Of a stretch of DNA of 42,283 nucleotides, positions 1-42,283 are shown one piece after another (position 1 is the stretch's first letter; the number at the start of each line of letters is the position of its first letter). The stretch covers positions 1 to 42,283 of the forward strand of contig JAGXGK010000017.1 in assembly GCA_024636785.1 (NCBI GenBank), read 5' to 3'. The notes beneath the pieces were generated by a model that worked only from the letters and a program-made list of their open reading frames with translations, searched no databases and had not been told where the DNA came from. The stretch is from Gammaproteobacteria bacterium (GTDB taxonomy: Bacteria; Pseudomonadota; Gammaproteobacteria; SZUA-229). Made by a program: the position numbers and the translations under genes.

Positions 1-151
1 CAGCCACCATGCCATCAGAACCGGTACCGCCATCAGCATCAACCGAGTTGACGGAATAACGCAATTGGCCATAAATATCCGCCGCCGCCATCGAAACTGC
101 GGGAGCTACACATATCGCGGTAACTGCTGCACATAAAGCTATTTTTTTCAT
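1..151 (-). CDS. Gram-negative porin, N-terminal part (partial)
   Basis: Only the first 50 codons are inside the window; the gene continues beyond base 1. The start is an ATG at 149-151 read on the minus strand, with a GAGGT ribosome site about 7 bases upstream. The peptide opens with a classic Sec signal (MKKIALCAAVTAICVAPAVS, then MAAA) followed by ADIYGQLRYSVNSVD, which is the first beta strand typical of general trimeric porins of proteobacteria. The mature protein would sit in the outer membrane as a diffusion channel. The body of the barrel is not visible, so substrate preference cannot be judged. A possible Fur site lies upstream. Confidence 0.75.
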   Translation of the reverse strand, partial: MKKIALCAAVTAICVAPAVSMAAADIYGQLRYSVNSVDADGGTGSDGMVA

Positions 152-190
152 TACGAACTACCTCATAGTCAGTGATTATTAATTTTTAAA

Positions 191-210
191 TGAGAATAAT
201 TATTGGTCAA
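191..210 (-). promoter_or_regulatory. Candidate Fur box over the porin promoter
   Basis: Bases 191-205 read TGAGAAT-A-ATTATTG, which matches the 7-1-7 Fur consensus (TGATAAT-N-ATTATCA) except at three positions. On the minus strand a TTGACC (-35-like) hexamer at 205-210 abuts it, so the box would lie just downstream of the -35 of the porin gene that starts at 151. The -10 is not clear. Iron-dependent repression of the porin is an inference from the site alone. Confidence 0.4.
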
Positions 211-232
211 AGTCGAACTAAAAACTTATGAC

Positions 233-279
233 CTAAGTTGACACATCACTTTACAGAACAAAGCCAGATGTCAACTTAG
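233..279. repeat. Spaced 10-bp inverted repeat in the porin upstream region
   Basis: CTAAGTTGAC at 233-242 is perfectly mirrored by GTCAACTTAG at 270-279, with 27 bases between. It lies upstream of the porin and has no following T tract in either direction, so a terminator is unlikely. An operator for a dimeric regulator or an old insertion end are both possible. The rest of the 152-490 interval shows only AT-rich DNA, including short TTAAT tandem units near 333-350, and no gene. Confidence 0.45.
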
Positions 280-490
280 CCTTACTTTCATGGATGCTTT
301 TATAGCGCAGTTGTCCATGCTTGTCCAATGGTATTTAATTTAATTTAATTCCATGCATAAATAACTGGATCGAGTCTCAACTGGACACTTTTTTAGAAAT
401 TATGTGCACAAGTTTGGTGATATCACACACCGGGTAAAATGCAGATTTGATGCTGTCCGGGTGGCATTAAAAAAACATCGCCAGAATTAA

Positions 491-989
491 AACTGGCGGT
501 TTGAATGCTTAAAGTGGCGAAATATTACAGAGCGACTCTACAGCGAGATTGGCAAGCTCAAAATGGAGCTGAACAGACTGAAAAAGTCCGGGATCAGCCT
601 GCCGTGATCCGGTAATCGTAGACCTCGTCGACCGAAGCACTGCCCGTGGTGCGACGGTGTGAGGATTGACAGCAGTGACGGGATTGATTGTATAGGTTAA
701 CCGCCATGGTGCTACCTTATGGACGTGGAAGATACGCGGCAGCCCCTCTGAAAATGATTGGTAAATCAGTCAACCACAAGCGAATCCAGTACTGATGCAC
801 CATCGGGGATAAGCGGGCATGACACCGGGTTCCAATACCAGCCACGCCCATCCAGTGCAACGGATATATACCCTGTTTCCTGCGCGAAGTAGACGTAGTG
901 CGCCCGATCAAACCTGGAGTACCGATATCACCTACAACCGCCTGAATCATGACTTTGTCTGGTTGCAATCATCGAGTTGGCATATATGA
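491..989 (+). pseudogene. Decayed IS3-family transposase (OrfA tail and OrfB piece)
   Basis: Bases 491-607 encode the end of an IS3-type OrfA: TERLYSEIGKLKMELNRLKK ending at TGA 605-607, the usual leucine-zipper tail of this family. After a gap, about 700-989 carry OrfB fragments in more than one frame: PYGRGRYAAAPLK, then VNHKRIQ, a frameshift and a stop, AGMTPGSNTSHAHPVQRIYT, and DQTWSTDITYNRL, which contains the first catalytic Asp of the DDE integrase core. The middle of OrfB and everything after that Asp are missing, and there are internal stops, so it cannot be active. It lies at the left edge of the AT-rich biosynthetic region, suggesting past mobile-element activity there. Confidence 0.8.
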
Positions 990-1090
990 ATATATGTAAT
1001 CGTGGCTGGATAATCTTTTCATATTTCAATTTCCATTAACAGAAGCATCCGTGCTTTTTCAATGGTAATCCAATATTCGACAATATTTAT

Positions 1091-1124
1091 AACCTGCATC
1101 CACGTTTAAACCACGGATTCAGGT
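1091..1124. repeat. 34-bp end-only derivative of the 164-bp inverted-repeat element
   Basis: Bases 1095-1124 match, with one mismatch, the right-hand end of the full element at 27465-27637 (the TGCATCCACGTTTAAACC core followed by ACGGATTCAGGT). Bases 1091-1096 (AACCTG) equal the opposite terminus. It looks like a copy that lost its interior. The surrounding 990-1222 interval contains no other gene that I can support. Confidence 0.6.
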
Positions 1125-1222
1125 ATAAGAAACACACAAGGGAGGTAGATGATATAGCAAACACTAATATAAATCGTGGGATTATTGTCTTACTTGTAGG
1201 TTCAATTAGTAGGCGCTTACTA

Positions 1223-1228
1223 TATAAT
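1223..1228 (+). promoter_or_regulatory. Likely -10 box of the pigment operon
   Basis: A perfect TATAAT lies at 1223-1228. A -35 is weak at best (TTCAAT at 1201-1206, 16 bases away). The hexamer overlaps an in-frame ATG at 1227, which argues that the acyl carrier protein starts at the next ATG, 1263, and that transcription of the whole 1.2-10 kb operon begins here. Confidence 0.45.
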
Positions 1229-1262
1229 GATTGTAAATTTGCGACGGAGTTTTAACATAAAA

Positions 1263-1532
1263 ATGAGTAATCTTACCGATCTTGAAAGTGAATTAGGTGA
1301 GCTGTTAATTACAAATCTTAATCTTGAGGATATTAAGCTTGAGGATATTGATTCAGAAGTAGCGCTATTCAATGAGGGTCTGGGCCTGGACTCAATCGAC
1401 GCCCTTGAGCTTGGCATGCTTTTGTCAACAAAATACGGAATCAAATTGCAATCTGATGATCCTGATTTTGCACGCATATTTTCATCTTTGCGTACTCTGG
1501 CAGTGTATGTTGAGTCAAATCGGACTTCTTAA
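1263..1532 (+). CDS. Acyl carrier protein of the aryl-polyene-type cluster
   Basis: An 89-residue carrier protein that would hold the growing polyene as a phosphopantetheine thioester. The attachment serine is S44 in GLGLDSIDALEL, the expected carrier motif at the start of helix II. I chose the ATG at 1263 (MSNLTDLESELG) over the in-frame ATG at 1227 because a TATAAT overlaps the latter and a GGAG lies upstream of 1263, though its 13-base spacing is long. It is the first gene of a tightly packed plus-strand operon and overlaps the next gene by 26 bases. Described APE clusters usually carry two carrier proteins; only this one is visible here. It differs clearly from the housekeeping AcpP at 23176-23412. 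Confidence 0.85.
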   Translation: MSNLTDLESELGELLITNLNLEDIKLEDIDSEVALFNEGLGLDSIDALELGMLLSTKYGIKLQSDDPDFARIFSSLRTLAVYVESNRTS

Positions 1533-2136
1533 ATCTATCCTGCAGCGACTTGAGCAACCAGGTCTGCTGATCTATCCTGTTGTTGCGCATGCAGGGATTT
1601 TATTGGATCAAATACTCATCCCGGTAATTTACCTGTTAACTTTTATCTATATTATTAGTATAAATAAATTCTCACGGTACCGGTTAGTCGTTGCGGGACT
1701 GACGGCGCTACTGTGCATAATAATTTATATTACTGCGAAACTGGATTTACAGAATATAATCATATATCTGCCCCCTATTTTAATCCCCAGCTGGCTCGCA
1801 ATTGTCTTTCTCGGCAGCTTAAGATCAGATTATGCCTTGATTTCAAAAATTGCAGAACGCATGGAAGGACAAGCCCTGGATAGGCGGCACCTGCTCTATA
1901 CCAGAATCCTGACAGCTCTATGGGGAGGAATATTTTTATTAATGATTTGTGAAGCGGTCATATTAGCGATATATGCGCCATTTGAAGTATGGTCATGGTG
2001 GGTGCACATAGGCAACTATATTATCATTGCTGTTTTGTTTCTAATCGAAATGACTGTTCGACACAGATTTACTGGAAAAAAACCACAGTTTTTTCAAATG
2101 CTTCAAGTTCTGCTGCAACAAAATCGGCATGACTAA
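1507..2136 (+). CDS. COG4648-like inner membrane protein of APE clusters
   Basis: About 209 residues with five or six hydrophobic helices (for example around LLIYPVVAHAGILLDQILIP, VVAGLTALLCIIIYI, IIIYLPPILIPSWLAIVFLG, ILTALWGGIFLLMICEAVIL and HIGNYIIIAVLFLIEM). Proteins of this type recur in aryl-polyene clusters directly after the carrier protein and before the ligase, and their role is not established. The start ATG at 1507 is inside the carrier-protein gene; a much longer in-frame extension is possible but would overlap it further and adds no membrane segment. The stop overlaps the next start as TAATG, indicating translational coupling. The family call rests on context and topology rather than a motif. 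Confidence 0.7.
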   Translation: MLSQIGLLKSILQRLEQPGLLIYPVVAHAGILLDQILIPVIYLLTFIYIISINKFSRYRLVVAGLTALLCIIIYITAKLDLQNIIIYLPPILIPSWLAIVFLGSLRSDYALISKIAERMEGQALDRRHLLYTRILTALWGGIFLLMICEAVILAIYAPFEVWSWWVHIGNYIIIAVLFLIEMTVRHRFTGKKPQFFQMLQVLLQQNRHD

Positions 2137-3473
2137 TGAATAGCGCACAGATATCCCAAAAATCGATAGCCTGGTACATAGACCATGTTATTGATCAGAG
2201 CTTATTTGAATCTCATGTAGCACAAACTCGTATTAATCTACTGCAAGTCCATGCAACTAAACGTCCAACAAGAGTGCTCAACTTGTGTGAAAACCGTTAC
2301 CACTTTCTGGTCGCTTTTACCGCAAGCATGTTGGAAGGTCGAATGACTATGCTGCCTGCAAATCGCAGTGAAGGCGAAATCACGCGACTAACAAACAACC
2401 AAAATGTACAGCTGATTAATGATTCTTTGATAAAAGGTATCTGCCAGACAGTTGAGGTAAGTTCATCCGAATTAGTTAAATGGAACATCGGGTTAGTGCC
2501 GACAGATATGATAGTGGCCGAGCTGTATACATCTGGTAGCACCGGATTACCCATTGCTCACCAGAAGACCTGGGGGCAGTTAGTCAGCGGAGTCCAACAA
2601 GTCTATAAAAGGTTTCATTTTGAGCGGATAGCACGCCTGAGTATTGTCGCCACTGTTCCACCGCAACATATGTTTGGCTTTGAGATGAGCATCATCTTGC
2701 CATTAGTTTATTATGGTATATGCATTCATCACGATCAGCCATTTTATCCTTTAGATATACAGCGCGCTATAAACGAAGTTTCTGCACCTTGCATTCTGGT
2801 CACTACACCTACACATTTGAAAGCGTGTATTACACAGGAGTATAACTGGAAAAACATAGAGCAGATAATATCAGCCACTTCTCCATTATCAGAAGAATTG
2901 GCTAGTCAGGTCGAAAGTATAATGCGCACTAAAGCTAAAGAAATATACGGTTGTAGTGAAGTTGGTGCCATAGCAACGCGACGTGTGACGAAAAAAACGA
3001 CATGGTCGCTTCTTCACGATTTTTCTCTTAGTGTAATAAACGAAGATGCATGGCTAAACACTGTCGCGACAAATAAAAAAACATCCTTACCAGATAAGCT
3101 GGAAATATTATCCGATGGGACCTTCAGGTTAATTGGCAGAGCAACAGACATGGTTAAAATTGGCGGTAAACGCGGATCTCTAGCAGAATTAACGGCACAT
3201 ATAAAGTCTCTTGAAGGAGTTGAAGACGCAGTCGTGTTTAAATTGGATTATCAGGCAAACCAACGTGAGCGGTTGGCAGCCCTGGTCATTGCACCTGGAT
3301 TTAGCTCAAGGCAGGTACGTGATGCACTTACTAAAATTATTGATTCAGTCTTTTTGCCTCGACCTCTATATACCGTAGAGGATCTTCCATATACCTCTTC
3401 AGGTAAGTTACCAATCGCAGACTTATTAACTTATCTAAAAGATCATAAAAAGGAAGCAGAGACATCATGTTGA
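2136..3473 (+). CDS. AMP-dependent acyl/aryl ligase (starter activation)
   Basis: A 445-residue ANL-superfamily enzyme, expected to activate an aryl acid with ATP and load it on the carrier protein. Visible signatures: the P-loop YTSGSTG at 131-137, the A5-like EIYGCSEVG, the A8 hinge GRATDMVKIGGKRG, and the C-terminal catalytic lysine K424 in YTSSGKLP. It is shorter than typical acyl-CoA ligases (500 or more residues), the gap lying in the N-terminal lobe, as is usual for APE ligases. It starts within the preceding stop codon and overlaps the next gene by 7 bases. The substrate (4-hydroxybenzoate, a cinnamate or other) cannot be read from the sequence. Confidence 0.85.
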   Translation: MNSAQISQKSIAWYIDHVIDQSLFESHVAQTRINLLQVHATKRPTRVLNLCENRYHFLVAFTASMLEGRMTMLPANRSEGEITRLTNNQNVQLINDSLIKGICQTVEVSSSELVKWNIGLVPTDMIVAELYTSGSTGLPIAHQKTWGQLVSGVQQVYKRFHFERIARLSIVATVPPQHMFGFEMSIILPLVYYGICIHHDQPFYPLDIQRAINEVSAPCILVTTPTHLKACITQEYNWKNIEQIISATSPLSEELASQVESIMRTKAKEIYGCSEVGAIATRRVTKKTTWSLLHDFSLSVINEDAWLNTVATNKKTSLPDKLEILSDGTFRLIGRATDMVKIGGKRGSLAELTAHIKSLEGVEDAVVFKLDYQANQRERLAALVIAPGFSSRQVRDALTKIIDSVFLPRPLYTVEDLPYTSSGKLPIADLLTYLKDHKKEAETSC

Positions 3474-3769
3474 ATGCATCATTTATGATCTCTGCAACAC
3501 ATCCTAGTCTGGATGGACACTTCCCTGATTATCCGATCACTCCTGGCGTTATCACGCTAGATCATGTTGTGCGTGGTCTTGTTAGTCAACTACCAGGATT
3601 AATCCTTCACGGATTCCCAATAGTTAAGTTCATACAACCTATTTACCCGAATACTCAAATAGAAATCATATATAAACAAAAAAATGAAGGGCTCTATCAT
3701 TTTAGTTGTGTATCCGAAGGTGTGATTTTTGTCACGGGACAGATACAGCTAGTTAGTGAAGGCACCTAA
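3467..3769 (+). CDS. Hotdog-fold hydroxyacyl-ACP dehydratase (FabZ-like, ApeI type)
   Basis: A 100-residue single hotdog domain. The FabZ-type active-site stretch is GHFPDYPITPGVITLDHV (residues 17-34), with catalytic His18; the position of the usual Glu is taken by Asp32. It would dehydrate 3-hydroxyacyl-carrier intermediates to make the conjugated double bonds. It is shorter than FabZ (about 150 residues), consistent with the small dehydratases of APE systems that work with a second hotdog partner; such a partner is encoded at 9542-9985. A GGAAG lies upstream of the ATG. Confidence 0.8.
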   Translation: MLNASFMISATHPSLDGHFPDYPITPGVITLDHVVRGLVSQLPGLILHGFPIVKFIQPIYPNTQIEIIYKQKNEGLYHFSCVSEGVIFVTGQIQLVSEGT

Positions 3770-3773
3770 AGCT

Positions 3774-4667
3774 ATGAGCGAATGGACTGATCACGCGGAG
3801 CGTAGCAACACTTTTACGCTTAAATTAATTTGCTATATAGCATTGAATGTATCTCGTGGTATTGCACGCTTATTGCTATGGCCAATTACATTGTACTTTT
3901 TTGTAAGCTCAGCAGCGTCGCGGTTTGCCTCTCATCAATACTTACAGCGAGTTCCAGGATACAACGGAAGTGCATGGGAAGTGATTTTCCATATTCACCA
4001 TTTTTCTGCTGTCATACTGGATAGAGTGTACTTCTTAACTGACCAGTTCGATCGTTTCAAAATTGATGTCTATGATGAAGAACAACTAGATAAGGTAATA
4101 TCGCAAGAAAAAGGTGCCATATTACTTGGCTCTCATGTGGGTAGCTTCGAAGTTCTGAGGTGTCTGGCATTACGACGACATAAGATACCGCTTAAAATTA
4201 TGATGTATAAAAATCATAATGCTATGATCACTCGGATACTGGACGAACTGAATCCGGAAATAGCCAAATCAGTAATTAATCTGGCTAACCCAACAGCACT
4301 TTTTGAAATGAAAGAAACGCTGGAAAAAGGTAACCTAATAGGAATGTTAGGAGACCGCGTACTAAAAGATGAAAAGAAAATATCATGTTTTTTTCTAGGT
4401 GAAGAAGTTAATTTTCCAGCAGGTCCTTTTAAGCTGGCTGAGATGCTAAGTGTGCCAGTAATCGGATTTTTTGGAATTTATACCGGTGGCAACCGCTATG
4501 AAATTCATCATAAGTTGCTCTATGATGGTCAAAAAATACCTCGCGATCAACGTGAAAAGACCATTAATGAACTAATGCAGAAATATGTAAAAAGTATTGA
4601 AGATAACGTTAAACAACACCCTTATAACTGGTTTAATTTTTATGACTATTGGGAAGACAAATTGTGA
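3774..4667 (+). CDS. LpxL/HtrB-like lysophospholipid acyltransferase
   Basis: About 297 residues with one hydrophobic N-terminal segment (LLLWPITLYFFVSSA) and the acyltransferase HX4E motif at H121-E126 (GSHVGSFEVL). Downstream blocks LGDRVLKDEKK and FPAGPFKLAEM follow the lipid A late-acyltransferase pattern. It would attach an acyl, perhaps polyene, chain to a lipid anchor at the inner membrane. A GTG at 3756 is in frame and upstream, but GAAGG at 3758-3762 fits the ATG at 3774 better. In many APE clusters this domain is fused to a family-2 glycosyltransferase; here it stands alone, and a GT2 lies separately at 10115-10921. Confidence 0.78.
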   Translation: MSEWTDHAERSNTFTLKLICYIALNVSRGIARLLLWPITLYFFVSSAASRFASHQYLQRVPGYNGSAWEVIFHIHHFSAVILDRVYFLTDQFDRFKIDVYDEEQLDKVISQEKGAILLGSHVGSFEVLRCLALRRHKIPLKIMMYKNHNAMITRILDELNPEIAKSVINLANPTALFEMKETLEKGNLIGMLGDRVLKDEKKISCFFLGEEVNFPAGPFKLAEMLSVPVIGFFGIYTGGNRYEIHHKLLYDGQKIPRDQREKTINELMQKYVKSIEDNVKQHPYNWFNFYDYWEDKL

Positions 4668-5218
4668 AGTACTTTATCTATATTATTTTATTACTGCAAG
4701 CTTCAGTAACAAGTGCTGGAACTTTAAGCGAAAGACTGGAAGATTTTTCAGAACTAAATGAATCGAGTGGATATTTTGTAGAAACATGGTCAGCAGATTA
4801 TCTGGATGTTTCTCTGGTGTCGAAAGGAAAATTACTTTATAAAAGACCCGGAAAACTCAGTAAAATTATTACATACCCTGATCGCATCGAGCAACATATC
4901 GATGGTGAACAGTTATCCATTACACATAATAATAAAACACGCAATATACAGCTCTCCCAACAACCCGGTCTAGCAGTAGGTATTTATGCATTACAGGCAA
5001 TCCTTGATGGAGATGAAAAAAAACTTCGTGAGCTATTTAAACCAGACTATAGCGAACTGGCCACAGGTTGGGAGCTATCATTAGTAATAAGAGACGAGGA
5101 AATGGCTGATAGTATTGAGCTGATTATTATACGGGGAAAAGCTGATCGTATTCTGAAAATCAGCACAGAATTTTATAATGGTGATCGCCTGTTAACTGAA
5201 CTCACATATGAGAATTAA
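4664..5218 (+). CDS. LolA-like periplasmic carrier protein
   Basis: About 184 residues. A signal peptide (KYFIYIILLLQASVTSAG) is followed by a LolA-like half barrel: residues around SGYFVETWSADY, KGKLLYKRPGKLSKIITYPD and a late ILKISTEFYNGDRLLTELTY strand. Such proteins in APE operons probably carry the lipid-linked product across the periplasm, working with the MMPL exporter that follows. I use the GTG at 4664 because GGGAAG lies about 8 bases upstream and it begins the signal peptide directly; a TTG at 4649 is also in frame. It overlaps the next gene by 11 bases. Confidence 0.72.
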   Translation: MKYFIYIILLLQASVTSAGTLSERLEDFSELNESSGYFVETWSADYLDVSLVSKGKLLYKRPGKLSKIITYPDRIEQHIDGEQLSITHNNKTRNIQLSQQPGLAVGIYALQAILDGDEKKLRELFKPDYSELATGWELSLVIRDEEMADSIELIIIRGKADRILKISTEFYNGDRLLTELTYEN

Positions 5219-7538
5219 GACCATATCAGGAGTGCGATTTCTGATCTGGCTAATTGTTATGAGTCTTATGATCACATATCTTTCATTACACCTGCGCATC
5301 ACTGATGATATAGGGCAGTTTATGCCTGATGCTAATCACGATTCTCAATTACAGGCTTTGATGAGTGAAGTTCAAAATGGACCAGTTGCGACTACGTTAA
5401 TGCTAAGGCTTAGCGGTGCTAAAGATAGTGAGCTAGCGCGTCTTAGCACGCAATTGAGGCAGTCATTGCTATTACAGAGCGATGTCTTTCAAAACGTGCG
5501 AAATAGTAATACTTCATTTGATCTTAATGCACTCAATCCTCTTTTCCCATACCGATACCTGCTTATTGACAGCCTGAACTGGAATCAGCAGGCACTAAAA
5601 GAGATGCTAGAACAGAGGCTAGTCGACTTACGCTCAGGTGCAGGCGCAATAACAGGCAATTTCATTACGAATGATCCGCAACTCTCATTCATGAAATACC
5701 TCCATAAATTATTTAATAGCGAGGGACCCATAGAAAAACATGGAGTATGGTTTGACAAGGAAAAGCAAAGCGTTTTATTACTAGTTAGTGTAAGCAGTGA
5801 TTCGTTAGACCTTGATGTTATGCAGAGAGCCGAAGACGATATCCGTCAGACATTTTCCTCGTTAGCACAAACATCCTCAATACAGCTTGAAATTTCAGGG
5901 CCAGGTGTGATGGCTGTTCATGTACGTTCAACTATAGAACAAGTAATAAATAATTTATCAATGTTTATGATTATATTGCTAATCATTGTTTTTGCCATCG
6001 CATATCGAAGCATGTATGCGTTGCTTCTAGCTGGCATTCCATTATTAAGTGCAGTGACTGTTTCGCTGGTTGCTACACAGGCTATATTCCATGAAGTACA
6101 CGGTATCGTGCTTGCGTTTGGCGTTACCTTACTGGGCGTTTGTCTGGACTACCCTCTTCATTTATTCAGTCATCTGCGCTCAAATGAGTCACCATCTTTG
6201 AGTCTAAACAGAATATGGCCTACATTATTATTGAGTGGAGCCTCCACAATCATTGCCTATATGGCATTGTTTGGTAGCGGTTTTAATGGACTGAGCCAAT
6301 TGGCTGTCTTCGCAGCTTGCGGACTTACAACGGCACTACTAGTGACACGCTATATACTTCCTTATTGGGTATCACCTGCCCGTGTAAATCCAAGGTTGTT
6401 TGCACTTAATATAGGATTGAGTCCAGGTAAAAAAATATTTATAGTGATACTGTTACTCTGTATGCCTGTTTTGATAATGCTACAAAGCGATAACTTTTGG
6501 GAAACCTCAATCGATGCAATTAGTCCGATTCCAGCATCTGCTCGTGACAACGACCGTAAATTACGACATGACCTGAATGCACCTGAAGTTTCCCATGTGT
6601 TTGTACAGTCAGGCGAGAGTATAGAGAAAACATTACAGAGTAGTGAGTACATCAGCCGGCAATTGCGGGAATTACAGGATCTGGGAATTATTAGTAGCGT
6701 CTGGTCTCCGTCGCAGATATTGCCATCGGTACAACAGCAACGGCACCGGCAACAACTATTGCCAACTAAACAAGAATTGTCGAGTAATCTAGAAGGCGCT
6801 CTAAGTGGATTACCGTATCGACAGACAGCTTTTGAGCCATGGCTTGAATCCGTTGCTACAAGCCGAACTTTAAGTCCACTAGAATATGATGATATCGCAT
6901 CTACACCATTAGCCAATCTGCTAAAACAAGGTCTTTTTCAGTATGGTAATATGTGGATAAGTACTATTCGTGTCAGTGATATCCGTTCAATAGCAGAATT
7001 CAATGACTGGCTTGATCTGAATCCAAAGATTAAAGAGAGTCATATAGAGATAAAACAAGCAACTGAACACTTGCTTACGGAATACCGTATATCTACATTC
7101 GAGCGCTTCCTTGGTATATTTCTGCTACTGTCAATCATCATAGTCTTTTGGTCACGCAGCATTACACGAGCTCTCTGGATTATGCTACCTGTAACTATAG
7201 GACTCCTAAGTGGGCTTGCCATGCCAATTCTACTGGGTGCTGCAATTAATGTTTTCCACCTATTAGCACTATTGCTAGTATTAGGTATGGGTTTAGATTA
7301 CAGCTTGTTTTTTAACAGGACGACGGACAATATCCTTGAACGGAAACAACATCTTCACGCCATTAGTATCAGTGCGCTAACAACATCGGCAGCGTTTTCG
7401 GTACTAGCGTTTTCACCTGTTCCAGTAATGGCAGCAATGGGTCAAACAGTTGCTTCTGGCGTTCTAATGTGCTTCATATCTGCATTATTGTTGTCATCTT
7501 CTACTATCACCAATGATTATCCAGATTATATAAAATGA
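5208..7538 (+). CDS. MMPL/RND-superfamily exporter
   Basis: A 776-residue membrane protein with the two-fold MMPL layout: an N-terminal helix (FLIWLIVMSLMITYLSLHL), a large periplasmic domain, a block of five or six helices (from about LSMFMIILLIIVFAIAYRS), a second periplasmic domain, and a second helix block near the C-terminus (from about FERFLGIFLLLSIIIVF). The second block includes GMGLDYSLFFNR and the first VTLLGVCLDYPLHL; the Asp-Tyr pair in each is the typical proton-relay position of the family. It would export the finished polyene lipid from the inner membrane to the LolA-like carrier. It overlaps genes on both sides, so it is part of one operon. Confidence 0.82.
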   Translation: MRIKTISGVRFLIWLIVMSLMITYLSLHLRITDDIGQFMPDANHDSQLQALMSEVQNGPVATTLMLRLSGAKDSELARLSTQLRQSLLLQSDVFQNVRNSNTSFDLNALNPLFPYRYLLIDSLNWNQQALKEMLEQRLVDLRSGAGAITGNFITNDPQLSFMKYLHKLFNSEGPIEKHGVWFDKEKQSVLLLVSVSSDSLDLDVMQRAEDDIRQTFSSLAQTSSIQLEISGPGVMAVHVRSTIEQVINNLSMFMIILLIIVFAIAYRSMYALLLAGIPLLSAVTVSLVATQAIFHEVHGIVLAFGVTLLGVCLDYPLHLFSHLRSNESPSLSLNRIWPTLLLSGASTIIAYMALFGSGFNGLSQLAVFAACGLTTALLVTRYILPYWVSPARVNPRLFALNIGLSPGKKIFIVILLLCMPVLIMLQSDNFWETSIDAISPIPASARDNDRKLRHDLNAPEVSHVFVQSGESIEKTLQSSEYISRQLRELQDLGIISSVWSPSQILPSVQQQRHRQQLLPTKQELSSNLEGALSGLPYRQTAFEPWLESVATSRTLSPLEYDDIASTPLANLLKQGLFQYGNMWISTIRVSDIRSIAEFNDWLDLNPKIKESHIEIKQATEHLLTEYRISTFERFLGIFLLLSIIIVFWSRSITRALWIMLPVTIGLLSGLAMPILLGAAINVFHLLALLLVLGMGLDYSLFFNRTTDNILERKQHLHAISISALTTSAAFSVLAFSPVPVMAAMGQTVASGVLMCFISALLLSSSTITNDYPDYIK

Positions 7539-8722
7539 AAGCTATGACGCCAATGGCAATAACTGCAAAGACGATTGTTAATTCATGCGGTTTAGGTGAA
7601 GCCTCAACAATCGATGCACTCAGGAATAATTGCAGTGGTTTAAAGCAACGAGCTTATGAAGGCTTAAACTTTGATACATGGCTCGGGATAGTCGATGAAA
7701 TTGAATCAATCGAGATTGAGCCAAAGTTAGAGCGATACAGTTGTCGTAACAATCTACTAGCACAGCTTGCACTTCAAACAGACAATTTTCACGTATCTGT
7801 GGAAAGTGCGAAATTAAGATACGGTGCTGAGCGAGTTGGAGTCTTCGTAGGTACAAGCACATCAGGTATTGCAGAAACTGAAAGCGCCTACAGTCATATG
7901 CATCACTATGATACATTTCCTGATAATTTTGATCTATTGCATACGCATAATATGTCTTCATTACAGAGTTATGTGCAGTATTTTTTAGGTCTATATGGTC
8001 CAGGACATACAATCTCGACTGCATGCTCATCAAGTGCTAAGGTTTTTGCTGCTGCATATCGACATATAGTATCAGGACAATGCGACGCGGCAATAGTGGG
8101 TGGCGTAGACTCTTTATGTATGTCTACATTATATGGATTTAACTCTCTACAGCTAGTATCAAAAGAAATTTGCCGACCATTTGATGCTAACCGTAATGGC
8201 ATTAATATAGGTGAAGCTGCCGGCTTCATTTTACTGGAACCTGCGACAGTAGATCATAGTAAAGTTAAATTTAAGGGCTATGGTGAATCCAGTGATGCAT
8301 ATCATATGTCTACACCGCATCCAGAGGGCGATGGTGCTGTTATAGCAATGAATGATGCAATGACTCGAGCTTCATTAGCTGCAACAGATATTGAATATGT
8401 TAATCTGCATGGCACGGCTACACGCAGTAATGATCAGGCGGAAGCTCTCAGTCTGTTCCGTGTCTTTGGTGATAAAGTCGTCTGTAGTTCAACGAAAGGC
8501 TTCACCGGCCATACGCTTGGTGCAGCCGGGATTACTGAATCCATTATATCAATACTGGCTCTCGAACAAAACATACTTCCAGGAAATTTGAACATGCAGG
8601 CATGGGATGAAACCCTTCGTATTAAACCCTTGGAAGTAACGACAAATCGCTCTGTTGAAAATGTCATGACTAATAATTTCGGTTTTGGTGGCAACAACTG
8701 TAGTTTAATCTTTGGCTGGTGA
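7535..8722 (+). CDS. Beta-ketoacyl synthase (APE ketosynthase)
   Basis: A 395-residue elongating ketosynthase with a complete Cys-His-His triad: C164 in STACSSSA, H292 in LHGTATRSND, and H326 in KGFTGHTLGAAG. The C-terminal NNFGFGGNN loop is also present. It would extend the aryl starter by malonyl units on the carrier protein. The ATG overlaps the stop of the exporter gene (ATGA). An internal ATG at codon 4 or 7 could be the real start. It is followed after 3 bases by a ketosynthase-like partner without a nucleophile, so the two probably form a KS-chain-length-factor heterodimer as described for aryl polyene synthases. Confidence 0.88.
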   Translation: MKAMTPMAITAKTIVNSCGLGEASTIDALRNNCSGLKQRAYEGLNFDTWLGIVDEIESIEIEPKLERYSCRNNLLAQLALQTDNFHVSVESAKLRYGAERVGVFVGTSTSGIAETESAYSHMHHYDTFPDNFDLLHTHNMSSLQSYVQYFLGLYGPGHTISTACSSSAKVFAAAYRHIVSGQCDAAIVGGVDSLCMSTLYGFNSLQLVSKEICRPFDANRNGINIGEAAGFILLEPATVDHSKVKFKGYGESSDAYHMSTPHPEGDGAVIAMNDAMTRASLAATDIEYVNLHGTATRSNDQAEALSLFRVFGDKVVCSSTKGFTGHTLGAAGITESIISILALEQNILPGNLNMQAWDETLRIKPLEVTTNRSVENVMTNNFGFGGNNCSLIFGW

Positions 8723-8725
8723 AGC

Positions 8726-9520
8726 ATGACAGTTTATATTAATGATATTTCAGTAATTGCACCCGGTTTGATAGATAGAACGATCACACGCTCAATTTTA
8801 TTAGGCGATAAAAACTGGGTTTATCAGGAAATCCCAAAGCTCATTCCAAACATGTTACCAGCAAACGAGCGACGACGGACAACACCAATGATTAGACTTG
8901 CACTGGCATGTATACAAGGTCTATCAAATGATTGCAATGATCTACAAAACACGTCCACTGTGTTCGCGTCATCGGATGGCGATTTTGAAATTTCCGATAA
9001 GATTTGTACAGCACTGTCGAATGACGAGAAGATGATCTCACCTACTTTATTTCATAATTCAGTGCATAATTCAGCTGCGGGCTATTGGTCAATAGCGTCA
9101 TTGATTAAAGGTGCGTCCACCAGCATATCATCAGGTGATGCCACCTTTATGAGCGGGCTACAAGAGGCCGTTACACAGGCTGAAGTCGACGGAGGTACTG
9201 TGTTATTTGTAGCATATGATTACCCTGCACCGTCGTCATCACCACTCGATAAATATTCCCTCATCAAGTATCCACTAGCCATTGCAATCAGGATTGGAAA
9301 AACGGCTGAAAACAAAACACTTGGAACATTGAAACTAGAAGGTCCTGAGAATGATTTCAAAGAAAGTGTTTGCAGAAACCTCTCTCTTGAACCTCTACGT
9401 ACTGCATCACCTGTCGGTCATGGCATGCCATTGATCGAGGCATTAGTAAGAAGAGCGCGAATGCAAGTTATTATTCCGTATCTAAGGGATGAAAAATTTC
9501 GTATATCTATCTCTCATTGA
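8726..9520 (+). CDS. Ketosynthase-like chain-length-factor subunit
   Basis: A 264-residue protein with the N-terminal ketosynthase-like domain (TVFASSDGDFEISDKIC, then LFHNSVHNSAAGYWSI where a ketosynthase would have its nucleophile). No cysteine is at that place, so the protein is not a condensing enzyme by itself. It starts 3 bases after the active ketosynthase. In known APE systems such a subunit pairs with the ketosynthase and sets chain length. The protein is shorter than actinomycete chain-length factors (about 400 residues) and lacks the second ketosynthase half. Confidence 0.78.
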   Translation: MTVYINDISVIAPGLIDRTITRSILLGDKNWVYQEIPKLIPNMLPANERRRTTPMIRLALACIQGLSNDCNDLQNTSTVFASSDGDFEISDKICTALSNDEKMISPTLFHNSVHNSAAGYWSIASLIKGASTSISSGDATFMSGLQEAVTQAEVDGGTVLFVAYDYPAPSSSPLDKYSLIKYPLAIAIRIGKTAENKTLGTLKLEGPENDFKESVCRNLSLEPLRTASPVGHGMPLIEALVRRARMQVIIPYLRDEKFRISISH

Positions 9521-9541
9521 TACGACAAGGTAATTATTAAC

Positions 9542-9985
9542 ATGTTAGACCATGATGAAATCTGTAAGCTCATTCCACATGATGGGAAAATGTGTTTGCT
9601 GGATAAAGTGAAGAGCTGGGACATAAATAATATTATTTGTACAACTAACACACATAGAAACAAATATAATCCTCTTCGTTCTAATGATGAATTACCAATG
9701 CTATCACTACTGGAATATGGGGCTCAGGCAATGGCAGTTCATGGCTGTCTATTGGCAGACATGGACGGTTTCATTATGAAGAAAGGTTATTTGGCATCTA
9801 TACGAGATGTTAACTTTGCAGATGGTTTGCTCTCTGAGGTCGAAGCTGAACTGGTGATAAAAATGGAACGTATCTATGCTGAGTCAGGAAATATGATCTA
9901 TACCATGTCGATTTATGCAAGCAGCATAATACTAGCTAGTGGCAGGATTTCAGTAGCAGCAAATTTTATTGATAGAAAAAATTAG
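9542..9985 (+). CDS. Second hotdog dehydratase (ApeP-like)
   Basis: A 147-residue hotdog domain. IPHDGKMCLLD near the N-terminus carries His13, and MLSLLEYGAQAMAVHG carries Glu58 at the position of the acid residue on the central helix. This fits the larger dehydratase that pairs with the FabZ-like protein (3467-3769) in APE clusters. An AGGT lies upstream of the ATG. The last two codons precede, by 1 base, a reading frame that begins like a ketoreductase. Confidence 0.78.
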   Translation: MLDHDEICKLIPHDGKMCLLDKVKSWDINNIICTTNTHRNKYNPLRSNDELPMLSLLEYGAQAMAVHGCLLADMDGFIMKKGYLASIRDVNFADGLLSEVEAELVIKMERIYAESGNMIYTMSIYASSIILASGRISVAANFIDRKN

Positions 9986-9986
9986 T

Positions 9987-10079
9987 ATGAAGCGCGCATT
10001 AGTAACTGGCGAACGTATCGCAAGTCGTACTGACAAGAATTTAGGATGCTTACACTTTAGGAAAATTCTGCTAATGTGA
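9987..10079 (+). pseudogene. Truncated ketoreductase remnant (MKRALVTG start)
   Basis: The reading frame begins MKRALVTG, the exact opening of short-chain dehydrogenase/reductase FabG-like enzymes of APE clusters (the first strand and start of the NAD(P)H-binding turn), placed directly after the second dehydratase where such a gene is expected. The sequence then leaves the family (ERIASRTDKNLGC...) and stops at 10077-10079 after 30 residues. The Ser-Tyr-Lys triad and everything else are absent. I read it as the surviving 5' scrap of a deleted ketoreductase, with a breakpoint near 10010. A chance match over eight residues is possible but unlikely given the location. Confidence 0.6.
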
Positions 10080-10114
10080 TAGACAGCAATAGCATCAAAA
10101 CTCCATCGTAAGCC

Positions 10115-10921
10115 CTACTTGTCACTATGATCAGTAAAATATGGTTTTATACTAGAGCGATAAAGACCTTGCAGGTACAAGCCGCGCGTGATTAACGAAT
10201 GTGCAACCATAAGTGTTATCAAGGTTATATCACGTACACCACGAAAGTGACTTGGGCGTGCATTCATGGCATAAACTGCTGGTATAGCGACTGCAACACA
10301 CTTAATGCCACGCTGTGCAGCCTTGATAAGTATCTCACTTTCAAAAACAAAGCTGTTGCGTTTTGATGTTGATATTTTTAAATCATCAAATAACTTACCT
10401 GGATAAGCACGAAAACCTGATTGGCTGTCTGATATAGGATGTCCAGCTGCCCAGGAAAGCCAAAAGTTTGCAACTCGATTTGCATAGTAGCGTTTAGCAG
10501 GTATGGCTGATTTATCCGCTAAGCGTGCACCTATAATAATATGTCCAGGCTTAATTTCTGATTCTACCAGGAGCCTGGGTATGTCTTCAGGCGCATGCTG
10601 ACCATCACCATCTAAAGAAATTATGTATTTAACATTATGACGACGAGCTACCTGAATTCCTTTCCAAAGAGAGGCAGCTTTCCCTTGATTAACCTCATTC
10701 TTAATAAGAATTACAGGTAAGTCCTGAAGATTTTCTATTGTATGATCCGTGGATCCATCATCTATAACTATAACTAGAGATGAAAAGGCTAAAGCCCGGC
10801 TTGCTATATCGTATATTGTAGCCTCTTCATTATAAGAAGGAATAATAACTGCGAAATCACAAATTTGAGTATTGCAATCACTGTTGATTTTATTATTTAA
10901 GGCTTCGTTTAAGTGGTTCAT
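10115..10921 (-). CDS. Family-2 glycosyltransferase (DPM1/polyprenyl-phosphate type)
   Basis: A 268-residue soluble GT-A enzyme. The N-terminal FAVIIPSYNEEATI, the nucleotide-binding VIDDGSTD (53-59), and the metal-binding LDGDGQHAPED (DGD at 104-106) are all intact. A downstream SDSQSGFRAYP block is shared with dolichol-phosphate mannosyltransferase-like enzymes. It runs convergent to the polyene operon, 36 bases beyond the truncated ketoreductase. APE clusters commonly encode a GT2 domain fused to an acyltransferase, so this may be the separated glycosyltransferase part; its strand leaves open that it is unrelated. On the minus strand a TATAAT lies at 10940-10945, just upstream of the start. 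Confidence 0.75.
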   Translation of the reverse strand: MNHLNEALNNKINSDCNTQICDFAVIIPSYNEEATIYDIASRALAFSSLVIVIDDGSTDHTIENLQDLPVILIKNEVNQGKAASLWKGIQVARRHNVKYIISLDGDGQHAPEDIPRLLVESEIKPGHIIIGARLADKSAIPAKRYYANRVANFWLSWAAGHPISDSQSGFRAYPGKLFDDLKISTSKRNSFVFESEILIKAAQRGIKCVAVAIPAVYAMNARPSHFRGVRDITLITLMVAHSLITRGLYLQGLYRSSIKPYFTDHSDK

Positions 10922-11058
10922 GAATTATGTTATAGCATTATTATACGATTCTTTATCCACTCAATCGGAGGAAGAACCATAAAGACCTAAAAACAGGAGT
11001 ACAAGGTTTATTTACCAGCGGGGCTTGTAATGCTAATTTAATAAGGAAATAGTTAATT

Positions 11059-11186
11059 TGAAGATGGTGCCCGAAGGGTGAATCACAGGGATGTAATCCA
11101 TAATCGAACCGGCTGCCGGTTCGAATGTTTCAGGACTCAAAATCTTAATCAGGAACGATGGTGTTAGCATAATGAAGATGGTGCCC
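11059..11186. repeat. Duplicated tRNA-Leu 3' end with palindromic T-arm debris
   Basis: The 14 bases TGAAGATGGTGCCC occur at 11059-11072 and again at 11173-11186, where they form the 3' end of the tRNA-Leu gene. Between them, at about 11104-11123, is a near-perfect hairpin (CGAACCGGC, one base, GCCGGTTCG) made of tRNA T-arm-like sequence facing both ways. The first copy does not fold into a full tRNA. This pattern fits a scar from integrase-type recombination at a tRNA 3' end. The 10946-11058 interval holds no gene that I can support. Confidence 0.55.
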
Positions 11187-11265
11187 AGGGCCGGAATCGA
11201 ACCGGCACGCCCGTTAAGGCGAGGGATTTTAAGTCCCTTGCGTCTACCTATTTCGCCACCTGGGC
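11179..11265 (-). tRNA. tRNA-Leu (anticodon UAA)
   Basis: An 87-base gene with encoded CCA. The acceptor arm GCCCAGG pairs with CCTGGGC, the D arm starts TGGCGAAATAGGTAGACGC, the anticodon loop reads CTTAAAA (UAA), there is a long variable arm typical of leucine tRNA, and the T loop is GGTTCGATTCC. Its 3' end is partly repeated about 114 bases away. Confidence 0.95.
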
Positions 11266-11331
11266 ATTTACAGAGTGGTCTTATTATTAATTACCTTAAC
11301 GCTATGTAGGGAGACGTCAGGTTGATGTATA

Positions 11332-11405
11332 TGGAGGCGGGACCCGGAGTCGAACCGAGATACACGGATTTGCAATCCGCTGCATAGCCATTCTGCCATC
11401 CCGCC
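11332..11405 (-). tRNA. tRNA-Cys (anticodon GCA)
   Basis: A 74-base gene with encoded CCA. The acceptor GGCGGGA matches TCCCGCC, the anticodon loop holds GCA within GGATTGCAAATCC, and the discriminator base is U as expected for cysteine tRNA. Confidence 0.95.
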
Positions 11406-11510
11406 GTAAATATTTTGTGAGCTTACTGCATAAGCGTTGATTTTATAAGCGCGTTATTCCAGTAATTCGCATTTTTTTCAGGCTGTCTATTTTGTTATAA
11501 GCCTGAAACG

Positions 11511-11534
11511 AAAAAACCCTGGTTTGCAGGGTTT
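11511..11534 (-). terminator. Rho-independent terminator after tRNA-Gly
   Basis: Read on the minus strand, AAACCCTG, a 5-base loop and CAGGGTTT form an 8-bp stem followed at once by TTTTTT. It lies 14 bases past the end of tRNA-Gly, so tRNA-Cys and tRNA-Leu probably have their own promoters. Confidence 0.75.
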
Positions 11535-11547
11535 GGTCGTGTAAATT

Positions 11548-11623
11548 TGGAGCGGGAAACGAGATTCGAACTCGCGACCTCAACCTTGGCAAGGTTGCGC
11601 TCTACCAGCTGAGCTATTCCCGC
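11548..11623 (-). tRNA. tRNA-Gly (anticodon GCC)
   Basis: A 76-base gene with encoded CCA. The acceptor GCGGGAA pairs with TTCCCGC, the D arm is TAGCTCAGCTGGTAGAGC, the anticodon loop is CTTGCCAAG (GCC), and the T arm is GCGAGTTCGAATCTCG. Confidence 0.96.
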
Positions 11624-11644
11624 AGTGCATCTAAGCAGCTCGCT

Positions 11645-11672
11645 ATTCTAGCGATGCCTGCCGCCCTGTCAA
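11645..11672 (-). promoter_or_regulatory. Strong sigma-70 promoter of tRNA-Gly
   Basis: On the minus strand a perfect TTGACA (11667-11672) is followed after 16 bases by TAGAAT (11645-11650). Transcription would start around 11638, about 15 bases upstream of the mature tRNA-Gly. A G/C-rich stretch follows the -10, as is common in stable-RNA promoters. Confidence 0.75.
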
Positions 11673-11736
11673 GCCGAAAGACCATACTTATAGAAATTTT
11701 AATTATTAAATTCATTATACGGTCATTCTCTGGTCA

Positions 11737-12300
11737 TTAACCGGCATTAGTAATCGTGCTCCAGGCTGCTCTGAGATAGGTCAGCATTGAAAACAGAGTA
11801 AGCACAGCTGCCCAGACGATGAGGACGATGCCGATGGTGAAGATCGGCATGCCGAACAGCTCTTCTGCATAGATGAGAAAACCCAGCGCCCATAACTGGG
11901 CGAAGGTTTTGGCTTTGCCGGCAAACGAGACGACTACGATGTTGTCCTTGCCCTGAGAAGCCATCCATTCGCGCAGTGAGGAGATGATGATTTCGCGGGC
12001 GATGATGACAATGGTCGAAACCAGTAACCAGATGTTATCCGGATAGCGGGTGGCCAGCAGAATAAGCACGATAACGACCATAAGCTTGTCTGCCAGCGGG
12101 TCGATGAAGGCGCCCAGTGCGCTCTGCTGATTGAGTTTTCGCGCCAGGTAGCCGTCGAACCAGTCGGAGATGCTGGCGACAAAGAAGATGCTGGTGGCGA
12201 TGATGTGGGCTTCGGGATGGGACCAGTAAAATGCCAGAATGAAGACAGGAATGATCGCCATGCGGAATAGCGTCAGAGTATTGGGAATATTTAAGTTCAT
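11737..12300 (-). CDS. pgsA: CDP-diacylglycerol-glycerol-3-phosphate 3-phosphatidyltransferase
   Basis: A 187-residue inner membrane enzyme that makes phosphatidylglycerol phosphate from CDP-diacylglycerol. The full CDP-alcohol phosphotransferase motif is present: D49-G50, A53-R54, G63, D67 and D71 (within SDWFDGYLARKLNQQSALG and FIDPLADK). Four to five hydrophobic helices surround it, and the length is normal for PgsA. It lies 38 bases downstream of uvrC in the same direction, the gammaproteobacterial uvrY-uvrC-pgsA order. Confidence 0.95.
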   Translation of the reverse strand: MNLNIPNTLTLFRMAIIPVFILAFYWSHPEAHIIATSIFFVASISDWFDGYLARKLNQQSALGAFIDPLADKLMVVIVLILLATRYPDNIWLLVSTIVIIAREIIISSLREWMASQGKDNIVVVSFAGKAKTFAQLWALGFLIYAEELFGMPIFTIGIVLIVWAAVLTLFSMLTYLRAAWSTITNAG

Positions 12301-12338
12301 GTTCTAGTTTATACTCTTGTTTTATTATGTTATCTATC

Positions 12339-14183
12339 TTACTGATTTATATGAAATTCATCATAAATGGCCTGAGCCAGCTTTTTGCTGATGCCGGGTA
12401 TTTTAGCAAGATCCGCCATGCCCGCGCGCGTTATCCCCTGTAATCCGCCAAAATGCTTGAGCAGGGTCTGGCGGCGTTTGGGGCCGAGGCCGGGGATGGT
12501 TTCCAGCGGGGATTCATTGCGGGTTTTGGCGCGTTGCGCACGGTGGCCGGAAATGGCGAAACGATGGGCTTCGTCACGCACCTGCAGAATGAGGTTGAGC
12601 GCGGGTGAATCGAGCGTCAGATGCAGTTCCGGGCGACCGTCACTGAACACCAGTTTTTCCAGCCCGGCCTTGCGCCCTTCCCCTTTGGCAACGCCGATGA
12701 GCAGCACTGAGGTGATAGCCAGCGCGTCGAAGACTTCGATGGCCTGCCTGAGCTGACCCTTGCCGCCGTCGATGAGCAGGATGTCGGGCAGTTTCGCTTC
12801 GTCCTGCCCGGCGCGGCGGAAGCGTCGCTCCAGCGCCTGGCGCATCGCGGCGTAATCATCCCCGCCTGTAATGTCTTTGATGTTGTAACGACGGTAATCG
12901 GTTTTGAACGCGCCTTCAGGCGTCATCACCACGCAGGAGGCGACGGTGGATTCGCCCATGGTGTGGCTGATATCGAAACACTCCAGCCGCGTCGGCAGGC
13001 TGTCGAGTTGCAGCAGTTCCTGCAGCGCTTCAAAACGCTTCATCAGCCCGGTGCGGGACATCAACCGCGTGGTCAGGGTATTGGCGGCGTTGGCCGCGGC
13101 CATCTCCAGCCAGCGGGCGCGTTCGCTGCGTACCTGGGTGCGTAGTTTGATGTTGCGTCCGGCCTGTTTGCTGAGCACCTCTTCCAGTAACGCCTGTTCG
13201 TCGGGCACGGCGGAGAGGATAATTTCTACGGGTATCTCGCGATCCAGATAAAACTGGGGAATGAAGGCGGCGAGGATAGCTTCGCTGGACAGTGATTCGG
13301 GCAGCGAGGGGAAGAAGTTGCGATTGCCCAGGTTGAGGCCGTTGCGAATATAAAACACGGTGACGCAGGCCTGTCCGCCCTCGCTGGCGCAGGCGATGAC
13401 ATCGATGTCGCCCTTCTCTGCGCTGATGTTCTGTTGTTCGGCGATTTTTTGCAGGCTTCGAATCTGATCGCGAAACATGGCGGCTTTTTCGTAGTTCTGC
13501 TTACCGGCGGCTTTTTCCATGTCGGCCACCAGCTCGCTGATAATCTGCTGGCTCTTGCCTTCCAGAAACAGCAGGGCGTGATGGATGTCCTGCTTGTAGG
13601 CCTGCTCGGAGATGTAGCCGACACAGGGTGCTGAGCAGCGCTGGATCTGGTATTGCAAACAGGGTCGTGAGCGATTCCGGAAGTAGCTGTCTTCGCACTG
13701 GCGGATTTTAAAGGTGCGCTGCAACAGGTTGATGGTGTCTCTGGCGGCGTGCGCATTAGGATAAGGGCCGAGATAACGCCCCGGTTTCTTGCGTGCGCCA
13801 CGGTGCAGCGCCAGGCCGGGATAGGCGGTGGTATCCGAGACATAGATGTAGGGATAGCTCTTGTCGTCACGCAGCAGGATGTTGTAACGCGGATGAAACT
13901 CCTTGATCAGATTGCTTTCGAGAATCAGCGCCTCGCCTTCGGTATGCGTGACCATGACTTCGATATGCGCAATGTGGGAGACCAGCACCCGGGTTTTGGG
14001 CGTCAGCCCGGTGTTGCGGAAATAGCTACTCAAGCGGTTCTTGAGGTTCCTGGCCTTGCCGACGTAGAGAATCTTGTCATCGGCATCGTACATGCGATAG
14101 ACGCCGGATCGGGTGGTCACCGTTTTGAGGAACGCCTGCGCATCAAAGGGCTGCCGTAACGAGTTATCGACGGGGGTATTCAT
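12339..14183 (-). CDS. uvrC: Excinuclease ABC subunit C
   Basis: A 614-residue nucleotide excision repair nuclease that makes both incisions after UvrB binds the lesion. The N-terminal GIY-YIG domain shows SGVYRMYDADDKILYVGKAR; a UVR motif lies near residue 205 (MEKAAGKQNYEKAAMFRDQI); the RNase H-like domain includes LECFDISHTMGESTVASCVV; and two helix-hairpin-helix units close the protein (ETIPGLGPKRRQTLLKHFGG and LAKIPGISKKLAQAI). Length and order are standard. It follows a uracil-DNA glycosylase gene with only a few bases between and precedes pgsA. Confidence 0.97.
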   Translation of the reverse strand: MNTPVDNSLRQPFDAQAFLKTVTTRSGVYRMYDADDKILYVGKARNLKNRLSSYFRNTGLTPKTRVLVSHIAHIEVMVTHTEGEALILESNLIKEFHPRYNILLRDDKSYPYIYVSDTTAYPGLALHRGARKKPGRYLGPYPNAHAARDTINLLQRTFKIRQCEDSYFRNRSRPCLQYQIQRCSAPCVGYISEQAYKQDIHHALLFLEGKSQQIISELVADMEKAAGKQNYEKAAMFRDQIRSLQKIAEQQNISAEKGDIDVIACASEGGQACVTVFYIRNGLNLGNRNFFPSLPESLSSEAILAAFIPQFYLDREIPVEIILSAVPDEQALLEEVLSKQAGRNIKLRTQVRSERARWLEMAAANAANTLTTRLMSRTGLMKRFEALQELLQLDSLPTRLECFDISHTMGESTVASCVVMTPEGAFKTDYRRYNIKDITGGDDYAAMRQALERRFRRAGQDEAKLPDILLIDGGKGQLRQAIEVFDALAITSVLLIGVAKGEGRKAGLEKLVFSDGRPELHLTLDSPALNLILQVRDEAHRFAISGHRAQRAKTRNESPLETIPGLGPKRRQTLLKHFGGLQGITRAGMADLAKIPGISKKLAQAIYDEFHINQ

Positions 14184-14186
14184 AAT

Positions 14187-14828
14187 CTATTTGAGCAGTG
14201 TCTTCGCGCGTTTAAACACCTTTTCGAACATGGGTGTGGTCAGGCGGCGGGTCTGGGTGTTGTAGCGCGAGCAATGGTAGCTGTCGATGAGAATGCCACG
14301 CTCGAGCCGGTGTTCAATGCCGTGGCCGAAGGAGTAATCACTCTGCTTCAATGCCAGCGCCCTGATCACCGCTTTATGAGCAATGCCGCCCAGCGCCACC
14401 AGCACATAAGCATCAGGCAGGGCTTTGAGTTCCTGCGCCAGCCATTGATTGCAGGTGTTCACCTCAGCACCAACCGGTTTGTTCTGCGGCGGCAGGCATT
14501 TCACGGCATTGGTGATGCGGCAGTTGAGCAGCTTCAGGCTGTCATTGGCGGCGAGCGATTCGGGGGCGCTGGCGAAGCCGAATTTATGCAGGGTTTGATA
14601 CAGCAGAATGCCGGCGTGGTCACCGGTAAAAGGACGACCGGTGGCATTAGCCCCGTGCATGCCAGGCGCCAGCCCGATGATGCAGAGACGGGCATTTTTA
14701 TCGCCAAAGGCGGGTACGGGTCGGGCGAAATAATCCGGATACTGCACGCGAACATCCGCCAGAAACTGTGCGAGTCGTGGGCATTGTTGGCAATGAGACG
14801 CGCCAGGCGGCGCTTTTTTAGAGGTCAT
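14187..14828 (-). CDS. Type-5 (UDGb-like) uracil-DNA glycosylase
   Basis: A 213-residue Fe-S uracil-DNA glycosylase that removes uracil or related deaminated bases. Four cysteines fit the cluster ligands: C13 and C16 (SHCQQCPRL), C111 and C126. Motif A is GLAPGMHGANATGRPFTGD (52-70), whose GLAP-GxN-TGR layout is that of the type-5 branch rather than type 4 (which has GExPG). Motif B is the SYHCSRYNTQTRRLT block near the C-terminus, with the expected His and NTQT. It sits between the UvrY-type regulator and uvrC, so excision repair and base repair genes are contiguous here. Substrate breadth cannot be inferred. Confidence 0.88.
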   Translation of the reverse strand: MTSKKAPPGASHCQQCPRLAQFLADVRVQYPDYFARPVPAFGDKNARLCIIGLAPGMHGANATGRPFTGDHAGILLYQTLHKFGFASAPESLAANDSLKLLNCRITNAVKCLPPQNKPVGAEVNTCNQWLAQELKALPDAYVLVALGGIAHKAVIRALALKQSDYSFGHGIEHRLERGILIDSYHCSRYNTQTRRLTTPMFEKVFKRAKTLLK

Positions 14829-14870
14829 TTTAAGCTTTAAGTATACGTTATAACTTGTTGATGATTAATG

Positions 14871-15539
14871 CTATTCTAACGTAGATCCATCCAGAAGTCC
14901 GTGCTTGATGGCGAAATGCATCATCTCGATATCTGAATCGACTTCCAGTTTTTCGTGCAGGCGTGCCCGGTAGGTGCTGATGGTTTTCGGGCTAAGGTTA
15001 AGGGTATCTGAAATGGTGCAGTTACGTTTGCCCTGCGCAATCATCATCAGCACCTGCAACTCACGCGGCGAAAGCGTATCCAGCTGACTTTTTTCACCGG
15101 GCAACGCGGACAACGCCAGCTGCTGGGCAATGTCTTTGGCGATGTAACAACCGCCCCGATAGACGTCGTGAATGGCAGTCACCATCTCATCGACCTTGTT
15201 GCCTTTGGAGAGATAACCGCGGGCGCCACCGGTGAGCAAGCGCTTCGGCAGAGAGCCGTCTGCATGTACCGAGACAATAATGATACCGATGTGTTTCCAG
15301 CTCTTGTGGATACGCCGGGTGGCTTCGAGCCCGCCCATGCCGGGCATGTTGATATCCATCATGATGATGTCCAACGCGCCGTCGTTTTTCCGGCAATAGT
15401 CGATAGCCTGCTCACCGCTGTTCACCTCGGCCACAACTTCAATGTCGTCGTGGCAGGCTAGCAGGCTGGTGAGACCATGACGAACAAGGTCATGGTCGTC
15501 GACAATCATAAGCTTTATTTTAGGCTGGGCTGGATTCAT
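14871..15539 (-). CDS. uvrY: UvrY/GacA-type response regulator
   Basis: A 222-residue two-domain regulator. The receiver domain has acidic residues D14-D15 (VDDHDLV), the phospho-acceptor D62 (MMDINMPG) and the switch lysine in RGYLSKGN. The C-terminal LuxR/FixJ helix-turn-helix reads LSPRELQVLMMIAQG then LNLSPKTISTYRARLHEKL. Similarity to UvrY runs the whole length (GGLEATRRI, YIAKDIAQQLALS, HFAIKHGL). In related bacteria it answers the BarA/GacS kinase and drives csr-type small RNAs; the kinase and RNAs are not in this window. The gene precedes the glycosylase and uvrC, as uvrY usually does. Confidence 0.9.
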   Translation of the reverse strand: MNPAQPKIKLMIVDDHDLVRHGLTSLLACHDDIEVVAEVNSGEQAIDYCRKNDGALDIIMMDINMPGMGGLEATRRIHKSWKHIGIIIVSVHADGSLPKRLLTGGARGYLSKGNKVDEMVTAIHDVYRGGCYIAKDIAQQLALSALPGEKSQLDTLSPRELQVLMMIAQGKRNCTISDTLNLSPKTISTYRARLHEKLEVDSDIEMMHFAIKHGLLDGSTLE

Positions 15540-15585
15540 AAGTTTCGAACTTTAGCACATAGCCATGGGCTAACTGATGTTGAAT

Positions 15586-16392
15586 TTATGAATGGCGCCC
15601 GAACAGGCGGAAATAATTGTCTCTGGTTATCTGCGCGATATGTTCGACGCTGGTGTGGCGCACTTCGGCCAGCGTTTCCGCCACGTGGCGAACCCATGCC
15701 GGGCGGTTCTGTTTGCCACGATGCGGCAGAGGCGCGAGGTAGGGAGAGTCGGTTTCGATCAGCAGGTTTTCATCGGGCACATGGCAGGCGACTTCACGCA
15801 ACACTGCGGCATTCTTAAAGGTGGTGATGCCCGAAAAGGAGATCATGAAGCCGAGTTCCAGAGCCTTGTCGGCAAACTCCATAGTTTCGGTAAAACAGTG
15901 AATCACGCCGCCGCATTTTTCAGCGTTTTCACTGCGCAGAATTTCGAGCGTGTCCTCACCGGCATCGCGGGTATGGACGATAATGGGCTTGTTCAATTCA
16001 TTGGCGATTTGAATATGGCTACGAAAGCGATCTTGCTGAGCGCGGGTATCGCCCTTGTGGTAATAATAATCGAGGCCGGTTTCACCCAGTGCGACCACTT
16101 TGGGGTGGCGCGCCAGGGTCTTTAACTGCTCAGCATCGAACGCTGTGGCCGGGTCGGCCATGGGATGAACACCGACTGAAACTGCGATCTGCGGATAGTC
16201 TTGTACCAGTACCAGCATGTTCGGGTAGCTGTCGAGGTCGATGGCCACGCACAGCATCTGTTCGATGCCCGAATCGATGCTGTGCTGGATGAGCCGGTCG
16301 AAACTGCCCTCGAAGTCGGCCAGATCGATGCAGTCCAGGTGACAGTGTGAATCCACAAACAAGACAGAGCCGCGCGCAGTTGGGGAAAGCAA
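15586..16392 (-). CDS. tatD: TatD-family metal-dependent hydrolase/DNase
   Basis: A TIM-barrel hydrolase of about 268 residues. Metal ligands are seen in VDSHCHLDC (HxH), ALGETGLDYYY (Glu), IVHTRDA (His), GGVIHCFTET (His) and LLIETDSPYLAP (Asp), covering the family pattern. The upstream end is uncertain: the longest frame begins at a TTG (16392) 15 bases after pilZ stops, while the conserved part only starts at VDSHCHLD, so TTG 16362 or GTG 16356 are alternatives. It is the last gene of the holB-pilZ-tatD run. Other TatD paralogues (YcfH type) share the context and are equally possible. Confidence 0.9.
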   Translation of the reverse strand: MLSPTARGSVLFVDSHCHLDCIDLADFEGSFDRLIQHSIDSGIEQMLCVAIDLDSYPNMLVLVQDYPQIAVSVGVHPMADPATAFDAEQLKTLARHPKVVALGETGLDYYYHKGDTRAQQDRFRSHIQIANELNKPIIVHTRDAGEDTLEILRSENAEKCGGVIHCFTETMEFADKALELGFMISFSGITTFKNAAVLREVACHVPDENLLIETDSPYLAPLPHRGKQNRPAWVRHVAETLAEVRHTSVEHIAQITRDNYFRLFGRHS

Positions 16393-16406
16393 ATAACTGT
16401 GCCGCC

Positions 16407-16757
16407 TTACATGGTATGGGTAATGCGATCGGCTTTCATGGCACCGGCCAGATGCGTTTCGATTTTGTTGCGGGTCTGGCCCTTGTCCTGAACCGCAAAC
16501 TGCACACCGATGCCGCGTGCTCTGTTGCCCTGGGCGCCCGATGGCGTGATCCAGATAATCTTACCCGCTACCGGCAGGCGTTCGCCGTCTTCCATCAGGC
16601 TGAGCAGCATGAACACTTCATCGCCTAGATTGTAATCTTTGCTGGTCGGGATAAATAAGCCGCCGTTTTTCACGAAAGGCATGTAGGAGGCGTACAGGGA
16701 AACCTTGTCTTTAATGCTGAGTGAAAGCATACCGGGGCGTGCATTGGTCGCGCTCAT
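16407..16757 (-). CDS. pilZ: Type IV pilus biogenesis protein PilZ
   Basis: A 116-residue single PilZ-like domain. The blocks GMLSLSIKDKVSLYASYMPF, KNGGLFIPTSKDYNLGDEVF, PVAGKIIWITPSGAQGNRA and GIGVQFAV, ending in THTM, closely follow Pseudomonas-type PilZ. This founding member lacks the RxxxR c-di-GMP-binding pair, and none is visible here, so it probably acts by protein contacts in pilus assembly. It lies directly after holB, as in many gammaproteobacteria. A GGACC run precedes the ATG. Confidence 0.93.
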   Translation of the reverse strand: MSATNARPGMLSLSIKDKVSLYASYMPFVKNGGLFIPTSKDYNLGDEVFMLLSLMEDGERLPVAGKIIWITPSGAQGNRARGIGVQFAVQDKGQTRNKIETHLAGAMKADRITHTM

Positions 16758-16795
16758 AGGGTGGGTCCTTGGTCGATCAAATTAGTCAAAAATAT

Positions 16796-17776
16796 TCATA
16801 AAGAGTCCCAGGATATTAGCAGATTTTCCCAGGTTAATTGAGGATTGAGGGCAATACTTTCCTCGCGTATATAGTCGATGATCAGATCATGAAAGACAAA
16901 AATCTTTTTCAAATCGGCCTTGTGCGCAATCTTTTGCAGGTAATTTCGATCTTTTTCATTGATGAGGCTGACAGTGCCTGCGGTGTTTTTCAGACGCACC
17001 AGATCGCTCACCCAGTCCAGCAGCCAGCTGAGACTGAGGTGACGGGGTAAACTGGCCAGTTTGGCGGCATAAGACAGTGAAGACTCGCCATTCTGCGCGG
17101 CGGTGAGCGCGCGGGTGAGTAGCTGGCGCTGCTCCAGAGTTTCATCCTGTTGTTTCAGCGCGACCAGCGGTGCGCCGTGGGCATATTTGAGGGCGATTTC
17201 CGGCGTCTTCGCGCCCTGAGACTGTAGCCACGCCAACGCGACCGCTTCACCGGGCTGGGGAAATCGTAACCCCTGACAGCGGCTGCGCACGGTAATGGGC
17301 AGGCGATAAGGCCGTGAGGTCACCAGAATGATCAGCGTCTGACTGCCCGGCTCCTCCAGGGTTTTCAGCATCGCGTTGGCCGCCTGTAGCAGCAGTCTGT
17401 CGGCGCCTTCAATGATGGCGACACGGTAGCCTTCGAACTGGCTGGTAGAGGTCAGTTTAGTGGTTAGCTGGCGAATCAGGCCGATGCGGATATTGAGCAC
17501 CGGCCGGGTACTTTTGGTTTTCTCCGGCGGCACCGGTTTGAGAATGCTGAGATCCGGATGTGTCTGCGCGGCAATCAGACGACAGGGATCGCATTGCCCG
17601 CAGGCCTCGCCATTGTCCGCAGGCTGCCGGCACAACAGTGACGCGGCCAGCGACCGGGCAAACTCACTCTTGCCGCTGCCCTCCTCGCCGTATAACAGCA
17701 GGGCGTGGGGCAAGCGCTGCGCCTGTTTCATCTGCATCAGGTTGGCCCACTGCTCATGTTGCCAGGAATAAATCAT
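16796..17776 (-). CDS. holB: DNA polymerase III delta-prime subunit
   Basis: A 326-residue clamp-loader subunit. The modified P-loop GEEGSGKS is at 30-37, the zinc module has C49, C59, C62 and C65 (EACGQCDPC), and the SRC-type motif is TVRSRCQGL. I start at the ATG at 17776 (MIYSWQHEQW), which has GGAG about 6 bases upstream; a longer in-frame frame to 17833 would translate into a repeat element and is rejected. The repeat element lies between this gene and tmk. Confidence 0.94.
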   Translation of the reverse strand: MIYSWQHEQWANLMQMKQAQRLPHALLLYGEEGSGKSEFARSLAASLLCRQPADNGEACGQCDPCRLIAAQTHPDLSILKPVPPEKTKSTRPVLNIRIGLIRQLTTKLTSTSQFEGYRVAIIEGADRLLLQAANAMLKTLEEPGSQTLIILVTSRPYRLPITVRSRCQGLRFPQPGEAVALAWLQSQGAKTPEIALKYAHGAPLVALKQQDETLEQRQLLTRALTAAQNGESSLSYAAKLASLPRHLSLSWLLDWVSDLVRLKNTAGTVSLINEKDRNYLQKIAHKADLKKIFVFHDLIIDYIREESIALNPQLTWENLLISWDSL

Positions 17777-17789
17777 TACTGCTCCGCTC

Positions 17790-17963
17790 TGTTGAACCTG
17801 AATCCGTGGTTTAAACGTGGATGCATGGTGCAAGATATTGGTTTCACAGAGGTTTCAAAAAATCTTAGCTTCACCCTTAGGTTAAGCGGGCATTTTTTGA
17901 TCCGCTGTGCAATCAAGAGCTTGTGCCAGGCGCCGCGGTTAAGCCACGGATTCAGGTTGAAGT
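17790..17963 (+). repeat. 164-bp terminal-inverted-repeat element, copy 1 (MITE-like)
   Basis: The core runs from AACCTG at 17795 to CAGGTT at 17958 (164 bp). Its ends are imperfect inverted repeats: AACCTGAATCCGTGGTTTAA on the left and, read on the other strand, AACCTGAATCCGTGGCTTAA on the right. It encodes nothing. A second copy of 163 bp lies at 27465-27637 in opposite orientation with the same interior. The shared sequence extends a few bases outside the core (TGTTG on the left and GAAGT on the right). It fills the whole tmk-holB gap, so it is transcribed with that operon and should form a long RNA hairpin. Confidence 0.85.
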
Positions 17964-17977
17964 GTGTGGTGTTCATG

Positions 17978-18598
17978 CTAAATAATATCGCGCGACTGTA
18001 ACTGCTGCTTAATCTGCTGCTGCACCTGAGCCAGTGGCTGGTTGGCATCGACCGTACAGATGCGCTCGGGGTGGAGGTTGGCGAGATCGAGATAGGCGCT
18101 GCGCACGCGTTCAAAGAAATCATTTTTTTCCTGCTCGATGCGATCGGGCGCACTGCGCTGACCCGCGCGTTCACGACCCACGTCTACAGGCGCATCCAGA
18201 ATGATGGTCAGGTCCGGCCGCAGATCGCCCTGCACCAGTTTTTCCAGTTCGGCGATTTTATCCATGCTGAGTTGGCGTCCGCCGCCCTGATAGGCGTAAG
18301 TGGCTTCGGTGAAACGGTCGCACAGCACGTACTTGCCCGCTGCCAGCGCCGGGCGTATCACCTTATGCAGATGCTCTGCACGCGCGGCAAACATCAGCAG
18401 CAATTCGGCATCGTCGCTGATTTTTTCCTGCGCATGCTGTAGCAGCAACTCGCGTAAGGCTTCGCCCAATGCGGTGCCGCCGGGTTCACGGGTAACGATG
18501 CAGGGCTTGCCGGTGGCTTCCAGCAGGTCACGAATGTAATCACGATTGCTGGTTTTGCCGACGCCTTCAATGCCTTCCAGGGTAATGAATTTACTCAT
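17978..18598 (-). CDS. tmk: Thymidylate kinase
   Basis: A 206-residue dTMP kinase making dTDP. P-loop GIEGVGKT at residues 9-16, then [18 protein letters not shown], the dTMP-binding [15 protein letters not shown], and a LID-type segment [18 protein letters not shown]. Position 17 onwards reads SNRDYI where most family members have a T/S-x-x-x-x-L; nothing essential is missing. It starts 8 bases after the end of mltG in the same operon. Confidence 0.95.
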
Positions 18599-18606
18599 GT
18601 GCTTTT

Positions 18607-19617
18607 TTATTTTTTTCGTTGATGTTGGTCGACCGCCCGGTTGTGCTCAGTCAGGGTGCTCGAAAACTTGTGTCGGCCCGAGTCATCATCAATGGCCACA
18701 AAATAAATATAATCGGTGCTTGCCGGATGCATTACCGCTCTGATTGATTCCAGGCCCGGCATGGCAATCGGTGTCGGTGTCAGCCCCTTGCGGGTATAGG
18801 TATTATAAGGGGTGTCGCGGCGCAGGTCGCGGAAGCGGATGTCGCCATCGTATTCATCGCCCATGCCATAAATCACCGTCGGGTCAGTTTGCAGACGCAT
18901 GTTTTTACGCAGGCGATTGATGAAAACTCCGGCGATCAACGCGCGCTCATCTTCAACCGCAGTTTCTTTCTCCACAATGGAAGCGAGAATCAGCGCTTCA
19001 TAGGGCGAGCTGAAAGGCAGGTCTGCATCGCGCTGCTGCCATAGATCATGCAGGTTTTTTTTCATCAGCGCGTGAGCGCGTTTGAGCACCTCGATGTCGC
19101 TGGTATTTTTGTGAATGTAGTAGGTTTCGGGGAAAAACAGACCTTCGAGATGATCGTATTCAATGGCTAATAAATCCAGAATTTCCTGCTGAGTTAAATC
19201 GGTCGACTGATGCGTGATAGCGCTATGATCACGAATGGCCTGCATGAACTCCTTGAATGTCCAGCCTTCCAGCAACTGCAATGGATACTGATGCACGCGC
19301 CCGGAAGTAATGTCATCCAGCACCTCAGATAAAGTTGTGCCCGGTTGAATGAGATACTCCCCCGCTTTCAGATGTTTGGCATCGCCGTTCAGCCGCGTCC
19401 ATAAAACAAAAAGTTTGGGATGCTCGAGCAGGTCATGCTGCTGTAGCTGTCTGGCTAGATGGCGGATGTTTGCACCGGGTACCAGTTCAATCAACTGACT
19501 TTCCGGCAGAGCATTCGGGGTGTGCATGGTCTGCATTGTCATGATGCCGGGCACCGCCGCAATCAGCAACAGCAGGCTGAACAGGATAGCTTTGAATGGC
19601 GTGATCTTCAGGTTCAT
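18607..19617 (-). CDS. mltG: Endolytic murein transglycosylase
   Basis: A 336-residue single-span inner membrane protein. An N-terminal helix ([17 protein letters not shown]) leads into a LysM-like region ([18 protein letters not shown]) and the YceG domain. The catalytic glutamate lies in [20 protein letters not shown], followed by [20 protein letters not shown] and the [17 protein letters not shown] block. It cleaves nascent glycan strands and limits peptidoglycan length. The start overlaps the stop of pabC by one base. Confidence 0.94.
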
Positions 19618-20456
19618 TAAGCGTGTATCCGTAATTGTAAGGCCCAGGCGATTTTCAGGGTAAGCGGGCCGACCCTGTAGCGGCTCTCAGCCAGGGCATT
19701 AACCGGCCAGATACCAATCAGGCTATTACAGACAAAAATCTCATCCATTTCCTGAAGCTGTTGTTTATTGATATCGACGATATGCGTTTCAATATTCAGT
19801 TCCTGCGCAATGGCCAGTATCTGTTGGCGAATAATACCATCAACCCCACTGTGACTTAATGCCGGTGTGAACAGTTCACTATTTTTAACGGCAAACACAT
19901 TGCTCATGGTACCTTCGATGACATGAGCGGCGTCATCGAGCATGAAGCCTTCCTGATATTCATCCTGCCACTCATTTCTGGCCAGAACATTGTCCAGACG
20001 GTTTAGATGTTTGATGCCCGCCAGCGCCGAATTTTGTGATAGCGGATGCCGGCAGAAACAGCTGCTGATACCCTGCGTAAAATACTCATCGAGATACTCA
20101 GGCAGAGCGCTGAGCAGAACGATGCGGCTCACTTTTTGCGGTGAAGGGCTTCGATAACCCCGTTCGCTCACACCGCGAGTCAGTATAAGCTTGATTGTGC
20201 AGTTGCTGATCGGATGTGTTTTTAGCAAAGCCAGCACATCATCCTTGAAATAATCGATGGCAGTTGTGGTGATGCCCAGTTTGCCGGCACCGTGTCGCAT
20301 ACGCTCGATATGCTCATCCCAGAATTGCAGCTTTTCATCTACACAGGCGACGGTTTCGAACAGGCCGTCACCATAATGCAGGCCTCGATCCATAACCGAA
20401 AGATGCCGGCAGGCAATGCCGTTGACCATGATGTGATTGATTGCGGGACTCTGCAT
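19617..20456 (-). CDS. pabC: Aminodeoxychorismate lyase
   Basis: A 279-residue class IV PLP aminotransferase-fold enzyme converting 4-amino-4-deoxychorismate to p-aminobenzoate and pyruvate. GDGLFETVA near the N-terminus, the RGVSERGY loop, the PLP lysine in AGIKHLNRLDNV, and EGTMSNVFAV are visible. It lies 1 base after pabB and touches mltG, giving a folate precursor pair inside the fatty-acid/cell-wall operon. A branched-chain aminotransferase is unlikely given the pabB neighbour. Confidence 0.93.
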   Translation of the reverse strand: MQSPAINHIMVNGIACRHLSVMDRGLHYGDGLFETVACVDEKLQFWDEHIERMRHGAGKLGITTTAIDYFKDDVLALLKTHPISNCTIKLILTRGVSERGYRSPSPQKVSRIVLLSALPEYLDEYFTQGISSCFCRHPLSQNSALAGIKHLNRLDNVLARNEWQDEYQEGFMLDDAAHVIEGTMSNVFAVKNSELFTPALSHSGVDGIIRQQILAIAQELNIETHIVDINKQQLQEMDEIFVCNSLIGIWPVNALAESRYRVGPLTLKIAWALQLRIHA

Positions 20457-20457
20457 A

Positions 20458-21849
20458 TCAGCGATTCAAATTAAAAATGTTGACCAGTCCTTTTGCTTTG
20501 GCGCGGGTCTCTTCCAGTTCGTTCTGTGGCACCGAATCGGCGACGATGCCCCCGCCTGCTCTAAAGCAGATTTTATCGCCTACGCGCACCATGGTGCGAA
20601 TTAAAATATTCAGATCCATGCTGCCATCGCGATTAATGTAACCCAGCGAGCCGGTGTAAGCGCCGCGCTGCTGTTGCTCCAGTTCGGCCAGAATTTCCAT
20701 GCAGCGCACTTTCGGGCAACCGGTGATGGTGCCACCGGGAAACACGGCTTTGATCATATCAACTGGTGTTAACTGATCTTGCAGTATGCCGCGAATATTA
20801 GAGACAATATGGTGCACATGCTGGTAGCTTTCCAGCACCATGAGTTCATCGACTTCAACCGAGCCCGGTTTGCACACCCGCCCCAGATCATTGCGCTCCA
20901 GATCGATCAGCATGACGTGCTCGGCGCGCTCCTTGGGGTGCGCCAGCAGCTCCCGGGTCATGGCGGCATCATCCCCCGTCATGTCGGAGCGCGGACGGGT
21001 GCCGGCAATCGGTCGGGTTTGTACCACATTATTTCGGCAGTGCATCAGACGCTCCGGCGATGAGCTGATCAGGGTGACCTCACCCAGTCGAGCCAGCGCT
21101 GCGAAGGATCCTGGATTAGAGCGGGATAATGCATTGAAAATATCCACGTCGTTGATCTTATCGTCGATCTCAATCTGCCAGAGCCGCGACAGGTTGGCCT
21201 GAAAAATATCGCCGTCGATAATATATTGTCTGATTTTTGCCACCTGCGCCAGATAGGCCTTGTCCGGAGCTTCGTGAATGGCGCCGGCGTTTATTTTTGT
21301 CTGTTTTCCGGCGCTGGCAGGCTGCACTGCCTGCAACGCATCTTTTTCGATCTGATCGAGCAGCCCGGCATGTTCGTTTTCGACAACAGCGGTAACGGTG
21401 TGCTCAAGGTGATCGACAATAATGGCTGCCGGACAGCGCCTGGCTACGGCCAGCGGAGCCTTGCTCGAGGCGAACTCGGTTTTTTCGGGCAGCTTGAGGG
21501 TGGGTTCGATTTCGCCGGCAATTTCATAAGCCAGAAAGACAAACCAGCCACCGGTGAAGGGCAGTTCGGAATTTTGCGGTTCGATTTTTTCTCTTTGCCA
21601 CCACTGATCAAGGCTGTCGAGAAAGCCTCTGCCTTCTGCCAGCGGCTGCTCGCCGGAAAAGGTTAGACGGTGGTCTTTATCCAGTATCAGGCTCTCTTGC
21701 GGATAGGCAAAAATGATGTCGTAGCGATCACGCAGACGCGCCTCGCTGCTCGAGGTGCTGATCAGGGCATAGGGGTATTGTTCAGGTCTGTTTTTACACA
21801 GTTCTGTTAGATCCAGTTGACCTGGAAGTAACCGGGTCTGGAATGACAT
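20458..21849 (-). CDS. pabB: Aminodeoxychorismate synthase component I
   Basis: A 463-residue chorismate-binding enzyme. An N-terminal accessory region is followed by the catalytic domain with PIAGTRPRS, MLIDLERNDLGRVC, VHHIVSNIRG, FPGGTITGCPKVR and GAYTGSLGYI. The PIAGT motif is the mark of PabB (anthranilate synthases have PLAGT with other features nearby). It works with an amidotransferase subunit (PabA) that is not in this window. In most gammaproteobacteria this site has fabF directly followed by pabC; here pabB is placed between them, 10 bases after fabF. Confidence 0.93.
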   Translation of the reverse strand: MSFQTRLLPGQLDLTELCKNRPEQYPYALISTSSSEARLRDRYDIIFAYPQESLILDKDHRLTFSGEQPLAEGRGFLDSLDQWWQREKIEPQNSELPFTGGWFVFLAYEIAGEIEPTLKLPEKTEFASSKAPLAVARRCPAAIIVDHLEHTVTAVVENEHAGLLDQIEKDALQAVQPASAGKQTKINAGAIHEAPDKAYLAQVAKIRQYIIDGDIFQANLSRLWQIEIDDKINDVDIFNALSRSNPGSFAALARLGEVTLISSSPERLMHCRNNVVQTRPIAGTRPRSDMTGDDAAMTRELLAHPKERAEHVMLIDLERNDLGRVCKPGSVEVDELMVLESYQHVHHIVSNIRGILQDQLTPVDMIKAVFPGGTITGCPKVRCMEILAELEQQQRGAYTGSLGYINRDGSMDLNILIRTMVRVGDKICFRAGGGIVADSVPQNELEETRAKAKGLVNIFNLNR

Positions 21850-21859
21850 CCCCGGGCCG

Positions 21860-23104
21860 TTAGTCAGTCAGTTTTCTGAAAACCAGCGTGCCGTTGGTGC
21901 CACCAAAGCCGAATGAGTTGGATAAGGCTACATCAATCTTCATTTCACGGGCGGTGCCCGGAACATAATCAAGATCACAGCCTTCGCCGGGATTGAGCAG
22001 ATTAATGGTGGGCGGGGCGACCTGATCGTGAATGGCCATGACAGAGAAAACCGCTTCAATGCCACCAGCGGCACCCAGCAGGTGACCGGTCATGGATTTG
22101 GTGGAGCTCACTGCGGTCGCTTTCGCGTGTTCGCCCAGCGCCAGTTTAACTGCGTTGGTTTCAGCAACGTCGCCCGCAGGCGTTGAGGTACCGTGGGCGT
22201 TGATATAATCAACTTCAGAGGCATTCAGTCCGGCATCGCGCAGCGCATTGCTCATACATTTGGCCGCACCACTGCCATCAGCAATAGGCATGGTCATGTG
22301 GTAGGCGTCACTGTTGTAGCCGAAACCGGCCACTTCCGCATAAATTTTGGCACCGCGGGCTTTGGCGTGTTCGTACTCTTCCAGCACCAGTACCCCAGCA
22401 CCGTCGCCCAGAACAAAACCGTCACGGTCTTTATCCCAGGGGCGGCTGGCGGTGGCAGGATCATCGTTGCGCGTGGACAGAGCGCGTGCTGCGGCAAAGC
22501 CGCCGATACCCAGAGGCGAGGAGGCTTTTTCAGCGCCGCCGGCAAACATCACGTCGGCATCGCCATAGGCGATGATACGCGCAGCTTCACCGATGCTGTG
22601 GGTGCCGGTTGAACAGGCAGTGACCAGGGCGATATTGGGACCGCGGGTGCCGTGCATGATCGAGAAGTTACCCGAGATCATGTTGATGATGGAGCCGGGT
22701 ACAAAAAAGGGTGAGATCTTACGCGGGCCGGATTCGAGCATCTTACCGTGATTAACTTCAATCATCGGCAGACCACCGATACCGGAACCGATAGCGACAC
22801 CGATTCGATCTGCATTTGCATCGGTGATTTCCAGGCCCGAATCGCGCAGTGCTTCGGCGGCGGCAACCAGACCATAATGGATAAAGACATCCATTTTTTT
22901 CTGATCTTTTGCTGCGATCACATGGCCGGCATCAAAATTCTTAACCGTAGCAGCGAATTTGACAGCATAGTCGCTGGTATCAAACTCATCGATAGCAGTA
23001 ACCCCACTCTTGCCCGCAAGAATATTGTCCCAGCTCTCTTTTAAATCGAGCCCTACGGGAGAAACAATACCCATGCCAGTAATGACAACGCGACGTTTAG
23101 ACAC
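21860..23104 (-). CDS. fabF: 3-oxoacyl-ACP synthase II
   Basis: A 414-residue elongating condensing enzyme of fatty acid synthesis. Counting from the GTG at 23104 (then [11 protein letters not shown]), the triad is C164 (TACSTG), H304 (AHGTST) and H341 (GHLLGAAG), which matches E. coli FabF to within one residue. A TTG at 23131 would add nine residues with no support; an AGG lies 11 bases upstream of the GTG. It follows acpP. Confidence 0.96.
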
Positions 23105-23130
23105 TATTTTCGTACCTGCAATAAATAACA

Positions 23131-23150
23131 ACAGCCACTGATGTGGCTGT
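23131..23150 (-). terminator. Possible weak terminator or processing hairpin between acpP and fabF
   Basis: ACAGCCAC and GTGGCTGT form an 8-bp stem with loop TGAT. Read on the minus strand it is followed by a T-rich but broken run (TGTTATTTATT). It could lower fabF expression relative to acpP, which is needed in much larger amounts. The role is inferred. Confidence 0.4.
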
Positions 23151-23175
23151 CTTGAACTAGAAAAAACGACAGAAA

Positions 23176-23412
23176 TTAATCTGTATGTGCTTTTATGTAG
23201 TCGATCGCCTGTTGAATAGTGGTGATCTTTTCTGCATCTTCATCACTAATTTCGCACTCGAATTCTTCTTCAAGAGCCATTACCAGTTCAACGGTATCCA
23301 GTGAATCGGCACCAAGATCGTCAACAAATGATGCTGCATTTGTGGCTTGTTCTTCTGTAACACCGAGTTGTTCGATAACAATCTTGCGAACGCGTTCTTC
23401 AGCTGAGCTCAT
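23176..23412 (-). CDS. acpP: Acyl carrier protein
   Basis: A 78-residue housekeeping carrier of fatty acid synthesis, same length as E. coli AcpP. The phosphopantetheine serine is S37 in [20 protein letters not shown]. The start is the ATG at 23412, with AGAGGAAA about 9 bases upstream; the upstream in-frame start at 23439 would contain that ribosome site. The 188-base gap to fabG holds a likely separate promoter. Confidence 0.97.
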
Positions 23413-23454
23413 GTAATTTTCCTCTTTAAATATGATCAATCAGAACTGCGCGGT

Positions 23455-23478
23455 ATTCTAGTGAATTCATGCACAGCA
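23455..23478 (-). promoter_or_regulatory. Probable acpP promoter
   Basis: On the minus strand TAGAAT (23455-23460) is a good -10; a weak -35 (TGGATT, at 23473-23478 approximately) is 17 bases upstream. A start near 23447 leaves about 35 bases before the acpP ATG. The remaining 23480-23600 stretch is very AT-rich, which could act as an UP-like element. No gene is seen there. Confidence 0.4.
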
Positions 23479-23600
23479 ATCCAGTTATAATTGCCCTTCT
23501 TCGACAATACATTTATATACATTTTTAAATCAAAAGGTTATAGATTATTTTTAACTTAAAATATAACCTTAAATTAAGCCGTTTTGGCGATATAAATGCC

Positions 23601-24341
23601 TTAAGGCATGTACATGCCGCCATTTACGTGCAGCGTTTCGCCTGTAATATAGCTGGAATCGGGACTGGCTAAAAAGGCCACGGCATTGGCGATATCCGCC
23701 GGCTCGCCCAGACGACTCAGTGGAATCTGCCCGATCAGCCCCTGTTTCTGCTCTTCCGCCAGTTCGCGGGTCATGTCGGTATCGATAAATCCGGGGGCGA
23801 CTGCGTTCACCGTGACGTTGCGTGAGCCGATCTCTCTGGCCAGCGATTTGGTGAAACCGAGCATGCCTGCCTTAGCGGCTGAATAGTTGGTCTGTCCCGG
23901 ATTGCCGGTGGAGCCGACTACGGAAGCGATATTGATGATACGACCTTTTCTGGCCTTCATCATTTTGCGGATCACCGCTTTGCAGAGGCGAAATATCGAG
24001 GTTAAATTGGTATCAATAATATCGTCCCACTGATCATCTTTCATCACCATCAGCAGGTTGTCGCGGGTGATGCCGGCGTTATTCACCAGAATGCTGACGT
24101 CACCGAAATCACTGGTGATCTGCTTGATAACAGCGGCTACCGAGTCGGCATCGGTGACATTGAGACACATTCCTTTACCTTTTTCACCCAGATATTCACT
24201 GATCTTTTCGGCACCGCTTTCGCTGGTCGCCGTACCGATGACAGTTGCGCCGTCGGCTTTCAGGCGCTCGGCAATAGCTTTACCAATACCCCGGCTGGCA
24301 CCGGTCACCAGGGCAATTTCGCCGTCTAATACATTGCTCAT
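23601..24341 (-). CDS. fabG: 3-oxoacyl-ACP reductase
   Basis: A 246-residue short-chain dehydrogenase using NADPH. The cofactor turn LVTGASRGIG is at 11-20, NNAG follows near residue 88, and the catalytic Ser, Tyr and Lys are in IASVVGSTGNPGQTNYSAAK. The end (SSYITGETLHVNGGMYMP) is classic FabG. It reduces 3-ketoacyl-ACP in each fatty acid cycle. Because the polyene cluster in this window lost its own ketoreductase, FabG might also serve it; that is inference. Confidence 0.96.
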   Translation of the reverse strand: MSNVLDGEIALVTGASRGIGKAIAERLKADGATVIGTATSESGAEKISEYLGEKGKGMCLNVTDADSVAAVIKQITSDFGDVSILVNNAGITRDNLLMVMKDDQWDDIIDTNLTSIFRLCKAVIRKMMKARKGRIINIASVVGSTGNPGQTNYSAAKAGMLGFTKSLAREIGSRNVTVNAVAPGFIDTDMTRELAEEQKQGLIGQIPLSRLGEPADIANAVAFLASPDSSYITGETLHVNGGMYMP

Positions 24342-24381
24342 AGAAACTCTCTTTTAAATCGTCGCTGTTATTCTAATTGAA

Positions 24382-25332
24382 TTAATGCTCGCTGGCGTCC
24401 ATGGAATCCAGAAATTTTTGCATGTTAGCAGGTGTATCCAGAGAAAACGCGGGGACCTCTTTAATTATACGTCGGGACAGACCGCTCAGCACCTTACCCG
24501 GCCCGCATTCGACAATGGCATCATCCGCTGCTGAGCCGATGATTTCAGCGCTTTTAGCCCAGAGCACCGGGCTATATAGCTGTCTGGTCAGCGCATCACG
24601 GATCGCGTCCGGATCGTCATGACTTTTGGCATCGACATTATGAATGACCTGGACTTTCGGGGTTTTGATGGTAATGGTTTTCAATACTTCGGCCAGCTGA
24701 TCGGCCGCCGGCTTCATCAGTGAGCTGTGCGAAGGCACGCTGACCGGTAGTTTTAACGCGCGTTTGGCGCCCTCTTCTTTAGCCAGCTCAATGGCCAGGT
24801 CAACCGCGACAGTATTGCCGGCAATAACTACCTGACCGAGCGAATTGAAATTAACCGCTTCCACCACCTGACCGGTTTCAGCTGCGGCTTTTGTACAAAT
24901 TTCAATGACCTGATGGTCACTCAAATTTAAGATAGCCGCCATCGCGCCCTCGCCTTCAGGTACGGCGTTTTGCATGAGACGGCCACGTTCGGCCACCAGC
25001 CGGATGGCATCGGTGAATTCAATGGACTCAGCCGCGACCAGCGCAGCGTATTCACCCAGGCTGTGGCCTGCGTAGACAAAAGGCTTGAGCATGCACTGCT
25101 CGGCCATAACCTGCATTACAGCGATGTCCGCGGCCAGCATGGCAGGCTGGGTGATTTCGGTCTGATTGAGTTTTTCGACCGGGCCGTTGCTGACAATCTC
25201 CCACAGGTCGTAACCCAGAACTTCGGAAGCTTCCTTAAAGGTGTCAATAATTTGTGGCCAGTCTTGAGTGTATTCTGACAGCATGCCCACAGACTGGGAG
25301 CCCTGTCCCGGAAAAACAACAGCAATATTCAT
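24382..25332 (-). CDS. fabD: Malonyl-CoA:ACP transacylase
   Basis: A 316-residue acyltransferase loading malonyl units on ACP. The N-terminal VFPGQGSQSVGM oxyanion-type loop and the nucleophile S91 in GHSLGEYAAL are present, with the paired histidine in VPSHSSLM. Length is near the usual 309. Both the fatty acid and the polyene pathways would need malonyl-ACP. It is preceded by dapB instead of the usual fabH and plsX. Confidence 0.96.
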   Translation of the reverse strand: MNIAVVFPGQGSQSVGMLSEYTQDWPQIIDTFKEASEVLGYDLWEIVSNGPVEKLNQTEITQPAMLAADIAVMQVMAEQCMLKPFVYAGHSLGEYAALVAAESIEFTDAIRLVAERGRLMQNAVPEGEGAMAAILNLSDHQVIEICTKAAAETGQVVEAVNFNSLGQVVIAGNTVAVDLAIELAKEEGAKRALKLPVSVPSHSSLMKPAADQLAEVLKTITIKTPKVQVIHNVDAKSHDDPDAIRDALTRQLYSPVLWAKSAEIIGSAADDAIVECGPGKVLSGLSRRIIKEVPAFSLDTPANMQKFLDSMDASEH

Positions 25333-25391
25333 CTAGGTTTCCTGTGTTGAAATGGTTGTATCGGAGACTTTTTAGCCCGTTTAAGGTGTCA

Positions 25392-25413
25392 CCTGCACGG
25401 CCGGCCGTGCAGG
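25392..25413. other. Perfect 22-bp palindrome between dapB and fabD
   Basis: CCTGCACGGCC is followed directly by its exact inverse GGCCGTGCAGG, with no loop. It lies in the 107-base gap between dapB and fabD. There is no T tract immediately after it on either strand, so a canonical terminator is doubtful. A dimeric regulator site or a transcript cruciform or hairpin are options. Confidence 0.6.
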
Positions 25414-25439
25414 GGTCTCATTATTATTATGTGTGTATT

Positions 25440-26264
<825 letters not shown>

Positions 26265-26276
26265 TTACGTATTTAG

Positions 26277-27413
26277 TCAGGATTTTACGTCATCAATGAA
26301 GCGTTTGACACGGTCCACCCAGGAATCGCTTTTCGGGCTATGTGACTTGCTATCAGCCTCAAGCGATTTCTCGAACTCACGTAATAATTCTTTCTGTTTG
26401 CTGCCGAGTTTAACCGGTGTTTCCACAAATACCCGACACAGAAGATCACCGACCGGACCACCGCGTACCGGCTTAATGCCCTTGCCGCGCATACGGAAGG
26501 AGCTGCCGGACTGGGTTTCAGCGGGAATTTTCAACTTAAGGCGCCCTTTCAGCGTAGGCACTTCCAGCTCACCGCCCAGGGCGGCTGTGGCAATACTGAT
26601 CGGCATTTCACACAACAGATCACTATCCTCACGGGTGAAAATTGCGTGCGGCTTGACCTGAATCTGCACATACAGATCACCTGCCGGGCCACCGTTTTCA
26701 CCGGCTTCACCTTCACCTGAAAGACGGATGCGATCACCGTTATCCACTCCCGCAGGAATTTTAGCGGAGAGCGTCTTGTGTTTTTGTACACGCCCCTGAC
26801 CATGGCAGTCGGGACACGGATCGGTGATGGTTTTTCCCTGACCATGACAGTTGGGACAGGTCTGCTGAACCGAGAAAAAGCCCTGTTGCATGCGCACCTG
26901 ACCGACACCGCCACAGGTGGTGCAGGTCTGGACCGAAGTATCATCTTTAGCACCCGAACCTCCGCAGGTGGCACAGCTCTGCAATGAGGGGACGCGAATG
27001 TTGACTTCCGTCCCGAATACCGCGTCTTCTAAGGAGAGATCCAGATTATATCTAAGATCCGAACCGCGGAAGGCACGACTACGACCGCCGCCCCGGCCGC
27101 CACCAAAAATATCGCCAAAGACATCACCAAAAATATCACCGAAATCACCGTTGAATCCGGCAGCGCCAGGCCGACCGCCCATAGAAGGATCAACGCCGGC
27201 GTGACCATACTGGTCATACGCAGCCCTTTTCTGAGGATCGGAAAGGATGTCATAAGCTTCCCTGGCTTCTTTGAATTTTTCTACTGCCTCTTCGTTATCG
27301 GCATTACGATCCGGATGATGTTTCATCGCAAGACGGCGGAATGCCTTTTTGAGATCAGCATCGTTCACATCACGTGAAATACCCAGCACTTCGTAATAAT
27401 CGCGTTTCGACAT
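26277..27413 (-). CDS. dnaJ: Chaperone DnaJ
   Basis: A 378-residue Hsp40. The J domain holds HPD at 33-35; a Gly/Phe-rich linker follows ([19 protein letters not shown]), then four zinc-binding repeats ([32 protein letters not shown]) and the two C-terminal substrate domains. It stimulates DnaK ATP hydrolysis. It is separated from dnaK by a terminator-like hairpin and an inverted-repeat element, so its expression may be uncoupled from dnaK. Confidence 0.97.
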
Positions 27414-27428
27414 AGTTCTTCTTCTATA

Positions 27429-27459
27429 AATAAAACCAGGGCAGTCGCCTGCCCTGGTT
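27429..27459 (-). terminator. Intrinsic terminator between dnaK and dnaJ
   Basis: Read on the minus strand, AACCAGGGCAG, a 4-base loop and CTGCCCTGGTT form an 11-bp perfect stem followed by a T-rich tail (TTTTATTTATAG). It lies only about 16 bases upstream of the dnaJ start, inside the gap after the repeat element. It should end part of the dnaK transcripts before dnaJ. Confidence 0.65.
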
Positions 27460-27464
27460 GTGTT

Positions 27465-27637
27465 ACTTCAACCTGAATCCGTGGCTTAATCGCGGCGTCT
27501 GGCACAAGCTCCTGGTTCCACAGCGGATCAAAAATGCCCGCTTAACCTATGGGTTAAGCTAAGATTTTTTGAAACCCCTGTGAAACCAATATCTTGCATC
27601 ATGCATCCACGTTTAAACCACGGATCCAGGTTCAACA
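27465..27637 (-). repeat. 163-bp terminal-inverted-repeat element, copy 2 (MITE-like)
   Basis: Core 27470-27632. Read on the minus strand it matches copy 1 (17790-17963) nearly base for base along its whole length, the one length difference being in a T run. The ends are AACCTGAATCCGTGGCTTAA on one side and AACCTGGATCCGTGGTTTAA, read inward, on the other. It is inserted between dnaK and dnaJ. No transposase is encoded. Confidence 0.85.
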
Positions 27638-27662
27638 TAGATAAACAGGCAAAATAATTAGC

Positions 27663-29591
27663 TTACTTTTTTTCATCCTTGTCATTCACTTCTTCGAACT
27701 CTGCATCAACCACATCTTCAGCTGGTTTTGAAGCGGCCTCTTCACCTGCCGCCTGCGCATTGCCGGCTTCGGTTTCTGCGGCATAGGCTTTTTCGGCGAT
27801 TTTACCAGCCACTTCAGTTAAGGCCGTTACTTTAGCTTCGATGGCGTCCTTGTCATCACCTTCGAGTGCTGTTCTGAGTTCAGCAATGGCGGCTTCTGCC
27901 TTTGATTTCTCATCAGCTTCAACTTTCTCGCCCAGATCCTTGATGGATTTTTCAGTGGCATGAATCATGTTTTCAGCCGAGTTTTTGGTCTCGATTAAGG
28001 AACGTGCTTTCTTGTCTTCTTCAGCATGAGCTTCTGCATCCTTGACCATTTTCTCAACTTCTTCATCGGACAAACCGCTGGAGGCTTTAATCACAATGGA
28101 CTGCTCTTTGCCGGTTGCCTTGTCTTTCGCCGATACATTGAGAATGCCATTAGCATCGATATCAAAGCTGACTTCAATTTGCGGTACGCCGCGGGGTGCC
28201 GGTGGAATATCAGCCAGATCAAAACGACCCAGTGATTTATTGCCCGCCGCCATCTCACGCTCGCCCTGCAATACGTGTACGGTTACTGCATTCTGGTTGT
28301 CATCAGCAGTTGAGAACACCTGTGACGCCTTGGTGGGAATGGTGGTGTTTTTGTCGACCAGCTTGGTCATGACGCCGCCCATGGTTTCGATACCCAGAGA
28401 CAGAGGGGTAACGTCAAGCAGCAGAATGTCATTCACTTCGCCGCCCAGTACGCCACCCTGAAGAGCTGCACCAATGGCAACAGCTTCATCAGGATTTACG
28501 TCTCTGCGCGGCTCTTTGCCGAAGAACTTCTCTACTTCGGCCTGAACTCTGGGCATACGGGTTTGACCACCGACCAGAATAATGTCGTCAATCTCTTTTG
28601 CGGTAAGGCCGGAATCTGCCAATGCCTGTTTGCAGGGACCCATAGTGCTGGCAATCAGATCTTCAACCAGACTTTCCAGCTTGGCACGTGAGAGTTTGAT
28701 ATTCAGGTGTTTAGGGCCTGTGGCATCAGCAGTAATGTAAGGCAGATTGATGTCGGTCTGTTGAGTCGAAGACAGTTCAATTTTGGCTTTCTCAGCAGCC
28801 TCTTTCAGACGCTGCAACGCCAGCGGGTCATTATGAAGATTAATGCCCGAATCTTTTTCAAACTCATCTGCCAGGTAATCGATCAGGCGCATGTCGAAAT
28901 CTTCACCACCGAGGAAAGTATCACCATTGGTGGCGAGCACTTCAAACTGGTATTCACCGTCAACTTCTGCAATTTCAATCACCGATATATCGAACGTACC
29001 GCCACCCAGATCGTAAACTACGATTTTGGAGTCGCCGCTTTTCTTGTCCATGCCGTAAGCCAGCGCTGCGGCTGTAGGCTCGTTGATGATGCGCTTAACA
29101 TCAAGACCCGCAATACGACCGGCATCTTTGGTGGCCTGACGCTGTGAATCATTAAAATAAGCCGGTACGGTAATAACCGCTTCAGTGACTTCATGGCCAA
29201 GATAGTCTTCAGCCGTTTTTTTCATCTTCTGCAGGATGCGCGCTGAAACTTCAGGTGGCGCCATCTTTTCACCATGGGCTTCAACCCAGGCATCGCCATT
29301 CTCGGCTTTGATAATTTTGTAGGGCACGAGTTTGATGTCGCGTTGTACGACTTCTTCGTCAAAACGACGGCCAATCAGGCGCTTTACGGCATAGATGGTG
29401 TCGGCGGGATTAGTAACAGACTGACGTTTGGCGGCCTGACCGACGATGACTTCGCCGCTTTTGGTAAAGGCAACAATGGAGGGCGTGGTGCGATCACCTT
29501 CACTGCTTTCTATAACTTTAGGTACGCCGCCGTCCATCACTGCTACGCAGGAGTTAGTGGTACCGAGGTCGATTCCTATGATTTTTGACAT
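27663..29591 (-). CDS. dnaK: Chaperone DnaK (Hsp70)
   Basis: A 642-residue Hsp70. The N-terminal [19 protein letters not shown], the phosphate loops [13 protein letters not shown] and [10 protein letters not shown], and the linker region before [14 protein letters not shown] are intact. The C-terminal tail is charged and ends DKDEKK, where EEVNDK is typical. It works with DnaJ and GrpE in protein folding. A sigma-32-type promoter lies immediately upstream. Confidence 0.98.
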
Positions 29592-29647
29592 TGATTAAAT
29601 CTCCAAATAATTAAATTCTTTAAATTGTATTTTCAGCTGTGTTTTAT

Positions 29648-29675
29648 ATATGGGGATCTTTATTCCCATTTCAAT
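29648..29675 (-). promoter_or_regulatory. Sigma-32-type promoter upstream of dnaK
   Basis: On the minus strand ATTGAAA (29669-29675) is followed after 13 bases by CCCCATAT (29648-29655), close to the heat-shock sigma consensus CTTGAAA-N(13-15)-CCCCATNT. It lies about 57 bases upstream of the dnaK start. The -35 differs from consensus at one base. Confidence 0.75.
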
Positions 29676-29701
29676 CTCTGGTTAAAAAACTGTTCGTATA
29701 A

Positions 29702-30265
29702 TCACTCAGCAGCTTTTGAAACCATGACCATCGCAGGCCTGACCAGACGATTGTTGAGCGTGTAGCCTTTTTGCATGACTGCAATAACGGTATCCGGTTC
29801 GACTTCATCAGTGGGCTGTGCGGTCATAGCCTGATGAAATTCGGGGTCGAACGTCTGATTCATCGGATCGATTATCTCGATATTGAATTTTTCAAATATC
29901 TGCTTGGCCATGTTCAGAGTCAGCGCCATACCTTCGCGCAGATTCTCGGCATCGGCATTTTCAACGGCCAGTCCCAGCTCCATACTGTCCATCACCGGCA
30001 ACAGTTCGCTGACAAATTTCTCAATGCCGTACTTATGCGCATTTTCAAGATCCTTCTGAGTACGACGGCGCAAGTTTTCCATTTCGGCTTTGCTGCGCAT
30101 CAGCGACTCCCAGTTTTCCTCCGCTTTTTTCTCAGCCACATTGATGCGCTCAACCAGCTCCTCTTCCGCCTCTATCAGTGCCGCTTCTTCGGCCAGCATT
30201 TCAGCGTCCGGGTCACGTTCTTCTGCATCAGCACCCTGATTTTGGTTCTCATCATTTGATGACAT
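29702..30265 (-). CDS. grpE: Nucleotide exchange factor GrpE
   Basis: A 187-residue cochaperone that releases ADP from DnaK. A long N-terminal acidic coiled coil (EEAALIEAEEELVERINVAEKK and the RSKAEMENLRRRTQKDLENA helix) is followed by the C-terminal beta domain (MALTLNMAKQIFEKFNIEIIDP, EFHQAM, VMQKGYTLNNRLVRPAMVMV). I start at the ATG at 30265 (MSSNDENQ), with GGAG 7 bases upstream, rather than at the longer in-frame 30304, which would run into the heat-shock promoter. Confidence 0.96.
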   Translation of the reverse strand: MSSNDENQNQGADAEERDPDAEMLAEEAALIEAEEELVERINVAEKKAEENWESLMRSKAEMENLRRRTQKDLENAHKYGIEKFVSELLPVMDSMELGLAVENADAENLREGMALTLNMAKQIFEKFNIEIIDPMNQTFDPEFHQAMTAQPTDEVEPDTVIAVMQKGYTLNNRLVRPAMVMVSKAAE

Positions 30266-30304
30266 AATCACTCCAACATTATAAAAATCAATAAGTTTAT
30301 GCAC

Positions 30305-30333
30305 ATATGGGGATGGCCCTGTGTTATTTCAAG
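30305..30333 (-). promoter_or_regulatory. Sigma-32-type promoter upstream of grpE
   Basis: On the minus strand a perfect CTTGAAA (30327-30333) is followed after 14 bases by CCCCATAT (30305-30312), an almost ideal heat-shock sigma promoter. It lies 40 bases upstream of the grpE start and just after hrcA. Confidence 0.82.
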
Positions 30334-30362
30334 ACCAATACCCTTAAATAATTAAACCTGAG

Positions 30363-31406
30363 TTAAGTATTCAATGCTTCGCTTAATAAGCGCGCAGTGA
30401 CATCGACAATGGGAATTACCCGGTCGTAATTAATGCGTGTGGGACCAATAACCCCTAACGCGCCCAGCATCTCGCCGTTTGAGGTATAGGGAGCCGAGAT
30501 CACGCTGCAATTACCGAGGCCTTCGATGCCCACTTCATTGCCGATAAATATTTTCACGCCATCGCCTTTTATGCAGCGATCCAGCAGACCCAGCATTTCA
30601 CGTTGATGATCGAACATTTCCAGCATGTGCTGCATGTGTTTCATATCGGCGCCATTTCCATAACGCACCAGATTAGTTTTGCCCTGGATCAGATAGGGCT
30701 GCGCCTTCTGCTCAACATCAGACAGCGCCTTATCCGCGACATCGATAACGGTCTGCATGATGGCGTCCATATTTTTACGGGTACGGTTTAAATCGGAGAG
30801 CAGCTCATGGCGCACGCTGAAAATATCCTGGCCGGAGAAATGCTGGTTCAGGTAGTTGCCGGCAGCCTGTAGCTGTTCCGCCGAATAGGCCATATCGAGA
30901 TGAACGACCCGGTTCTGCACCTCTTTTTCATTGGTGACCATAATCGCCAGCACGCGCTTTTCCGAGAGCGGCAGAAATTCAATGTGGCGTAATCGGGACT
31001 GACTGTTTTTCGGCACGGTGATGACGCCAGTCATGTGCGTTAGTTCCGATAAAATCCGGTTGGCCTGATTGATGAGTGTTGTTTTGTCCTGATCCGGATG
31101 CAATTGCTGCTTGAGCTTGCTGAACAGCTGCTTTTTCAGCGGCTGTACTTCGAGCATGGTATCCACGAACATACGCAGCCCCTGTTCGGTGGGGATTTTT
31201 CCAGACGAGGTGTGCGGCGCTTTAACCAGTCCTTTTTTTTCCAGATCGGACATGACATTGCGGATAGTGGCCGTACAGATGTCCAGACCGGCAAGATCGG
31301 CTAGCTGCTTCGAGCCCACAGGCTGGCCGTCGCTGATATAACTATCAACCAGATTTTTCAGCAGCGCCGCTGCTCGATCACTCAATATTTGGGGACTTAC
31401 GGACAT
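30363..31406 (-). CDS. hrcA: Heat-inducible transcription repressor HrcA
   Basis: A 347-residue repressor that binds the CIRCE operator and is kept folded by GroEL. The N-terminal winged-helix region reads LLKNLVDSYISDGQPVGSKQLADLAGLDICTATIRNVMSDLEKKGL (key part TATIRNVMSDLEKKGLV), followed by HTSSGKIPTEQGLR, then the GAF-like and dimerisation domains. A CIRCE palindrome lies directly upstream, so the gene is autoregulated. Length is standard. Confidence 0.97.
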   Translation of the reverse strand: MSVSPQILSDRAAALLKNLVDSYISDGQPVGSKQLADLAGLDICTATIRNVMSDLEKKGLVKAPHTSSGKIPTEQGLRMFVDTMLEVQPLKKQLFSKLKQQLHPDQDKTTLINQANRILSELTHMTGVITVPKNSQSRLRHIEFLPLSEKRVLAIMVTNEKEVQNRVVHLDMAYSAEQLQAAGNYLNQHFSGQDIFSVRHELLSDLNRTRKNMDAIMQTVIDVADKALSDVEQKAQPYLIQGKTNLVRYGNGADMKHMQHMLEMFDHQREMLGLLDRCIKGDGVKIFIGNEVGIEGLGNCSVISAPYTSNGEMLGALGVIGPTRINYDRVIPIVDVTARLLSEALNT

Positions 31407-31433
31407 ACCATGCTCAACAATTCAGGACAATAA

Positions 31434-31460
31434 CTAGCACTCATCGGTGACGAGTGCTAG
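31434..31460 (-). promoter_or_regulatory. CIRCE operator for HrcA
   Basis: CTAGCACTC, 9 bases, GAGTGCTAG. The arms are perfect mirror images and differ from the consensus TTAGCACTC-N9-GAGTGCTAA only at the outermost base. It lies 28 bases upstream of hrcA and just downstream of the -10 of its promoter, where a repressor would block initiation. Confidence 0.95.
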
Positions 31461-31466
31461 CTGTGA

Positions 31467-31495
31467 ATTATCAGTGCAAACCACTATCGGGTCAA
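31467..31495 (-). promoter_or_regulatory. Sigma-70 promoter of hrcA
   Basis: On the minus strand TTGACC (31490-31495) and GATAAT (31467-31472) are separated by exactly 17 bases. Transcription would begin near 31460, at the edge of the CIRCE operator. The promoter starts four bases after the lolD stop codon. Confidence 0.8.
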
Positions 31496-31498
31496 GGT

Positions 31499-32200
31499 TT
31501 AAGCCCTTGAGTGTGGTTCTTGCGGTGCCAGAATACCGTCTTCCAGCGTATAAATACGCTCCATACGTTCGGCGATGCTCAGGTCATGGGTGACGATAAT
31601 CAGTGCGGTTTTATAGCTTTTGTTGAGATTAATAATGAGCTCAATGGCCTGTTCAGCATTTTTGCGATCCAGGTTACCGGTGGGTTCGTCAGCCAGTACA
31701 CAATCGGGACTATGAATAAGTGCTCGCGCAATTGCAGCCCGCTGGCGCTCACCGCCTGAGAGCTCCCCGGGCTTATGTTGCAAACGATGCGACAGGCCTA
31801 CCTCGTCCAAAATGGCCTCAGCTTGCCGGCTGGCTGCTTCAGGTGATTCGCCTGCAATCAGCAGAGGCATAGCGACATTTTCCAGCGCGGTAAATTCGGG
31901 CAGCAGGTGATGAAACTGATAGATAAAACCCAGGTGCCTGTTGCGGATGAGGCAGCGGGTTTTCTCGCGGTGACCGGCGATGTCATCACCGTTCAGCAGT
32001 ACCTTACCGGTAGTCGGCTCATCCAGCCCGCCGAGCGTGTTCAGCAAGGTGGTTTTACCCGAGCCGGATGAACCGATAATGGCAACGGTTTCACCCTGAT
32101 GCAGATGCAGATTGATGTCTGTCAGTACATGCAGGGCATCACCACTGCCCTCCTGATAGGCCTTGCCCAGGGCAACCGCTTCGAGACTGAAACTATTCAT
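31499..32200 (-). CDS. lolD: Lipoprotein-releasing ABC transporter ATPase
   Basis: A 233-residue ATPase that powers extraction of outer-membrane lipoproteins from the inner membrane. Walker A GSSGSGKT at 43-50, Q-loop in [13 protein letters not shown], signature [12 protein letters not shown], Walker [12 protein letters not shown]. The [17 protein letters not shown] stretch is typical of LolD rather than FtsE or MacB. It overlaps the permease gene by 8 bases. Confidence 0.94.
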
Positions 32201-33440
32201 AACGCAGTGCCTCCGCAGGTAAGGTTTTTGATGCGCGCCAGGCTGGGTAGAGGGTCGCGGCGATGGTAATCAGGAACGCGGCAAGTGCATAAGTGATGAC
32301 TTCACTGGCTCTGACATCGGCTACGATATCGCTGATGTAGTACACATCCGAAGGCAGGAAGTCAGCATTGAAGATCTGTTCGAACCAGCTCACAATCTCA
32401 AAGACATTCAGCGCCGTCGGCACGCCCAGCGCGACGCCGACAATAGTGCCGAACAGGCCGATCACCGCGCCCTGAATCATGAAAATGGCCATAATGCTGC
32501 CCGGTGTAATGCCCAGTGCCCGCAGAATGGCGATGTCCGACTCCTTATCATTCACAGACATCATCAGGGTCGAGACAATGTTGAGTGCGGCGACGGCCAC
32601 CACCATCAGCAGAATAATGAACATCACGGTTTTTTCGGTTTTAAGCGCTCTGAAGAAGTTGCTGTGCTGCTGCGTCCAGTCGCGAACCCAGTACTCCTCA
32701 CCAAAGACATTACCCAGATTTCGCGCAATGGCAGGGGCCTGAAACAGATCAGCCAGTTTCAGGCGCACGCCGTTTACCCGATCACCCAGGTCAAAAATTC
32801 TGCTCGCATCTTCAATATGCATATAGGACATGGCACTATCGAACTGGTGCATACCCACTTCGAACACTCCCACCACTTCAAGCCGCCTCAAACGAGGCAT
32901 CACGCCGATGGCGGTGACCATGGCCTGAGGGGTAATGAGGGTAATGCGATCGCCTTCATAAACGCCGAGTGAGTTGGCCAGTTCACTGCCCAGAACAATG
33001 CCGAATTCGCCAGCCTTCAGGTCACTGAGGCGGCCCGAAACCATGTTCTCGGCAATGGTTGAGACATCCTTTTCGAGCATTGGCTCAACACCGCGTGCGA
33101 GCGAGCCGCTGACACGCTTGCCGTTGGTGAGCATGACCTCTTTCTGAATATAAGGCGCCGTTGCCACGACTCCCGGTTGCTGTTTCGCCTGCTCCGCAAT
33201 ACTCGGCCATTCGGAGACCGTGCCATTGAAACCGGTAACGGTGGCATGCGAGGTCATGCTCAGGGTGCGATTGCGCAACTCATTGCCAAAACCGTTCATC
33301 ACCGATAACACCACTATCAATGAAAACACGCCCAGCGCCACGCCCGCCATGGAAATGAAGGCAATGAAAGACACAAAATGATTTTTGCGTTTGGCGCGGG
33401 TGTAACGCAGGCCAATAAAGATTTCTTTGGATAAAAACAT
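32193..33440 (-). CDS. Lipoprotein-releasing ABC transporter permease (LolC/LolE)
   Basis: A 415-residue permease with one N-terminal helix ([35 protein letters not shown]), a large periplasmic domain, and three C-terminal helices, the FtsX/MacB fold. The start [20 protein letters not shown] is typical of LolC/E. Only one such gene is present before lolD; whether it pairs with a second subunit elsewhere or acts as a homodimer (LolF type) cannot be told. It is translationally coupled to lolD. Confidence 0.92.
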
Positions 33441-33529
33441 GCGCGGATTTAATCAGGAAAGCTCAGAGAATGCTATGCAAACCTGCTGACAGGCAAAACT
33501 ATCGGGTGCGAAAATGCGGTTTGTACCGC

Positions 33530-34498
33530 TTAGCGGGTTGGCCCGGATACCGGCATCACAATAATTTCAACGCGTCGATTTTTTTGCCGCCCGCTTTCAC
33601 TGTCATTGTCGGCAATGGGCGACTTCTCACCATAACCAATCGCCTCAATAGCGGCTCGGGACCGGCTCAAATGCCGGGAAATATAGTCACTGACCGCCTG
33701 TGCCCGTTGCAGGGAAAGCCGCATGTTGTAGTCATTCGCGCCCTGATTATCGGTATGACCGGCGACGGTAATTTTTGCGCTGGGATAAGACTGTATCTGT
33801 GCAATCACCTCATCCAGTTTTGTTCTTGCTGCCGTCGTCAACAGGCTCTGATTAAAACCAAAAATAACCCCGCTATCGAGCGTCAGTTGCAAGGCGGAAC
33901 CGATGGCGCCAATCGCATCGATATCCGAACCCGGTGAACCGGGGCCGCAATGCTGCTTCAGATCAGTCAGGCGGAGATAACGAAACAGATTAAATTGCTG
34001 TGTGTAATTGCTGATATCAATGTCAGCGCGACCGCCGCTGACTTCACCGATCATAATCCACTGCTTGTTGTCGGGGGAAATTTCAAGCTGGGTGGGTTCA
34101 ATGGCAGTGCCTACCTCAAAAATATGCAGATCCGGACCATCAATGTCGACCAGTGCATTGTCATTGAATTTAACCACCAGTATGCCTCCACAGCCCAGAC
34201 TCACATAACCATTACCGGTTCGACGATCGTAATCGGGGACAGACAGGGCATTTGAGGGATCTCTGTGTCTGGCTTTAAGCGGTGCCGGATTACCGGGGCG
34301 GTAAAGAATCACTTCATCGGCAAAGGAAACACCACCCTGCGGAAACCTTACTTCGCTGCCGTGACTGTCAGAGTAAGATTCGGCGCGACTGAGATCAACC
34401 GCCGGATCAACAGGCTGGGCAGGGATATGGGCTGAAAATAGCAGCACACCAAAAGCGGAAAGGAGTTGGAAGCGGCGGTTTATTTTCATTAGACTCAT
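33530..34498 (-). CDS. OmpA-family C-terminal domain with an unassigned N-terminal domain
   Basis: A 322-residue exported protein. A signal peptide (INRRFQLLSAFGVLLFSAHIPA) is followed by about 180 residues that I cannot place with certainty: the pattern of YVSLGCGGILVVKFND, DGPDLHIFEVG, EPTQLEISPDNKQW and FRYLRLTDLKQHC suggests a beta-sandwich of discoidin-like type. From about residue 215 comes a complete OmpA/MotB peptidoglycan-binding domain (AGHTDNQGANDYNMRLSLQR, GYGEKSPIADNDS, NRRVEI). It would be a periplasmic or cell-surface protein attached to the wall. The start may be codon 4 (MKINRRF). It lies alone between lolC and a HupE-like gene. Confidence 0.75.
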   Translation of the reverse strand: MSLMKINRRFQLLSAFGVLLFSAHIPAQPVDPAVDLSRAESYSDSHGSEVRFPQGGVSFADEVILYRPGNPAPLKARHRDPSNALSVPDYDRRTGNGYVSLGCGGILVVKFNDNALVDIDGPDLHIFEVGTAIEPTQLEISPDNKQWIMIGEVSGGRADIDISNYTQQFNLFRYLRLTDLKQHCGPGSPGSDIDAIGAIGSALQLTLDSGVIFGFNQSLLTTAARTKLDEVIAQIQSYPSAKITVAGHTDNQGANDYNMRLSLQRAQAVSDYISRHLSRSRAAIEAIGYGEKSPIADNDSESGRQKNRRVEIIVMPVSGPTR

Positions 34499-34578
34499 CC
34501 GTGAATAACGTGACTGTTTGAATATAGTAATAGGATAAAACGGTTATATCAACAAGCCATCTACAAATAACTCGATTA

Positions 34579-35754
34579 TTAAATGCGCTGGATCGTCCAT
34601 AACAGACCGGTGATGGAAATCATCGCCGAGCCGGGGATGATAATCACCTTGCGATACCATTGCTTATGACGGAACCAGAAACCCACCGCAGCAAAAGCCA
34701 GGGCAATCACCGTAAGTTGTGCCAGCTCCACGCCGACATTAAAACTGATCAGCGCGACCGCAAAATCATCTTTGGGCATGCCGAAATCCGCCAGCACCCC
34801 GGCAAACCCCAGACCATGCAATAAGCCAAAAACAAAAACCAGAATCAGACGACTGCGGTGCAGTGATTTATGAAAAATATTTTCAAAACCAATGTAGGCA
34901 ATAGACAACGCAATTAAGGGCTCAACGATATTTGCCGGCAGACTGATAACACCATTCATCGACAGCCCCAGAGTAATGGTGTGCGCCAGGGTAAACATGG
35001 TTACCTGCCACAATAGCGGCCGCAGTTTTACGCTCAGAAGAAAAATGCCCAATATAAAGAGTAAATGATCCGCGCCTTTGGGAATAATATGCTCAAAACC
35101 AATCGCTATATAAGAGCTGATGACTTCACTGAGCGGTCGCTGGGCGAACACCTCCTCCAGTGAAAACGCCTCGCTCACCTTGTCATTACGCAACCACTGC
35201 CATTCGGACCAGTGCCACTTTTCATTAGCCTCATCAATCTGCCGGACGCGCACGGCATTATCACCAAAACGTGCAGGATAATACCATTGCAGGTTTCGTG
35301 CTTCCGGCAGGATGCGACCGCTTAATTCAATGATGCTGGTGCGCGGCACCTTGGTGTAGCCGGGTTCGGGGATGCTGACCGAATCAATCGCCAGCACCAC
35401 TTCCCCGATATCCGTCCTGAGAAATAGGCTGTCGAGCATCTCCTGATGGAACAAAACAAACTGTGATTCAAGCTCAGCCGGCGGCATCTTTCGCAAGGCA
35501 TCATATTCATCCGCAGTAGGCGCATCCTGGGTATTTTTGTACTCTGCATTGATGCCGGTTAGCAGCGCTTCGATACTGGCGCGAATTTCAATATTAACCT
35601 TGCCATTAGAATGAGTATTGATTTCAATCAGCGCCGGCTTTACCACATCGGCCAGTGACAAATTAGCGCCCATGGCGAACAGGCAGAAAACCACGAATAA
35701 TTTGGGAATATAATGCAAGGTGATGCGTCTATAGTTAGGTTTTAAATTGTGCAC
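34579..35754 (-). CDS. HupE/UreJ-like membrane protein
   Basis: A 391-residue protein: a signal or anchor segment (YIPKLFVVFCLFAMGANLSLADV), an extended periplasmic part of about 190 residues, and a C-terminal block of six or seven helices of the HupE/UreJ_2 family (HIIPKGADHLLFILGIFLLS, TMFTLAHTITLGLSM, VFGLLHGLGFAGVLADFG, FNVGVELAQL). The histidine-rich positions suggest metal (nickel or cobalt) transport, but the metal is unknown. The longest frame begins at GTG 35754; no clear ribosome site, so a TTG at 35718 directly before the signal segment is an alternative. It is divergent from soxB. Confidence 0.78.
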   Translation of the reverse strand: MHNLKPNYRRITLHYIPKLFVVFCLFAMGANLSLADVVKPALIEINTHSNGKVNIEIRASIEALLTGINAEYKNTQDAPTADEYDALRKMPPAELESQFVLFHQEMLDSLFLRTDIGEVVLAIDSVSIPEPGYTKVPRTSIIELSGRILPEARNLQWYYPARFGDNAVRVRQIDEANEKWHWSEWQWLRNDKVSEAFSLEEVFAQRPLSEVISSYIAIGFEHIIPKGADHLLFILGIFLLSVKLRPLLWQVTMFTLAHTITLGLSMNGVISLPANIVEPLIALSIAYIGFENIFHKSLHRSRLILVFVFGLLHGLGFAGVLADFGMPKDDFAVALISFNVGVELAQLTVIALAFAAVGFWFRHKQWYRKVIIIPGSAMISITGLLWTIQRI

Positions 35755-35851
35755 AAAACATTATTGCACTAATATGCGTCGATATTCGATCCGAAATGAT
35801 TCTAATACTAATAAAACCACAAAACCATCTAAAACATCAGGAGACGTTGCC

Positions 35852-37768
35852 ATGTCGAAGCTTAATCGCCGAGATTTTCTAAAACTACTGGGCATTACTA
35901 GCGTGGCAGGTTCAATGCCAATGCTTTATGGCTGCTCCAGAGAGGGCAGCATGCCCGCTATCAGCGAAGACTTTTACAAGGTGCCGATGAGAGGCAACGT
36001 GCGACTTTTACACATTACCGATGTGCATGGGCAACTTAATCCGGTTTATTTCCGCGAACCCAATGTCAACCTCGGCGTGGGCGATGCCTATGGCCGCCCT
36101 CCTCATATCGTCGGCAAGAAATTCCTGCAAGAGATGAAGTTTAAACCGGGAACACCTGAGTCCTACGCCTACACCTATCTTGATTTTGAAAAAGGTGCGG
36201 AAAAATATGGCCGCATGGGCGGTTTTGCACACATTAAAACCCTGCTCAATAGTTTGCGCGAAGAAGCCGGTGATCGAAGCAACACCTTGACTCTGGATGG
36301 TGGTGATCTGTGGCAGGGTTCCGGCACCTCACTGTGGACGCGAGGCGTTGACATGGTCGAAGCCTCTAACATTCTCGGTGTCGACGTGATGGTCGGCCAT
36401 TGGGAATTCACCTACAAAGAAAACGAAGTGCTTAGCAATGTTGCTCTTTTCAAAGGCGACTTCATCGGCCAGAACGTCAGAGTCAAAGAGGCTTCCCTGT
36501 TCATGGGCGATTATGCGGATATGGTCGAACGCTATGATGGCACCGGTCTCTACGATGAAAATTCAGGTCACGCCTTTAGACCCTACGTCATCAAAAATGT
36601 CGGTGGTGCACGCATCGCTGTCATCGGCCAGGCCTTCCCGCGTACCACCAATGCACACCCGAGTGAGTTTTTCCCGGACTGGTCTTTTGGTTTGCGTGAA
36701 GACGACATGATTAAACTGGTTAAAGAAATTCGTGAAGATGAAAAACCTGATGCCATCGTTCTGCTTTCACACAATGGTATGGATGTGGACATAAAAATGG
36801 CTGAACGCGTGCCCGGTCTGAACGCTGTCTTTGGTGGTCACACTCACGACGGCATTCCTCAACCACTCAAAGTTAAAAACGTTAACGGCAATACCTGCTG
36901 GGTGACGAATGCCGGTTCAAATGGCAAGTTTATAGGCGTTATGGATTTTGATATTCAGGATGGCGAAGTCAAAGACATGCATTATCAAATGCTACCTGTT
37001 TTTGAAGATGCACTGGCCGCCGACAAAGAAATGCAGGCTTATATCGACCAGATGCGTAATCAGAAATACGACGAGAACATTGTTGAAAGTCGCGTCAATG
37101 CTCTTTTTTATAATGAGATTCGTCTAGGACAAACCTTCAAGGAAATTCTTGATGAAAAGCTGGCCATTGCCGATCGCACACTCTACCGTCGCGGCAATTT
37201 CATGGGTACCTGGGATCAGGTATTGTGTAACGCCCTACGCTGGGAATACAAAGCGGATATAGCCATGTCGGCCGGTGTACGCTGGGGCACCACCACCCTC
37301 GAAGGCGACTGGATCACCATGGAAGACGTGATGACACAATGCGCCATCACCTACGGCGAGACCTATGTTTCTGAAATGAAAGGCTCTGAAATCCACAGCG
37401 TTCTCGAAATGGTTGCAGATAACCTGTTTGATCCGGATCCGTATTTACAATCCGGCGGTGACATGGTTCGCGTTGGCGGGCTTGATTACACAATCGATCC
37501 CACCAAAAAACTGAATGAACGCGTTACTAATATCAGACTCGATAATGGTGAAGCGTTGGAGGATGATAAAACTTATTCTGTCACCGGCTGGGCGGTAGTC
37601 AACCGTACTCCGGATGGTCGCCTGATGTGGGATATAGTGCACGATTATCTCCTTGCCAACAAAGGCAAAGATCATGTGCTTCGTCTTGATAAGATCAATT
37701 ACCCTACACTGGTGGGCGTAGCGGACAACCCCGGCATTGCTGATTACCGGGGCAAGATTATTAGCTAG
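35852..37768 (+). CDS. soxB: SoxB-type thiosulfohydrolase
   Basis: A 638-residue periplasmic enzyme, expected to release sulfate from SoxY-bound thiosulfate. The twin-arginine signal is NRRDFLKLLG, followed by a possible lipobox (MLYGC). The metallophosphatase core has HITDVHGQLNP (D57, H59), LTLDGGDLWQGSG, VGHWEFTYKE (the GHWEF form typical of SoxB rather than the GNHE of nucleotidases), LLSHNGMDVD and FGGHTHDGIP. The C-terminal 5'-nucleotidase-like domain follows. I start at ATG 35852, with GGAG 8 bases upstream. No soxXAYZ or other sox gene is in the window. Confidence 0.88.
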   Translation: MSKLNRRDFLKLLGITSVAGSMPMLYGCSREGSMPAISEDFYKVPMRGNVRLLHITDVHGQLNPVYFREPNVNLGVGDAYGRPPHIVGKKFLQEMKFKPGTPESYAYTYLDFEKGAEKYGRMGGFAHIKTLLNSLREEAGDRSNTLTLDGGDLWQGSGTSLWTRGVDMVEASNILGVDVMVGHWEFTYKENEVLSNVALFKGDFIGQNVRVKEASLFMGDYADMVERYDGTGLYDENSGHAFRPYVIKNVGGARIAVIGQAFPRTTNAHPSEFFPDWSFGLREDDMIKLVKEIREDEKPDAIVLLSHNGMDVDIKMAERVPGLNAVFGGHTHDGIPQPLKVKNVNGNTCWVTNAGSNGKFIGVMDFDIQDGEVKDMHYQMLPVFEDALAADKEMQAYIDQMRNQKYDENIVESRVNALFYNEIRLGQTFKEILDEKLAIADRTLYRRGNFMGTWDQVLCNALRWEYKADIAMSAGVRWGTTTLEGDWITMEDVMTQCAITYGETYVSEMKGSEIHSVLEMVADNLFDPDPYLQSGGDMVRVGGLDYTIDPTKKLNERVTNIRLDNGEALEDDKTYSVTGWAVVNRTPDGRLMWDIVHDYLLANKGKDHVLRLDKINYPTLVGVADNPGIADYRGKIIS

Positions 37769-38399
37769 ATGATCTCCGGCAACGCCTGCCCTCGGCAGGC
37801 GTTGCCGGCTTTCTTTGCTGATAGGCCCGATAAGAAAGTAAAACCAGTAAAATCACACCGTAAATGAATGGCTGGAGATAATCCGCCTTCACCAGCCAGA
37901 TAAAGTGCAGCACCCCCAGCACAGCAATTACATAAATAAGTTTATGTAATTTCACCCAGTTCTTTTTAAGCCTCCGTATCATCATTTTATTAGACGTTAG
38001 CGCCAGCGGAATCAACATCACAAATGCAGAAAAACCGACCGTAATATAGGGACGCTCGATAATATCCTTAACAATCTCCGCCCAGTCAAAATACTGCTCA
38101 AACCAGATGTAAGTAATAAAATGCAGCGTCGCATAAAAGAAAGCAAACAGTCCGAGCATGCGCCTGAATTTTATCAGCCAGGTTAACTTCAGAATTTGGC
38201 GAGCGGGAGTTACCAATAAAGTAATCAGCAGAAAACGCAGCGTCCACTCACCGGTTACGTGCGTCATAGCCTCGACCGGGTTTGCACCCAGCGTGTCATT
38301 AATCAAGCCCACCACCAGCAACATCAGCGGCAACAGACAGGCGATGAATACGGCAGGCTTGAGCACTAATCGAACTGTCTTATCGGAGATTACTAGCAT
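37761..38399 (-). CDS. msrQ: MsrPQ heme-binding membrane subunit
   Basis: A 212-residue inner membrane heme b protein (ferric reductase-like domain) that passes electrons from the quinone pool or a flavin reductase to MsrP. It has five or six helices, and histidines in FAFFYATLHFITYIWF, KLHKLIYVIAVLGVLHFIW are the usual heme ligands. The start is the ATG at 38399; a TTG one codon upstream is also possible. Its C-terminal tail (PAEGRRCRRSSS) is encoded inside the soxB terminator hairpin, and it overlaps the convergent soxB by 8 bases. Confidence 0.92.
   Translation of the reverse strand: MLVISDKTVRLVLKPAVFIACLLPLMLLVVGLINDTLGANPVEAMTHVTGEWTLRFLLITLLVTPARQILKLTWLIKFRRMLGLFAFFYATLHFITYIWFEQYFDWAEIVKDIIERPYITVGFSAFVMLIPLALTSNKMMIRRLKKNWVKLHKLIYVIAVLGVLHFIWLVKADYLQPFIYGVILLVLLSYRAYQQRKPATPAEGRRCRRSSS
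37776..37818 (+). terminator. Strong terminator of soxB inside the msrQ 3' coding end
   Basis: CCGGCAACGCCTGCC (37776-37790), a 3-base loop, and GGCAGGCGTTGCCGG (37794-37808) form a perfect 15-bp stem, followed by CTTTCTTT. It begins 8 bases after the soxB stop. It is also part of the msrQ reading frame, giving the tail residues of that protein. Confidence 0.85.
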
Positions 38400-38469
38400 C
38401 AAATGATTAGCGGGTGATTAAGAATTTTTGTTTTTTCTGCCAACTGCAAACTAATAACTGACAACTTTC

Positions 38470-39420
38470 TTAAAAGTTTTTAGTTAGATCCATGCCGGTA
38501 TAAAGCTGCGCCACTTGCTCACCATAACCATTAAACATTGCTGTTTTTTGCTTGGGCTTCCAGAACGCATCGCCAATGCGGCGTTCGGTCTTCTGGCTCC
38601 AGCGCGGATGATCGACTTCAGGATTGACATTGGCATAAAAACCGTATTCATCAGGCGCAAGTTCATTCCAGGTGGTTTTGGGGCGGGTTTCGCTAAAGCG
38701 AATTTTGACAATAGATTTAATGCTTTTGAAGCCGTATTTCCACGGCACCACCAGACGAATCGGCGCACCGTTCTGGTTGGGTAGGATGTCCCCGTACAAA
38801 CCCACCGCCATAATGGGCAGCGGGTTCATCGCTTCATCAATGCGCAAACCTTCCACATACGGCCAGTTGAGCACCCGTCGTGACTGGCCGGGAAAACGCG
38901 ACTTATCCAGCAAAGTAGTGAATTCAACATATTTAGCTTTCGAATTAGGCTCAAAGGTTTTCAGCATCTCCGCCAGCGAAAAACCCACCCACGGAATCAC
39001 CATCGACCAGCCTTCGACGCAGCGCAGTCGATAAATATACTCCTGCAAGGCGTAAGGTTTGATGAAATCTTCCAGATCAAAAACGCCCGGTTTGTCACAC
39101 TCCCCTTCCACTGCAATACTCCATGGTCGGGGATTGAATGCAGCCGCATTTTTAACAGGATCTGTTTTACTGGTGCCCAACTCGTAAAAATTGTTATAGC
39201 TGGTGATGTCTTCAAAAGAGGTCAACTTATCGTCGGCTCTAAACGGAGCCTGCGCCGGATCCGGCCAGCGCTTCGCCCATACCGGCAACATAGCATCAGC
39301 CGCCAGCAGCAGACTACTGGCAAAAGCCTGCTGCATAAATCGACGCCGATCCATATAAACCGATTTAGAGGTGATGTCTGATGACTTTATGTCAGAAGTG
39401 CTTTTTATGATTATGGACAT
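38470..39420 (-). CDS. msrP: Protein-methionine-sulfoxide reductase MsrP (molybdoenzyme)
   Basis: A 316-residue periplasmic molybdopterin enzyme that repairs oxidised methionine in envelope proteins. A twin-arginine signal ([20 protein letters not shown]) is preceded by about 22 extra residues; the ATG at 39420 has AGGAG 5-6 bases upstream. The molybdenum-ligand cysteine lies in [15 protein letters not shown], with [18 protein letters not shown] further on. It stands 67 bases upstream of msrQ, its partner subunit. Confidence 0.94.
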
Positions 39421-39583
39421 ACTGTCTCCTGCTGTTTATGAAGAGACAATAGCAAATTGGATTGGTTCTACGAAGATGAAGCTAACACTGGATAATGGTC
39501 AGGCAGATTAGTCCATTCCATCCCTGGAAATTTTTATAATTATTTCATCGGCGTGGACACAATCGCTGCACCCACCCTGTTAA

Positions 39584-42283
39584 CTAACCCACCCAGATCC
39601 GTGCATTTCTGAACATGCGCATCCACGGTGAATCTTCATCCCACTCTGCCGGGTGCCACGAATTCTGCACGCTGCGGAAGACACGTTCGGGGTGCGGCAT
39701 CATGATGGAAACGCGGCCATCATTCGTAGTGAACCCGGTCAGGCCTTCGGGGGAACCGTTCGGGTTGAGCGGATACTGTTCGGTAGCGGCGCCATTGTGA
39801 TCGACATAACGCAGCATCGCCTGTGCCTGTTTGCGTTGCTCTATCGACTCATATTCCGCCAGACCTTCGCCGTGGGCAACGGCTATCGGCATGCGCGAAC
39901 CGGCCATGCCGGCCAGCAGAATCGAAGGCGACTGCATTACTTCGACCAGGCTGAAACGGCCTTCAAACTGCTCGGACTGATTGCGCACGAAATGCGGCCA
40001 GTGTTCAGCGCCGGGGATCAGCTCCTTGATATTCGCCATCATCTGGCAGCCATTGCACACACCCAGACTGAAGGTGTCTTCACGATTAAAATATTCGCTG
40101 AAGACATCGCGAGCGCGGGCGTTGAACAGAATGGTTTTGGCCCAGCCTTCACCGGCACCGAGCACGTCACCGTAGGAGAAACCACCGCAGGCGACCAGTC
40201 CCTTGAAATCATCAAGGCTTAAATTTTTATTGATGATGTCGCTCATGTGCACATCAATGGCATCGAAACCGGCGCGGTCAAACGCGGCCGCCATTTCGAT
40301 CTGGCCATTGACGCCCTGCTCGCGCAGCACTGCAATTTTCGGACGTGCGCCGCTGTTTATCATCGGCGCTGCGACATTCTCATTGGCGTCAAAGGTAAGC
40401 AAGACATTGATGCCGGCATCCTCAATACTGATACCGTCAAATTCCTGCTGCGCGCAATCGGAATTGTCGCGAATCGACTGAATCCGGTAACTGGTTTCAC
40501 TCCAGGCTTTCTGCAAGGTGATTAAATCGGATGCGAACACGGTTTTATTATTGCGGCTGAAACGAATACTGCCGTCCGTTGAAATCGTACCGATGCGATG
40601 GCTGCATACTTTTAGCCCGTAGCTTTCCAGTAGCGCTTCCACTTCAGCAAGGTTTTCACTGGTGACCTGAATCACGCCGCCGAGTTCTTCGTTGAACAGG
40701 GTTGCAATGTTATCGTCGGCCAACGCATCGAGTTTAATATCCAGCCCGCAGTGACCGGCGAACGCCATTTCAGACAGGCAGGCAAACAGGCCGCCGTCAG
40801 AGCGGTCGTGCCAGGCCAGCAATTTATCTTCATCATTCAGTCGTTGAATAACCGCGAAGAACAGTTTGAACTGTTCAGTGTCGTCGAGATCGGGCGGCAC
40901 ATCGCCAATCTGTTTGCAGGTTTGCGCCAGCGCGGAAGCGCCCAGACGGTTTTTGCCGTTACCCAGATCGATCAGAATCAGTTCGCTGTCACCCGCGTCA
41001 GTGACCAGCTGCGGCGTTAAGGTTTTGCGCACATCGGTTACGGTTGAAAATGCGGTAATGATTAATGACAGCGGCGCGGTGACAGCGCGCTGCTCACCCG
41101 CCTCTTCCCAGACAGTTTTCATCGACATGGAATCCTTACCGACCGGAATGGTTAAACCCAGTTTGGGACAGATATCCATGCCCACGGTTTTCACGGTTTC
41201 GTACAGACGCGCATCCTCACCGGGATGCCCGGCCGGTGCCATCCAGTTGGCGGAAAGCTTGATGTCGGAAAGATTTTCGATCGGCGCGGCCATAATGTTG
41301 GTAATGGCTTCGGCAATCGCCATGCGACCGGAGGCCGGTGCATCCAGCAGCGCCACTGGCGTGCGTTCACCCATGGCCATGGCTTCACCGACATAATCTT
41401 CAAATGAAGAGGTGGTCACCGCCACATCCGCCACCGGCATCTGCCACGGGCCGACCATCTGGTCGCGCGTAACCATGCCGGTAATACTGCGATCACCAAT
41501 GGTAATCAGAAACGATTTACTGGCCACCGAAGGCAGGCACAGTACGTTAAATGCCGCTTCGTTGATATCAATGTCGCGGGTCTCGAACGCTTTCTGGTTG
41601 ATGCGCACAGTTTTAACATCGCGCAGCATTTTGGGCGGTTTGCCAAGCAACACATCCAGCGGCATGTCCACCGGATAGTTATCAAAATGATTGTCATGCA
41701 CGCGCAAATCCAGCGCTTCAGTGGTCTTGCCGAGTACCGCATATGGGCAACGCTCGCGTTCGCACAGGGTGATGAAATCATCAAGTTTGGCAGGGTCGAT
41801 GGCGATGGTATAACGCTCCTGCGATTCGTTGCACCAGATCTGCATTGGCGTCATGCCCGGCTCGTCATTGTGAATTTCACGCAGCTCGAATTCGGCACCG
41901 CGGCCGCCATCGTGAACCAGCTCCGGTAAGGCGTTGGACAGGCCACCCGCGCCGACATCATGAATCGAAAGAATCGGATTGTTATCGCCCTGCATCCAGC
42001 AGCTGTCGATCACCTCCTGACAACGGCGTTCCATTTCAGGATTGCCGCGCTGCACCGAGGCGAAATCGAGATTCTCCGCGCTGGTGCCGCTGGCCATGGA
42101 AGAAGCCGCGCCGCCGCCCAGACCGATCAGCATCGCCGGGCCGCCGAGTACGATTATCGGTGTGCCCACAGGAAGCGACAATTTTTCCACGTGCTGCTCG
42201 CGAATGTTGCCGTAACCGCCCGCCAGCATAATCGGCTTGTGGTAACCGCGTATCTCATCACCTTCAGCGCCGGGCACTTTTTC
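39584..42283 (-). CDS. purL: Phosphoribosylformylglycinamidine synthase (partial, C-terminal part)
   Basis: Only the C-terminal 899 or so codons are inside the window; the 5' end lies beyond 42283, and the first codons here read [17 protein letters not shown]. This is the large single-chain enzyme of purine synthesis (about 1,290 residues in enterobacteria). Visible are ATP-binding segments ([35 protein letters not shown]), the second synthetase half, and the C-terminal glutaminase with nucleophile Cys in [12 protein letters not shown] and the [10 protein letters not shown] block. The stop is TAG at 39584-39586. No other gene lies in the 163-base gap to msrP. Confidence 0.97.

Follow-up and report, generated by a model that had tools for sequence, protein, structure and literature searches.

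The question raised by this locus is whether an aryl polyene (APE) operon that has lost its own ketoreductase (KR) can still be in use. Few bacterial biosynthetic clusters are as widespread as those for APEs, whose KR is, to our knowledge, considered a dedicated enzyme that FabG cannot replace. The window, i.e. the whole stretch of DNA analysed, spans positions 1–42,283 of a 131-kb contig from a MAG of 1.94 Mb (72.6% complete). Positions 1263–10079 hold ten intact plus-strand genes and a KR stub, and a minus-strand GT2 gene, lying outside the coordinates considered in an earlier note on this DNA, completes the locus. The features are listed below, with dN/dS values relative to a sister species of the same genus, G004 (MAG GH5, JAQICG010000258.1, 88% complete).

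1263–1532, plus strand: acyl carrier protein (ACP, PRK09184 family; 116 bits against a cut-off of 70) with a GLDSID phosphopantetheine motif; dN/dS 0.07
1507–2136, plus strand: membrane protein in the MEM/ApeG-like position, for which many clusters have a homologous open reading frame in the corresponding position, and with no match in the profile library search; dN/dS 0.26
2136–3473, plus strand: aryl:ACP ligase (AMP-binding, ApeH-like; PF00501, 3e-16); dN/dS 0.23
3467–3769, plus strand: hotdog dehydratase DH1 (ApeI-like), with weak FabA/ApeI-like matches and 13/13 family-conserved columns kept; dN/dS 0.24
3774–4667, plus strand: acyltransferase (lipid A acyltransferase-like; PF03279, 5e-17); dN/dS 0.11
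4664–5218, plus strand: LolA-like periplasmic carrier (PF19574, 1.6e-8), weakly matching flexirubin LolA2
5208–7538, plus strand: MMPL/RND exporter (PF03176, 1.6e-15), intact in the window
7535–8722, plus strand: ketosynthase (KS, PRK09185 family; 493 bits, curated cut-off 407), with 111/111 family-conserved columns kept and the active-site Cys and two His present in the alignment; dN/dS 0.11
8726–9520, plus strand: half chain-length factor (CLF, Lysobacter ORF16-like; PF13723, 9e-27), with 26/26 conserved columns kept
9542–9985, plus strand: hotdog dehydratase DH2 (ApeP position), assigned by homology and position, with 18/18 conserved columns kept; dN/dS 0.20
9987–10079, plus strand: APE ketoreductase remnant, a pseudogene, with an identical 3' junction in G004 and an intact KR at this site in the related locus L113
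10115–10921, minus strand: GT2 glycosyltransferase of the cluster, likewise inverted at this position in G004 and L113, and with a GT2 gene in most such clusters; dN/dS 0.18
11179–11265, minus strand: tRNA-Leu(taa) (ARAGORN), bordering the low-G+C cluster
23601–24341, minus strand: fabG of the fatty-acid cluster, the top match to the APE KR in this genome (41%) and the leading candidate for a reductase acting in trans

The cluster was compared with 80 loci, returned by a search with a KS alignment and then annotated. Profile searches and the order in these loci showed the genes named in the earlier note to be present, intact and arranged as described, and family scores, gene order and the KS tree agreed on its assignment to the APE class. 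By sequence comparison, the operon is an APE locus of the xanthomonadin type: it encodes a PRK09185-type KS (395 residues) beside a half-size CLF (264 residues), together with a dedicated ACP, an aryl ligase, two dehydratases, an acyltransferase, and LolA-like and MMPL genes. Among the annotated loci, the order ACP-membrane protein-ligase-DH1-acyltransferase-LolA-MMPL-KS-CLF-DH2-KR, often with a GT2 gene, was found in many gamma- and betaproteobacteria, and loci from Nitrospira showed the same core with small changes. In the KS tree the window and G004 grouped together, joined by L113 (a locus of CSMAG_1388) and then L104, with symbionts of Bathymodiolus, and FabF from the same genome fell outside the APE KSs, which argues against the alternative of a lipid-A or fatty-acid variant. 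The nearest named records in the KS search were uncultured gammaproteobacteria, some labelled Piscirickettsiaceae. The gene set had been described as reduced relative to Xanthomonas-type clusters; this could not be upheld, since the same order is widespread and the Lysobacter cluster likewise has one ACP and a KS/half-CLF pair (PMC3691225). A single ACP, a single KS/CLF pair and the lack of an ammonia-lyase are thus normal for the xanthomonadin type and do not represent a reduction. The Escherichia coli type, also used as comparator in the earlier note, has 18 genes (PMC8253772); the window locus, with no second APE ACP and no additional KS (ApeR), belongs to another APE type. What sets the operon apart from its class is the KR, of which a 30-codon stub was the only trace found in the genome.

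The cluster has a G+C content of 36–43%, compared to roughly 45–61% for the rest of the window, and on the right it is bordered by a tRNA-Leu/Cys/Gly array next to pgsA. Borders of this sort at tRNA genes are where islands enter. The cluster contig of G004 also reaches into the 3' end of the same tRNA-Leu. In the window, this 3' end (TGAAGATGGTGCCC) is duplicated about 100 bp from the tRNA, at 11060–11180, possibly as an att-site scar, and no duplicate was found in G004. On the other side, the contig end carries the start of a porin gene (1–151) and an IS3-like transposase remnant (521–607), and in G004 the left flank is different and includes a large glycoside-phosphorylase-like gene. The window also contains a palindromic repeat some 170 bases long (17792–17961 and 27467–27640, with a truncated copy at 1081–1124), which has 29-nt inverted ends and an RNA fold z-score of −8.7 and resembles a MITE or REP-like family. 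It occurs many times in both genomes, and in each of them a fragment lies directly upstream of the cluster.

The KR was found to be cut, as the earlier note had stated. The stub at 9987–10079 consists of eight sense codons (MKRALVTG) and a truncated, out-of-frame tail that ends at 10079. These eight residues are the first eight of the intact KR at the same site in L113, where a complete 245-residue KR is followed by a ydcF-like gene and then an inverted GT2 gene. In G004, where the rest of the operon is split over two contigs and shares about 90–93% DNA identity with the window, the KR stub runs in frame for about 80 codons and contains two stop codons upstream of its truncated end. Both stubs end at an identical deletion junction and the KR is intact in L113, and the sequences thus indicate that the KR loss predates the split of the two species. 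A single deletion in the common ancestor, starting near KR codon 85 and reaching the start of ydcF, would have removed about two thirds of the KR and most of its ydcF-like neighbour, and the window lineage would then have lost a further 165 or so bases. An assembly artefact was ruled out, as the junction is common to two separate, independently assembled MAGs. Recent cross-species transfer of a broken copy was also rejected, the cluster dS of 0.225 being near the genome dS of 0.275, also beside the junction.

As the KR loss is ancestral, all differences between the window and G004 arose without a KR, and they therefore report on the fate of the remaining genes. Across 11 cluster genes dS was 0.225 and dN/dS 0.189, compared to 0.275 and 0.084 for 14 core genes. 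Accessory genes are normally under weaker constraint than core genes, and the proper control is therefore a KR-intact APE cluster. The control pair L109/L110, from sulfur-oxidising Bathymodiolus symbionts, gave a dS of 0.216 and a dN/dS of 0.191, and other pairs ranged from 0.12 to 0.23. Each cluster gene taken singly had dN/dS below 1 (p from 1e-4 to 4e-19). Polarising the changes with L113 yielded small counts and contributed little. About 9.4 kb of coding sequence contained no frame-breaking indel, and against about 24 in-frame stops expected if substitutions were neutral, one was seen, where TTG has become TAG in the MMPL exporter of G004 (L041:1978–1980); this nonsense codon is either a real loss or an assembly error. 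These substitution patterns indicate that the 11 other genes, both dehydratases included, have been under purifying selection since the KR was lost.

That the pathway died with its KR, leaving early pseudogenes that have yet to decay, is therefore unlikely in our judgement. This reading draws on the essential role of the KR in Lysobacter (PMC3691225), the nonsense codon in G004, the higher dN/dS of the cluster (0.19) than of core genes (0.08) and the IS3-like remnant upstream (window ~521–607). Neutral decay would be expected to give dN/dS near 1, frameshifts and stops; the value after KR loss instead equals that of the KR-intact control pair, there are no frameshifts, the only stop is confined to G004, and the similarity of cluster and genome dS leaves no room for recent arrival of a broken copy. 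The suggestion that the cluster is dying is accordingly disfavoured on the evidence of these two incomplete MAGs.

If the operon is still in use, reduction has to be accounted for. With the L113 KR as query, the only matches in either genome were FabG (41%) and remote SDRs, whose sequences suggest FolM-like, YciK-like and generic SDR proteins; no APE-type KR was thus found elsewhere in either incomplete MAG. An intact KR that had moved elsewhere in both genomes, into their unassembled parts, would fit the completeness values of 72.6% and 88%, but none was found in the searched parts, and the chance of both MAGs missing it is about 3% if gaps are independent, making this explanation quite improbable. 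A search of the incomplete window genome for further APE genes, as the earlier note had proposed, also came back empty: AcpP and the cluster ACP were the only carrier proteins, no second APE KS was found (the other ketosynthases were FabF, FabH and a DarB-like gene, of which only FabF belongs to the family of the cluster KS), and a second APE module was sought and not found.

The housekeeping FabG is, as far as sequence can tell, the only plausible substitute reductase, and its sequence bears no sign of adaptation. It is highly conserved between the window and G004 (dN/dS 0.024), and at the PGF motif (a Phe/Leu specificity site) it has retained the Phe typical of FabG, with no APE-like change. 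Its gene lies within window positions 21860–26243, which carry fabF, acpP, fabG and fabD, with dapB directly after them and neither fabH nor plsX intervening; contig C21 holds a fabH-like gene.

The DarB-like gene lies on another contig of the window genome in a second low-G+C stretch (C3:7147–11915; 38–42%), which encodes a ketosynthase of the StlD/DarB family (380 bits against a curated cut-off of 450), a haem-oxygenase-like protein, a DUF6999 protein and a PLD protein. DarB-like genes were found near APE genes in four other loci (L120, L130, L131 and L168), and DarB-like ketosynthases are of a kind using beta-keto thioesters. This gene, on its separate 40% G+C stretch, and the KR-negative searches of both genomes would fit an operon whose KS/CLF product is now an aryl polyketide with some or all of its keto groups unreduced, with acylation, glycosylation and export still taking place. 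We consider this very unlikely, as both dehydratases are complete and constrained and need hydroxyacyl substrates, and the DarB-like gene had no close homologue in the incomplete G004 MAG or in the other congeners searched. For the same reason it was rejected as the missing partner of the cluster, since its absence from the G004 search would leave the shared KR-less state unexplained.

The dehydratases would be idle without ketoreduction, and their retention in complete form suggests that hydroxyacyl substrates are still made. We thus slightly favour a conserved KR-less APE operon that is still running, with ketoreduction borrowed in trans, most likely from the housekeeping FabG. The ligase would load hydroxybenzoate onto the ACP, with 4-hydroxybenzoate available from UbiC, which is present in the window genome (searches of five genomes from this genus did not find the XanB2 starter enzyme). 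The KS and half-CLF would add malonyl units, the beta-keto groups would be reduced in trans, most likely by FabG, and the two hotdog enzymes would dehydrate the products; the acyltransferase, GT2, LolA-like protein and MMPL pump would then serve attachment and export of the polyene. Since selection has kept the other genes after the KR loss, we infer that the polyene is still made and, less confidently, that the reducing enzyme is FabG. Of the three options in the earlier note (a modified product, reliance on other cellular enzymes, or a dying cluster), the second is best supported, with the genes constrained and no other KR found. Published data contradict substitution by FabG: deletion of the KR abolishes the pigment in Lysobacter enzymogenes, giving a white mutant (PMC3691225), and Acinetobacter baumannii FabG cannot replace ApeQ in vitro, with almost no APE formed (PMC8041823). 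The G004 nonsense codon also counts against it, and an intact KR could lie in the unassembled parts of the two MAGs (72.6% and 88% complete). The chances appear evenly balanced that this is an APE line without a KR of its own, having either co-opted FabG or turned to an as yet undescribed aryl polyketide lipid that is unreduced or only partly reduced.

The conflict between a constrained KR-less operon and the published KR and FabG data is the interesting part. Two sister species in which the KR is lost and all else is normally constrained amount to a natural experiment against an irreplaceable KR, and the operon points to where a link between fatty-acid and polyene synthesis may be sought. The use of a control pair also offers a way of telling living from dying biosynthetic clusters in MAGs.

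Compared to known systems, the E. coli CFT073 cluster (apeA-R; PMC8253772) shares the functions of ACP, ApeG, ApeH, ApeI, LolA, RND, KS and DH, and differs in having 18 genes, among them those for two ACPs, three KS-family proteins, a thioesterase, a methyltransferase, lipoproteins and the ApeQ KR. A second xanthomonadin-type operon with no detected KR or DH1 was seen in L167 (Rhodospirillales EAC21), whose genome encodes many SDRs, the closest KR homologue being FabG beside fabD. The xanthomonadin-like cluster of L. enzymogenes OH11 (ORF1–17; PMC3691225) has, like the window, one ACP, a KS with a half-size CLF, two dehydratases, an acyltransferase, a LolA-like protein and a GT2-type gene, and no ammonia-lyase is reported for it. 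It differs in an intact, experimentally essential KR (ORF13), where the window has a remnant, and in a XanB2-type starter enzyme (ORF5), of which no homologue was found in the window genome. In the Bathymodiolus symbionts L109 and L110 the order from ACP to DH2 is identical to that of the window, with KSs about 54% identical, but an intact KR directly follows DH2 and GT2 lies upstream instead of downstream. The nearest KR-intact relative is L113, whose KS part is 82% identical and whose DH2-KR-GT2(−) layout is that of the window; with both the KR and the ydcF-like gene present, it represents the state before the deletion.
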